DNA of 64,000 nucleotides from Symbiodinium sp. CCMP2592 (taxonomy: Eukaryota > Sar > Dinophyceae > Suessiales > Symbiodiniaceae), in assembly GCA_905221615.1 (NCBI GenBank), contig CAJNDT010003557.1:1621988-1685987 (forward strand). Reading direction: 5' to 3'. This document shows positions 1 through 64,000 of the stretch, in pieces. Numbering within the stretch: position 1 is the stretch's first letter; every line of letters starts with the position of its first letter. The notes beneath the pieces are model-generated. The model did no database searches, had not been told where the DNA came from, and saw only the letters and a program-made list of their open reading frames with translations. A program made the position numbers and the translations under genes.

Positions 1-560
1 CGCGCTCACATGGGGAATGGAACAGGTTTTGACAGTATAGGGTTGGAGGTCGCGCGGCGCTCGCGCGAGCTCGCGCGGGCGTCGCGCAGGCCTACTATCT
101 ATACCACCAGTCAGAACCCGAAAATCCCTGCAAAATACACTGTTGCAGTCCCCACTCGCGAACTAAACAAGCGGCGCCCACATGGGGTTTCGATGTTTCT
201 GGTGTGATGAAACGAGGTGATGTGACTGCAAAATAAGCCCAAATACCTGCGGCACGCGCACAGCTCACTCGTTTCGTTACATGTGTTGAAACCCACCTCC
301 GGGCGGCGTCCACATGGGGTTTCGATATTTCTGGTGTGATGAAATGAGGTGATGTGAGTGCAAAATAGCCACGAATACCTGCGTCACGCGGCCTTTTTAC
401 TCATTTCGCTACATGTGTTGAAACCCACCTCCGGGCCGTGTGCCCATGGGGTTTCGCTACTTCTGATGTGACTAAACGCGGGTGATGCGACTAAACGCGG
501 ATCGAGCGTCACCTTGGGGTGTTGTGACTAAACGCGCCCTGACGCGACTTAACCCCGCTA
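1..560. repeat. Tandem repeat, 132-bp period
   Basis: Blocks beginning CATGGGGTTTCG recur with their ATG at 182, 314 and 446, an exact 132-bp spacing. A weaker related start lies at 10. Each unit carries a conserved segment on a GTGATGAAACGAGGTGATGTGA theme and ends with a run containing TTGAAACCCACCTCCGGGC. The last unit decays into short repeats of GACTAAACGCG. Short open frames inside the array are by-products of the repeat. No gene is visible. Confidence 0.85.
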
Positions 561-2535
561 CACGTACATGTCACAGGATTAAAGCTGCAAGTTCAGAAGC
601 CAAGTCTTTCCCAGCACCAGCCTGCCACTCTGCAACCCGAGATACCCCGTCTTAAATGCTAAGAGGCCCTTTATACCAGGATCGTTGCCCGCACTTCCAA
701 ACACAGAATCTCTAGCACTAGCCAGTACCAAGCTTCAGCCGCGCAAGCATTTTTATTGGAATGCTCAATGCTCCACTGGTATGACTTCAGGCCTTGTTCC
801 ATGGGATGCCGCAAAAGGTTGCATGCCCAAAACTTCAACCCCAACCCCAGCCCGAACTTCTACTCTTCTGCGCTGTCCGCCAGTGCAAGTCTTGCCTGAG
901 TCCCAGGCAGCCTGACTTGCAACAGCTGCGAACATCCTAACCGCTGAAGCCCAATTTGTGAGCCCCATGCCCAGTTTTCCTCTAGCCCCAGATCCTATAT
1001 GGACACTCAAGCTATCAACTGTGAATACAAAACTCAACCAACAAGACGGATGGCGCGAATCGCCGCGCCCCCCTTCAAACCAAAAGGTTCGAACTGTACA
1101 GGCACTTTCATTGGCCCTGAGCACTTAAGCATAAACCCTGTGCATCCTTAGTTCAATCCGTACAACTCCAAACCCAAAAGCCCGAAAACGCTGTACACCC
1201 TTTAAGTCCTGAAGCCCTCAAAGCCGAAACCCCTAAAACGACAAGCTCAAGACCTTCGTAGTCTCATTCGCGGACAGGTCAGCTCTACAGAGGCGAGATG
1301 GGATGGGCAGAGCGTGTTGCAGTTTCATTACCACGGGTTCATGTGCGTAGTTATCCAAAACAGGTTCCCATTTCATAATTGTGCAGTTCTATTGCGGGGA
1401 CCTAAAAAGCGATCCTAGTTTAGAGAACTGCCCATGCGTTCGGGGTGTTGGCAGGTGGGGTTTAGGGGCTGAGGCTGGGTATAGGGTTGGGGCTTTCGGA
1501 TTTTTGTTGCTTGCAGGTTCAGGGCTTAGGGCTTGCGAGTTGGGGGTTCAGGGATTTATGTATTGGGGTGCTAGGCTTCAGTGTGTTTTTTGAAGAGTTG
1601 GAGGTACATAACAGAGTATGTCTTCATTGCTTTACGGTTCGGTGTTTTGAGGGTTAGGGGATTGAAGCATTAAAGTTCATGTGTTGCGCGTTCCTTCGGA
1701 TCCTGGAACTCAAAGTCTTTGAAATAAACATCCTGTCAGTCTTCTGGGCTTCTTTCAATGAGGATTCTGCTGAAGTTGGCAAAGCTTCAGGTTTGAGATA
1801 TGCGAGCCCAGGTGTGAAAGTCGGGGGCTACGGCCGGTAAACCTCTAAGGTAGCAACGAGTGTTTAGAATGAAGAGTTGGTGGCTAGCAGCGGCCAGTCG
1901 TCAAAGGTTGAAGGCCTTACCCTAAAGTAGTGGGACACTGGAAATAGCCGGAGTCATTCGCAGCTGTTGCTGTGAAAAGCCATGTCGTGAAGTTGCTTCG
2001 TATCCAAATCTATTGTCTCTCGTGCAATGTCGTGCAGGGTTTGTCCCTTCCTGTCGCCTGTGGGAAGCTGATCCGATGAAAGCCCGTAGCATGGCAGGGC
2101 CGCAGTGCCTGCCCGAATACCTTGTAACTTATCTTTTCTATTCATGTTCCCGATTTTGAAACCTATAGCTGATGCTCTTACTAGTAGAGAACACCTTGAG
2201 CTTCGTCGAGGGGCAGATGCGGACGGAGATTTACGAGTATCGCCGCTAGACTGCAAGTTACGGCTTGAGGGTTCATGGAGAGCGGTTGTGAGATACAGCC
2301 AATGCTCCTCATCCTTTCAACCCTGCAGGCTTCCCATGGAACCGGAGAAGGTAGCCACCCCCTTTGGTTTTGCACACCAGAGAAAGATGATGCTGCCTGC
2401 TATCACTATGATTCCATTCCCTGCAATCGTCCATTGACTTCAAGGCAGGACTTAACTGGAGTTCTGCGACATGTTTCTGCAAAGCCGAGCATTCGGAGCA
2501 GTGTTTACCTGCCCATGCGACGATGCATTCATGCA
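561..2535. other. Non-coding DNA, no gene recognised
   Basis: Open frames here are short, overlap in opposite directions and have no recognisable motifs. Composition alternates between C/A-rich stretches (about 1140-1260, with degenerate CCCTAAA-like words) and G/T-rich stretches (about 1440-1680, with GGTTTAGGG-like words). This is the same texture seen across the other gene-free parts of the window. Confidence 0.6.
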
Positions 2536-2784
2536 GGCGTTTACTCATGAGACGCATGCATGCATGCATGCATGCATCAATACATGCACATGCACACATA
2601 CGTGCATACATACATACATTCCTACATGCATACAGCATGTATCCAGAGTTGTTTTATATGTATATCTGCATGTACGCGATTCACAAGTAGATAAGTAAGT
2701 AAGTAAGTAAGAAGGAAAGAAAGCAAGGATGGAAGGAAGTATGTATATGTATGCAAAACATGTATGCATATATGCGTGCGCACG

Positions 2785-2835
<51 letters not shown>

Positions 2836-3850
2836 GTGTTAGCCGTGTGTATATGTGTATGTACATGTAAGTTCGTGACTAAGCAAGTTTGTTCAAGTGT
2901 GTGTATGTATGTATAATACAGGTACACATGCACCTGTGTACCTGTCAATAGATGTGTGTACGCATGTAAGTATGACTATACGCATGTGTGTACGAGTATG
3001 TGTATGTGTATGTGTATGCATATCTATAGGCATTTGTCTGTGTATATATGCATGTACATGTTCATGGACATGTATATGTGTGTTTGTAGGTATGTGTGTG
3101 CACGAACATATGTAGGTATTCATGTATTATGTATTACTTACTTTCCATGTACGTTTGTACATGTGTACGTGTGCATGTGCACCTATGTACGTATGTATGT
3201 ACTTGTGTATGTATGCATTGGTTTATGTAAGTATGCATGTTTGTACGTATGTATGTATGTATGCATGCAGGCATGGATGTATGTATGTATGTATGTATGT
3301 ATGTTAAATATATGCATATTGTATGGATGCATGGATTTATGAATGGATGGATGGAGATTGGGATAGGATGTATGTATTTAACTAGTTTGTTCGTCCGTTA
3401 GTTTGTCATTTAGTTCGTTGTAGTTCGTTATAGTTAGTTAGTTCGCTCGTTAGTTCGTCAGATAAGTGGGTAGGTAGTTAGGTAGTCGGGTTTAGGTTGG
3501 TTAACGGTTATATATAGTTAGCTATAGTTTGCTGTAGTTAGCTTTAGTTAGTTAGCTCGTTCGTCAGTTCGTTAGTGAGTTAGAATGTTTGTAAGTTAGA
3601 TCGCTCTAGCGAGCTGTATAATTAGTTAGTTGGATAGTTGGTTCGCTAGTTAATGAGTGATAGTTAGTTATGGTTTGGTATACTTAGTCAGTTCGTTACT
3701 TCGTTAGTTAGTCAGATGGCTAGCTAGCTAGCTTGCTTACTTGCTAGCCAGGCCGTTAGTTTTAGTTAGTTGCTTGCAGTTAGTTATGGTTGGGTTTAGT
3801 TCGCCGGTCGGTCAGTCAGTCAGTTAGCTAGCTTGCTAGCCTGCTTGCTG
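2536..3850. repeat. 1.3-kb mixed microsatellite
   Basis: A chain of simple repeats. (ATGC)n is at about 2555-2577, AAGT repeats at about 2690-2712, (GT)n at about 2787-2840, then irregular GTAT/ATGT tetranucleotides to about 3305. From about 3375 to 3850 there are degenerate GTTAGTTC/TTAG tetranucleotides. Open frames here encode only C/M/Y/V- or T/H-rich repeats and are not genes. The tract ends about 310 bp before the start codon of the gene at 4165. Confidence 0.92.
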
Positions 3851-4164
3851 GTTTGTTGTTGATGTATGCATGCATGTATAATATGTACATATATGTCCCT
3901 CACACACACACGAACCCGAACGCATTCACAGATGACCTCTGTGTGAATATACTTATGTACTTGCAAGTTGTTTATAAACTCCCTGAATCTGGTATGTACC
4001 TCGTATGTTCTGCCGAGGTGGGCATGGCCCCCTCTCTCTTTCCGAATCAGATTTCAGACATCGTCGTCATGCCACAGTCCAAAGTAAAGCCCCCATGCCT
4101 CCTCTTGGGATCGCACAGTGGTCTGGCTCAGCAGCGCAAACCGCTCAGCTTCCGAGGCGCCGCC

Positions 4165-6006
4165 ATGCCCCAGCAGCCCGAAGCAAAGTTTCTCAAAGAC
4201 CTGACCGAAGTCCCTGCCGGCTGGCCCTTGGCGACCGTCATCGACGCCTTCGCCTACTTGGCTGTTTTGCGAGCCAGTTATGCTCCTCCGGATCGAGCTC
4301 GCGAGGCGGTGAGCTGTCGGCTCTTGGAGCTCTGGGCCTCGCAGCCGGCGGAGGCCGAGGCCTGGCTCGAGCGCTTCGGAGAGCTGAAAACGGCGACGAG
4401 GGCGGAGCGCCTCTGCGAGGCGCTGCTCCGGCACGGGGCGGCCGAGCACGGGAAGTACGAATACGACTGCTGGTGCTTCTCCCAGGCGGAGCTCCTTCGA
4501 TGCGCCCTCCGCCCAGCAGCGGACCGGGAGCGGGTTGCGGCTTGGTACCTGCAACAGCCCCGCACCCGCGATCGCTGCCGGCAGCTCGCGGAGCGCCTCG
4601 TCGAGGCGGAGAGCTCGGAGACGGCGCGGAAGCGGCAGAAGCTCGAGGAGGAGACTGCCCAGCGCCGCCGCCTCGAAGCCGAGCTCCAGCAGTCGAAGGA
4701 GGAGAGCCGAGAGCTCAGCAGTCGCCTGGCTGCGGCGGAGGCGGAGGTGTCCAGCAAGACCGCGGAGCTGCAAACTGCACAGAGCGAGAGTGCCGAGTGT
4801 AAGGAGCAGTGCAAGGAGCTCGAACACCGCGCGACAAGTGCGGAGTCAGTCGTGGCGGAGATGCGGAAGGAGCTCCAGCAGCTGCAGGGTGAGCATGGCA
4901 GGGGCCAGGAACGTTGCGAGGATCTTGCGAATCGTTTGAAGGCGGCAGTGGCTGAGCATGCCGAGGCCAAGGAGCGGTTGGTGCACGACACCAGTGAAAA
5001 GCAGCTGGAATTGCGGCAACAGCAGCAACAGCAGCAGCAAGCCGATAGCTGCAGCTACGACGCACGCTGCCTCCTGGTTTCGGCACCAGAGGGGAGCAAG
5101 GCTGAGCTGCAGATCCAGAACGCAGTGCTGCAGGAGAGGTGTGAGCAGCTCAGGCAGCAGCTTGCCAAGGCAGAGTCGAAGCTGGACCTTCTGCAAGATC
5201 TGCGAGAAGAGATGCGGGAAGAGATTGGCATGTACAAGGAGCGCCTTCGTGGGCAACGCACAGTTGTTGAGAGCAAGACAAAGAGCCATCGTTTGGGGGG
5301 TGGCATCTCAGGTCATCCTTCCGTGAACCATCCCGCCCCGGCTTCCAGAAACGCAGTCTTCGGTGATCAGGAGTCAGATCTTGCTGAGCAGTTGGGGTAT
5401 AGCCTTGTAGATGAAGATGGCGCCTCCGTCCTGAGTAGGTCTTCCTGCTGCTCCGTGAAGCAGAACTGCTTGATGCTGGATGCCATCTTCAAGAGCCGCA
5501 TGGACTTCTTCCGGGAGGGGAGGGACCTCCAGAAAGGTTCCCAAGTCCTGGCTGGCGATGGCAAGACTGTTTTGGAAGTGGTCGAGATCTCGAAGGAAGG
5601 GCAGGCTACTGAAGTGGTCGATCTGCAGGCGGGCCTTGCAACACTGCGGGTGACCCTGGACCATCCTGTGCAGATTCCCGATGAAAGTGGTGAGCCGGGC
5701 CGCCACGTCTACATGCCCGCGGGGAAGCTGAAGCCGGGCGACTTCGTGATGCTCGACTCGGGGGAGCCGGTTGCACTCACCAGCGCAGAGACTCAGCCCG
5801 CGGAGTGCAAGGTGCTGAAGATCGTCTTCAAGCCGGACTTGCCTGTAGCCGTCTTCTCCAGCCCATCTTGCATCCTGAGCAAGGGGCACAAGAAGAAATC
5901 GCAGGTGCGTCGCAGTGGCATGGGCATGAGGGGCAAGGACTCGATCGATCCCATGGATGGCGGCGCCTCGATTCCGGACACTGCGGCCGGGGAGTACATG
6001 GACTGA
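4165..6006 (+). CDS. Coiled-coil protein with C-terminal Hint-like domain (copy 1)
   Basis: A 613-residue intronless gene. The frame is open from about 3853, but the upstream part reads through microsatellite. The ATG at 4165 sits in a strong context (gccgccATG) and aligns with the start of the paralogue at 36881. Residues 1-150 form a conserved head with motifs WPLATV and LELWASQP. Residues about 152-360 are a long charged coiled coil rich in E, K, Q and R, with a short poly-Q run near 285. The C-terminal third resembles a Hint (hedgehog/intein) autoprocessing fold: candidate nucleophile Cys435 (NCLMLDAIF), block GSQVLAGDG, block-B Thr497 and His500 in VTLDHPVQ, and LKPGD near 522-526. Function and location are unknown. 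No signal peptide is seen. The family head is not one I can name. Confidence 0.8.
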   Translation: MPQQPEAKFLKDLTEVPAGWPLATVIDAFAYLAVLRASYAPPDRAREAVSCRLLELWASQPAEAEAWLERFGELKTATRAERLCEALLRHGAAEHGKYEYDCWCFSQAELLRCALRPAADRERVAAWYLQQPRTRDRCRQLAERLVEAESSETARKRQKLEEETAQRRRLEAELQQSKEESRELSSRLAAAEAEVSSKTAELQTAQSESAECKEQCKELEHRATSAESVVAEMRKELQQLQGEHGRGQERCEDLANRLKAAVAEHAEAKERLVHDTSEKQLELRQQQQQQQQADSCSYDARCLLVSAPEGSKAELQIQNAVLQERCEQLRQQLAKAESKLDLLQDLREEMREEIGMYKERLRGQRTVVESKTKSHRLGGGISGHPSVNHPAPASRNAVFGDQESDLAEQLGYSLVDEDGASVLSRSSCCSVKQNCLMLDAIFKSRMDFFREGRDLQKGSQVLAGDGKTVLEVVEISKEGQATEVVDLQAGLATLRVTLDHPVQIPDESGEPGRHVYMPAGKLKPGDFVMLDSGEPVALTSAETQPAECKVLKIVFKPDLPVAVFSSPSCILSKGHKKKSQVRRSGMGMRGKDSIDPMDGGASIPDTAAGEYMD

Positions 6007-9000
6007 GCCCACACACCAGCGCTGCTCCACGGCGTACTAAAGCTGTGCTGAAAACCCACGAATTCGCAGAGTTCCGCAACTCCTCAAGCAGCTGAGCGCA
6101 CGGCTCCCTGGCCAGTGCCTACACAGCTGTTTGAGCATGTCGTTGCCATAGCACGTCGGAGTTCAGCGCACGTGTTCCAAGGTTACATATCCGTGGCCAA
6201 GGAAAGACATCACAATCGGAAGTCCAGATTGAGAAGCAACACACAGACAGCAAGTCGCACTCGTGTAACCGATGCTCTTGCAGCAACTTGTCGGACATGC
6301 TGTGGAAAAACTGCAAGACTCCCGGATGCAAGCTTGGATATGCAGTGCCTGCACCAATTCCCATTTTGAAGCTCGCAGTGCAGAGTTGGGTTCGAGATTC
6401 TGTGTTCCCTGTGCAGAAGGCGCCGGGTGCAGATTCGAATTTCGGGAGGGAGTTCACCCTTGTCGTTGTGTGTCGTGGAGACAGCGAGAGGAGTTTTTGG
6501 AGGTAGAAGAGTTCCTTTTTGGACATCGGCTGCTTTGCCGCCCTTCCAGACACTGCCTTCGGGGGCCCTGGCGAGCTTTACAGAGACATGGCAACCTTCA
6601 TGGAGTCGAGCTGTAATTCTGAACGTAATTTCGAGAACATTTTGGGTTTCAGGCTTAGGGAACCTTCTAGAAAAATCATGTCAGGGCCCCTTCTTGAGCT
6701 GCCTGCTGCTGCGACCGCAGTCTGTCTCGCAAGACCTCCTGCCGGTGGCGAGGATTGCCGGCAAAATGGAGAGCATGCAGTGCATTTGCAAAGCTTTTGT
6801 TTCGAATCATCCCGTCGCACTTGTTGCCTTGTCTCTTTACACCCGAAATCACATAAGAGTTACGGTGCTTGAAGATGCTCGTGCCTCAGGGGTGATGTGT
6901 TTAGGGGAGTCGACACCTGGTGCAGGCCAGCAAGCGGCACTCTGAAGCCGTGTGAAATGGTGTTGAGCTGAAAGATGATGTGTAACGAAGCAAAGTTCTG
7001 ATGGTGGAGGCCTTCCCTCCACACCAAAAGCTGCGTCTTCGCTAATGGAGCTTAATTATGTCTAGAGTCTAGCTGAACAACAGAAACACTACCATAGAAG
7101 CATTAGCAACAGAAATGACAGCCGTTAACGAATGCAACCACGGGAACAACAATCTATCAAGAGACTCCTGAAGCTCTTCATCCCTAGGTCGCGACCGCCA
7201 ACAAGCCCGAGTTGTTGCGAATGAGCTTGCAACAGCCTTTGCCACTGGGCTATAGACAAGTTTGATTTACTGGGGAGATGTCTCGATGCCATCGTTGCTG
7301 TTTCTCTTCTGGTTCAGCTGATGGCGACGATGATAAGGATGATGATTCTGATGATCCGGGGTCACGATGGCAAAACTTTTTTTAATCGTGACGATGATAA
7401 CTGCAAAGATGGCCGTGTGTGTGTGTGTGCGCGCTTGATGACCACCTATCCGTCGTGTCGCTTTGGTGATGGGCCCTTGCCATTTTGATAGCGATGAACG
7501 TTTGCAAGATTGCGTACCACGCTTACTTGCAGTTCTTGCTACGAATACTGTGTGCAATCATCGGCCTGTGATGGCAATGACCGCTGCAGCCCTGATTGTT
7601 AGCCGCCTCCCTTCTTCCGCGGGGATCCCTGTTGCCTAATTGTTGTGGGAGCGCAGAGGGTGCTATCAGTTCTGGGTATACCATTTACCTTTGACCTGGG
7701 CTTTGGACGCTAGTATATCTAAATCCCAGAGCCATTCAATCAAGACTGCGGCTGAGCTATACTAGCAGCTATATCTTGAAACCGAAGCCTGACAGCTTCA
7801 GGTTGAGCCATAGTCCCATACTTGAACCCACCCGAAATCTGAAAACCGAGCTGTCAGGGCACACTGCAATTCACCAAATGTTGCACTTTGTGGCATTTTG
7901 TGCAGCGACTTGTCACAACTGTTCACCACGGATCATATGGTGGAGTGTGTATAGCATACCCCGAACCCCTAAACTTTAAACCTGGACGGGCTCACCCTCA
8001 ACTCCATCCGAAAGGCGCCATATTTCGGTCAAACAAAGCCAGATTACTAGTGTGGGAATCCCATGCCCGAAACGGACATCCAAAAGTCTGCAGTCTCGCC
8101 AGGAGTCGCTGAACTTGGTTTCATTGACGCAGGCCTTGAATGCGCGCACCTTGTCCAAAGGAGCCTGTTCGAGGCTGGTTCGCCTGTTGAATGGAACCCA
8201 CTCTCCGTCTCAACATCGATCTGGTAGGTTAGACCGGATATTATTTGGTCTTTGTGCAGGAAACCCTTGGAAAGCATAGACAGGCCTTGGGGAACAGATG
8301 TGACCACAGTCTTGACGAGAGTTCTTCTCGAAGTTAAGGCCTTCCCAGCCATCGGATGTCGATCTATGCCGCCCGGTCAAAGCAGTGCGCACGTGAGGGT
8401 TTAGGTAGGGCTGTGGGTCTTTATGGTTTTAGGGTTCAGGGCCCATAGGCCCACGGGGTTCAATGATGGATGGTTTTTGGTTTCGCTGGCTTTGGGGTGT
8501 CATGTTTGAGGGTTTGGTCTCGAGGTTTCGGGCTCTCAAGCCGAGAACTGTTTTAATTCGGGTTTGAGACTCAGGGCTTCCGGGACTAGAGGATATATGT
8601 GCCTAGCGTTTCAAAGGGTTATGGACACTGTACCCTTTTTTGAACTTTTCGACTAGAGTGGGTATCCCAAAGCTCCCACACGTCGTGTCGGAGGTGTGAA
8701 CTGTCGAACCTTCAAGCAATCTGGCTTGTTGAGCTGGTTTGCAAAACTAACGGTCACTAGCCTCCAATACCCGAGACCGTTCCCGGAGCCCCACCAGAAA
8801 GGCCAGAATACTTGGCAACAGATTTTGTGGTGAGGTTTTCCGAGTATCTGCGTCGTTTTCAGGCTTCCATATTCCTCCGGATGACGCTTCCTGGAACATG
8901 TAGGATTTCTGATTTTTGCGTGGGACAACGCGGCGAGACCCTAATGCAAAGCAGCCCTCTCGTCGTAAAGCAACCCTCTCGTCCTAGATCCCTTCATCCT

Positions 9001-9389
9001 GTTGTTGGAAGCTTATTTACACCACGGCGGGGTTCCCAAACCCAACCCCTGCAGTCTCCCAAAAGCCCCGTGGCTATGCTGAATGATTGAACACTGCAAG
9101 GTCTACCGTCCCTTAGCCGCAATGCGCACCTTCAGGAAATCCCACTTGTAAGACATCACCTCCCAACAGCCAAAATCAAGCGGTAGATGAATTGCCCAAG
9201 TCCTCATGAATTCGGCTGTTCAGCCTCCGAACAAGGAATCCCAGTTCGGCATCGATATCAGCGCTCCTGATGGGTCGCTCGAGGACAGCGGATGCAGTGC
9301 TCGGTGTTCGTAGGATTCCAGGGGTTGGTGTTCTCCCGGGATCCGTGCTGGGAGTGTCTATGGTGTGCCCCCTTGAAGTCCGTGTCTAC
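6007..9389. other. Non-coding DNA downstream of the Hint-like gene
   Basis: No open frame has a recognisable domain; the longest (about 170 codons at 6427-6945) has no family signature and competes with frames in other phases. A short GT run lies near 7412-7432. Degenerate telomere-like words (GGTTTAGGG forms) occur near 8398-8440. No RNA gene is seen. Confidence 0.55.
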
Positions 9390-9595
9390 TTGCCCATCTA
9401 GTTTCCATCTTTCTATCTTATCTATCCATATCGACCCAGCCATCCATCTATCTTTCTCTCTATCTGGCCATCTAGATATCTAGCTACCTACACATTCCAT
9501 AGCTATCTATCTGTCTATTTGTCTGTTTATCTATCTACATACCTACCGTAGCTATGTCTATCTATCTATCTGTCTATGTATGCATCTCTCTGTCG

Positions 9596-9667
<72 letters not shown>
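9390..9667. repeat. TCTA / CT microsatellite
   Basis: Degenerate TCTA/TCCA tetranucleotides from about 9395 pass into an almost pure (CT)n run at about 9599-9666. The LSLSLS-type translation here is only a repeat product. Confidence 0.93.
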
Positions 9668-9671
<4 letters not shown>

Positions 9672-11872
9672 ACTCTATATCTGTGTATCTGTGCTTGTTT
9701 GTTAGCCGGTGTGTAGCATGTTGGCCTGCCAGGTCTTCAGAGCTCTCGCGGCGACCACATCCACTCTGCCGCAGGAGCTCCTTTTGAATTTTGCAGCCTG
9801 CTCGGTTTAGTTTAGGGGGAGGGAGTTTGGGGTTTATAGGATTTAGGGTTTAGGGTGTTGCTTCTTTGTTTAGGGTTATATAAGGACTGCACGGTTCAGG
9901 GGTTCAGAGACGGCTTTAGGGGTGAGAGGCTTCCAGGTTTAGACCCTAAGGGCTCTAAACTTCCCTAAGCCCCGTAAGCCCTGACTGAAACCGAAGAAGT
10001 CTTAAACGCAAAACACCCCAAAATCCTATAGGCTAGGTTGCATTCCAAACAAGTCCCCTACCACGAAGAAAAGAAAGTTACGTTTTAGTGTGGGTTTAAG
10101 GTTATCACGGTTCAGGGATTCGGAGTCAGGTAACTTGAGGGATAGGGTCTACACGTGGGGGTGTCGAAGGCACTGACAGGCAGGCAGCAGAGTATGCCAT
10201 GGAAGGCCGTAGATGCAAGGTCAGAGGCAACAAGCCACCCCATTCGTTAGATTTGCCCTGCAAGCAACCGAAAGGCGCTGTCCTGGCACCTTCCGGTCTG
10301 AATCAAGCAATTCTCGAATCATTAGACCCGGCCCAACGACCAGGAGCCCACTGGCGTCAGCTTCGCACAGCCCAGAGCGAGGTTTGCGACCCTGCTTTGT
10401 GCCGCTCAGCAGCACAGTTAGAAACAGTGCTATGCACAGAGGCCTCAGCAAGTACTACTCAGATCCACCGACCTTAAGTTTAAGTTCTAAAATGTTCTAA
10501 ACACGGAACCCATCGGGCTTGAGTTTAGGCCTGTATAGTTGGAGGTATAGGGCTTAAGTCTATATTATGAACCAAAGCAGCGTTTGCGCGTTTGTCAAAG
10601 GTTCCCATGTTGATTTGTTTGGAACTTACTTAAGTGGCTTTTCAGAGCTCGGAAAGTTTGGGTTCATAGAGGCTTGCAGTCTGGGGGCCCAGAAGGAATT
10701 ATGAGTTCAAAGATCGAAGTTCGCGGTGATGTTCGGGTTGTGGGGGGTTACAATGCACCCTATGTGTGAGGTACCTGCGACGCAAGGTCTTCCAGACTAG
10801 CCGCGATTTAGTTGATTTCTCAGGCTGCACAGGGCGCTGCAAACCCGAAACCCTAAAGGGACCCCCACCCAGAGCGAGGTTGCTGCAGCCGCCTTGGCCT
10901 TGCACTTGCAGAACTGAGGGCGGAGCGCCTAACAGAAAAAATGGGGATGATGACAGAAGTGTTCTCAGAAGACTTCGTGGCTTTGCAGGTGCGAGGTGCT
11001 CGTATCAAGCCATTGACATGAGTCATGAGCAACAAGTGCGCATGAGTCGGAGTTACTAGAGTTGGTTTTGACACAGCTGGTTCTGAAATTGGTCGGAGCG
11101 AACCAGCACTTGATCCGGGTTCCTTAGGTGGAGTTCCCCATCTACTGATGGGGCCCCGCATAATTCCCGCACACCAACATCATAGCAGCTTCCTGCGGCC
11201 TCCAATCCTGTGTGACGGAACAATCTTGGCAATGCCACTGTCCTCGTACACCTTACAGTGGTATGACAACCGAAGAGAGCACTGATCTGTTTTCCGGATA
11301 CATTGTAATTCTTGCTGAAAGGGACCTGGGGCAAGTACCCACGCCTCTCAAGAAACCCCAAGCCCGAACCTTCATTGCCCGTGAGTGAAAAGACAAGAGA
11401 TTTGTGTGGAACCCTTAAACAGCCGAAGAATCGATTATCAACAAACCTGTGCCCAAGGTGTTCAATGTCCTTTCTGGTCCTGTGCAGAGGGTAGCTGTGC
11501 AAAAGGCAAAATTGGGGACTATTAGCCCCCTTATCCAGAACTCACAGACTTGTTGCAGAGCCTCAGGACATAGTAGTGCTATTCTTTGTGGATCCTTGTT
11601 CAGACTATGGTATTACACCCATCCCAAGGCCCTCTTCTGACTATTTATCGCGGCCCTGAAACCCCTCTTCTTTAACAGTAAGAACCCGATTCTAAATAAG
11701 GCCCTGCGCCCCCAACCCTCGGCCCCTCCAACATTTCTGCGACATTTCCCCCCCCCCCCCCCCATCCCAAGACCTGGGTCCGTTTCGAAGTTTTTGTCAG
11801 ATCCTCGGGCAAAGCCCTCAGGGAACTGCGGCTGCGGGCGGCTTCCGGCACGGTCGAGAGTGTAGGGCCTTA
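9668..11872. other. Non-coding DNA with telomere-like words
   Basis: GGTTTAGGG-type words are dense at about 9800-9960, followed by their C/A-rich complements (CCCTAAG, CCTAAAC) up to about 10030. A C-homopolymer of about 18 bases lies at 11747-11764. Short open frames such as 10199-10477 lack any recognisable motif. Confidence 0.55.
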
Positions 11873-11974
11873 CTATAGGGGCTTAAATAATTACCTAAAC
11901 TACTTTGGTGCTTCCTTATTCTGATTCTAGTATAAGGAGCCCCAAAGCCCCATTCTAATCGTTACGGCCCCTAT
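11873..11974. mobile_element. Foldback (MITE-like) element, ATAGGGGC family, copy 1
   Basis: A ~100-bp non-coding element with imperfect terminal inverted repeats: ATAGGGGCTTAAATAATTA at the left, and the right end reads as its approximate inverse (TAATCGTTACGGCCCCTAT). The internal words GCTTCCTTATT and GGAGCCCCAAAGCCC match the copy at 40792-40902. No clear target-site duplication is visible. Confidence 0.6.
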
Positions 11975-13367
11975 CTTACTCATTAGAAACCGGTTTTGGG
12001 GATGCTGTTGACACATCAGACATATCCATATATGCAGGGACTGTAGGGCACGAATGGTACAGTATGCTACCGACTATAGTGGTTCACACCTCCATGGGAA
12101 GAGGTGTTGGGCTGAAGATTCGAATTTCGACTTTAGGCCCTAGAGACACCCAAACCTTGGACACAGACCCGATGGGTTGATATCCTGACAAGGGCGGTCG
12201 CGGTCATTCGTGGAATGCTCTGCCCTAGAAAGCCCTAAAAGCCTTCAGCACAACCCGCAACTTTACATCATAAACACAAATGAGACCAAGCTCTAATTCG
12301 GATCAACTCCTCGGCTGGCTGGCCATCTGCAGCAATTTGTCATTTCGCTTCGTGCCCCGCCGGCCACGAAGGCTGGCCCTCGGAAAGTGTGGGTGGCTAG
12401 GGTCTCGGAGTCCAAAATTTAGGGTTTAGGGTTTAGGGTCCAGGGTTTAGGGTTCCCGGTTTAGGGTCTAGCGCTTAGGGTCTTAATTTCAGGTTCAAGG
12501 GTTTATTGTATATAGGGTTTTTGAACTTCTGACTTGGTAACGTGTTTTTTGTATATAGGGTTTTCAACTTGAGACTTGGTAGCAAGTTTGATCATCTCTC
12601 TGCTCATGTTCCAGGGAGGAAAGCACAGCATGGAGCCGTGACGAGACTAGACAAGAGTGGCGTATCCGAAGTCGAACCTAGCATGTTTCGATCATCCAAC
12701 CCTGCTTTCGAGGTGCATGGGCACATTTCTCGAAGTTCTCAAACATGCCAGTCTGGCAACTTGGTCAGCTGCGCATTCTACTCCGGCGAAGCAGGGACGC
12801 GTGCCGGGGCAGAAAATGGAAGCGCTACAACATGCGCATATAGACAGCCAAGTCTATAAGCTCTAAAGCCAGCCCTAAACGCGGGAGCAGACGGCATAGA
12901 TACAGTTTGCTCTTGCAGAGTAAGGGTTCGGTATCTCTCATCCTAACCTGCTCTCCCTCATGCACTGCTGGCCTGGAGGAGGTGCGCGGAGCTTCCAGTT
13001 TCACCCTGTCTGACTCCGTAGGCTAAGCAGGCTGAGCCGGGCTGCGACCAGAGGCAAGCTCGGTGATGGGACTCGGATTTTGCGGAAAGAATCTGCTTGT
13101 TCCGTGCCACAGGCAATGCAAGCCAGGACTTCGGAGTGGCAGTTCAGTATGTTCTGTTTCTCTGGCCACAACTTGCTGTGTTTAGTCACGTCTGCAGTAT
13201 CCCGACATGCTGGACGGGGCGTGTTGCATCAGAAGTTGGACCAATAGGGCCTACAGCAACAACGAAGATGGTTTTGCCGGGGCCAACGCAGTGCATCAAG
13301 AATATGAAGAATAATTAATGCGGTGATGAACATGGTGGTGATTCGTGGTGATACTGTTGATGTACAG
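11975..13367. other. Non-coding DNA with TTTAGGG cluster
   Basis: A compact cluster of TTTAGGG and near-TTTAGGG words occupies about 12418-12482, with the perfect form repeated two to three times. No gene or RNA is recognised. Confidence 0.6.
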
Positions 13368-13440
13368 AATCCTGCATTGCCCCAAGGACCCTAAACTATG
13401 GGAATTATGACATATTCCTTATTATGGGTAATGCAGGATT
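13368..13440. mobile_element. Small foldback element with 15-bp inverted repeats
   Basis: The left arm AATCCTGCATTGCCC (13368-13382) is the inverse, with one mismatch, of the right arm GGGTAATGCAGGATT (13426-13440). The 73-bp unit would fold into a hairpin. It lies 30 bp from the next foldback element. No second copy was found in the window. Confidence 0.6.
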
Positions 13441-13470
13441 TTGAACATCAGCCGTAGTGATTCATGCCTA

Positions 13471-13549
13471 CCTGGACCCCAAAAGTATGTAGAATAATAG
13501 CCTTTTATGGGTATTGGGCCATTATTTTACCTACTTTGGGGGGTTTAGG
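13471..13549. mobile_element. 79-bp foldback (MITE-like) element, CTGGACCCC family, copy 1
   Basis: Imperfect terminal inverted repeats of about 28 bp: left CCTGGACCCCAAAAGTATGT, right end inverse CCTAAACCCCCCAAAGTAGG. The centre contains AATAATAGCCTTTTATGGG. Nearly identical to copies at 15134-15212 and 42185-42263, while the flanks differ. The sharp boundaries with unrelated flanks show dispersal. Confidence 0.75.
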
Positions 13550-14763
13550 TAAAGGCTCCAAGCTTTGGTCATGTCCTGCCAGGCCAGGGCTTCGATGCTC
13601 TCGCTTTCGAGCTCCCCAGGACCCGAGTCAGGGACTCTTTTTCGGATGCCATTATCCACAAGAGTCTACTTCTGAGTTGATCCCTGGGTTCTTCGGAGGC
13701 CCAAGAGTCCATACTTGGGTTCTTGGGCTTCAGAATTTAGAAGTTTGGTGTTTAGGAGCTTTTGGTTTTGGAGGGGCCAGGCAGACCCCGACGTTTCGTA
13801 GCTGTTGTAGAACCCTTAGAGGCTCCGTTTTGTCAAGGCCCCGCTGTTTGAACGCCTTGCGATCCTTCACTCAATACTCGAATCTAAGTGGCACCCGACA
13901 AACTCGTAGAGATATAGAGACCTATAAGACGCTCCTCTTCGAACTATTGAGGCTGCACTTTGAACCCATGCCCCAAATTTAACACTACGACTATTCTTCT
14001 TCTTATCACTATTTTTATCGATTCTTCTTGTCATTATAGTTTCATTCTTGTTGCTTTCCATATTGCTATCATTACTGTTCGCTTCATTACGGCCTTTCTT
14101 TGGCTTCGAGGACCCGGGCTCCCCTGGCCCGGCGTTCCGCACGCAGCGCCGGAGCCGGAGCGACCCGACCTGGCGCTGCTCTCGAGGCTACGGCGTTGTT
14201 CTTTTGGTGCCTCTTTAGGAGGCCTTGAAAAGGTTTATGGCAGTTTATGATCATGGATTTCGGGCTTAGGGCGTTGTTTAAGGAGGGCGGGTTTATGGGT
14301 CTCGAGTTCTTGAAATTTTTCGGGGGACAGAATCTAGGGTTCAGCACTGGCCTGCTTTGACCGAAACTTGAATTGCCGCTCATGCGCATGGGTTCCGGGC
14401 TCGGCTGGTGAGCGCCTTAAGATTATTTATAGGTTTGGAACATGTGAGTGCGGTGTCAAGCCTTCGTTCCGCATGCGTAAAACTTAGCACCTGCTCGATC
14501 TAATTTCTCAACTTTACGCTTTAAGCCCTTTATACACGCTTTAAGTCCTGCACGAATCCCTTGAACCCTACAACCCCAGCAACCCTAACCTTGAACCCTG
14601 AACCCTTAAAGTCCTACGCCTCTCCAACCCTAAACCCTAAACTCTTCCCTTCCCCAGTAGACCCTCTATGTCCTGCCCTTCGCCCCAGCCGTAACCTTGA
14701 ACCCTGAACCCTGAAAGTCCTTAACTCCTCCCAGCAGACCCTATGTGTCCTCCCCTTCGCCAA
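13550..14763. other. Non-coding DNA, CCCTAAA-like words
   Basis: The longest open frame (13464-13982) begins inside the foldback element and carries no motif. The stretch 14560-14720 is rich in AACCCTAAACCC and TGAACCCTGAACCC words, the complement of the TTTAGGG-like text elsewhere. No gene is supported. Confidence 0.55.
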
Positions 14764-14854
14764 AAATAGGGGACCCTAACATAGTACCCCAAATAGTAGG
14801 ATCCTTATTATGAGGACCCCAAAACAAAGTACCCCTAATTTTCGGAAACTCCCA
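14764..14854. repeat. Partial foldback element, GGGAGTTTC family
   Basis: The stretch shares, in the opposite order, the words GGACCCTAACA, AGTACCC and ATAGTAGGATCCT with the interior of the complete element at 18263-18368, and ends with the same arm TTCGGAAACTCCCA. The matching left arm is missing, so it looks truncated or rearranged. Confidence 0.5.
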
Positions 14855-14933
14855 GGCAGCTTGCGGCCGAAGTGACGGCAGACCGGACGCTGGCAAACCG
14901 CCTCGAGCTTGAGGCCGAAATGCATCTGAAGCC

Positions 14934-15072
14934 TCAAAGGGTGGGATGAAGGTAGGTAGGATTAAGGATCCCTTATATAAGGACTCTTATGATGAAGGTA
15001 GGTAGGATTAAGGATCCCTTATATAAGGACTCTTATTTTGGAGTTACCCCACCTAGCTTCATCCCACCTTTT
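14934..15072. mobile_element. Foldback element with internal duplication and flanking direct repeat
   Basis: The left end TCAAAGGGTGGGATGAAGG and right end CTTCATCCCACCTTTTGA are inverse to each other. A ~47-bp internal block (GATGAAGGTAGGTAGGATTA through GGACTCTTAT) occurs twice in tandem, at about 14945 and 14992. The element is bracketed by the direct repeat GAAATGCATCTGAAGCC at 14917-14933 and 15082-15098, a long candidate target-site duplication. Confidence 0.65.
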
Positions 15073-15133
15073 GAGGCCCCTGAAATGCATCTGAAGCCCT
15101 TTACAAGGCAGTGGTTCAGCTCGCATCAAGATC

Positions 15134-15212
15134 CCTGGACCCCAAAAGTATGTAGAATAATAGCCTTTTATGGGTATTGGGCCATTATTTTATCTACTTT
15201 GGGGGGTTTAGG
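15134..15212. mobile_element. 79-bp foldback element, CTGGACCCC family, copy 2
   Basis: Differs from the copy at 13471-13549 at only a few positions (for example TTATCTACTTT for TTACCTACTTT). It has the same imperfect inverted ends and the same AATAATAGCC centre. Flanking DNA is unrelated to that of the other copies. Confidence 0.75.
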
Positions 15213-18200
15213 GAAGTATATAATTCATATAGTGTTTCATCGGGGTCATTGAAGAACGAGCTCAATACTTTTTTCGTAACCTACACAGACCGGCAGGTAA
15301 GCTGTGCTTTATGTCAGACTAGACTCTGGCTAGACATTGAAAGTCCAGAATAGAATTCTGACGAGTGTGTTTCTGAGCCTGCAGACAACCCCGCCAGAAC
15401 CTGCTGTAGACCACGTTGAAACCCCCAAGACACCAGACCCTTATCCCTGAACCCAAGACCTAACCAAACCTCGAAACCCATGGGAGTGCTGTTTCGAAGG
15501 CTGGGCCGCTGGAGACGCAAGTTCAGCAAGCTCAGCAGGACCGCTGCGTAAGTGCGCTACAAGCGCGCGACATCGTCTAAGGTTTGGGGCTATTAGGGTT
15601 TAGTCATGCACCCAACTATGGTACACGTTTCTTCCTCTGGACATTGAAGCATTTTGTCCATCAGCAGTACCACCAATCATCCATGATCCATTGTTCAACA
15701 TTCGGCTTTTTTCTCCTTAGTTACATGCCAGTCTATTCTAGTTAGGGCTTACACGTAAGGCTGTAGGGCTTTAGCTTTGGTAGTGGTACGGTGACGTGTT
15801 TGACAAGCATCGTGACCTCAAGCCTATACTGACCGAACTTGAGAAGATGTATGAACGACTTCTGCGCAGGACCTTGTGCTGTCGCGGATGCAGGTCCGGT
15901 GGGCAGGTGTTTTCATAGCTGTAAATGCTTATTACCTCGACGCTTGGCGGGTTTTTGGCTTTGTGGGTTTAGGGTCTTGGATTTTTGCCGTTGGGGATTG
16001 CAGGTCAAGGGTTGCGATCATTTTTTTGGCGGGCGCAGACAAGTCCTAGCAGCTCGGAAGCCCCTGCAACGAAATCGTAAAGAAAGCCTCAATCCCACTT
16101 CGTAGAACTTGAAGCGACGTCCGCTCTCTGCTCAAAGCCATGAACCCCAGACCTCGACTTTTGACATCGGGGTGCTGACAATTGCCAGGCCAAAGAAGCC
16201 TTCGACGTCCAGGCGCCGTTGTTCCTACCGCAAGATCAGTGGCCATTAACATCGAATCAGGATAATTACATCGTTCATGCTTGGTGGCTTAGCTTGAAGC
16301 AAAGATCTTATCCGGTTCATTGTAGCATGTGCAGTGCATCATTGTTCGTATGCTCATCTCTTCAAGGGTTTGCTTTCCAGCCCACTGCATAGGTTGGTAA
16401 AGAAAGGGCTGACTCTATTCGCCGAATTTTGGGGTGGGTGAGGGATTGCAGTGGATGACAGCCCCTTTCCGAAATACAGTCTTCATCTTCCCTAACAAAG
16501 TCCTCAAACAATGTCGCCAGCAGCGCATGACGGACCTCGAGCGCTCCCTGGAAGGGTCCGGGACCCAAGGTCATACCATAATATCGATTTCATCATTGAT
16601 TCTAACAACTTGCAATGCGGCGCTTCTTGGATGTGTAAGCGTTTGGGACTTTAGCGCCTAGGGTTTTTGAGGCAAGGGTTTGGGTTCATGTTCGAAAATT
16701 CTCTGGGCTTCCAGGCTGGTGTTGCGAATTTGTGCGGGTCCAGCCTGAAACACTAAACACCAACCGCCCAGCCCAGGCCTCCATGTCTGTCCCTGTCCCC
16801 GAGGCAAATCCATGCAGCCAAAGAGCAGCTGCAGAGACTGACTGAGGCTTTGGCCAGCATCTCGTGTTTCAGGTTTAGTGTTTAGAGGGCTGTACAGGTT
16901 TGTGGACCAGGGAGTGGATCTTGGGGCATATAGGCCTCAAGGACCAAGGATGTAGAAGGCCAGGTTTCAGGCATTAGAGTTGTCGAAAGCTCACCAAAAC
17001 TTTTCAGTGTTGCTGGTGTTCAATCTAAAACACGGAGCTGAAGTTTCAAGAAGCATGGGCGAGTCCCTCCGTTCACGAGAATTTTCCGAGAGGTCACATG
17101 ATTGAGGATTGGCCTTATAAGCCGTGCTGTAGTTTTTCTCTACATGCCAGGAGCGGCGCCAGCTCACTGAGCTCTTCTGTAGCGGCGCGGTTGACAAGGA
17201 AGCTTATGGGGCCTTGGTCGGGGGTGGGGTAAGTTGGGAAAGTTTGTCTGCATGCATGTGTGTATGTGTATCTGTATGTCTGCAGGTGTGTTGTCTGCAG
17301 GTATGTATGTCTGCCTGTCTGTCTGTTTGTCTGTCTACATATACACATGTGACCATGGAAATATGACTAATTACAAGGCCAGTTGAGTGCAGTAGCGTCA
17401 TTGTAATCAGCACAACCTCGCCCGAATTCAGGTTTAAGCTGCAGTATTTGCAGGCCAACCGTGGCAAAAGGCCTCCGGCGAAGCGCAAGGGCCACATGCA
17501 GCACGCAGACCCCGGACTGTTGGGCAGGAGCGCGCTGCAAAATCGCGGCAACTTCTGGAGCAGGCGATCGGGGATTTCGGGCTCAGGGGGTAGTAACAAG
17601 ATTTGAGGGTGCAGGGCTTTCAAAGGTTAGGTTTAGGTGTTACAGGGTTAGGGTTTAATTAGGCCAAGCATGTGTGAATATCAGCAGGGACCAAGAAGTT
17701 TCTGGTACCATTGCTGGACCAGGTGCGCTGAAGCCTAACCACCAGTTGAGCTCGCCAAGTCAGAAACACTTGACGGGGTGGCATGGATCTGTAAGTACTT
17801 CGCACGTCATGCGGTTCATTCCTTTCGTGCGGCTGCAAGTCATATCACTGATCGCCGTAGCAGCAACGATCCTTGGAGAATTACTGATAGCAATGTTCCC
17901 AATCAGGCCAGCAAAAGCAGCAGCAGCAACGGCAATGGTAGTATTGGCTTCTGTGTGGCTCCGGGAAGATAGATGAGATCCTAGGACCTAGGAAGTTCCG
18001 TACCGATGGTCTAAGAGGAGTTGGGGCTGTGAATCGACATCTCACGGGCTCCAGGGTTTGGCCGTTCCCTGTTGAATCCGAAGAGTTGGGGTTTCGGCTT
18101 TACAGGGAGTCTTGGGCTCCGAGATATGTTTTGGATTGTCTCGAGAGGTGCTCGACGAAGAAGCGCGAGCTTTGGAGGCGGGGAGTGCAAGGGCGCGACC

Positions 18201-18262
18201 TGCGACAGCTGTTGTCGACTGCCTTGCCTTAAACCACCAAGTGACCTTCGGGCCCGGGATTG
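15213..18262. other. Non-coding DNA
   Basis: No coding motif or RNA gene is recognised. A degenerate GTAT/GTCT microsatellite lies at about 17240-17345. TTTAGGG-like words occur near 15595, 16870 and 17620-17660. Open frames are under 150 codons and mutually overlapping. Confidence 0.55.
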
Positions 18263-18368
18263 ATATGGGAGTTTCCAGAATAATTATAGGCGTACCATAT
18301 TTTGGGGTCCAGGATCCTACTATTTCGGGTACTGTGTTAGGGTCCCCTTTTTTCGGAAACTCCCATAT
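18263..18368. mobile_element. Foldback element, GGGAGTTTC family, complete copy
   Basis: Perfect 14-bp terminal inverted repeats: ATATGGGAGTTTCC at 18263-18276 and its exact inverse GGAAACTCCCATAT at 18355-18368. The interior words CAGGATCCTACTATTT and TGTTAGGGTCCCC recur in partial copies at 14764-14854 and 21526-21583. Confidence 0.7.
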
Positions 18369-21300
18369 ATCATACACCCAACCGCCATGAAGCTCCACGC
18401 TCGAGTTTGCGGTGCGGCTTGTCTTGAACGACTCCAGGCTGACTCGTGGACCTAGCACTTCGTTGCACAACGTAGGACCTCTTTCAGCACATGCCCAACA
18501 TCCCAAGGTCCAAACCCCGAAGTCCCAGAAAGCAGAGGAACTCCCAAGGGTTTCAGGGACGCAGAGTTCATGCTCTCCAGTCTTTAGGGCTGTTCTGGAG
18601 AAGGAGACCCGAGACTCCAATGTCTTCTTGGAGGAGTCGTGCAGAGGCCCGCTTTGGCACAATGAAGGGCTTTCGGGGATGTGAAACTTTATACCATTTG
18701 TGACGAGGTTTTGGTATAGGTGGGACTCCGAGAGCTCAGGCCGTCTGAGCACGAATGGTCTCGTTGATAAGGGTACGTAGTAGTAGAGTAGGTAACCTTT
18801 AAACTTTCTTGGGTAGTATAGCCCCTATATCATCCCTATATAGCCAAGAAGGTCAACCTTAGTTTCCCCATGATGCCCGACCAGTAGGGGGGTAATAGGA
18901 GGAGATCGGACTTGCGAGAGAGGGTTTGTGGCATGCCTCCGAGACCACACCAGCAAAGCCAGCATCACATCCCACAGACCGTTGTTGTCCTTACTAGTGA
19001 TCACGGCAGCTGAAAATAATTCAGCGTAATGTTGGAACAAGACATCATACATCACCGTATACTAGTAGCATAGTGCAGTATAGTACAATCCCATATGCTG
19101 CCCCTTGGTAATATGGTTGTCATATCGTGTTCCTCTTGGAGCAGCGCGAGCTCCCAGTTAACAGGTTTCTGACCTGAGTGCTATACGAGCTTGTCACCCA
19201 GCCCTGAATCCTGTAAGCCCTAAAACTTTGGGTTTACATTTGCAGGACCCCGAACCCCAGGCCAAAAAGAGGCAAATGTTCTTTGGGAGTGGGGATGGCT
19301 TGGGGGAACCAGGTCTTCTACAGCAGCTGAGCGTCTACGAGGCCGAGCGCGAAACGTTGCTTCGCGAGGCGAGAGGGCTTGGTGCATGGAGGTAGAGATG
19401 TGGCACTTCTGAAAGACTTCTGTACTGGGCAGCTTCCAGAAGTCATGGTTTCGTTGTTTAAAGGCTAGGAGCCCGTCAAGACAAAACAAAAGCTAGACCG
19501 ACCCTAGGACGTACCCTTCCCATTGATGGCAGTTTTTCACAATGGGAGTTGCCGAATCGCATCGACGCTTGCAGAGACTTTAGACATATAGAACATATAT
19601 AGTTGTTCCTCATTATGGATGAAGCTTGCCAGGTCGAAGATGAAACGACCGCACATGAAGGCCATGAGAAGGCATGGCCTGCAGCTTCATAGGACTTAAG
19701 AGTCCAGGATGTACTGGTTGGAACATTTAAGTCATTTTCCGGTATCCACACGCAGTGTGACCTTCAAACACCTTGGAGCTCATCATGTGTTTAGTCAGTA
19801 TGACGGGTTTAGGGCTGCGAGGTTTAGGAGGATTCCTGGTTGCATAGCGCGGCCCGATAGCATACGCACCTAAAAGCCTGATATCCTAAACCCCATAATT
19901 CCTCAAAGGGTTTCCAGATTTGAGTTTAGAGCTTAGGTCTGGGGTTCGGAGTCAAGGTTTAGGGTTTAGGGATCAATACTCCTATCATCTTGCCTCTTCG
20001 ACAACCACTGTTTCTGTTAGGATTCTCCTGTGCAGTGTTCGTGGTCCAACTGAGACTCCTGTCCCCAAGCCCTTCTCGCTGAACCGTCATCCGCCATAAT
20101 CCCATAAGCCTCCGGAACCCCGAAACTCTCAGCTCAAAATTGATGGCCTTCCCTGAAAAAGCCCCCAAGTGTGAGCCCTAAAGCCTGGATGCCAAGCCCT
20201 CTTGATTCCTCGACAACCAGATAAGGACCTCAAGCCGTCCCTTCGAAAACGAAACTTAAGCGTTGCCAAATCAGAAATTCTGCAGAAACTCAGTGCTTTC
20301 GGCACAATTGTTGGTTTGAGGGCTGAAATAGGGTGGGTGTCTCTGTATCCATATGCAGATAATGTCTCTCTCTCTCTCTATATATATATATATACACAGT
20401 ATATTACATGTAGAATACATATACATGTATGTATGTATGTATATGTATATGTATGTATGTAACCATATTTCTACACATCTGTATACCGAAGATAGCTAGC
20501 TAGCTGGCTGGCTAGATCGGTGGATGGGTAAAGATAGGCAGGTGGTGGATCAACACATGTAAGTAGGGCTTACGGCTAAGGATTTGGGGTTTAGGGTTCC
20601 CTATTTGCAGGCTTATGGGTCTTCCGCCCAGAACTCAGCTTCCGTGGAGCACGGCTCTGCAGTCGAAACGGTCGGAGGGTTGGGAGAGATGGTACCATGT
20701 AGGGTCTGGGAGAGAGTTGTACTATGAGGAGGGTTCCAGGAGTAAGCTGACTGCACTATACTGTTTGGCAAGCAGTGCGACTTCGAGACGTGTGGAGCCG
20801 TCCTCAAGTTCCGGGTTTGGATTCCAGATGCGTTGGACTGAGGATGGATCCAGGATCAGAGGGTATTTTTCGGTTTGGGATTCCAGGCTGCAGCTGCAGG
20901 GTACGTAAAGGATTGAGAAGGGTTGAAGGTCGAAGGTCAAGGTTTCGTGCCAGGGGTCAAGGTCGCAGGTTGACGGACAGCGGGTTTTAGGCTTGAGCCT
21001 GTAACACTGTAGGGTTGACAGCGCATCAGGTCTTGTTGTTGCTTATTGCCAGAGATGCAGGTCTTTGGTTCGGAGTTCAAGACCCAACATCCGCAGACGC
21101 ACATACCAAACTCTCAACAAGTTGTACATCATGCTGAATCCCAAGAGCCTGGAGCCTGGACTTCAGGGTCTTTGCAACAGATCCAGCTGTGAAAGCCACA
21201 AGCCCGATTCAATATCCGAGTTTGGCAATACCGACTTCGCCACCCCTCATTAAAACATGTCGGAGAACTGGAGTACCGGGATATGTCTCTGCCCAAGGAC

Positions 21301-21675
21301 ACTCCGTCATGATTATAGCAACCCATGAAGACGCCAGGTATTTCCGCAATGCTGAGCGTTTGTTGCCCTTAGGTTCGGAACCTTGCTGCGCTGACAGCCC
21401 GGGCAGATCCTCGCAGTCGTCCCGGTGTGTGAGGCCACGGTCAAAAGCCTGCTGTCTTCAAGATGGGCGGAGGGGGGGGCGGGGGGGCTCTTAAACTGAG
21501 GGGGACCGTGGCGTATATAGTAAGTCAAGGATCCTACTGTTTTAGGTTTGTACTTTGAGTCCCTAAGCTTCCGAAACTCCCAGATAGACGGCCTCCGCAT
21601 TCTTTGAAGCACCGCCAACAACAAAGATCGTTATCGGCATCGGTGTCGCCATCATCGTGGTCATTGATGGACCGT
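18369..21675. other. Non-coding DNA with short microsatellite
   Basis: A CT/AT/GTAT microsatellite lies at about 20370-20462. A partial GGGAGTTTC-family relic (ATCCTACTGTTTTAGG to CCGAAACTCCCA) lies at about 21526-21583. A G-rich run at 21466-21487 has G-quadruplex potential. No gene is recognised. Confidence 0.55.
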
Positions 21676-21931
21676 GATCATCATCATCATCAGCAGCAGC
21701 ATCACTATCGATCACCACCCATACCAGCGGCAGCGGCAAAAGCAACAGCAACAGTAACAACGACGACAACAACAGCCAGAACCACGACGTCAACGACAAC
21801 AACAACAGCAACAACAACGACGGCAACGGCAACAGCCACAGCGACGACAACGACAACAGCAACAACGGCAACAACAGCAACAACAACAACACAAACAACA
21901 GCAATCATACCAACAACAACAACAACAACAA

Positions 21932-21966
<35 letters not shown>

Positions 21967-21990
21967 CCACCAACAACAACAACAACAACC

Positions 21991-22041
<51 letters not shown>

Positions 22042-22043
22042 CC

Positions 22044-22095
<52 letters not shown>

Positions 22096-22161
22096 GCAAC
22101 AACAACACCAACAGCAACAACAACAGCAGCACCAGCACCAGCACCAGCACTTGCAGCACTT

Positions 22162-22197
<36 letters not shown>

Positions 22198-22277
22198 CCA
22201 GCACTTGCAGCAGCAGCAGCAGCAGCACTTGCAGCAGCTGCAGCAGCAGCACTTGCAGCAGCAGCAGCAGCAACAAT
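21676..22277. repeat. CAR trinucleotide tract (CAA/CAG)
   Basis: About 600 bp of CAA, CAG, CGA and ATC-type trinucleotides with pure (CAA)n at about 21965-22095 and (CAG)n at about 22160-22275. All three frames stay open on both strands, giving poly-T/A/Q-type translations that are not genes. Confidence 0.95.
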
Positions 22278-22583
22278 AATAATAATAATCATCATATTCA
22301 TCATATTAATCATAATAAGCATAATCATAATCATGATCATAACCATAATACTAATAATAATAGCAATAATAACAATAATAACAATAATAACAATAATAAT
22401 AATAATAATAATCATAATATTAATAATAATGATAATAATAATAATAGTAATAATATTAAGAATACTAATAATAATAATAATAATAGGAATAATAATAATA
22501 CTAATAATAATAATGATAATAACAATAATAACAATAATAATAACAATAATAAGAAGAAGAAAAAGAAGAATAAGAATACGATT
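22278..22583. repeat. AAT/AAG tract, left flank of the LINE insertion
   Basis: Imperfect (AAT)n with AAC and ATC variants, turning into AAG-rich repeats before ending at AGAATACGATT (22573-22583). The AAG/AAT texture resumes right after the same 11 bases at 36505-36515, so the tract was split by the retrotransposon. Confidence 0.92.
22573..22583. repeat. Target-site duplication, 3' side of the LINE
   Basis: AGAATACGATT here is identical to 36505-36515. It directly abuts the T run (A-tail on the minus strand) at the 3' end of the element. The boundary is uncertain by one or two T bases. Confidence 0.85.
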
Positions 22584-22650
22584 TTTTTTTCTCGGCGGAT
22601 TGCAGAGTCGACAGACGCATCCGTAGCAATGAATTCAGTGAAACGGGAAT

Positions 22651-25600
22651 CTACTGGATACGCTTCCACCAGAAACTACGCGTTCCTGCTCGTGGCGGTT
22701 CTCGTGTGCGGGTGTGGAGGTCACTGCACACCCATGCCGCAAACGCGGGGTTCTGCGGAGGCTGAACCAGTAGGGAGATCGGGGCATCTTCCCCTAGCGC
22801 GCTGAGCAGTTCAGCGCGCGTAGGCTGGGCCGGGCCATATGCCTGTAACACCGGTTGGTTGGCATCGAAGGCCTGCCAACAACCTGTACGTAGGCGCTTT
22901 TGGTGCGCGCGGTCTGCCTGCTCAATGGCGCGCACGGCCGGTAAATCCAACGGCGGCATCAGAAGATGCACCCGGGCAAGACAGCGAGGGACACTCCTAA
23001 GATGGTTTTGCGCACGAGGAATGGTGTGGAAGTGCTTGAGGCAGGCGAGGCAGGTAGCGTGAGGCGCGAAAAGACGCTTGGGAGCTGGCAAGCCATGGCG
23101 GCGAACGATGTGAACACTCAGGTGTTTCTTGAGCGGAAAGCTGGCAGAGCAGAACGGGCATTGAAAGTCAGCCTCAGCAGGCAGAGGCGAGGGTGACAGC
23201 TGCCCGGTCGGCTCGGCACGAAGTCGTGCCCAGCGCTCGAGGTCGGCAAAATAAATGCGTGTGGCAGCATTGATCTGCCGGCGCCACCATGTGCGATCCT
23301 GGAGCATGGCCTCAGTCAACGCAAGTAAGGGGCAGGGGGAGTCCAAGACCAGTTTCGCTGCGGGGCAATACATGGCCACATACTCAATATCGCCTTTGAG
23401 CATGGCCAGCCATGAGCGCTCTGGAGAGGACTCCCACTGGAGCCACCATAAATGCAGGAGGGTCTGGGGTCCATGCTCTAACACCCGAAGGTATAGACTG
23501 GCCCTGGCCTTGGCAAGTGCAAGAGGGGGAGCAAGTGCTTGGGCCTGCCGCAAGACTTCGTATGAGTGGATCTTGCAGGCAGAACACGACCGTGGTTGCA
23601 AGGCCTTCCAGATGGAAGTATACAATCTGGCCCATAATCGCCACTGGTAGGCGACGTGCAGCTCCATAGTTGCAGAGCCGTAGGTGAACTTGGTGGCAAC
23701 AAGAGAGCCAAGAAGCGTACGCCGCAGCGGGAGTGGGATACTGGGATTGCCAAAGAGGGTACCCCGCAGCGGGCGCAAAGTCCAGGTACACTGCGAGTAA
23801 CGGTAATAAATCTCGGGGAGCAGGGATGCAGAGCAGGTAACGATCCCGCCGAGATGCTTGTATGCCTGGACAGCTGGCAGATGCACCACACACCCTGAAA
23901 CACCGTCATGAACGGGTATGGCATGGGAGTAAGCAGCGCCAGAAGGCGGCGGGTCACACACGCCGGCAAATAAGACGGCAGGCGGTAGAAGTGCCGCGGT
24001 TTTGTCGACAGCAAAAGAGAGCTGCATACCGATGGAGGTGGCATGGGTAAGAAAGGCCGAAGTGGTGGCACGAACCTTGCTCACAACCTGAGGGGGATTT
24101 GCCGCTGACATCATGGCTGCGAAATCGTCGGCCCATGAGGCGGGCGGCAGGTCCCGGGCGTCGGCGAGCCCATCGACCGGCAGGCGTGTGACACAAGGAG
24201 GCAGCACCGTAACAAGGGCTTCCCGCTGCAAGGAAGTCTGGACAGAACGGATATAGGCGCTGAAACTCAGGGCAAAGAACACGTCTGCTAGCGGATCGCC
24301 AGGGCGGACGCCTGCCGCGGTGGCGACTAACTCCGCGTGCTGATCGAGCCTGAACCACGTCCCACGGAATAACTCGCGTGTGACAGCCTCGAGATGCGGG
24401 GAGCCACCCCCGTCTGCAATGTGGTTAAGACTAGTCAGGTGATCACGGAGCTCTTCGAGGGCCGCGGGCGGTACTCCAAGCTTGTGAAAAAGAGACCGGA
24501 TGACAAAGTCATCTGGAGTGGCGCCGGTAAGGGTCTCTCGCACTACTTGGTAGTAAGCCGCACGAACATCAAAAAATACAACAGCTGGGTGCTCACCAAG
24601 GGCATGAGCGTGCGCTTGGAAACTACGCACAGCAGTAGCTATTGAATCCACTCCTACCCCTGGGTGGACGCCGCCCATGAGGTCATGGCCAACCCGCCGG
24701 AGGAGGGGCGTAATGCGCTTTCTCAGGCTTTTGTGCAGTAGCTTCCCAGGCACGCTAGATAGGAGGATGCTCCTATACTTGTCACACTCGAAGGCGGCGG
24801 ACGCTTTCTTCGCTAATGTCATCAAAGCTCCTCCTTTGAACTCAATAGGCTCACGCAGGGTAAGTAAGCTTTTGACAAAGAGAGGTAGCAGCTGGCGCGC
24901 AGCAGTCGGTACCGCTAATTTGAGCAACTCGGACGTGACACCGTCCGGGCCAGCAGCCTTGCCTCTCTTGAGCTGGAGCACCGACCCTTCTAGTTCACCA
25001 AGAGAGGGAAGCAGAAGGGGATCAAAAGCCGGCACAACAGTGGCACGGTGCTGACCATCCGCAGCAAATTGCTGGGCATAGGCAGAAGGAGTGACAGTTT
25101 CGCCGCATTCCTGGGCGGCGAAATGGCCATTCCACCGAGCAGCACGCTCTGCTCTGGTGGTAGCCAATTCGCCGTTAGCGAGTGCTACCGCTGGGAGCGG
25201 CGTGAAGCGTGACCGCTTAGCCGATGCAGCCTTGGGAAAGGCCTTCCGGACACAGTGGTAGAGATGGCGCGGATCACGCATATCTGCCTGTCCGACCTCG
25301 GAGACAAGTTTCTCGAGGTAGCGGCAGCGATCAGTCTTGACAGCCTGGCGAACGTCGGTGCCAAGCCGGTTGAGTTGACCCCATGTAACGGCGAGCCGTT
25401 GATTGGCTTGTCTAACCCAGTGCCACGTAGCAGCAACATCAGTGGCAGTAAGCAGTGAACCTGCTCTGGAGTGGGTAAAGGCAGCAAACGCGGTGACAAG
25501 AAGGCGCCGTTGGAGCTCCTTTTCCGCAACCCTTAGGGCTATGCGAGTGTCCTTGCGGGCTCTGATAACACCAAGCGTATGTGCGGTGAGGAAGCTCTGC

Positions 25601-28600
25601 TGGGGTCTGGCAGGGGAATGGGGCTGGACACTGCGCCCGGCAGCCGTCCAGACCTGCACAAAGGAAGCAAAATGACTGTCAACGTCCGCAGTCCAAGCAA
25701 CAAGTGGGGCAGAGTGTACGGCCTGGGAAAAAGCCTGCCGATCCACATCGGGGTCAAGGTCATTGGGGCGACAGGCGATCCGGCGAAAGGCATCGGCGGT
25801 ATGCGACCGACCCTCTCGTGCAAAAGTGCACTCAAGGATGACAGGCAGATGGTCGCACCGTTTCTGCAGAGCCTCAAAGGTGTGCCACACCCGAGAACGA
25901 CAGACAAAACGGGCCCAGGACTGGGGAATGCCAACATAGTCGATGCGGTGCTGGTCTCCGTGAGGGGATTGCCATGTCCAGGAGGCGCCATGGTGCGCTT
26001 CTGGGAAGGTAGCTGGAAGCCACAACCCATTGCGCAGAAGGAAGCTGTGAAAGTGGGCAGCGGCAGGGGTCTCGGTTTCTGCATGATGCGACCCGACAGC
26101 TTCGCTCTCAAGGCTACCTAGGCGGGAGTTAGCGTCAGCTAGCAACAGGATTGGGACATCCTTGGGCAGGCGGCCTAAATCCTGGGTCCTGGCAGCCCAG
26201 AAGGCATGAAGGATGCCGTGTTCGTCCTGCGGGTCCGAAGGTGCATGCACAACAAGGACCCCGAGGCGCAAATATGGTGCCTCAACACAGACGACAAGAT
26301 GTCGAGGAGAAGTTGCTGAAACGGTGCAATGCTGTGGCTCCAGGCAGAGAGGCTTACCGGCAACAGTTGCATATGGGATATCCTTGCTGATCCAGAGGGC
26401 ACATCCGTAGTTACCGGCCTCGTTAGCCCCTGAATGGAGCAGGATGTGTGTCCGGTCTGGCAGCTGGGCGGTATCTTGTACCCTTGTCTCTTGTAGGCCA
26501 GCGAAAAGTACACTTTGTGATTGCAGCTGGCGCAGAATCACATGGCGGCGGCCAAGAATACGGAGACCAGCATGCACTTTGGCCTGTCTTTTGGCATGGG
26601 CACTCTCAAGGAGAGTCAAGACATTGAAGGTCACCGCGGTGATATGATATCGGACAGATTGTGGCGGCTGATCCTGTGAGCGCACAACCCCACATCGAGG
26701 CGGAGGTCGGGGCTCAGGAGTGAGGGCTTGAAGCCGCCGTGCTTCAGACTCGAACGCAAAAAGCGTGGGAAGGTCTGGGGCGGCTGTATGAGCAAGCCAA
26801 GCCCAATCAAGCAGCTTATGTGCAACAAGGCAACCAGGCCATTCAGGCAGGACACGTTCATCGATCGGGGGAATCTGTCTGCGGATGTACTTGGCAAGTG
26901 CGTCACTAAGCTCATTACCTAGCACACCTTGGTGCCCCGGAGTGTAATCAGAGGTAAGGATAACGCGAGTCTCAGCAATGTGCCGGAGGGCAACAGTAAC
27001 ATGACTAAGGCATGGGCCGCCGGCGACTCCTGACACTCTAGAAGGCAGCGCATGGGCGAAAGTACCCTCCCCTGCGGCGGTACAATCATAGTGGAGGTGA
27101 ACAGGACAACAGAAGGTGGGGCCATGTTCAATGATCCACGTTAGCGCCCAGGCGATGCCAAGCAACTCACTAGTAAGCGGTGAGTCGTCCGATTCGCCAA
27201 GAAAAGACCTGGTGAAAGGGGCAACAGCAGTACCCGCGGCAAAGCCGTAGAAATACCAGATGCCAGCGGTCTCGACCCAGACATTGAATGCCCAGCCGCA
27301 GGGTGCACTTGCAAGGGGCTCATGCTTGCCACAAGCGGAACCGTCTGTATAGACGTGTACGCTACTAGCTGCGTTGCTGCCGCTGGCACCGTTGGTGTGC
27401 CAATAGGCAAAAGTTGGGATCGCAGCTTTGACCTCTGGGGAGGTATCAGGGGCGGCGCACAAGGGCCGTAAATCATTGTCAAGCCAATCCGGATCACCGG
27501 CTGCAGCGACAGCTGGAACGAGGGTCTGAAGCTCCAGGCAGTCAGTTTGGTAGTCCGTGAGCGGCACGGCCTCAGCGAGCTGGATAACACGCTCGGGTCT
27601 CTCGGGAGACCCTTTGGAATGCGCAGCGCAGCGGCAAGACGCTGCGGCGGGGGCTGCGTGTGCATTGTGCTCTAATAGAGTCTCAAGCAAAGTAGAGGCG
27701 AGAAAGGCCCAGGTATTGTCTCGCTCCGCAGCGAGGTCGAGAAGGGTAGGCAGGCCAAGAGCTATGCCGGGGCGCGGCCGGGTCTGTGCAAGGGGCGGCG
27801 CTCCTGAGACAAGCTCGGAGTCCGTAAGGGGGGGAGCCCCGTGTGCAGCAGTGTAGCGATCCAAGCCGAAGACATCCGCAGCAGTAGTCTCGAGAGGAGC
27901 GCCTAGTAGACTGGGAACTGTGGGGCTGCATGCTGGCCGCCGCGTGCGACACGGCGTGGCGACAGGGCGGAAGGCAGGACCAATGGCAAAGGCGAGGCCC
28001 AAACCGCAAGGAGGTAGTCCGATGTCACCAGGTGTTGTATCGGTGGGTGCAGCGGTAACAACAGGTATTGTGACGGCGGCAAGCAAGAGAAGGACAAAGA
28101 GAGGCGGCCAGCCGGGGTGCCTCCCCCTACCAAGTCCGCGAATCAACTGTGCTGGAAGGAGGGCAAAAAGCACTCCAAGGGTACCCAAAGCACGCACAAT
28201 GGCGAGCGAGCAGGAAATAAGTCGCAGTCCACCATGCAGGAGGATAGAGGTGAACGCCAAGCTACTCACTTGTCGCCACTTAACTACTCGACTGACATGG
28301 CTTCCGCGCGGTGTTTCAAAAGAAGTCGACACGGCAGTTGTGCTGCCAGGCGGAGGGGCGGCACCATCCCCGGGCCGTTGGGCGCCACCAGTGCCTGCAT
28401 CGGTACGCCATGAAGTCTGCCAGTGGCCATCTGGTCCGGTGGAAGCCGCAGCAGTAGAAGCATTGGGGGCGGCAGGACCTGGAGTCCCAGGCGTAGGACC
28501 TTGCAAGGGAACAGTCCCATTACCTGGAGCGTAACCTGATGTGCCAACCGGGAAGGCGTCAATGGGCATAAAGGCTAAGACAATGACTTCGCCAGGTTGC

Positions 28601-31600
28601 ACTGGCAACACAGCAGGCAGGATGCAAGGGCCGAGATCCGGATGAAGTCGGCAGAGCAGGAAGCCACGGGGACATCGCGGATCGAAACGCTGGTGAAGGC
28701 GCGCAGTGTCGAGGCCACCGCCACCGGCGGCAAGCCTGGTAATGCCACTAAGGGCAGGCCTGCCGTCGATGTAGCAGAGGACACCCCCATGTCTTGCTTC
28801 GTGGTTGAGCGGGTCCGCTCCAAGCACAGCGATGACATTGAGGGAGAGAACCCCTTGGGCGGCATGGTCCCTAATAGCTGGATCGGGCGCGACAAGCGTA
28901 AGGCTGTCGGCCCTTGCATGTACAGCGGCTGCGACGTCGTCCCGAAAAAACGAACGCCGCCCTGGGGGCACGATAAACATGAAGTTGCCAGTGTCTGCAA
29001 GAAGCCACACGGTGTCCCGGTAGACCGCGTCGGGGGCCCAATCAGGACTCCAGTCATGAGAAGAGGCGAGCAGCGCACCAAGGGATCGGGTTGGGATAGG
29101 GACATGTGCAGCCTGAGCAACAGGCGTGACAACAACAGTGTCACCTGTTCGCAAGTCGTAGACTGCACCCCTGGGAAGGGGCCAGGGAAGGTCTCGGAGG
29201 TAAAGGTCGACAACCGCATCCGCGGCAACGCCAAGCGCTCGGAGCAAGTCATCCCTCCGAGCAACGCGAGGGAGCTGTAACGCAAAGACAGCTCCATTGA
29301 TCCGCGTCAAGTCACAGGCGATGGTGACTCCATCTGGAGTCCAGAAAGGGAGTGCAAGAAGGAACGCAACGCCGGGGATTGTTTGTGGATATGCCACAAC
29401 GAGCCTGGGCATGCACAGCCTGGAAAATGGAGCTCTTGCGGCCCCGACCCGCTCAAGCGCGAGGTTCTCCGGACAACCAACGGGCAAACGCGCATGGACT
29501 AGCTCGGGGCAGTAGTCCTGTGCTAAGACAAGGAAGGTTCCGGAAAGATACGCATCAGGCAAATCGACGGCGATGGCAGTAGCAGGACCATCTGCCACAG
29601 CAGTGTCGTCCGGAACCGCGGTGGGTAGGCCGGAGGAGGCAGCAGAGCCTGACGGATTCGCAGTGGGACCAAAAGACTGGGGAGGGCCTGTGGGGTGATG
29701 CAGGGGGGCATCATCATCGGGCGCGGCAGTAACGGCAGCATGTTGCTGGTCCATGGGCCCTGCCGCGGCGTGTCCAGTAAGCCTGGCAGCAGGAATTGCA
29801 ACGCGACCTAGACGATAAAAGGCAACAAGCACCTGACCTGGGTAGACATCAATCTCGTCCAGGCCGTCAGGGATGTTGTGCAGACAAGCCTGCCAGCCTT
29901 CGGGGGAACCATGCCCTAGGTCGACACGGAGAGTGTCGCAGGAGAGCCGGTGCCGCCTGGCGATAAGAGTCTGCCAGCCGCGTCCAAGGGCGCGCAGGTC
30001 AAGCAGTACCGCACACCAAGGAGGGGGCCCTGTCTCTGCCCCATTGCAAACAGCAAGTATGGTGCGACACAGGAGGCCATTGAGAGTGGCATCGGTGACA
30101 CGAGGCACAGCAGGAACTAACTGTAGAGAAGCGAGAGGGATGCCAAGTGCCGCAGCGACTTGTGGGCGGTGTCGAGTGGGCCGCCGAGGGTCGGTCAAAT
30201 GCAGAACTTGTTCATCGTGGTAAACAAGGGCATATGCATCTGGCGCAGCATGTTCGGCAGCTGGCATACTGCGGCGCCACATGCGCCAATCAGTAAGCAT
30301 CCAAGCAAGCGATAGTGGCCGCGGTGGGACGTACTCGGGCGGTGTGAAAAAGACAACAAGCCCGGTCCACAGGTGGACCCGCACGTCGGTGCCCAGGGGC
30401 TGTGGGTCATCCCCAACATAAACTGCTACACCAAGGTTAAATTGGATGTCAGCAAGATGTAGGAGGGCAATCTTATCGGCATAGCTTGGCGCTGCCACAG
30501 CAAATCGGCGGCCATCAAGGCGCGTTGCGTCTATACATACTATCTGCCCCTGTCGTTGCCAATCAGCGATCGCGACCACAACTCCAATGCCCTGCTGTGG
30601 CTGCGGCTCCGCTGGTGCCAGAACATGGAACCATTGGCTGTGCACACTGTTGCGAGCGTGATGGACTGTGTCCAGGGCTTCGACAAGGGTAGCAGGGTAG
30701 CGAATAAAAACAGCGACGTGCTCAGGGGCATATCCAGGTGCATACAGTGCAAAGAGCGCAAGCCGATCTGCGATGTCTGCATCTTCAGGGTCCTCTGTGT
30801 CGCTGGAGCCAGGAATCACTTCCGCATCTGCAGCAGGCAGATAGCGCCAGGCTTCGCCTAATCGCGGGGCGAAATACCGTAAGACAGCAAGGGCATGGCG
30901 GGAAGCAGCGCTGTCAGATTGCGGTTCCAGAAGGAGCTTGGCACAGCGAAGGCGATGGGCAGTGTGCTGCCTACGGACCTGTGCAACTACAAGGGCAAAG
31001 AACAAAATCCCGAGGAAAAGGCCCCATAACCCTATGATGTGGGTGCATGTCGCGCGGCCAACAGGGCCAGCGAGCTCAATGCCAGTGTGCGGGGGAATGA
31101 AACCATAGAATGTACCCGGAGCGGCACAAGCATTATGCAGCTGTTCACTAAGCGTGCACCCTATAATTAGCTTGACGGCAAGCCCATGGCCGCCAGGACG
31201 ATTGGGGTGTGCGGCACCATCGCGGCGCCGTTTACGATTGCGATTGCCCGGTGTAGGGGCAGGGGCAGGCTTAGGTGCTGGCGGCACAGAAGACGTGCTG
31301 CTGGAGTCGTCCGCATCGGACTCGTCATTTGGAGGAATAGGTCCCTCAGTGGCTCCTGGCTCGAGCAAGTCGTCCTCGTAGGCGACTTTCAGGACCTGAC
31401 CATTGTCGATGCGTAAAAAGGTTTTTTCCCCTTCACGTTCTGGCGTACCCCCGGTAACAGAGGTATAGAAGCCGGAGGGCACTGGGTCGAACTCCTGGAG
31501 AAGAAGGTCCAAGTCGACCCTTCCGGTCGGTGCAATGTGCCAAGTGATATCGGCAAGCATGGCGCGCCGGTCCACCGCATATGCAATGCAAGGCGGCCGG

Positions 31601-34600
31601 GGCCGGGCTGGAGGAAGCGGCGGCCCGATGGGCTGCTCAGTGGCGATCAACACGGCTCTGCACACAAAACCCTGGAAGTTGTAGTCGGCTACCCTGGGGT
31701 GCAGGGTCTGCAAGGATGCACGATGCTCTTCGTAACGGAGAAAAGCAACCGCAAACTGTCGCAGGGCAGTATACGACGTCGAAGCCGAAGTAGGAAAATC
31801 GACAATGGTATTCCAGGCATCAGTGAGCAGATAGAAGGGCGTCTGAAGAAAGCCACCAAAATCAGGCACAGGCAGATGCCAGCCGTCGGGCTGGTTCAGC
31901 ATATCCGGCAACCAAGAGACACCTGGCAAAGCGGCTTGTGCGGGAAGGAGAAAAATGACGTCTCCTTTGCTCAGAAACAGTGCCTCATGTGCCTGGTGCA
32001 GATGACCTCGGTGCGCGACTCTAAAGCCTAAGGATGGCTTGAGACTCACTTGTGCCAAAACGGAGCTGGGATAAATGCCACTCTCAAAGCATGCAGCAAA
32101 AAGCCTGCCGTCTATAGCACGAGCGTCAACAATGATGCACACGGCCTGAGTGGCCCACCCTGGCAGCGCGATAAAGGTGCAAAATCGCGAGTCAGGTTGG
32201 GGTTGTGCTACCACAAGGTGTTCATATGTGGTTTCGAGAAGCTCGCGACGCCGTGCCTGAAGTGCATCGCACGCCCGCTGAGGTGTGCAAGGAATGTCGA
32301 GCGAGAGCTCGTAGGTGGCAGGCGCAACTCGAGGGCAGAGAACGAGGAACCCCACATGTATAGGTGACCCAAGACCGACCTGGGGCGGCACTGGAGCTGA
32401 CGCGGCTGTCAAAGGGCGTGCATTGGCGGCAGACGCAGGACAGGCTGTGCGTGGCGATGCAACGGAAGCAGCATCAACGGGTGCGTCTTCATATTCATAG
32501 CCAAGGGTAAGTACCCGTCCATCCGCGACAGGTAGGCCCTCCCGTCGCAGCAGGTCATGCTCGGCGAATGTCCGGAAGCCCCGGGGTGGGCGAAGGCCAA
32601 GTATGCGTACGCCATCTTGCGTAGGGACAACCAATCCATCTCCCTCGAAGAGAAAGCCCAGCCCCCTGGCTGTCTGGCGAGCATCGAGGAACACAAAAGA
32701 CCCTAGATTCGGACCAGGGGGCAGGTGCTCAGCTCTAAAATCGACGGCACAGATTTTGTCGTACAACAAGCCATGGTGCACAACGTCTGCTAATGGCTCA
32801 GTTGGGTGCCCGAAACTGACATGTTGTACTTGGCGGTCCATGTGGTCGGCAATGGCCTGCTGCAGATCATCGGTAAAGGTCCCGTAGAACGGGAAGCTGC
32901 ACACTGTCTGTGGCATAATGACGAGCCAAGCTGAGGTTGGTCGCTCAAGTAGGATCTGGTCCGGTTCACGCTGCCACGTTGCCGGGCTGGCGAGAAGGAC
33001 GGAGAGGTCTGCATCTCGTAGGAGCGGCTCGTCTCTCGGCAAGATACAGATCACATCACCGCCTGCAAGACGAGCCTCGCTGCCTGCAGCAAGCGGCTCA
33101 AACTCGTTGGGCATGTAGGCGTGCCAAAGCTCATCAGTGCGCATGGCGACTGCTGTTTCCAGATCCCGATAAGTGAGTGGGTTGTGGAAAACGTGAGCAT
33201 AGGTGGGGCCGCGTAATCTTGAAAAGTCGAGCAATACAACTTGGCGGCGGTCCTCGGGTACCCAGTCGGGCACGACAAGAAAACTGGCGTAGCCGCATCC
33301 TGGCTGAGGCCTAGCAGGCAGCAAGTGTGCAGGGGACAGGCGCTGAACTAAAGCAGAAGCTGCAGCAACCTGAGCAGTGAGTGCAGTTTCGTCGACCTGG
33401 CTGGAGACGTTCAGAACAAGATGCTCCGTACGGTAACCTGCAGCGAAGACTAAACAATGCAACACAGGATCGTCAGGGCCGCTGGCGGCAGCAGTAGTCA
33501 GAGAGTCGGGGGCTGGTGCGGCATGGGCATCCGAGCTAGCAGCAGGGTCAGCGGCGAGAGGCTCACCTGGACAAGCTGCAGCCCAATGGCGCGTGAGTAG
33601 AGCACCAGCCTGTCCTTCACCGGGCATCGCCCAAACCTGGTGAGGAAGTGAATAAAGGATAAGGGCAGTGTAGAGACGTGCAAGCCAGCTAGGTGCTGTG
33701 GCGTGTCGTCTTACCTGCGGCCGTCGGGAGGCATGGGGGCGGCCCGCAGTCCACACAATGGGAGGCTGCGTGCCGATTGATGCAACAACTGCGATGGCAG
33801 ACAACCATCCTGGCGCGTTGGGAGTGTGGTCTTTCCGGTGTGGGGCAGAAACAAGCCTGCGGCCGAGAAGGGAACTATACCAAACCCAGATCAAAAACCC
33901 GAGGCAACCAATGGTTAGAGTCCGCCCACAGGCGGCAAGAACGCCTTCACACCAGGCCTCATCAAAGGAGCACAGCGTCTCCTGGGCACAGGCATGAAAG
34001 GCAGGGATGGCGTTCGTCAAAATCCGAGCATAGCGCAAACAAGTTACGGAGGATGCTGCGGGGTAGGCGGCTTCGGTGACTAAAGCAAGGGAAGCTCCCA
34101 ACCAAAGACTAGAAAACCAAAAGCCATCGAGGTACCTAAAAACCAGAAGGTCAAGTTCTGGGCAGGCACTGCGGGGGAGGGCTACCGCGGTCAATGCCCC
34201 AGAGCCACCGATGCATTTGTTTGGCACCTGGCAGCCACCCCCGTCACTCACTGAAGGAGCCCGGGAAACCTCACAGAGGACGTCCGGGGATCCTGTGTCA
34301 CGAAGCTGATCTGTGTCACAGCAGGCGACCTTCAAGCAACATGCTTCGCTGGAACCCAGAAGAGAGCAACCGCGAAGCTGCAAGGCTGACGCGTGGTGGC
34401 GAAAAAGTCGATCCTGGCAGGTTACCGCCCCAGAGCCACCGATGCGGTTATTAGGCACGCTGCACTTGGGAGAAGGGCAGGTGAGGCTCACCCACTCCAA
34501 TGCATCAGAGGTGCAAGACAAAACTGGACCACGCCGGCTGGCGTAAGCAGAGGGCATGGTGTGGCAGGGAGCACACCACGTCCAAGGGTCAAACAGACAA

Positions 34601-35046
34601 CCTTGGGATGAGGTAGATGCAAAATCGTCACCACTCAGGAATGAGGGCAGCTGCGGCAGGGCCCCAGTACCAAAGCGGTCAAGAAAACCGTTGGTACCAA
34701 AGGCAGAGGAGGACGGGCCCTTCCAAAGCATGCCAACCTTCCAAGCCCAAGAAGGCAGCACACCTTGTAGGGAGCCGGCGACAAAGGAAGAAAACAACCA
34801 CTTGCAGGAAGCAAAACCTGTAAAGTGGAAGAATCCAGAGAGACATGTACAACCTACACTACGTCGGCTCAGTTCAGCCTGGGTCATGGCATGAGTGCTC
34901 GGCCAGACCCCACTGCATTGACCGGAGGAAACATGGTAACAGATGCAGCTACCAGGGGCCCGAAGACCCGGGTAGCCGCAACCGTACGGCGGCTCCTCAA
35001 GTCTGCGAGTGGGGTGGCCAAACACCCTTTGCTCAGAAATAGTCAT
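22651..35046 (-). CDS. LINE ORF2: repeat modules, RNase H, APE endonuclease, RT, zinc fingers
   Basis: About 4131 residues from the ATG at 35046-35044, which overlaps the ORF1 stop. The frame is open further upstream, but there it is antiphase to ORF1. Residues 1-500 are Cys/Ser-rich with hydrophobic segments near 300-320 and 375-395. Four ~327-residue modules of unknown function lie at about 526-852, 897-1225, 1426-1752 and 1834-2162, with hydrophobic segments near 1334-1357 and 2265-2335. RNase H is at about 2563-2720 (YTDGSA, SELLGIA, YDCTAAG, GHQG..N..SD). APE endonuclease is at about 2800-3075 (TFNV, LQETRV, ADANS, RIDYVG, DHLPV). RT is at about 3350-3780 (AAGPDGVT, FFDVRAAYY, GVRPGDPLAD, WADD, YKHLGG). 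C2H2-type fingers lie at about 3961-4024. It should nick target DNA and prime reverse transcription of element RNA. Confidence 0.9.
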   Translation of the reverse strand: MTISEQRVFGHPTRRLEEPPYGCGYPGLRAPGSCICYHVSSGQCSGVWPSTHAMTQAELSRRSVGCTCLSGFFHFTGFASCKWLFSSFVAGSLQGVLPSWAWKVGMLWKGPSSSAFGTNGFLDRFGTGALPQLPSFLSGDDFASTSSQGCLFDPWTWCAPCHTMPSAYASRRGPVLSCTSDALEWVSLTCPSPKCSVPNNRIGGSGAVTCQDRLFRHHASALQLRGCSLLGSSEACCLKVACCDTDQLRDTGSPDVLCEVSRAPSVSDGGGCQVPNKCIGGSGALTAVALPRSACPELDLLVFRYLDGFWFSSLWLGASLALVTEAAYPAASSVTCLRYARILTNAIPAFHACAQETLCSFDEAWCEGVLAACGRTLTIGCLGFLIWVWYSSLLGRRLVSAPHRKDHTPNAPGWLSAIAVVASIGTQPPIVWTAGRPHASRRPQVRRHATAPSWLARLYTALILYSLPHQVWAMPGEGQAGALLTRHWAAACPGEPLAADPAASSDAHAAPAPDSLTTAAASGPDDPVLHCLVFAAGYRTEHLVLNVSSQVDETALTAQVAAASALVQRLSPAHLLPARPQPGCGYASFLVVPDWVPEDRRQVVLLDFSRLRGPTYAHVFHNPLTYRDLETAVAMRTDELWHAYMPNEFEPLAAGSEARLAGGDVICILPRDEPLLRDADLSVLLASPATWQREPDQILLERPTSAWLVIMPQTVCSFPFYGTFTDDLQQAIADHMDRQVQHVSFGHPTEPLADVVHHGLLYDKICAVDFRAEHLPPGPNLGSFVFLDARQTARGLGFLFEGDGLVVPTQDGVRILGLRPPRGFRTFAEHDLLRREGLPVADGRVLTLGYEYEDAPVDAASVASPRTACPASAANARPLTAASAPVPPQVGLGSPIHVGFLVLCPRVAPATYELSLDIPCTPQRACDALQARRRELLETTYEHLVVAQPQPDSRFCTFIALPGWATQAVCIIVDARAIDGRLFAACFESGIYPSSVLAQVSLKPSLGFRVAHRGHLHQAHEALFLSKGDVIFLLPAQAALPGVSWLPDMLNQPDGWHLPVPDFGGFLQTPFYLLTDAWNTIVDFPTSASTSYTALRQFAVAFLRYEEHRASLQTLHPRVADYNFQGFVCRAVLIATEQPIGPPLPPARPRPPCIAYAVDRRAMLADITWHIAPTGRVDLDLLLQEFDPVPSGFYTSVTGGTPEREGEKTFLRIDNGQVLKVAYEDDLLEPGATEGPIPPNDESDADDSSSTSSVPPAPKPAPAPTPGNRNRKRRRDGAAHPNRPGGHGLAVKLIIGCTLSEQLHNACAAPGTFYGFIPPHTGIELAGPVGRATCTHIIGLWGLFLGILFFALVVAQVRRQHTAHRLRCAKLLLEPQSDSAASRHALAVLRYFAPRLGEAWRYLPAADAEVIPGSSDTEDPEDADIADRLALFALYAPGYAPEHVAVFIRYPATLVEALDTVHHARNSVHSQWFHVLAPAEPQPQQGIGVVVAIADWQRQGQIVCIDATRLDGRRFAVAAPSYADKIALLHLADIQFNLGVAVYVGDDPQPLGTDVRVHLWTGLVVFFTPPEYVPPRPLSLAWMLTDWRMWRRSMPAAEHAAPDAYALVYHDEQVLHLTDPRRPTRHRPQVAAALGIPLASLQLVPAVPRVTDATLNGLLCRTILAVCNGAETGPPPWCAVLLDLRALGRGWQTLIARRHRLSCDTLRVDLGHGSPEGWQACLHNIPDGLDEIDVYPGQVLVAFYRLGRVAIPAARLTGHAAAGPMDQQHAAVTAAPDDDAPLHHPTGPPQSFGPTANPSGSAASSGLPTAVPDDTAVADGPATAIAVDLPDAYLSGTFLVLAQDYCPELVHARLPVGCPENLALERVGAARAPFSRLCMPRLVVAYPQTIPGVAFLLALPFWTPDGVTIACDLTRINGAVFALQLPRVARRDDLLRALGVAADAVVDLYLRDLPWPLPRGAVYDLRTGDTVVVTPVAQAAHVPIPTRSLGALLASSHDWSPDWAPDAVYRDTVWLLADTGNFMFIVPPGRRSFFRDDVAAAVHARADSLTLVAPDPAIRDHAAQGVLSLNVIAVLGADPLNHEARHGGVLCYIDGRPALSGITRLAAGGGGLDTARLHQRFDPRCPRGFLLCRLHPDLGPCILPAVLPVQPGEVIVLAFMPIDAFPVGTSGYAPGNGTVPLQGPTPGTPGPAAPNASTAAASTGPDGHWQTSWRTDAGTGGAQRPGDGAAPPPGSTTAVSTSFETPRGSHVSRVVKWRQVSSLAFTSILLHGGLRLISCSLAIVRALGTLGVLFALLPAQLIRGLGRGRHPGWPPLFVLLLLAAVTIPVVTAAPTDTTPGDIGLPPCGLGLAFAIGPAFRPVATPCRTRRPACSPTVPSLLGAPLETTAADVFGLDRYTAAHGAPPLTDSELVSGAPPLAQTRPRPGIALGLPTLLDLAAERDNTWAFLASTLLETLLEHNAHAAPAAASCRCAAHSKGSPERPERVIQLAEAVPLTDYQTDCLELQTLVPAVAAAGDPDWLDNDLRPLCAAPDTSPEVKAAIPTFAYWHTNGASGSNAASSVHVYTDGSACGKHEPLASAPCGWAFNVWVETAGIWYFYGFAAGTAVAPFTRSFLGESDDSPLTSELLGIAWALTWIIEHGPTFCCPVHLHYDCTAAGEGTFAHALPSRVSGVAGGPCLSHVTVALRHIAETRVILTSDYTPGHQGVLGNELSDALAKYIRRQIPPIDERVLPEWPGCLVAHKLLDWAWLAHTAAPDLPTLFAFESEARRLQALTPEPRPPPRCGVVRSQDQPPQSVRYHITAVTFNVLTLLESAHAKRQAKVHAGLRILGRRHVILRQLQSQSVLFAGLQETRVQDTAQLPDRTHILLHSGANEAGNYGCALWISKDIPYATVAGKPLCLEPQHCTVSATSPRHLVVCVEAPYLRLGVLVVHAPSDPQDEHGILHAFWAARTQDLGRLPKDVPILLLADANSRLGSLESEAVGSHHAETETPAAAHFHSFLLRNGLWLPATFPEAHHGASWTWQSPHGDQHRIDYVGIPQSWARFVCRSRVWHTFEALQKRCDHLPVILECTFAREGRSHTADAFRRIACRPNDLDPDVDRQAFSQAVHSAPLVAWTADVDSHFASFVQVWTAAGRSVQPHSPARPQQSFLTAHTLGVIRARKDTRIALRVAEKELQRRLLVTAFAAFTHSRAGSLLTATDVAATWHWVRQANQRLAVTWGQLNRLGTDVRQAVKTDRCRYLEKLVSEVGQADMRDPRHLYHCVRKAFPKAASAKRSRFTPLPAVALANGELATTRAERAARWNGHFAAQECGETVTPSAYAQQFAADGQHRATVVPAFDPLLLPSLGELEGSVLQLKRGKAAGPDGVTSELLKLAVPTAARQLLPLFVKSLLTLREPIEFKGGALMTLAKKASAAFECDKYRSILLSSVPGKLLHKSLRKRITPLLRRVGHDLMGGVHPGVGVDSIATAVRSFQAHAHALGEHPAVVFFDVRAAYYQVVRETLTGATPDDFVIRSLFHKLGVPPAALEELRDHLTSLNHIADGGGSPHLEAVTRELFRGTWFRLDQHAELVATAAGVRPGDPLADVFFALSFSAYIRSVQTSLQREALVTVLPPCVTRLPVDGLADARDLPPASWADDFAAMMSAANPPQVVSKVRATTSAFLTHATSIGMQLSFAVDKTAALLPPAVLFAGVCDPPPSGAAYSHAIPVHDGVSGCVVHLPAVQAYKHLGGIVTCSASLLPEIYYRYSQCTWTLRPLRGTLFGNPSIPLPLRRTLLGSLVATKFTYGSATMELHVAYQWRLWARLYTSIWKALQPRSCSACKIHSYEVLRQAQALAPPLALAKARASLYLRVLEHGPQTLLHLWWLQWESSPERSWLAMLKGDIEYVAMYCPAAKLVLDSPCPLLALTEAMLQDRTWWRRQINAATRIYFADLERWARLRAEPTGQLSPSPLPAEADFQCPFCSASFPLKKHLSVHIVRRHGLPAPKRLFAPHATCLACLKHFHTIPRAQNHLRSVPRCLARVHLLMPPLDLPAVRAIEQADRAHQKRLRTGCWQAFDANQPVLQAYGPAQPTRAELLSALGEDAPISLLVQPPQNPAFAAWVCSDLHTRTREPPRAGTRSFWWKRIQ

Positions 35047-36278
35047 CCCATGCGTCCCAAGCCAGGCGAAGCCGCCCGCTCGGCTGCACAAGGCGACGAT
35101 TCGGACTCGGAGAGGTCGAAGACCGGCACTGCCGGGGCTGCACCAGTGTGGACCGAAGCCGGCGTCGGCGTAGCACCCTCGCTGTCCACAGCAGTAGATG
35201 TAGCTCCCAACGCACTGGGCGCTGCCCCATCCGGAAATGGCATATGCATATTGGCAGCCAAAAGTTCCATGGCACGACGTTGCTCCAGCTTCTGGTCGAG
35301 AGAAAGGCTTCCAGTAGGTGGGAGCGGTGCAGCAGGACGCTGCTTCACGCTCTGCCTTCCCCTCCCAGTGGCAGAGGCGTGCCTGGTGCGGCTGCCCGGG
35401 GAGGGCTCTGGCGTTGGAGCTGCCGCATGTTTGTGACCTCCAGGTGATTCGACATAGGGCACCCCCAGGGTGGCCGCATCGTCTCCATGGGGCACGTCGG
35501 TCGGCATAGCAGTCACGTGAGCAGCAGCACCACCACCTTGCTGAGCAGCCAAAGCGGAGGCCCTGGGGTCGCTTGGCAGCAGCCCAGGCGGAGCTGAGGA
35601 AGCCAGAGGCCCGCCAATTCCTGCACTCAGAGAGCGCACGGCAGCCATGGCAGCAGCCAGGAAGCCAGAGGCGGGGCGTTCCGGTGCCAAATTGCAAGCC
35701 TGCATCATTTGGTCCCAAGCCGCATCCTGGGGTGGTTCTGCCGCAGCCTTGGGCAAGGTACCATAGAGGGCAACCGCTTGCATCTTCTCGGCTGCCTCGC
35801 GGCCAGTAGTGCTGGCTTGCTGAATCTCCGTTTCCAAGCGCTTCTGGTCCGCCTCGAAAGCGCGTTGCTGCTTGAGGAAGGCAACTTTCATGCCCCTTTC
35901 GTACGCAGCCCATTGCTGCTTCTTGTACTCTTTGTCCTCCTGCAGCTTGTAGATGCGGGAGTCGGCACGCTTCGCCTGCGTCAGGATCTTCTGGAGCTCC
36001 TTGCGGAAGTCCGAGGTCTCGTGCATGCCATCCATAGGGACATCTGTGGCAGCAGCGGCGGCTGTTCCAGGTGCGGGGCGCTGATCGTTGACAGCAACCT
36101 GGTCGTAGCGGGTCTCGGCACCAACCTGTGCCGCACGCTGCGAACGCGGCGACACCGGCCACGAGCCACGCCAGTACTTGTACTTGTCGCCTTGCTGCTG
36201 GTACGAGTCTCGGCCGTAAGCAGAGTCTTGCCCGTGCTCTTTCCATTTCTGTCCACCTCGCTTGCGTCCGCCGCCCAT
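35043..36278 (-). CDS. LINE ORF1 protein, coiled-coil
   Basis: About 411 residues from the first ATG (MGGGRKRGG, 36278) after the element's 5' end. The frame is open to 36434, but only through a GTG with Arg/His-rich shadow-like sequence. The N-terminus is basic and Gly/Lys/Tyr/Gln-rich, which suits RNA binding. Residues about 92-155 form a charged coiled coil (KELQKILTQAK, KRLETEIQQ). The C-terminal half is Ala/Pro/Ser-rich and ends in an acidic patch (FDLSESES). No CCHC knuckle or RRM is visible. By analogy with other LINEs it would package element RNA as an oligomer. The stop codon TGA at 35045-35043 overlaps the ORF2 ATG. Confidence 0.75.
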   Translation of the reverse strand: MGGGRKRGGQKWKEHGQDSAYGRDSYQQQGDKYKYWRGSWPVSPRSQRAAQVGAETRYDQVAVNDQRPAPGTAAAAATDVPMDGMHETSDFRKELQKILTQAKRADSRIYKLQEDKEYKKQQWAAYERGMKVAFLKQQRAFEADQKRLETEIQQASTTGREAAEKMQAVALYGTLPKAAAEPPQDAAWDQMMQACNLAPERPASGFLAAAMAAVRSLSAGIGGPLASSAPPGLLPSDPRASALAAQQGGGAAAHVTAMPTDVPHGDDAATLGVPYVESPGGHKHAAAPTPEPSPGSRTRHASATGRGRQSVKQRPAAPLPPTGSLSLDQKLEQRRAMELLAANMHMPFPDGAAPSALGATSTAVDSEGATPTPASVHTGAAPAVPVFDLSESESSPCAAERAASPGLGRMG

Positions 36279-36504
36279 GCGGAGCTCTGCAAACCTGGGT
36301 CGCGTATGGTGAGCAGCAAGCAGACAAAGGTCTCGGCGCCAGGGTGGGAGTCCCAAATCGCGGCAGCGATGGACTCGACCACGGGCCCTGGAGCGTTTCC
36401 GACGGGCCGCCCGATGCCAAGTCGGGCTTCTCACCGCCGTGGCGTGCTACAGCACTGGGGATTCGGCTATGCCTGTGCTACGGGCAGGCTCGATCCGAAA
36501 CCCT

Positions 36505-36560
36505 AGAATACGATTAAGAATAAGAATAAGAAGAAGAAGAAGAATACTAATCATAATTAT
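36505..36560. repeat. Target-site duplication and right half of the split microsatellite
   Basis: AGAATACGATT at 36505-36515 duplicates 22573-22583. It is followed by AAGAATAAGAATAAG and (AAG)n, then AATACTAATCATAAT text like that on the far side of the element. From 36561 to 36880 no gene is seen; this stretch is the upstream flank of the next gene. Confidence 0.9.
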
Positions 36561-36880
36561 GATAGCAATAACAAAGACAGTATCAAGAGAAAGGACAACA
36601 ACAATCACAAGCACAATGACAGGTGAATGCACGGGACTGTAGGTACCCTCATGCCATACATTCATGCACAAAGCCCGGCTTCCGTAACCAGTGCCAATCC
36701 TCATCTGAAGTTCTGAAGCTGCCTTTCGGGTGCAGGTCCAAGCATGTGAGTTCATATGAGGTGGCAGTATACGTCTAGGGGCTGGGAGCTGGAGAATGTT
36801 GCGCCGAATCATGCAGTGGTTGCAGCTGTAAAAAGGCTCAGAGACGACCCCAGCACCACTTCCGCAGACTTCAACTCCTC

Positions 36881-38731
36881 ATGCCGCAGCAGTCCAAAGA
36901 GAAATATCTCTCACAGCTGACCGAAGTCCCGGCCGGCTGGCCCCTGGCGACCGTCGTCGACGCCTTTGTCGACATGTCTGTCATGTCTGTTGATTCTGAT
37001 TCGGACCGAGCTCGCGCGGCGCTGAGACTGCGGCTCTTGGAGCTCTGGGCCTCGCAGCCGGAGGAGGCCGAGGCCTGGCTGCAGCGGTGCCGGGAGCACT
37101 TCGCGACGCAGCTCGCGGGCAAGGCGACGAGGCAGGAGCTCCTCAGCGAGGCGCTGCTCCAGCACGGAGCGGTCGAGTGGGGGAAGTACGGTCCGGACGC
37201 CTGGCGCTTCTCCGAGGCGGGGCTCCTTCGAGGCGAGATCCGCCCAGCAGCGGACGAGTGGGAGTACTGGGCGGCTGTGTACCTGCAGTGGCCGTACACC
37301 CGCGCTGGCTGCTGGGAGCTCGCGGAGCGGCTCGTCGAGGCGGAGAGCTCGGAGACGGCGCGGAAGCGGCAGAAGCTCGAGGAGGAGACCTCCCAGCGCC
37401 GGCGCCTCGAAGCGGAGCTCCAGCAGTCACAGGAGGAGGGCCGAGAGCTGCGCAGTCGCGTGGCTGCGGCGGAGGCGGAGGTGTCCAGCAAGGACGCGGA
37501 GCTGCAAACTGCACAGAGCGAGAGTGCCCGGTGCAAGGAGCTGTGCCAGGAGCTCGCGCACGGTGCGGCATGTGCAGAGGAGATGCGGAAGGAGCTCCGA
37601 GAGCTGCAGGAGCAGCATGGCAAGTGCCAGGAGCACTGCAAGGAGCTCGCGAGTCGCTTGGACGAGGCAGAGGCAGAGGCATCCGAGCATGCAAAGACCA
37701 AGGAGCGTCTGGCTCAGGCCGAAGCCGATGCCGCTGAACAGAGGCTGGAGTTGCGGCTGCAAGGCGAGAGTCGCGGCTACGAGGACTGTGCACCGGAAGA
37801 GGCCAAGAGCAAGGTGGAGCTACGAGTCGAGAAGGCGGTTCTCTTGGAGCGGTGCGAGCAGCTCCGACAGCATCTTTCCAAAGCAGAGGCTGAGAGATCG
37901 GCTATGCTTGGTCAAATGCAGGTCTTGTGGGAAGAGAAGGCCACTTACAAGGAGCGCTGCCGGCAGCTGGAGCGCCAGCTGACCGAGGCGAAGCCGCCCA
38001 ACTCCGGCAGCCCTTCCGTCCATATCAGTCTCACATTCCAAGGCCCAGTACCAAGCGAGTCAGATCTGACCGAGTATATTGTGGTGGACGATGACTTGAG
38101 CCACTCCTCCTGGTTCTCGGTGAAGCCCGACTGCTTCATGCCAGACGCCATCTTCAAGACCCGCAGCTCCGGCGTGGACTTCTTCCTCATGGGCCGCGAC
38201 CTCCGGAAAGGATCCCAGGTGGTTGCCGCAGACGATGAGACCATTTTGGAGGTTTGCGAGGCTCCGGTGCTGTCCCGTGCCAAAGAAGTCGTTCGCTTGC
38301 AAGCTGGTGCCGCGACACTGAGCGTCACGCCCGACCATCAGGTGCAGGTCCCAGCAACGGAGGATTCGAAGGAAGGTGGATTTGGCGGAGGCAGTGACCG
38401 CTACGTCCCGGCCGGAAGCCTGAAGCCGTGTGCTTTGGTCATGCTCGACTCCGGGGAGCCCGCGGCCCTCACGGGCGTAGCATCAGAAAGCGGCGACTTC
38501 GAGGTGTTGAAGCTCGCATTCAAGCCGAACCGGCCAGTGGCAGTATTCTCGCGCCCACCCTGCATCCTCAGCAAGGGCGCCAACAGCAAGCCGGCAACCC
38601 GCCGTGCAAACATGGGGCGGCGCCACCGAGGTCCGTGTGGTACGGAGGAGGTGAATGCAGACGACGGAAGAGCCTCCATCCCGAACACGGCTGGAACATC
38701 AACTGAGATACTGCTGAGAGGCGCAGCATGA
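36881..38731 (+). CDS. Coiled-coil protein with C-terminal Hint-like domain (copy 2)
   Basis: A 616-residue intronless paralogue of the gene at 4165, in the same orientation 32.7 kb away. The two start alike (MPQQ, then LTEVPAGWPLATV) and match through the head and the coiled coil (about 157-366; shared KRQKLEEE). Both end in the Hint-like region: candidate nucleophile Cys418 (CFMPDAIFKT), GSQVVA block, and Thr483 and His486 in VTPDHQVQ, with Cys-to-His spacing of 68 residues against 65 in copy 1. The later block reads LKPCA where copy 1 has LKPGD, so one otherwise conserved Gly-Asp is lost and the domain may be altered. The coiled coil lacks copy 1's poly-Q. If active, the domain would cleave or splice the chain at the Cys; this is inferred only. 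Confidence 0.8.
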   Translation: MPQQSKEKYLSQLTEVPAGWPLATVVDAFVDMSVMSVDSDSDRARAALRLRLLELWASQPEEAEAWLQRCREHFATQLAGKATRQELLSEALLQHGAVEWGKYGPDAWRFSEAGLLRGEIRPAADEWEYWAAVYLQWPYTRAGCWELAERLVEAESSETARKRQKLEEETSQRRRLEAELQQSQEEGRELRSRVAAAEAEVSSKDAELQTAQSESARCKELCQELAHGAACAEEMRKELRELQEQHGKCQEHCKELASRLDEAEAEASEHAKTKERLAQAEADAAEQRLELRLQGESRGYEDCAPEEAKSKVELRVEKAVLLERCEQLRQHLSKAEAERSAMLGQMQVLWEEKATYKERCRQLERQLTEAKPPNSGSPSVHISLTFQGPVPSESDLTEYIVVDDDLSHSSWFSVKPDCFMPDAIFKTRSSGVDFFLMGRDLRKGSQVVAADDETILEVCEAPVLSRAKEVVRLQAGAATLSVTPDHQVQVPATEDSKEGGFGGGSDRYVPAGSLKPCALVMLDSGEPAALTGVASESGDFEVLKLAFKPNRPVAVFSRPPCILSKGANSKPATRRANMGRRHRGPCGTEEVNADDGRASIPNTAGTSTEILLRGAA

Positions 38732-40591
38732 TTAGGATGATACCATGTGTAGTGTCTAGAGTCCTATAAAGCCACCGAATTCAGGTTTTTCCGGCGATGT
38801 TGTCGCAGCGTTAAGTGCACGGGGCCCCTTTGACCGCCAGTGCTTTGCGCTGCTTGAGCTGTCGCCGGAGTCGCCGGAGTGCAGGGCACGCTGTCCCAGA
38901 TTCACGAGCATCTAGCTTCTTCAGTTCCTCGAGCTTCGGGTTGTGACTTCCACTGATGCTCTTAGAGCATGATTCAGCTTGCTCTTTGGAACTGGTGTTT
39001 ATGCAGCGGGTGACAGGCAGTGCCAGAGCACGAAGGCCTTGCACGAATCTTCCGTTGGTGTGTGGCTCGCAGTGTTGTTTATCTTGAGCAAAAGATCGCA
39101 GGTAGACCTCGCAAGATTCGCGAGTATGCGAGGCAGGAAACAGCATAAAGCAGGCAAAGTCACTGCATGTTCTATCGCTAACAGCAAAGTTGATCCAGGG
39201 CATCATATGCGTTTGCTCAGAGCGTGTATGCATTGACTGAGGATATAGACATATAGAGGTTAGAATGTTTTGCTACGGCTTGGAGGTCGAAGCGGCGGCG
39301 AGTGTGAATCTCACCTTGGTCCGCTGGGCACGGAAAAGTCTACTTTTTGTTGTGTTTCGAGTTTTGGTTTCAGAATCTGGGATTGATACATGGAAGACAG
39401 TCTTGCAGCAGGGTTCAAGAGGGTCGCTGACACCCGCAAACTGGGACTGAAGCTGACACAGGCCTGCCACGTGATGGCATGAATTTGTGTTTACAAGGGT
39501 GGCATATGATCATGCTAGTCACCCGTTGTTGATGATGGTGGTGGTGATGGTGATGTTGACGCCGATGGCGATGGAATGATCTCTGTCAGAAATTTCTCGC
39601 ACAGCTTCACGAACGCACGTCGTGGTCGTGGTGGCCATCCTCGCAATGAGGGTGCATACAGCGGCATCTCAATGGAACACACGAGGAAGTGACAAATCAT
39701 AGTTCGATTTTGGTCTGCAACACAGCTGAGATGTGCAGTGACGGGTAGTTGGAGGAGGCCCCCTTGGAGCTGCAGTTGGCCTTCGTACGACAAGCGCAGC
39801 GGATGTTTGGCTTCGACTGATGCAGCACCACATGGGAGAACATGTAACTAGTTAGTGCAAATGCCACTGGAACAGCAAACACATGCAAGTCGATGTACTT
39901 ACGGGCACTATCAAGGGTTTTGAACCGATCGTGGTGTTTTCTTCTTGAGGAGACCTTGTATGCTCTCTTCTTGCAATCGTGCCGCGACGAAGTCCAGTTT
40001 CTCGTGTTACTCTGCACGCCAGGATGGACAGTTGTCGAGTTTGGGTTTATAGAGCTTCGCGCCGAACTTGTTCGGGATGCCATGGAAAAGCCAAGCAGCC
40101 TGGTGACGAGGCTGCCGAAATGGGCTGAAGTGCTAAAGGCTTGCAGCCGAGTTCATCAAGGTTGATACGTGCTTTCCTGGATGTCTTCCTCTCCATGTCC
40201 TTCCTACCTGCTTGCCTGTCCTTGTCCCTCGCATTGTTCATGCATGCATACTCGTATTGAGCCCTGAACTTGCGAGGATTTCGGACAACTCCGAGGGTGC
40301 CGAAGATGATGACCTTTGGGCAGAGGATTCTCCCACTCCGTCTGGCATCTGGGGTTGGGTTTCAAGGTTTGCTGTTTTAGGGTGTAGGGTTTTGGGTCGA
40401 GGGCTTGTGGCGTCAGGCAGCTTAGGGTTTACGGCGGGCGTTTTGGGCATTTAAATGTAAAGGGTTTACGGTTTACGGTGTAAGGATTTATGAGTTTTGG
40501 ATTTAGGGCATAGGTTGGGTAAAGCCGAGAACCCTGACGCCCAAGCTCAGTCAGATAAAGCCTTCGGAGACAAATTACCTAGAGGCTCCGA
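38732..40591. other. Non-coding DNA
   Basis: No recognisable coding motif on either strand; open frames are below 145 codons. A short GATGGTG repeat lies at about 39528-39572. TTTAGGG-like words lie at about 40378-40520. Confidence 0.55.
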
Positions 40592-40673
40592 GGCTCCATA
40601 GTAGTTCCGTTTGTGGTTCATATCTAGAACCCTTCAAAGGTAATCCCAAAAAGGAACTAATTACTATAGAGCC
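40592..40673. mobile_element. Small foldback element
   Basis: GGCTCCATAGTAGTTCC at the left and GGAACTAATTACTATAGAGCC at the right are inverse apart from a three-base gap and one mismatch. The unit of about 82 bp lies about 120 bp before a second foldback element. Single copy in the window. Confidence 0.5.
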
Positions 40674-40791
40674 TACGGGGAAGCACGCAAGAAACTCTGC
40701 GGATCTGGTGCAGTGCAGGACTCAGACTACGGGATTTCCGACCGTCAGCTGCAGGCAGAGACCCTCTGGTGGCCTGTTGTGAAGACTGCTT

Positions 40792-40902
40792 AATATAGGG
40801 GCCTTCATAATTACCTACATTATTAGGGGGGTTCCTTATTTGTTTGTTTTTATAGCATAATGGGCCCCAAAGCCCTATGCTAATTATTAAGGCCCCTATA
40901 TT
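40792..40902. mobile_element. Foldback (MITE-like) element, ATAGGGGC family, copy 2
   Basis: Terminal inverted repeats of 22 bp with one mismatch: AATATAGGGGCCTTCATAATTA at the left and the inverse of AATATAGGGGCCTTAATAATTA at the right. The interior GTTCCTTATT and GGGCCCCAAAGCCC match the copy at 11873-11974, which is more diverged at its ends. Confidence 0.72.
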
Positions 40903-42184
40903 GGCAGGACGTTGCTCCGCTTGTGGTCGAATGTGACGTTGGCAGGAAATAACCCTTGGCTGGCGGAAGCACTCTCGAGACAAATCTGCGCGGGCCAAAG
41001 CTTCTTCAAGTCCTTTAAATCCTGAGCTCCAATCCTTGAAATCTACCAGTTTCCAATGTCGTCAAAGAAAACGAGATGCTAACGCAGTAGAAGATTCGAA
41101 CACCCTGCATGGGCAGACGGCGGAAGCCTTGCCCGGCTATGATATCACGCTGCTACCTCCGTCTGACCTGAGGACTTCGATCCCGGGGGTTCCGAAGGAC
41201 AAGTGCGAGCTGCCTCATGTTGCAGTACCACGATCCTTTGTCTTTGCTGTAGGGCTTGGGAGTTTCGGGTTTTGCCGGGTTTAGGATTTGGGGTATAAGT
41301 TATATATTATGAGTGAGACTCCCTGCAGGAGCTGGCACCTGGAGAACTCTACTTGCCACCACCTCAACTTGAGTGATGCTTTCTTGTACTTCCTGCCTGC
41401 CCAGCAACGTGGCTCAGGCGAGGTTGGTGCAAATACCGATGTGCTGGAACCCTGGAGATTCGAGTATCGGGTCCCGTCAGCCTTCGAAGTCTCCCTTATG
41501 CCGTTCTTGATCTACTATATACCTGGGACTCACATCATTGAGTCGAGAAAATCCCGAGGGGGTCGCATGGATCTCGGATCATAAGGTCAGGAGCTTTCGG
41601 TCCAAACATCCGAACAGTCTGAGAAGCCGTTGGCAGTCACATGTGCATCGAGGTTCATCGATGTGTTCGGCTATGCCTTGCACGGGCCACCGGGCTGAGT
41701 TATTAGTGTGAGAATTAGACTAGGGCCTAGGGTTCCTTTGAAGGGCTCTTAAAAAGTACCTATAAGGGTTACTGCAAGGGCTACTATCCGTAAGGGTTTA
41801 GTACAGGGGCCTTAATAAAGGATCATAGGAGCCAAGCGTGGTTGCGCTTCGCTTCGTGGCTTAAGACATGCGATTGCACAGGGGATAGCTTTGCAGAGTC
41901 AGCATGCAGCTTACTTGGAACAAGTTGCCACGGAGGCTCCCATATCATGGGTAGATTGGCATGGGAGAGGACAGGGGCAATGGTCTGGTCTGTTGTTGTA
42001 TATACTGTATTTAGATTCGATGTATTTCGTGTAGTGTAGCGTAGTGTATTGTACTGTAGTGTAACAGAGTAGAGTCACAAGTTTGTTTGTGTGCGTGTGC
42101 AACAATGCAGGCAATGCAGCACGGTGCAGTGGAGTGGAGCGCACACATGCGACTTTCTCGTGTGGCTGTGCACATTTTGCAGTA
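40903..42184. other. Non-coding DNA
   Basis: No gene is recognised. A run of GTAGTGTA-type words lies at about 42030-42070. A piece near 41795-41822 (CAGGGGCCTTAATAAAGG) resembles the arm of the ATAGGGGC foldback family but has no partner arm. Confidence 0.5.
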
Positions 42185-42263
42185 CCTGGACCCCCAAAGT
42201 ACCTAGAATAATAGCCTTTTGTGGGTATTTGGCCATTATTTTACCTACTTTGGGGGGTCTAGG
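42185..42263. mobile_element. 79-bp foldback element, CTGGACCCC family, copy 3
   Basis: CCTGGACCCCCAAAGTACCT at the left and TACTTTGGGGGGTCTAGG at the right give better-matched inverted ends than copies 1 and 2. The centre AATAATAGCCTTTTGTGGG is shared. It lies about 27-29 kb from the other two copies. Confidence 0.75.
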
Positions 42264-43049
42264 TATTGTTGCTACCAACACGGCGAGGCCCGGGTGCCAA
42301 GACCGCACCGAGAAGCTCGTCCAGGTCAGTGCCGGTTTTTTGCCTGGCTCAAGGTTCTTGGGTTAAGGTTCTGCTTTCAGGCGTGTGAGTTCTCCGTTTT
42401 AGGCATCAGGAGTTTCCTCTCGAGGTTCTGGATCTCCTTATAGGGTTGGTGTTCGCCATTGTCCTCGCGTCTGATGCGAATTCCCCTCGTGGTACCGTAC
42501 CAAGGCTAATTTGCGTTCGCGTGCAGGCACAAAGAGACAGTTGAATCCATCTCCGGCTCCGGCAACATGTCGAAGCGATGGCCTTGGAAAAGCAGTGCAC
42601 CACGTTTCAGTGCCATCTGGATAGATCAGTTGTTGTGACCACGGACTGAAAAGACAAGCAGTATCTCTGACACTCGACGTGCAATGAGGCAAAGCGTTGA
42701 CGAGTACTTGGAGCTAGTGACGAAGGAGGAAGAGGCAAGCCATGGCAATCCTGTCAAGGCATTCAGCTCGTGGTACCTGTCTTCACGGAGGGAGACTGCC
42801 TGTGCTCTTGGGACCAGGGAGAATCACGGAGAGAGAGAGTGTGTGTGTGTGTGTGTGCGTGTGAGAACCTCCACGTACCGTGAGGGGCAATCATCACGTC
42901 GTCGACTTCGTGGCATGAGCCAGAGCATTCGAATCTCTGACCCCGGCACAAGTTTGATTCGGGTGCGCGAGGGACTTGCAGGCTACGCAGACCGTGGACC
43001 GAAGTAATCAAAGATGAAGCCACGAACAGCCACCGGGCTTTCGCAGCGT
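42264..43049. other. Non-coding DNA
   Basis: A short GT run lies at about 42838-42861 next to a GAGA stretch. Open frames up to about 107 codons have no recognisable motif. Confidence 0.5.
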
Positions 43050-44220
43050 TGTTGAAGCTGGGCATCGCTTGCAACAGCGCGTCTCACGGATTGGCTGTGG
43101 TGCAAGCGACAAATACCAGAGCGGCGATTACGCGTGTTTCGTGTGGTGCCGGTACGTAGCCCGTTGAAAACGTGCGCGCTGCTTGTTCATCGCCTGCAAC
43201 GTGTCACAGATTTTGTTCGACAGACAGCGGCGATTACTGGTTTTTCGTCGGGTGCCGGTAGCTCGTTATAGGCACGGAACCGACACACAGTGGCTATTGC
43301 ACGTTTTTGGTCTGATGCCGGTAGCTCGTTGAAAACGTTCTCGGCCACTGGACCTGTGCATCGCTTGCAACAGCGCCTGTCAGACTTTGCTTACGGTGCT
43401 ACCGCCCGCGGCGATTACTCTTTTTTTGTCGAGTGCCGCTAGCTCGTTTGCTTGTGGTGCCGCCAATGGGAACCGGCGGACAGAACTTGCTCAGTGACCG
43501 ACAGTCGACAATGCCGATCACATGCTTGTCGTCCTCGTGCCGGTAGATCGTTGAAACGATCGCACCGCTCGCTGCAGAAACCTTGTCGGTCAACAGCACT
43601 GGTCTAGGATTTTGTTCACGGTACTACCGACAGACAGCGACGATTACTCGTTGCAGGTAGTTCGTTTGATCGTGGTGCTGCCAACAGGAACCGGCGCACA
43701 GAACTTGTCCAGCTGCCTCAAGGCCTCTCGCAGATTTGCTTATACCGGCAGAACCGATGATTGCAGCGATATGCAGCGATTACTACTATTCGTACAGTTT
43801 TTCGTCGGGTGCCTCTAGCTCCTGGACAACCTCGGCGCTGTTCAGGGCAGAGAGCAACGACATGTTTGCGTTGCTTGAAGCAGCGCCTCTCGAGGGTTTG
43901 CTCACGGTGCTACCGACCGGACCGACAGACAGCAGCGAGTACGTTTTTTTTTTCGTCGGATGCCGGTAGCTCCCTCGAAACGTTCGCACTGCTCGTTGCA
44001 GAGACCTTGTTGGTGGAATTTTGGCATAATTTGCAACAGCGGTTGTCACGGATTTTGCTCGACGGAGAGCGGCGATCACTCCTTGTGTCGTCAGGTCCTG
44101 GTAACTCCCTGAAAACGCTCGCGCTTCTCACGGCAAAAAGCTTAAACGCAACAACGCTTGGCGGATTTCGGACGGATCTGACGGACGACGGCGGCGAATA
44201 TACTGGTTCTATCGCAAGAG
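43050..44220. repeat. Degenerate tandem array, unit about 110-230 bp
   Basis: The words GCGGCGATTAC, TCGTCGGGTGCCGGTAGCTC, GTTGAAAACG and TTGCAACAGCG recur in the same order. GCGATTAC-like anchors lie near 43118, 43226, 43404, 43638, 43776, 43932, 44070 and 44198. Units are strongly diverged and variable in length. Short open frames inside show no domain. The array could be an old satellite or a decayed gene-fragment array. Confidence 0.7.
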
Positions 44221-45721
44221 AAGCTGCTCGCGAAACACGTCCTCCCTGGGACCCGCACTGTTCACTGGTTCCGAATCATGGCAGCACAAAGTGAGTTAAA
44301 AAGTGCTGACGAAGGATGCAAACCCAGAAAACTGCCACAAAGCAACACATTGCCGCTCGAACGAGGCCAGAACCCCAAAGGTCACTCGAAGGTCGCGTGC
44401 GTTGGTCAAACCGCAATTCCTTCGTCGGGCCGCGCTCGGATGCGCAGGTTTGATGCGGATTTCCGGAGCAGGGTATTGTCTACGGATTGTAGACGGTAGT
44501 TGTGGAGCCAGCATTTGCTAGCTGCTGTCAGGAAACTACACGGTGCTGCAGAAGACACGGTTTCCTACGTATTCGTGTGGCACGTCGATGCCGAAAACAA
44601 TTCAGCCGTTCAGCTGCGATGCATGGTTCATCTTGGGGCACCCCCGACTCGTGTCAGCTTCACACCCGTGTGAAGAGTGAACGGAGCGTGGTGAGACGAA
44701 CTCTGAGCATGTCAGGATTTCGGATACTGTCAGCAGAAAGAGAGATGGTTTGAATCAGTGTAAAGCTGGCGCGGTGCTGCTGGCGTGAAAGCCCGAAAAA
44801 CAACCTGCTGACATAAATGACCCTGAATGTTTTCTAGCAAATCATGCAGGCATTTCAAATTGATGCGTATATCACTTGCCGTACCGTTAAGATGGCATGA
44901 TGCCAGCATGTTGTTTTAGCCGCGAGTTGTTATTGTAATATATTGTAATCTTCGGCAATGTCAGCACACGCACTTTAAAGATCTCTGGCGCATGATTTGG
45001 GCTTATGGGCGCTGGGATGCGCTGGGTGTATAAGATGGCCTCATCGATGCCATCGCACCCATGCGCTATCATGGGTTTGCGCACGATCGCCTGAGCCCGT
45101 CAGCAACAGCACGTTGCTCGCCTGTTCGCCTACGCTGGCCACCTGCCGCAGTGTGCAGTGTGCACGCCGCCAATCCAAGTGCGTACCGCGGATGTAGCTT
45201 GAGTTCACATGTGTAGCGGCTGCGCATGGGCACGACATGGCACGCCGGTCTGTACATTTTCGTTCTGCCAGCTCGTGTCCGCTCCACGCGTGTTATGTGA
45301 GCCGACGCTATCCCACAATTGGATACAATTGGTTTGTTTGGTTTGCAACGTCCGTCGGGTCGGGGTGCCGCTCGCCCTGCGGCCCCGGCGTCACGCGTCG
45401 AGGTCGTGAGCTGCTGATCTGAATGCATTCGGAAGATTCGTTGCCGAGAGCCGTGTTCACTTCACGGCGACCGATAGCATGCTCTACCGGCGACGTCCAC
45501 CCTGAAACCGCAACGGCAAGCTTCGCATGTGCCCGGACCACGTCCCGAAGGACTTCCGTATCTTCCTTCTACGGACGAGAACAGCATTCCAATACAGGGA
45601 ACTACCGAAGCCGTAACGCATGTCAGCAAATCGGAGCATACCTTCGGGGAAGCGAAAACGCTACTGTAGGTCGTAACATTCAGCGGTGTGGTTCGTGATA
45701 CGGGTTCCTTGCCAAAATCCC
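44221..45721. other. Non-coding DNA
   Basis: Nothing beyond short unrelated open frames is visible. No RNA gene is recognised. Confidence 0.5.
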
Positions 45722-45935
45722 TTTAGTACCACGTGTGGCGTCCGGGCTGGGTTGTGCTTGGTTGTTGTACAACCATAGTACTGGAAGTGCCTCGTTTGGC
45801 GTCCTGGCTGGATTGTGCTTGGTAGTAATATGTAGTAGTACAACTTTAGTACTGGAAATGCCTCGTTTGGCGTCCTGGCTGGATTGTGCTTGGTGCAACT
45901 TTGGCACTGGAAGTGCCTCTTGTGGCTTCCAAGCC
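45722..45935. repeat. Three-copy tandem repeat
   Basis: TGGCGTCC.GGCTGG.TTGTGCTTGGT followed by CAACTTTAGTACTGGAAGTGCCTC-like text occurs three times, starting near 45731, 45798 and 45868. The spacer between copies 2 and 3 is longer because of an extra AGTAATATGTAGTAGTA. Confidence 0.8.
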
Positions 45936-46179
45936 CACCGTTCGGTAGAAAGTTTCAGACGCGGTGTGTGGAAACCATGTTTTGTGTCAGGCGCGTTTAC
46001 TTGGGGAAAAAAACGAATGTTATAACTTCTTATCAGGGCTGAACATGCAGAAGCGACGTTGCAGACTACTCAAGAACGATCATTGGCAGGACGGTGCATG
46101 TCCTGCCTATAACCGATTCTGGCCGGCATCCAGCACCACCTCATGCCAGTCCTTGGCCATGCGGCAGGTTCGCAAACGT

Positions 46180-46394
46180 TTTTTTTTTTTTTTCTGTTCC
46201 ACCTGTCTCCCCTCGCAGGGGCCTTTCCGCCTCCTAAATGGGCCTTCATGCGCCCACCCAGTGGGCGTACAGCTGCACGTCAGCTGTAGCTGCACGTCAG
46301 CGGCACCGTGTACAATGCATGCACACACATTCCCCCATCAGTATCATTCATGCAGTATCTCCACAATACCAGCCAACACCGATCCTTGCGTTAA
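46180..46394 (-). mobile_element. A-tailed SINE-like insertion, minus strand
   Basis: About 215 bp bounded by the direct repeat GCAAACGT (46172-46179 and 46395-46402). The left side starts with a T run of about 14, i.e. an A-tail at the minus-strand 3' end. No ORF is present. Inside is a tandem CAGCTGCACGTCAGCTG-type duplication. I see no clear RNA polymerase III boxes, so the parent RNA is unknown. Confidence 0.55.
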
Positions 46395-46402
46395 GCAAAC
46401 GT

Positions 46403-46938
46403 CCAGCCGCTGTGTGCCGCCACCAGGCACCAGCGGCATCCATCATACCTAGAGCTCTAGCGCGCGCGGCACTGCCGCCCTGGTTGTTGACGGCCTCGCG
46501 GTTGGCGGCAGGTTCCGTGCCGAAACTGTGCAACTTCTGCGCTTCCTCGCGCGACACCGGGCTGCCGCTGTCCCCGCACAGCTGAGGCATGTTGAGGCCT
46601 TGTGCATTCGGTGCCTGGATCTAGTGTTGGCGCTGACGGATTTGAGATTTTGTTGCGCTGTCGCAAACAGGCGCGTGAACAAATGAAACAAACCAATACA
46701 CAACCGCGTGCTACCAACCTCTCCCAACCTTTCGCTTGAATCCGTGGGAATATGACAGTAATATGACAGTACTTGCACAACGGAGTCTGCCGTCATCTGC
46801 CGTCACAACGCGGTGCTGGTGGTGTGAAACAGAGTCGGCTGGATACGGTTTGGAATAAGGTTCGAATTGACGAACTCATTTGCCTTGCGTTTCTAAGCAT
46901 TTATTCGGCCGTTTAGAAAAACATTGAACTTCGAAAGC
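46403..46938. other. Non-coding DNA
   Basis: Short open frames in several phases compete here; none shows a domain. No repeat or RNA gene is recognised. Confidence 0.5.
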
Positions 46939-46945
46939 TCGCAGC

Positions 46946-47187
46946 AAGCCGTTGCCAGCACGGCATTGGGGCAGGCTTGGCCAATGCCGCTCCACCCGCG
47001 TCAGAGGGATGAGCCGCCCCTCGAGCGAGTGCTCGAGCTCGCCGGACCATCAGCAGGCCCCAGTCGCTTGCCGCTGCGCTCGTAGCAGTGGGCAGCGACG
47101 ACCCTAGCGGCGGTAGTTAGCCTGCCTGTGGCAGCATACTGGGACAGCTACCCTGCAGGCGGAAAAGAGGCGCGTAAAAAAAAAAAA
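46946..47187 (+). mobile_element. SINE-like insertion with GGCGCGT-A(n) tail
   Basis: About 242 bp of GC-rich non-coding DNA ending GGAAAAGAGGCGCGT then A12. It is bounded by a possible short duplication TCGCAGC (46939-46945 and 47188-47194). The 3' end closely matches the insertion ending at 51100 (GGAAAAAGGCGCGT then a long A run), and both contain a CTTGCCGCTGCGCT/CCTGCCGCTGCGCT block, so they belong to one family. Confidence 0.6.
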
Positions 47188-47194
47188 TCGCAGC

Positions 47195-49935
47195 TTATCA
47201 TCCCATCGGGTCGGTGGGCGTTCTTGTGGGCCTTCGGGTGCTAGGAAGAAGGTGTCATTCCAATTCCATTCCAAGTGACCACACGTGCCGCCCAACCATT
47301 TGCCCGTGCACGTCGGCAAGCAAAAGAAGGTTGACACTTGTATTAGCGTTTTGCGCATGTTTCGATGGGGCGTTGACGCAAAGCCGTAGTTTTCATGCGA
47401 TTATGGTGTCGTGCCGAGTTTCGTGCAGAACTCTGATCCAACCAGCCATGGATCGCAGCATCCACCTTTGGAATCCTTTGAATGGGCTCAAGTTTGGATC
47501 GTTGCACGGCCGTGAAGGCCAGTGGTGTGTAAGCCGAACAGCATCGTCGGCGTCACGACGGCATTAAACAAAACTTCATGCTTAGTTTGATGGAGACCCG
47601 CTTGTTGACTAGAATGTCACTGGTTCTGTTTGTGCCATGTTAGCTAGACTCGATGGTTGATCTCAACCACGTGTCTCTGAGTCAATGAGCCGCACATGCG
47701 TCGTTTCCAATACTTGTGTGTCTGATCGCCCGTGGGTTTTTCCATCATATCTCCACACACCTCCACAAAGAATGGTTTAATCATTGCCCGCACCTTGTTG
47801 GACCAACGTGGCCTCAGCACAGCATGGAAACCCAAAGCACAATACGTTGTGAGAGTTTTTATGGTTCTTTGAATCCCCTCATTTTGTCCTATAAACGTGC
47901 GAAAGCCGGTTATTATTCACCGCTAGCCGCTTCAGTTACAGGTAAAATTCAAGACTACTGAATGTGAAACTTTGCTGGACTGGCTTCTGGACCTGTGCCC
48001 ACATGCCCACCATGGCGACCAGCACTTTCATGATATGATGTGCCAGCAACTGCCGTCATTGTTTCCATTGCCACACTGCTGCGGCTTACTACGAAAGTAG
48101 GACCTCGAAACCAAGTCCGGCTACGGCGGTGGTCATGTAGCCCGAAGCTGCCAGGATCGCAGAATTTTTTCCGGTGCAAGGACAAGGATCTTCTGGATTT
48201 TCTCGGCTTGACAAATGAAGTCTTGTATGCCGTCCTTCAACTGTTGATCCATTGCCGTCCTTCAACTGTTGATCAATGAGACGAGCGGATTTCGAAGCAG
48301 GTGTCCAGCCTCAGCGCACCGGTAAACCCACGAGAGTAACTGACGGAAGTGCAGCAGATTTGAGGCGACTTTTGCGTGTTCCCTCGTTTTTTCTGGTGAG
48401 GCTTTCATGAATGCAAGGCGTCCTGCCCGCTAAAGATGTTTCAGGTCTGAGTCTTTCAAGCCCTGCTCGCAAAACACCGTTCCGCTGGCGTCCCTTGCAC
48501 CTTTGCGGACCGTATGTGTTTTGCATATCTGTGCATGGGTAGTGCGGCGGTCCAGCTTGCTCGCGGTACCCGTTGCGGCGCAGCGCGCATTCGCCGCCTC
48601 ACTGCTGGAGCACCCGCTCGCAGGCGAGTGCAATGTTGGTGGGGATGAGCCGGGGCTGCACGAGGTTCTAGCCGACGTGCGCTGGCGGCTGACTGACAGT
48701 GCCCTCCAGCCGGCAATGGCCTCGTTGAGACCTCTGCGGGTTTCGCGCTGGCCTTCCAAATTCTTCGTGCGCCGGAACTCTGTCTGCTGGCGTAAAAAAG
48801 ATGTTGTATCCGCGGCACTCAACACGAGCTGCTGCAGACCGCTTATGATGTTACGAGTCATGAGGAGCCCCTAAAGCAGTTCCTTCCCTGTGCTACTAGA
48901 TGCCCGGTCCATGCTATCAGCCGCACTCATCGCAGCCCTAGTCGCCAATTGAGTTGCAGGAGCTCGTGCAAGCCAGAATGTAAAGGCGAGTTCCGGTCGA
49001 TGCGGTGTCCTGCCACACATTGCCACACGGCATTCTCGTACTGAGGTCATGACTGGGTGTTTCGTGATGCCCGTTGCTTCATGCAGCGGACGCCGCCTGA
49101 GACACAATGTGTAGATGGCTGGCGCCTGGAGGAGGGGGCGCAAAAAAAAAACAAACTTCAATTCACGACCTGGTGCTTGCGAGGACTGGTGATGCAATAT
49201 GATGTAAACGGGAAATGCAAAAAAGTGTGTTTGTTGAGGGCTGCTGTCTGTGACGATGCTGAACGCTGGTGACATAATCTGATGCTGCTGATGTTGTTGT
49301 TGTTGCTGCAGGTTCATCCTTACGCTATATGGTACATCATCTAGCGAACTATAACCCATGTCACCATCAACACTACACAGTCACCACCTTCAAATCAAGC
49401 TCCAAATGACCCTGAAAGGGTTAGGGACAAAGAGGGAACGAGGATATCGGGTACCCTCGGAACCCCACTCCGAACTCCCAACTCTGAAGATTACAAACCC
49501 TTGCCGAGACCTTGGTACACTTCTCGATTTGTGCACCATGCTTGAGCCACAACGTGTGGCGTGTCGTCCTTGCGCAGGGGCCATGCTTCAATGGTCCTGG
49601 CAAGCGTGTCATCCTTGCGTCAGGGGCCATGCTTCACTGGTCCTGACAACTGCCTTAGTACACTTCTCGATTTGTGCAGATCGGCTGTGCAAACACACTC
49701 CTCCTCACGCGAGCGTGTCTGAGTGAGCGTGCCAACCCGTGGGGCACTCGAGATGCACAAAGGTCAAACAACATATCGTATCAAGATTGATGCCTGAGAG
49801 ATGCTGGACTATTCCTTCGGCAACACTCGGCAAACTATCACATGCATCCCACACATGCAGATCTCAACACTACAGTCAGTGGGCAATTCCATCGTGGTGC
49901 AAGCGTATCTCGGCTACATGTCGGAATCTGATTGT
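47195..49935. other. Non-coding DNA, downstream flank of the copia fragment
   Basis: No recognisable gene. A 24-bp block (GCCGTCCTTCAACTGTTGATC) is repeated at 48231 and 48255. An A10 tail after GGAGGGGGCGC at about 49141 may mark another SINE end. Between 49510 and 49670 the words CACTTCTCGATTTGTGCA and GGGGCCATGCTTCA.TGGTCCTG each occur twice. The last part could hold the copia LTR, but no second LTR copy is available for comparison. Confidence 0.45.
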
Positions 49936-50680
49936 TCATCGAAGGTTCAAGCGAGCCCGGGCTAATTCCAGAGCCGATCGTTTCAGCGTCTTTGTCAGTG
50001 CATCCGCTGGTAGCTCATTTCCCGACATGTGCTGAATGTCAAAACCCTCGAGGACAGCTTGATCACGGACATACGAACACCTGATACCTACCGTTGTGGT
50101 TCTCGTGGTAATCAATGCACCGTCTTCACGCACCAGGTTGATGACACATGCGGCGTTATCACTGAACAAGCACATCTCCTGATCTCCAGTGATTGCCCTC
50201 AGCAGGTGTTTGATCTGAGCTCCACTTTGACATGTGGTTGCAGCTGCATCTACCTCAGCCTCGAATGCCGACCATGCGCACGTGGTTTGACGACAAGACC
50301 GCCACATCACTACATGATTTCCCCATGCAATCCATACGCCTGATCTGGACCTGGATGCTCTTGTTGCCCAAGAGGCATCACCATAACAGTTCAAGCACTC
50401 TTTCACTGCATCAGTGTAGTCGTAGTGTAGCTTTACATGTTCGGTACCTTTCAAGTACCTCCACGCTCGCGTGCAAAGCTGAAGAACCTTTGCAGGATCA
50501 ATTGTTTGCAGACTCGCCAGTGTGCCAACATATGCACTCAGATCCGGTCTGCTACGTAGGCACACCCACTGTAGACAGCCCAGTTCCTTCTGACACATCT
50601 TCAAATCAGCATAATGCTGACCCGTCTGCTCTTTCGGCATCCACACACCTTCTTCTACATCAGGAAGATTATCACAACCC
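49936..50680 (-). pseudogene. Copia-type pol: end of RT and RNase H
   Basis: The minus-strand frame below the SINE-like insertion encodes the end of a Ty1/copia reverse transcriptase (LGCLQWVCLRSRPDLS, AWRYLKGT) and the RNase H domain: Asp in YGDASWA, Glu in AFEAEVDAA, Asp in FSDNAACV, and the copia-typical ending ELPADALTK. The stop is at 49936-49938. The same frame extends above 50680, but that part is inserted sequence. It continues the fragment at 51101-51466. On its own it is a 5'-truncated piece of a decayed element. Confidence 0.85.
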
Positions 50681-51113
50681 TTGCGGACGCCGCAGGGCCG
50701 AGCCGCCTGCCGCCACGTGGCGGGTAGGGAAGAGAAGGGGTACAGTAGAAGGCTGCACAACAACGTGCGGCAAGAGCAGGACATCCGTGCCATGAAGAAA
50801 AAAGAAATTATCACACGTACCGAGCCCCACCTGCGTTGCGAGCGTCCGCAAGGACAGCGAGCGTGCTCTCCGTAGCGGTTCAGCAGGCCGTCGGTCACAC
50901 GGCGTTAGGGCGCGCCCGGGCCATGCCGGGACCGGCACACACCGATGCGCCGGCCCTGGATGAAGTCCTCCACCTGGCCGACCCTGACGGGCCGAGCCGC
51001 CTGCCGCTGCGCTGAAGCGGCCCTAACTCGGGACCGTGACCGTACTCCACTAGGAGCGGGACCTTCCTGCTGACGGAAAAAGGCGCGTAAAAAAAAAAAA
51101 ATTATCACAACCC
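50668..51113 (+). mobile_element. SINE-like insertion(s) inside copia RT, with target-site duplication
   Basis: ATTATCACAACCC occurs at 50668-50680 and 51101-51113, bracketing 420 bp of foreign DNA that ends in GGCGCGT followed by a run of A. A third, shorter copy ATTATCACA lies inside at 50807-50815 right after GAAGAAAAAAGAA. This suggests two successive A-tailed insertions (50681-50806 and 50816-51100) at the same site. Both contain GGGCCGAGCCGCCTGCCGC. The 433-bp offset shifts the frame by one, and the two copia fragments are in exactly that relative frame. Confidence 0.82.
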
Positions 51114-51466
51114 CCCATCGTGCTCCATCCACGTTTCTTTAACTTTGTGGAAATCCAAGCGTGTTGATGCAAGTAGATCCCGGTGGCATCCCTTCCAATC
51201 TTCATGCCGAGGAAAGATAGCTCATCCTTCACATTAACGGGCGTATTTTCCAGCATGATTGTTTCCCCAACCACCAGGTTCATGTGAGGATTTTGGAGGA
51301 TTCCTTGAACCTTCAAGTCCCACAAACTCGACAGCTTTGCCTTCAGCCTGGCGCAAATTTCCAAATCACCAATGATCAGCGCGTCATCCACGTACATGAC
51401 CATTGCGCCCTGGATCTCGCCACTCGAATCCCGAATCAACCATGTCCCTGACTCCAGGCTCTCCAA
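51101..51466 (-). pseudogene. Copia-type reverse transcriptase, YVDD segment
   Basis: Encodes the catalytic centre of a copia RT (VMYVDDALIIGD) followed by a thumb-like segment (LSFLGMKIGRD, YLHQHAW). It has no ATG of its own. The frame is entered from a diverged reading frame near 51490, where the N-terminal RT segment ends in a stop. The 3' side is cut by the SINE-like insertion at 51100. Confidence 0.85.
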
Positions 51467-51482
51467 GTTCAGCAGTCCGTGT

Positions 51483-52235
51483 TCATGGTGAGGAAGCGGC
51501 TCTATGTAATGTCACACCATCGAGCTCGCCATTTCGCTTTATCTCCCACTGACGGGGGGACCTCCGCAATCCGTAAATCGCTTTCCGAGCACGCCAGATA
51601 AAGCCCTTTTCAAGGAGGCCGAGCTTGTACAGGATACTCGGCGGCTGAATGAGCACCGGTTTCGCATCCGGACTTCGATCAAGTCTGGCATTCAGCAATG
51701 CGCATGAGATGTCCAGGACCACCGCCGTCATGTTGGTGGGACGCCTCGCCAGTAGTGAAAGCAAGATTCTCACGGTCTCCGCACCTGGATTTCCTGCAAA
51801 GTTTTCTGGATCATGTGCCTTTGAGTCCTTCTCGAAGTTTCCACAAGCAACTAGCCGGACTCTAGGATTCCAAGCTTGCTGAATGAGAGCAGCGATTTCC
51901 GAAGCACCCATGTCCGATTTGATGATTATCTCCGAATCCTCCATTGGCTTCTTGGTTAACACCAGCTTACTCGGAACTGGCTTTGCATTTGAGAAGTCGC
52001 TCTGCCGAACTTTCTCCAGCACATTCTTGGTTTCCATGGTGTCTAGCTCCTTGTTGAGTCCTGCCATCCACTTGTTGAGCTCCCACTCCGGAGTCGATGG
52101 ATTCACGAACACCCCTGCATCCGCAGCTTCTGTGACCATCAATCGCTGAGATGTTGCCTCATCCTTGATCATCTGCTGTTCCACCTTGTTGGAGTAGATC
52201 ACATATTTCGTCTTGGTGTTTTCTGGATTTGGCAT
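51483..52235 (-). pseudogene. Copia-type reverse transcriptase, N-terminal part
   Basis: About 250 codons beginning at an ATG (MPNPENTK) that may be fortuitous. Copia RT motifs are visible: VRLVACGN, the motif-A region AVVLDISCALLNARL (Asp retained) and KAIYGLRRSPRQW. A stop follows at 51483, then the YVDD segment resumes in another frame about 15 bases away, so there is at least one indel. Integrase is not found directly upstream; the nearest is at 58851-60381 on the same strand. Confidence 0.85.
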
Positions 52236-52539
52236 CCCCTACCACTAAGCTTGTAGATTGGTGGGGGGGGTTAATAAATGGAGACAGAGGAAACTTTTCC
52301 ACTTACCGTGTCCGGGCCGGCCTATCATGTTGGGGGGGGCCAAGAAGTGGAAAAGCCTATGTTGACCAATGCACTTTTCCACTTTCGGCTGTTTGTGCTG
52401 TGTGTGTATCCTTGGGCCTGTGATTGCCTGACCAAATCTGACGAAGAAAGATAAAGAGAGAGCAAAAAAAGACCCAAAAACACGATAGAGAAAAAGTGAG
52501 AGACAAAGAGATCGAATAAGAGAGAAAGAGAGCGTGTGT
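52236..52539. other. Junction region between copia RT and C48-like ORF
   Basis: Contains G-homopolymers at about 52260-52269 and 52327-52336, and inverted copies of CTTTTCCACTT (about 52291) and AAGTGGAAAAG (about 52345). The same word is the stem of the satellite hairpins at 54917-56880. A purine-rich AAAGAGAGA stretch follows at about 52443-52535. Confidence 0.5.
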
Positions 52540-53430
52540 CTACGTGTAACTGGGTGCGTGTGCCATTATGATCCATGGTGTCCCCCGAAAGACAAGTCCG
52601 AATTCCTGTAAAACAATGTTTGCAAGTGCTCTGCATTCGTCATTGATCGTGCGCTGCGGCAGTGCCGGGCCGACTACCACTGCCTGCTCGGCCTGCACAG
52701 GTACGACTTCTTGGCCAGCCGGAGCCTGGATCAAGTCACGTAGCTGTCGGCACGACTTGCAACTCATGCTGCTCTGCTTGCCAAGTGCAGTCAAGAACTT
52801 CACCCAATGCCCTTCAGGACAAGCATCCTTGTTGCTGCTGTGCACTGACTGAAAGTTCTTGTTGAAGGTCACACCCCCTTCGGCAGCCTTTTTCTTGCCC
52901 TGGTCGATGATCTGCTGCTTTTCCTGCTTGGCGGTCAGCTTTCGCCTCCGTTTGCGTGCTGGTTCTGCTGGGTCAGCATCCTCGTCCTCGTCGTCGTCAT
53001 CCAGCAGCTGTGGCCGTTTCTGGCCGGACTTGGCCACCAAAGCCTGGTCATCGTCCCTGATCTCCTCCTCCTCCTCCTTTGCCTCCTTCTTGACGCCTGC
53101 CTGAGAATCCAACAAAGCCAGGCAACCCTCCTCGGGCTGCAGAGGCCACGAGCTGCATCGTTCTTTAAGCACCCACTGGCTAGCAGCCAGCACGCGATGT
53201 CCGCAACTCCACGAGTCCTCCTGTCGAGGCACCTTCATAGGCACCACAATCATCTCCTGGCCCCAACGCTCACGTGCATGCTCTGCGACAGCCTCAGCAA
53301 GGTCCAAGATGCCGGGCAACTGAAGCCCGTCAAAGACTAGAAGCTCCCTTTCAGCACGTCGGCCGGCTGCCAGGGCCCAGTGAGTGTCCGTGGAAAGAAC
53401 ACATAAGACATGCCGGGCAAGTGGCTGCAA
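52540..53430 (-). CDS. C48 (Ulp1-like) cysteine peptidase-like ORF, probably partial
   Basis: About 296 codons without an in-frame ATG at the start (the frame opens after a stop near 53440), so the 5' end is missing or lies beyond an intron. The first ~90 residues carry the catalytic order of C48 peptidases: His-Trp in DTHWALA, Asp in LVFDG, and Gln...Cys in RQEDSWSCG. The middle is acidic and then basic (EEEEE, DDDDEDED, RKRRRK, likely a nuclear signal), and the tail contains CKSC. Ulp1-type proteases remove SUMO-like modifiers, but diverged copies are frequent passengers of transposons, and this one sits among mobile DNA. Either role is possible. Confidence 0.6.
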   Translation of the reverse strand: MQPLARHVLCVLSTDTHWALAAGRRAERELLVFDGLQLPGILDLAEAVAEHARERWGQEMIVVPMKVPRQEDSWSCGHRVLAASQWVLKERCSSWPLQPEEGCLALLDSQAGVKKEAKEEEEEIRDDDQALVAKSGQKRPQLLDDDDEDEDADPAEPARKRRRKLTAKQEKQQIIDQGKKKAAEGGVTFNKNFQSVHSSNKDACPEGHWVKFLTALGKQSSMSCKSCRQLRDLIQAPAGQEVVPVQAEQAVVVGPALPQRTINDECRALANIVLQEFGLVFRGTPWIIMAHAPSYT

Positions 53431-53761
53431 TCCCCCTTCCTACATCCTGGCTTTTATGGGGGGTGCTACACGGGTCGAACACCATTTCATTGTAGCTGAA
53501 GTTTTTGCCTTGGAGAGCTACAGGAACCATTTCAGCTTGCACCCCGCATTTTAGCCAGCATACGTCCTATTGTATCTAGGGTACTTGTCGCGACGATTGG
53601 AAAGCTATGGTGTCATCCGCGGGGGTTTTGCTGCTTTAGGAGGTTGTAGGCTGAAATAGGGCTGTGTAGGGGAAACGGGCACCGGCTCATGGATCTCCCC
53701 AGGACCCCCCCAAACAGGCTCCTTGCCAGGACCCAGCACCGGGGCTTATTTTGAGTTGCGG
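53431..53761. other. Upstream flank of the C48-like ORF
   Basis: No gene is seen. Short G and C runs and no repeat. An upstream exon of the peptidase-like gene could lie here or further right, but no conserved motif marks it. Confidence 0.4.
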
Positions 53762-54165
53762 GAGGCTATTGCAAGTTGCGACGAAGAGAGTGCCCAAACT
53801 CTCAACTCCTTCCATCCTGAGCAGAGAGCAGAAAGCAGAGAGCAAACAGCAGACAACAGAGCGCAGAGAGCACAGAGTTTACGGAGAGCAGAGAGCGAGC
53901 AGAGAACGGAGTGCAGAGCACAGAGAGCATACAGTAGAGAGCAGAGAGCAGCGAGCAGAGCGCAGATTTTGCACAGAGAGAGAGAGTAAAGAGAGCTTAA
54001 AGCAGCGAGCTGAGAGCGGAGAGCAGAGCGCAGAGCAAAGAGAGAATACAATAGAGAACAGAGAGCACAGATTTTGCGCAGAGCACAGAGTCGCAGAGGG
54101 CAGAGTCTGCGCACAGGCAAGACCGCATAGAGTGGAGAGCAGAGAACAGAGCACAGAGAAGAGAA
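53762..54165. repeat. Degenerate GCAGAGA array
   Basis: About 340 bp of irregular AGAGAGCAGAG, AGCAGAGCGCAGA and related words from about 53820 to 54160. It is almost free of T on the plus strand. Open frames across it on both strands (E/R/Q-rich or L/C/S-rich) are repeat products. Confidence 0.85.
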
Positions 54166-54439
54166 AGCTTTATTGCCTATTGCATAGGCCGCAACCTTCC
54201 AACCATCAACCCGGAACCTTGAAAGCCACCCGTCCAGGAACCTTGGACACCCCAAATCTCTGCAACCCTGAACCCGGAGTCCCCGAAGTTCCATAGAGCC
54301 GAAACAAACCCGAAGACCAAACGAACCCCGAACAGCTCCGTTGAGCGAAGTTAGGGAGGCTGCACGCATCCATTTCAGCCTACATTTTTGGTCGAGACAG
54401 CCAGGTCCCCCAAATGGGGTTACATCCCCCCATTTCATT

Positions 54440-54874
54440 CTACATGCAAGGGCTCAGCTCAATAAAATGGTAGCATGTAAGCCCACTATTGAGTAGGAAC
54501 GGGGATCCTAAAGGTTCCAAGAGGCGGTGCCATGCCTCCGTCTGAGCTCGCAGTATCTGGATAGGGTTCTGGGGCACGAACTCAAGCTTCTCAGCACTCG
54601 TCACAGCATCCCACACGTCTGGCTTTCCCAGGCTGTTCCTGAGGTTACGGTAGTAGATATACCCTGCGGCCTCCGTCGCTGCCACCTCCATATACTCTCG
54701 CTGCACTGCGGGACTCAACACTTCGAAAATCTTTTTGGTGATGTGCTGCGGAAGAGCATCCAGGGGGATGCCGGACCAGGTTGGCCTAACCTTGGACTCA
54801 CTCATCTCCATGCCCAAAGAGTCACGAAGCACGTCCCAGGCAGACCGAGCACAAAGAGGGAGAGCCTGGCACAC
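54440..54874 (-). CDS. Unrecognised ORF, possibly an exon or fragment
   Basis: About 144 codons opening without an ATG. Composition is protein-like and not repetitive (motifs WSGIPLDALPQHITKKIFEVL, AATEAAGYIYYRNLRNSLG), unlike the shadow frames nearby. No family is recognised. It lies between the GCAGAGA array and the hairpin satellite, about 1 kb upstream of the C48-like ORF on the same strand, and could belong to the same gene or mobile element. Confidence 0.35.
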   Translation of the reverse strand: MCQALPLCARSAWDVLRDSLGMEMSESKVRPTWSGIPLDALPQHITKKIFEVLSPAVQREYMEVAATEAAGYIYYRNLRNSLGKPDVWDAVTSAEKLEFVPQNPIQILRAQTEAWHRLLEPLGSPFLLNSGLTCYHFIELSPCM

Positions 54875-54916
54875 GGCCGACGCATCCTAGGACTTTGTTC
54901 AGGGCATTCTATATTC

Positions 54917-56880
54917 TGGAGCAGAGCACGGGAAAGTGGAAAAGCGCATTCCTCAACATAGCTCCCGAGCCGCCCCTGCCGAGCCCCGCCCGATGTTCCA
55001 GCACGTGCTTTTCCACTTTCCCCGGCCCGACTCGCACCACCGGCATCCCTGGACTTCCCCTCGCAATATAATACCGAATATACCTACAACTTTAGGCATT
55101 CCTTACGGATTCGCGACATTCCCCGAGCAAAGCACGGGAAAGTGGAAACGCGCATTCCTCAACATAGCTCCCGAGCCGCCCCTGCCGAGCCCCGCCCGAT
55201 GTTCCAGCACGTGCTTTTCCACTTTCCCCGGCCCGACTCGCACCACCCAGGCATCCCTGGACTTCCCCTCGCAATATAATACGGAATAATACCGAATATA
55301 CCTACAACTTTAGGCATTCCTTACGGATTCGCGACATTCCCCGAGCAGAGCACGGGAAAGTGGAAACGCGCATTCCTCAACATAGCTCCCGAGCCGCCCC
55401 TGCCGAGCCCCGCCCGATGTTCCAGCACGTGCTTTTCCACTTTCCCCGGCCCGACTCGCACCACCCAGGCATCCCTGGACTTCCCCTCGCAATATAATAC
55501 GGAATAATACCGAATATACCTACAACTTTAGGCATTCCTTACGGATTCGCGACATTCCCCGAGCAGAGCACGGGAAAGTGGAAAAGCGCATTCCTCAACA
55601 TAGCTCCCGAGCCGCCCCTGCCGAGCCCGGCCCGATGTTCCAGCACGTGCTTTTCCACTTTCCCCGGCCCGACTCGCACCTCCCAGGCATCCCTGGACTT
55701 CCCCTCGCAATATAATACGGAATAATACCGAATATACCTACAACTTTAGGCATTCCTTACGGATTCGCGACATTCCCCGAGCAGAGCACGGGAAAGTGGA
55801 AACGCGCATTCCTCAACATAGCTCCCGAGCCGCCCCTGCCGAGCCCCGCCCGATGTTCCAGCACGTGCTTTTCCACTTTCCCCGGCCCGACTCGCACCAC
55901 CCAGGCATCCCTGGATTCCCCGAGCAGAGCACGGGAAAGTGGAAAAGCGCATTCCTCAACATGGTTCCCCAGCCGCCCCTGCCGAGCCCGGCCCGATGTT
56001 CCAGCACGTGCTTTTCCACTTTCCCCGGCCCGACTCGCACCACCCAGGCATCCCTGGACTTCCCCTCGCGGTATAATACCGAATCTACCTACAACTTTAG
56101 GCATTCCTTACGGATTCGCGACATTCCCCGAGCAAAGCACGGGAAAGTGGAAAAGCGCATTCCTCAACATGGTTCCCCAGCCGCCCCTGCCGAGCCCGGC
56201 CCGATGTTCCAGCACGTGCTTTTCCACTTTCCCCGGCCCGACTCGCACCACCCAGGCATCCCTGGATTCCCCGAGCAGAGCACGGGAAAGTGGAAAAGCG
56301 CATTCCTCAACATAGCTCCCGAGCCGCCCCTGCCGAGCCCCGCCCGATGTTGCAGCGCGTGCTTTTCCACTTTCCCCGGCCCGACTCGCACCTCCCAGGC
56401 ATCCCTGGACTTCCCCTCGCGGTATAATACCGAATCTACCTACAACTTTAGGCATTCCTTACGGATTCGCGACATTCCCCGAGCAGAGCACGGGAAAGTG
56501 GAAAAGCGCATTCCTCAACATGGTTCCCCAGGTGCCCCTGCCGAGCCCGGCCCGATGTTCCAGCACGTGCTTTTCCACTTTCCCCGGCCCGACTCGCACC
56601 ACCCAGGCATCCCTGGATTCCCCGAGCAGAGCACGGGAAAGTGGAAAAGCGCATTCCTCAACATGGTTCCCCAGCCGCCCCTGCCGAGCCCGGCCCGATG
56701 TTCCAGCGCGTGCTTTTCCACTTTCCCCGACCCGACTCGCACCACCCAGGCATCCCTGGATTCCCCGAGCAGAGCACGGGAAAGTGGAAAAGCGCATTCC
56801 TCAACATAGCTCCCGAGCCGCCCCTGCCGAGCCAGGCCCGATGTTCCAGCACGTGCTTTTCCACTTTCCCCGCGGCCCGA
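54917..56880. repeat. Hairpin satellite with higher-order structure
   Basis: Built from a ~133-bp module A (from GAGCAGAGCACGGGAAAG to CATCCCTGGA) and an ~85-bp spacer B (ACTTCCCCTCGC through GGATTCGCGACATTCC). The order is A-B repeated four times with ~218-bp period (starts near 54917, 55127, 55345, 55563), then A-A-B twice with 351-bp period, then A-A-A. Within each A, GGGAAAGTGGAAAAGC and GCTTTTCCACTTTCCC are perfect inverse arms about 55 bases apart. Long open frames through the array, for example 55796-56809, arise from the repeat and are not genes. Confidence 0.9.
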
Positions 56881-58205
56881 CGTGCGTGCCCAAGCAGCCA
56901 GCAAGCTACGAAAACCTGCCTTAGAAAGCAACCGAACGGCTGACCTGCGGCACCTAGCCTGGCCGACAGAACGGGAAGTTACAGAGACAACCAGAACAGG
57001 CTGGGAAAGCCCAGACACAAGCAAGGATAGCAAAGGAGTGCAAAGAACAGCACGGCAGAAGCCCGCCTTCACCGACGATCTCTTCACCAATGCTGCCTGG
57101 CTTGCTTCGCCCACAGGACGTCTGGGATTTCGAGGACCATGCGCACGCTAAGAAGACCACAGAAGACCACCACTCGGACTGCTCTGTATGTCTGCCGTCG
57201 CAGCACTAGTCTCAAAGTGGCAGGGCCTGACCCCGCCATGCCAAAGAAGGCAGGCACAGGACTTCTGGACAAGGACTAACAAGGAGAGTGTCTACCCATG
57301 GCTGCTCCGTAAGTGAGCGAATGTCTGATTGCATTGGACCGGAAGCATCCGCAGGCAGATACAACAAGTGCTTCCGAACTCTAAGCGGTTCGGAGGATTC
57401 CGGACAAAAACCAGCCAGGTCTCTCTTGTATAGACACCATATGGCCGGCAAACTTGGCTCGGAGATGGTCTCCTTTATGCCTACATGTCATATCCAAAGC
57501 AAAACCCACAAACCTCCCCGCCCCCAGATCGGTCGTGGAGCCTGATATCCGAGCTATTCCGAGCTACAGAAACGTTTTCAAAGACCAGCACGCGCCATGG
57601 CCCCTTGTACTCATAGCCCCAAGCCTCGAACCCTAAACCCTGCATGCTGGGCTAAGACATGCTAAGACTGCACATGAGAGCTGCATTCCACGAGTGGCCT
57701 GTCCATTGCCGAGAATGTACCCCGAACCCTCGACCCTGAGCCTATATCTTGCCCTCACACTCAATCCTGTTCTCCTGCGATCACTGGAGCCCTGAATGCC
57801 CTGAGCCTCCAAGCCTATGCCTCTGAACCTTGAACCCCGAACCCTAAACATCCCTTTGCTTTGTCTTGGCAAAAGAAAAAGGCCACTCGAGATATCGCGG
57901 GGACGGCCTACTCCGAGCTTTCTAGACCCAAAACTCTACCGCAACCAGAATCCACAAGAGGTCTGGTCCATGCTGGTCCTCCTCGTCCCCGAATACGTTA
58001 ACTCTATACCCTGGACACGCTAATTTGAGCTCTATGCCTTGCCCCCGACCCACAATCCTGTTCCTCGTATCATCCCGCGAGCCCGGAACACTATACCCCA
58101 GCATCCCTTGCAACTTTCTTGCTCGGCAGGCAGCCTGGCTCCCCAGACTTAAGCTCCATAGACTTTGCGAAGCTTACGGATGTGGAAGGTTTCCAGATGT
58201 CTCGG
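56881..58205. other. Non-coding DNA
   Basis: No recognisable gene. C/A-rich telomere-like words (CCCTAAACCC, CCGAACCCT) occur at about 57610-57640 and 57720-57850, complementary to the array that follows. Confidence 0.5.
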
Positions 58206-58466
58206 GTTCAAGGTTTCGGGTACACGGTTCGGGGTCTAAGGTTCAGGGTTTAGGGTTCAAGGTTCGGGAGTTAAGGTTCAGGGTTTAGGGTACACGGTTC
58301 GGGGTCTAAGGTTCAGGGTTTAGGGCTCAAGGTTCGGGAGTTAAGGTTCAGGGTTTAGGGTTCAAGCTTCGGGGCTTAAGGTTCAAGGTTTAGGGTTCAA
58401 GGTTCGGGAATCAAGGCTCAGGGTTTAGGGTTCAAGGTTCGGGCTTTAAGGTCCCGGCTTTAGGGT
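58206..58466. repeat. Telomere-like minisatellite
   Basis: Interleaved GGTTCAGGG, TTTAGGG, TTCAAGG and TTCGGGAG words. A ~64-bp higher-order unit starting ACACGGTTCGGGGTCTAAGG is seen twice (58221 and 58291) and then decays. TTTAGGG is the canonical telomere heptamer of dinoflagellates and plants, so this is an interstitial, mutated telomere-type tract. Confidence 0.85.
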
Positions 58467-58625
58467 ATGGCCCTCCTCTGATCATCTTGCCTGTTGGAGC
58501 CCAAGCCCAAAACTGCACGAATTAGCGCCGTCCATGGCTCCGGCTCCGGTCGTCACGTCTCGGCGAAGCCTGCAGCAGAACGATGCTGCGCAGTGCTGTG
58601 CAGCGATTTGCAATGCAAGCTGATT

Positions 58626-58628
<3 letters not shown>

Positions 58629-58667
<39 letters not shown>

Positions 58668-58722
58668 GAGAGTGAGAGAGTGAGAAAGAGAGAGAGAGAG
58701 AGTGTGTGTGTGTGTGTCTGCG
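58629..58722. repeat. GA/GT microsatellite
   Basis: (GA)n with GAGTGAGA interruptions from 58629 to about 58701, followed by (GT)n to about 58718. The rest up to 58850 is unremarkable apart from G runs at 58765 and 58816. Confidence 0.92.
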
Positions 58723-58850
58723 ACAGCCTGATGTTGAGTAGTTGCGTTATGTTGCTTTTCCACTATGGGGGGGTTCCGGAGGAGGGCCAGGATCATGGGA
58801 GATGCATCAAAACATTAGGGGGGTATGTTAAATAATGGCCTAGCCATGAA

Positions 58851-59687
58851 TCAGCCTCCCCCCCACAGAAAACATAGGGGATGATTTGGCCTTTCAGCTT
58901 CCACTACCCCTGCCCTGGCTTCGCCGTCAGGTTCTTCTTTTTCCACAGGAGTCACCAAGAATCCATGACCAAACAATCCAAACAAGTGCTTCTCAGCCTC
59001 GGGCACCAAATGTTTTTTGAAGCGCTCCCTGATGATCTCAGATGCGGTGTTCCCGTCGTTCCACGGCTGGATTTCCCCTACCGACTCTTCGACCGTAATC
59101 ATGTCTGAAGGTGGAGCATTCCACCTCACATCCCCAGTGGTGCTCACCCAAACTGCTTGATCTTGAGGTCCTCGTTCAATTCGCCATCTGATCGCCTCAA
59201 TGTCCTTAAGAACTGGCATCTGCGTCACACGCACAGCGGTCCTACCGTCCCGCGTTACCAGAACCCGAGCCCCACCAGGCGTTCGCTCATCATTGGCCAG
59301 GAATAGGCCCTCCTCTGCCCTAGGTTCGAATGGATGCCCCACGGAGCTTGTCGGCTTTCGCACGAACACTGTGTCGCCCATTCTTGGGCGGTCCCTCGGG
59401 ATTAGAAGTTTCAGTGCCCTACATCGCCGCAGGAACGTGGCCTCCAGCACTGCCTCATCCCAGAGTTGCAAAGGGAATTGCGAATGCAGCAACAGGGATC
59501 CTGCAGCTGCCTTAAGCAATCCTACTAGCCTCTCTGCCCGACCATTCTGCTGTGGCGTGTATGGTGCACTCATCGTGGGCCACACACAACACTGCTCCAC
59601 TGCTTTCTGAAATGCTCCTCCCACGAACTCCTTACCAGCATCACTGTGGATACGGAACACTGGAGGGACCCTGAGCAAGCGATACAA
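58851..59687 (-). pseudogene. Copia-type integrase, catalytic C-terminal part
   Basis: About 278 codons. The retroviral-type integrase core shows Asp in IHSDAGKEF and Glu in PQQNGRAERL with 35 residues between them, the DD35E spacing; the first Asp is in the neighbouring frame fragment. A conserved downstream segment follows (FEPRAEEGLFL), then a linker towards RT. The frame ends at a stop at 58851, where RT would be expected but is not present; RT pieces occur 6.6 kb further along on the same strand. The start overlaps the preceding fragment in another phase, so an indel lies near 59690. Confidence 0.88.
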
Positions 59688-60381
59688 TCTGGCACATCAC
59701 AGAGGTCAAAGCTTTAGCCACTTCTTCAGTTTGTTTGGTGAACAACAGCCTCGAAAACGGGATGTCACCACCGTCCTTTCTGCTCAAGTTTGCAACCATG
59801 AAGTAGCGATGTCCTGAAAATGCGGCTGGATGGGGACCTGACAGGTCCATGGACAAAGTGCCCTCACCGATCTCTTCCGGAGTCAATCTCCTGCACTTGC
59901 GCTTATGACCGTGGGCCTCAGCACAGCTGGGACAATGACGCTCGTACAACCCTTGTGCACACTTCCTCCTGAGTAGCTCAATCGCCCTTTGTTGCGAGAC
60001 TTCATCAAAGCTTGATACAGGGTTCACAGCTTCAGCGCTTCGGACGCTCCATGGCTGCACGGATGAGCCTATGTCTCGGACTAACGAAATCCCACAATGC
60101 TCACAGCGACCCGACGTCCCGGAGGAAACAAACCCTTCATACCCCGAACAGCCCTCACCCTCATCCTCATCATCGAGGTCATCTGGATGCACTCTGCTGT
60201 TCTCCTGGGCTCCATGATCTGAAACCTCACTGACTGCTTGATGCGCCATCGCCTTGCCCTGACTTGCGACTGCAACTGTGGCCTTGGATGAAACCTCCGG
60301 TAAGTTGAAACCCAATCGTCTCAACCTGTCTGTCATATCCTGATCAAGACGCTGCAGCTGCCTAGCCGTGTAACCGACCAC
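59641..60381 (-). pseudogene. Copia-type integrase zinc-binding and first catalytic part
   Basis: About 246 codons without an ATG. The first ~30 residues (VVGYTARQLQ to LRRLGF) look like the end of the dioxygenase-like domain encoded in the fragment just upstream. A low-complexity linker and a Cys-rich patch (CEHCGISL) follow. Then come an integrase zinc-binding-like segment (ERHCPSCAEAHGHK) and the first catalytic Asp in LSMDLSGPH. It continues in a shifted frame at 59687. Confidence 0.8.
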
Positions 60382-60387
60382 CGTTGA

Positions 60388-61218
60388 TCAAATACCCCGA
60401 TGTTGATCAGCTCCGTGCCAACGTCTTGGGTCAAAGATGTGTGCTTTTTGGCACACGTCTAGCAGCATTCCAGTTTTGACTTCATCCTGCGATACACGTC
60501 TCCTGGCCGTGCCAGCTGAATCTTCAATCCACAGCTTGCCACCCTCAAATTTGGAAATTCCCACGATTCCCGCCACTGACCCCACAGCGTTCGTAAGGTC
60601 TCTGTGCGGACGCAGGGTAGCATCGATTGCCAGTGAGATCGTGGTAAACGTCAAGGTCGGCAACTCCTGTCTAATGAATCTAACCAGTAACCTTGTCAAG
60701 AAAGGTCGTTCGCGGGTAACAGTGGTGATCCCTGTAACTCCCCCGTGGCAAAACATTCCGAATATCCAGATTTGTACTCGGTCTTGATCTGGATTCACCA
60801 ACATATCCTGCCTATGCGTTCTTTGACCTTTCAAGTGTGCCTCCCGGATAAGTCGCCACACATCCTCATGCGATATACTGTCACGACTCAAAAGCTCTCT
60901 AGCTCTAGACTCTGACTCCCAAATTGCCTTTGCGATCTCCTCGCTCTCTTCGGCTGTCATGCGGTATGCCTCTTCATTCCACACAGCCTCGCTCAACTCC
61001 TCGATGGAACATGTTTGGCAACTCTTCCACTCAAGAGCTGTCTCTGTAGCTGCGCGTGCAACTGTTGGCCTGCGTTTGAAGTGTTTTGAGAGCATGATCC
61101 GAATCGGCTTGAAGCTCTCCCAATCAAGCAAGGGCAACCCATTCTGAATCCTGCAATCCACATACTCCTCATGCCCTTCACCGTCAAAATAAGATCTGTT
61201 GCTGCCTCTCGATCCCAC
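60388..61218 (-). pseudogene. Copia polyprotein segment with 2-oxoglutarate dioxygenase-like domain
   Basis: About 276 codons between protease and integrase. The first part (EEYVDCRIQNGLPLL) ends the protease-side region. The second half resembles a 2OG-Fe(II) dioxygenase double-stranded helix: iron ligands His-Arg-Asp in LRPHRDLTN, the turn FEGGKLWIED, and a distal His in FDPRRWHGAD. A frameshift at about 60390 interrupts it; the expected end (VVGYTAR..LRRLGF) lies in the next fragment. Such enzymes oxidise nucleic-acid bases or proteins, including TET/JBP thymine or cytosine oxidases. Whether this domain is catalytic or only structural in the element is unknown. Confidence 0.55.
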
Positions 61219-62890
61219 TTGAAAGTTCCACCAGCCTCCACTAGCCGACGAACACTCAACAGCCAGTCCCTACTATCTTCGGTGGACTTGATGCATAACT
61301 CTCCATCCCTGGTTCTAAGCGCGGCTACTCGATCACCACTCGCAGTTACAACGGCTGTGTAGGTACATCCACTTTCCTTTATATCTGCAAGCCAAGGACG
61401 AATAGTCTCATTTGCACCCGAATCCACCAACACCGACGGCTGCTGACTGACCACTGCACTTCCAACTGGTTGATCAACACACTCAAGTCTGCTAGCGGTG
61501 ATTGGCTCAGCCTTAGCTCCAACCAACATGGGAGGTTCAAAATCAAGCTCTTCCTCAACACATACACAACGCATGGCTGTCGGCATTGTTGCTCCTCCTC
61601 GAGGTGCTCTCGCCACTGCTCGTGCTTTGGGAAATGCTGTAGCTTTGGCTCGAGGGGCTGTAACGAATGGAACCTGGAATGCTCTAGCTACTGCTTTCGC
61701 TGCTGCTTTGGGTACTGCGGTGACAGCTTCAATCGCCTGAATCTCGTTTGCTCTCCAAGCGTAAGCTGCAGCCTTAGCTAGAGGAGTTATGGGATAACCT
61801 ATCCTAGGGAAACCCTGATGCAACTCCGGAGGCGGCGCCGTGATCGTCGGTGCCTTCGCAACTGGAGGGCTGCTTGCTGAGGCTGCTGTACTCAGTTCCC
61901 GATTTGGCCACGGAGTGACAATGGGACGAACTGGCCCTCTAATCACTGCAACCCTGCGCTCTCTTCCAGTCTCCTCCTCAAGGAGCCACACCACAAAGAC
62001 ATTCAGAATGATGCCATCCTCAAACAACACTGGTGTCACATCGCACCTCAACATCACCACATCTTCCGTCACAGGGATCACTCCCTGTTCGTTGTCATCA
62101 AGATAATCCTGTTCAATCGTCCACCAAACAGGCCACATAATGGAGTTTGGATTGGTTTCCATCTGGAACTCGGAAGTGGCATGTGACTGAATGTGACCAG
62201 GTCTCGTCCACATGATGAAATCTTCAATCGTCAGGTTTAACACCCATAGACGAAGTGGTTGCACCTGCCGGTGCTGATCTTCATCAGCCTGAAACTCTTC
62301 CTCTGAAGAAGACTCTGCACTGGAGAAATCGCCACGCTCTACTTCCGACCACTCTGGCGTATCACCCTCAGCTCTCATAGGAATCTCTGCTTCAAGTGGC
62401 TCTGACTCGCTAGAATCATTACTCTCGCAGTCCAGACTCTGTGCCATCATGATGCGTGGAGCTGTTGACTCGGATGAAGTCGGCCCTACTGCACCAACCA
62501 ATGATGGAACCTCCTCTGAAGTCGCGCTTGCAACATTCACTACGGAAGAAGCCTTAGCTGATGCTGCTGCTTTTGCTGCCGCTTTGGCCGCCTTTTTTTC
62601 AGCCTTCGCCTTAGCCTTCGCTTCCGCAGCGGCCTTAGCCTTTGCTTCTTCAGCCACCTTTGCATCTGCAATTCCTCTCGCGTCGCCCTTACCAGATGAT
62701 TTCCCCTTTTCAGAAGAAGATTTTCCAGCATCCTTCCCATCTTTGCCGCTCTTGCCTTTGGCCTCCTTCCCTTTGTTTGAAATCTTTTCATGTCTGAACT
62801 CGCAATTTGCTCCTTTTAGGCAACCTCTGGCAGTATTGAAGTACGAGCACAACGGCCTTGTACCGACACCCTTTCCCCAGTAGCCTGATT
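60993..62890 (-). pseudogene. Copia-type CCCH finger, linker and aspartic protease
   Basis: About 620 codons, with the frame open slightly upstream of the ATG at 62852. The N-terminus has a CCCH zinc finger (CSYFNTARGCLKGANCEFRH), which would bind RNA as the nucleocapsid. A Lys/Gly/Ser- and Ala/Lys-rich linker, an acidic stretch and a long Ala/Pro-rich region follow. The aspartic protease signature VLVDSGANETIRPW is encoded at about 61386-61443. The last ~60 codons run out of phase with the continuation at 61175-61218, so there is an indel there. Confidence 0.82.
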
Positions 62891-64000
62891 TGCCGAAGGA
62901 ATAGCGTATTCATCTCCCTCATGTTTCCGAGCATCCTTGGACGACGACGACGTCTGTTCCTCAGCTTGAATCCGGGTACATTCGGCTTCCAATACCTGAA
63001 GGAACGATGTCACTCCGTCGTGGGATGGTACCTGGATGTTGTGCTGCAATCTCAACAAGCTCAATCTTGTTCCCAACAAAGCATGCTTTTTCTCAAGCTG
63101 TTGGCACAAGCTGTTCAATGCAGCAATTGACTCATGAGGGGCTTGTTCTGGGACTCCTAAATGATCAGCGCGTTGCTTGGCCAGTCTCCACCTCCTGAGT
63201 GTAGCAAGCAGCTCCTTGCAAGATGATGCCGTGGGAAGTTGCCGAAGGAATCTCTGTAACGACACTTGCTCAGTAATACCTCCTGGCATCAACACTTCGC
63301 TCACTGTCTCCATTAATGCAATCGTGGATACCGCGTCATTTGGGGTACCCTTCTCAAGAGCCGGTTGCTTCAAAGAAGATGGGATTGCCTTAAGCAGAGC
63401 TAGGCTCAATCGGGTTTCCATCTCCCGCTCCTCCTGATGAACTGCTGGCAACGTTGACTCACAACCATCCCTCAAGCGCTTCTCATAATTGGTCTGTCCC
63501 TCCTGCACTCGCTTTCGGAAGAACTTTGCAAAATATGGTGATATCGCCTCTGCCAATGATGCGGCTTCTGTGCACCACTGTCTAAACACCATTCCCTTTT
63601 CCCACGGTTCTCCGTGAGGAATCGTGGGTTTGGGAAAATCTTTGATCAATTTCCATTGTCCCGCCGGAATCTTTGCACCAGAACTTCCTAGACCTGGAGG
63701 CTCCGCAGGAACAGATTGCACAATCTCAGGTCCCTCTACCTGTTCCAGCCACTCATCAACAGCATCCTTCTGCCATGAATCATCGGCTCCGTCACGCTGG
63801 GGAGTCATCTGGAACATCTGGACACCTGACGTTGTGCGATGCTTTGGTGTTTCAATGATCTCCTGAGCCTTCGCCTCCTCCTCAAACCTTTCATCGGACA
63901 CCTCCTCTGCAATCTGCTGGGGCATCTGAAGTTGAGGACGACGTGGTAAAGCTCTGGATTCCGAACTAAACCCCGCATCAACGTGAGTTTGCAAGGTTTC
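62816..64000 (-). pseudogene. Copia-type gag, partial at window edge
   Basis: About 395 codons, open to the right edge of the window, so the N-terminus is cut off. Contains helical gag-like sequence (WRLAKQRADHLGVPEQ, LNSLCQQLEKKHALLGTRLSLLRL). It overlaps the CCCH-finger frame by about 75 bases, which lies at -1 relative to it. This could be programmed frameshifting or a disabling indel; I see no canonical slippery heptamer in the overlap. Confidence 0.75.

Follow-up and report, generated by a model that had tools for sequence, protein, structure and literature searches.

A four-module repeat in ORF2 of a Symbiodinium LINE is predicted to be an array of ubiquitin-like domains

In the 64,000-nucleotide stretch of DNA analysed here (the window), a long open reading frame carries four copies of a module of about 327 aa, which raises the question of what this repeat is and what it contributes to the protein that contains it. 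The first-pass annotation described each module as apparently two half-units and placed the array in ORF2 of a LINE of a kind it did not know. We propose, with a probability of roughly 55% for the explanation as a whole, that a full-length LINE would carry in its ORF2 protein sixteen ubiquitin-like (UBL) domains, that this array would have grown by repeated multiplication, and that it would be a scaffold rather than a precursor of free modifiers.

The element is a full-length 13.9-kb non-LTR retrotransposon (LINE) in a Symbiodinium-like dinoflagellate genome, that of a coral-symbiont type of alga. Apart from the target-site duplications, for which no strand is given, every feature described below lies on the reverse strand. 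The copy occupies 22582..36504 (13,923 bp), starts with AGGGTTTCGG and ends in a tail of nine A; its exact boundaries are set by this tail and by a 9-bp target-site duplication, TCGTATTCT, at 36505..36513 (5ˊ copy) and 22573..22581 (3ˊ copy). A second copy, C503, also has a 3ˊ A-tail and a target-site duplication, GGCCCTTATA, which is unlike that of the window copy, and DNA identity between the two starts and stops near the same boundaries, at 92% in the 5ˊ stretch and 96% in the 3ˊ stretch compared. ORF1 (35043..36278) encodes 411 aa counted from the first ATG; a Pfam search found no family above its cut-off, and no DNA methyltransferase is among the Pfam matches at E ≤ 1. Its stop overlaps the start of ORF2 in the sequence ATGA. 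ORF2 (22651..35046) encodes 4131 aa from the ATG at 35046, corresponding to residues 478-4608 of the stop-to-stop frame 36477-22651.

The enzymes of ORF2 follow the array. RNase H (26869..27360) is recognised by its TDG, E, D and D motifs and a weak Pfam RNase_H match (E 0.045), occurs also in relatives, and is placed upstream of an APE-like endonuclease of the endonuclease/exonuclease/phosphatase type (25798..26643), which is identified by motifs and a PF03372 match below the cut-off (E 2.2e-4; PF03372 is precomputed in four of ten relatives). The reverse transcriptase (RT; 23728..24960) features an ADD motif, an RVT_1 match below the Pfam cut-off (E 0.0038) and matches to PDB sequences of an RNA-directed DNA polymerase (8c8j) and L1 ORF2p (E 0.004-0.011; 0.005 for L1 ORF2p); C2H2 zinc fingers (23002..23166) are indicated by weak Pfam matches and motif spacing. 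The endonuclease is matched by all ten homologous proteins (P0005 in part), the RT by nine of them and the RNase H by eight. A LINE-type RT, an APE-like endonuclease and a target-site duplication with A-tail are thus all present, and with the relatives and further copies they bear out the LINE context of the array. The nearest named proteins come from Symbiodinium, in keeping with a dinoflagellate link. The public-record names of the relatives ("CFDP2", "unnamed", "hypothetical", "C2H2-type domain-") are silent on a UBL array.

The array spans a 1,640-aa stretch of ORF2. Profile and pairwise matches place module 1 (M1) at 32482..33471 and module 2 (M2) at 31369..32370; module 3 (M3) lies at 29782..30780 and module 4 (M4) at 28552..29565. 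A self-against-self BLASTP revealed no repeats, and separate module pairs were compared with shuffles instead. All six pairs were highly significant, each scoring above 500 of 500 shuffled sequences, so the four modules are homologous, as the first-pass annotation had claimed; the division of each into two half-units also stands, with the first half scoring well over shuffles against the second. The homology of the modules to one another rejects the idea that they are four different known domains, and the module region yields no Pfam match above the family cut-off. Among the six pairs of quarter-length units within a module, only units 2 and 4 score well over shuffles, the other five pairs being not above them.

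Prior to modelling, an expectation of four UBL domains per module was recorded, and the AlphaFold models of M3 (pLDDT 80.9, pTM 0.80) and M4 (pLDDT 90.1, pTM 0.89) both agreed with it, each consisting of four beta-beta-alpha-beta-beta domains in succession. In M3, the beta-grasp pattern is seen in unit 1 (30565..30768; DSSP E5-13, E20-27, H32-42, E53-56, E65-71), unit 2 (30340..30549), unit 3 (30043..30240; pLDDT block means 49-80) and unit 4 (29806..30021), the last being homologous to unit 2. In the M4 model the corresponding units lie at 29350..29550, 29110..29331, 28822..29025 (pLDDT block means 84-92) and 28561..28785. The top PDB match of both models in Foldseek is linear tetra-ubiquitin (E 3.7e-8 for M3, 1.6e-9 for M4), with the UBL arrays of USP7 following shortly after; ubiquitin and UBL arrays make up the majority of the matches listed, among which FERM-folded talin also appears for M4. 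Linear di-ubiquitin (2w9n) aligns over 125 residues with residues 80-251 of the M4 model, at an rmsd of 11.9. For unit 2 of the predicted model, both the order of elements and the superposition agree with ubiquitin; for units 1, 3 and 4 the fit is in secondary structure and in the whole-length alignment to tetra-ubiquitin, as seen within the whole-module models. Since both models show four such domains and share this top match, each module looks like four UBL domains, and the four modules together would make sixteen, with M1 and M2 assigned by their homology to M3 and M4. We hold this predicted fold, jointly with the anatomy of the element, to be very probable.

The same fit to linear tetra-ubiquitin, and the existence of linear poly-ubiquitin genes, might suggest a linear poly-UBL precursor, from which proteases of the host or of the element itself would release free modifiers. 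However, a conserved C-terminal Gly-Gly is absent: any GG near the unit ends occurs in 1/60, 2/60, 7/60 and 0/58 cases for the four units. In addition, only about seven residues link units 1 and 2 in the two models, and the units within a module differ in sequence and are not interchangeable. A precursor is therefore very improbable, and the lack of a conserved Gly-Gly end argues that the units would instead be a fixed, non-conjugating part of the RT protein.

Sequence searches did not identify the modules. No Pfam model, ubiquitin-family profiles included, significantly matched 18 modules, PDB sequence searches found no significant ubiquitin-family match, and Pfam, NCBIfam and PDB sequence searches together gave nothing usable. 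A profile search of a large protein database, restricted by word step and to proteins of about 180-580 aa, scored 7,997 candidates, none of which contained a module at E ≤ 0.001; scans of viral contigs for M3 and M4 and of prokaryote genomes for M3, each based on only six short peptide patterns, retrieved no relatives.

Beta-grasp folds serve many purposes, and the units might bind RNA, DNA or membranes, in which case the RT would be joined to a second nucleic-acid platform resembling ORF1. In the VIA comparison, whose listed rows are occupied by unit 2, the top row is a molybdopterin synthase subunit (5mpo, which we take to be MOCS2A) rather than ubiquitin, which lies within about one Z unit (Z 8.3-9.6 for the two); a bacterial multi-ubiquitin filament scores 8.4. 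This top row, the FERM-folded talin, the need of a LINE for RNA packaging and the hydrophobic segments that flank parts of the array would all suit such binding. A hydrophobic stretch directly before M1 (33628..33696) was found by eye and not flagged by the hydropathy scan; similar stretches were seen by eye in the copies C4953 and C5277. The M2-M3 linker (30781..31368) contains a hydrophobic segment (31053-30973) and the stretch WRYLPA.DAE, also present in C5277, and hydropathy marks two adjoining segments ahead of RNase H (28039..28221), where C5277 has three flagged segments and C4953 one. Against this reading, the structures listed by Foldseek are mostly ubiquitin and UBL arrays, and nearly all the VIA rows listed are ubiquitin or ubiquitin-like by title; no nucleic-acid-binding family reached the Pfam cut-off within the modules, and we regard binding of this kind as doubtful. 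A viral library search lists a putative ubiquitin at rank 3, with several further rows from the ubiquitin family, rank 1 being an uncharacterised phage protein and ranks 2 and 4 pestivirus polyprotein fragments.

The array is conserved across the genome. Of 1,157 candidates in a genome search, 121 were scored as module matches, and the open frames that contain 47 of these are 3,500 aa or longer. Outside this list, all six elements selected by their RT carry two complete modules each, a result that applies to intact elements only because they were chosen for long open frames (4,094-4,367 aa). Comparison of 24 of the 121 module matches with 24 of 90 RT matches, chosen by eye for shared contigs, gave 19 pairs on one strand within 12 kb, with spacings of 5.48-5.80 kb in 17 and of 4.3 and 9.4 kb in the others. 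The modules are under purifying selection: dN/dS is 0.04-0.23 in M3 and M4 and 0.10-0.40 in the faster-evolving M2-M3 linker, among pairs of at least 55% identity and 80 codons with a calculable value (saturated pairs give no ratio, and it is rough for the many listed pairs with dS > 2). The short motifs and the pairwise identity of only 20-29% could mean that the repeats resemble one another by chance or belong to a region that has decayed and lost its function, but with the shuffle tests, the low dN/dS and the long open frames in many copies against it, this explanation is next to negligible.

The unit comparison and the tree used 60 modules, each spanning at least 285 profile positions, after exclusion of duplicates (L009, L039, L041 and P0001, then L010/L011) and near-copies of more than 90% identity; C5277 has a weak first module, which the tree leaves out. 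The M3 rows (18/18) form one clade and the M4 rows (16/16) another, which indicates that at least the M3-M4 pair was established before the sampled elements diverged. A plausible history is that a two-domain unit was doubled to a four-domain module, which was then multiplied. Long open frames and copy pairs of low dS (lowest 0.012 in M3) point to copying in the recent past, at least within this LINE clade, with segmental duplication as an alternative. A 15-genome study regards Symbiodiniaceae LINEs as probably left over from an ancient expansion (PMC8045281).

What such an array does may be judged by comparison with other fixed UBL arrays. USP7 (HAUSP), with five UBLs and a deubiquitinase, likewise combines several UBL domains with a catalytic domain in one chain, and its array holds partners; however, it lacks retroelement enzymes and shows 8-12% identity in the alignments. 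Linear tetra-ubiquitin has four beta-grasp beads in a row like the predicted module, whereas the modules lack Gly-Gly, share 8-10% identity with it in the alignment and have mutually unlike units. Bacterial multi-ubiquitin-domain proteins (9d59, 9d5a, 9d5b, 8u38 and 9cd2), fixed UBL arrays as judged from PDB titles, have chains of about 146-219 residues with no RT. By likeness to USP7 and the bacterial filaments, our leading, though tentative, proposal, at a little under even odds, is that the array serves as a multivalent scaffold that would keep partner proteins or other ORF2 copies beside the RNase H-endonuclease-RT machinery.

Alternatively, the array may mimic ubiquitin or poly-UBL chains and interact with the ubiquitin system of the host (Cdc48/p97, proteasome shuttles, deubiquitinases), for example for ORF2 stability, for unfolding chromatin factors or for stripping host restriction factors. 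Fixed UBL domains in other proteins do bind the proteasome or p97, and of solved structures linear tetra-ubiquitin fits the predicted bead layout best by Foldseek E-value; yet no significant resemblance to ubiquitin families is found in the module sequences, which may therefore lack the usual binding patch, and we consider such mimicry, with these purposes, unlikely. Improbable too is its widest form, in which a large Symbiodinium LINE clade would have an ancestral, selected, hydrophobic-flanked array of 16-20 domains that mimics poly-UBL chains, recruits host ubiquitin machinery (or self-assembles) and drives insertion into the permanently condensed dinoflagellate chromosomes.

Whether as scaffold or otherwise, the array would set this LINE apart from the known elements nearest to it. 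Among the matches listed in a search of titles and abstract beginnings of openly accessible journal papers, no UBL domains were reported in a non-LTR element. SymbioLINE-Dnmt resembles the window LINE in its Symbiodinium host, an extra domain, target-site duplications, endonuclease and RT, but it carries a methyltransferase in ORF1 and reportedly lacks poly-A tails, and the word "ubiquitin" does not occur in the text (PMC5890265); the window LINE has an A-tail and no ORF1 methyltransferase, and its extra domain would be the UBL array in ORF2. According to another report, some NeSL/Utopia non-LTR elements carry an Ulp1-like protease, also a domain from ubiquitin-like biology, with a restriction-like rather than an APE-like endonuclease, and oomycete Utopia likewise has RNase H upstream of the RT (PMC4640811). 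Where those elements carry the protease, the window LINE apparently has the ubiquitin-like fold itself, in sixteen domains, as an array that seems to have arisen by successive doublings and is maintained by selection. The modules would offer a defined domain for testing how a fixed UBL array benefits a retrotransposon.

The minus-strand frame at 36477-22651 runs for 4,608 codons without a stop, and its closest protein relatives are four gene models from Symbiodinium sp. CCMP2592, which a passage of PMC8045281 equates with S. tridacnidorum; other relatives are recorded under S. microadriaticum, S. necroappetens, Symbiodinium sp. KB8 and CCMP2456. A second copy on contig C503 shares 92% DNA identity in the 5' part and 96% in the 3' part of the stretches compared, and the similarity breaks off near 36526 and 22585. 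Because these limits carry an A9 tail and a 9-bp duplication (TCGTATTCT), and the C503 copy likewise has a separate duplication of its own (GGCCCTTATA) plus an A-tail, 22582-36504 is interpreted as the 13.9-kb insertion of a full-length LINE. Trinucleotide-rich repeats lie on both sides (21700-22580 and 36505-36620; those on the 3' side span about 900 bp and are of TTA/TGC/TTG type), so that the LINE sits within a microsatellite or borders on one. An adjoining plus-strand frame of 616 aa (36881-38731) is charged and coiled-coil-like, and a Pfam search with it gave no family above its cut-off. ORF1 (411 aa) and ORF2 (4,131 aa) meet in an ATGA (35043-35046) where the ORF1 stop overlaps the ORF2 ATG, which suggests translation of ORF2 by re-initiation; the overlap is kept in the C503 copy and absent from the divergent copies on contigs C5277 and C4953.

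The module array that the first-pass annotation described in ORF2 of this LINE is confirmed and extended to sixteen predicted ubiquitin-like (UBL) domains, four in each of modules M1-M4. A search of the assembly containing the window (1.098 Gb, 5,383 contigs) with M3 as query gave 1,157 candidates; the 121 that were scored and listed all had an E-value of 4.8e-41 or better. Among these 121, a stop codon interrupts four matches and 47 belong to frames that reach 3,500 aa or more (longest 5,233 aa). When 24 module matches and 24 reverse transcriptase (RT) matches were chosen for common contigs, 19 pairs had both on one strand no more than 12 kb apart, 17 of them at 5.48-5.80 kb. Conversely, all six elements picked by RT and long frames, outside the module list, carry two complete modules apiece within the 3 kb examined in each; the spacing points to M3-M4 in three of them and to M2-M3 in the other three. 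Array length varies between elements, since the C5277 relative (L039/L040) has five modules, equal to twenty predicted units (the first module weak, 56 bits), versus four in the C4953 copy.

A tree of 60 module rows groups all 18 from M3 in a single clade (98/83) and all 16 from M4 in a second (99/92), indicating that at least these two modules were present before the elements in the tree diverged. M1 (2 rows) and M2 (7 rows) form no single clade each, and the tree tool warns of long branches there. One member of an extra C5277 pair joins the M3 side firmly (100/99), the other the M4 side weakly (84/38). For pairs with a calculable value, dN/dS is 0.04-0.23 within M3 and M4 (for example 0.06 at dS 0.31 and 0.76), and the M2-M3 linker is looser (0.10-0.40); near-identical copies also occur (L010/L011, dS 0.012 in M3). 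Mean identity is alike for all four units (36-53%) in M2-M4, which speaks against a working site confined to one unit.

A conjugated modifier requires a free Gly-Gly end. GG anywhere near the unit ends was found in 1/60, 2/60, 7/60 and 0/58 cases, and a conjugated role is disfavoured by this near lack. Because Gly-Gly is mostly missing there, the array is best read as a fixed scaffold, whose partner may be nucleic acid, a membrane, host proteins that bind UBL domains, or the array itself. A DAGTGG motif follows M4 (28384-28401; ORF2-frame residues 2693-2698) and by eye is common to the window, C5277 and C4953 copies (L039/L040, L041/L042).

Hydrophobic segments lie before module 1 (33628-33696), between modules (30973-31053) and before RNase H (28039-28221). 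A hydropathy scan, whose low cut-off also marks a few strands within modules, finds a segment in the linker ahead of M3 in the window element and, for each of the three elements scanned, one or more preceding RNase H; membrane attachment is possible because of segments at these two places. Small-residue motifs resembling signal-peptidase sites were seen by eye after two of the three segments, a pattern that would suit a membrane polyprotein.

RNase H, endonuclease, RT and C2H2 fingers at the ORF2 end each have recognisable motifs, with all Pfam scores below curated cut-offs. RNase H (26869-27360) precedes endonuclease (25798-26643) and RT, which is unusual among LINEs; a passage of PMC4640811 describes an RNase H position ahead of the RT as unique to oomycete Utopia.

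In the open-access literature searched, we found no report of UBL domains in any non-LTR retrotransposon. OTU proteases occur in LINEs. The nearest precedents found are Symbiodinium LINEs with methyltransferases (PMC5890265) and non-LTR elements that have either an Ulp1-like protease or an RNase H ahead of the RT (PMC4640811). LINEs of these algae are treated as old remnants in a portion of PMC8045281. Sixteen predicted ubiquitin-like domains inside ORF2 would represent a new variant of LINE.
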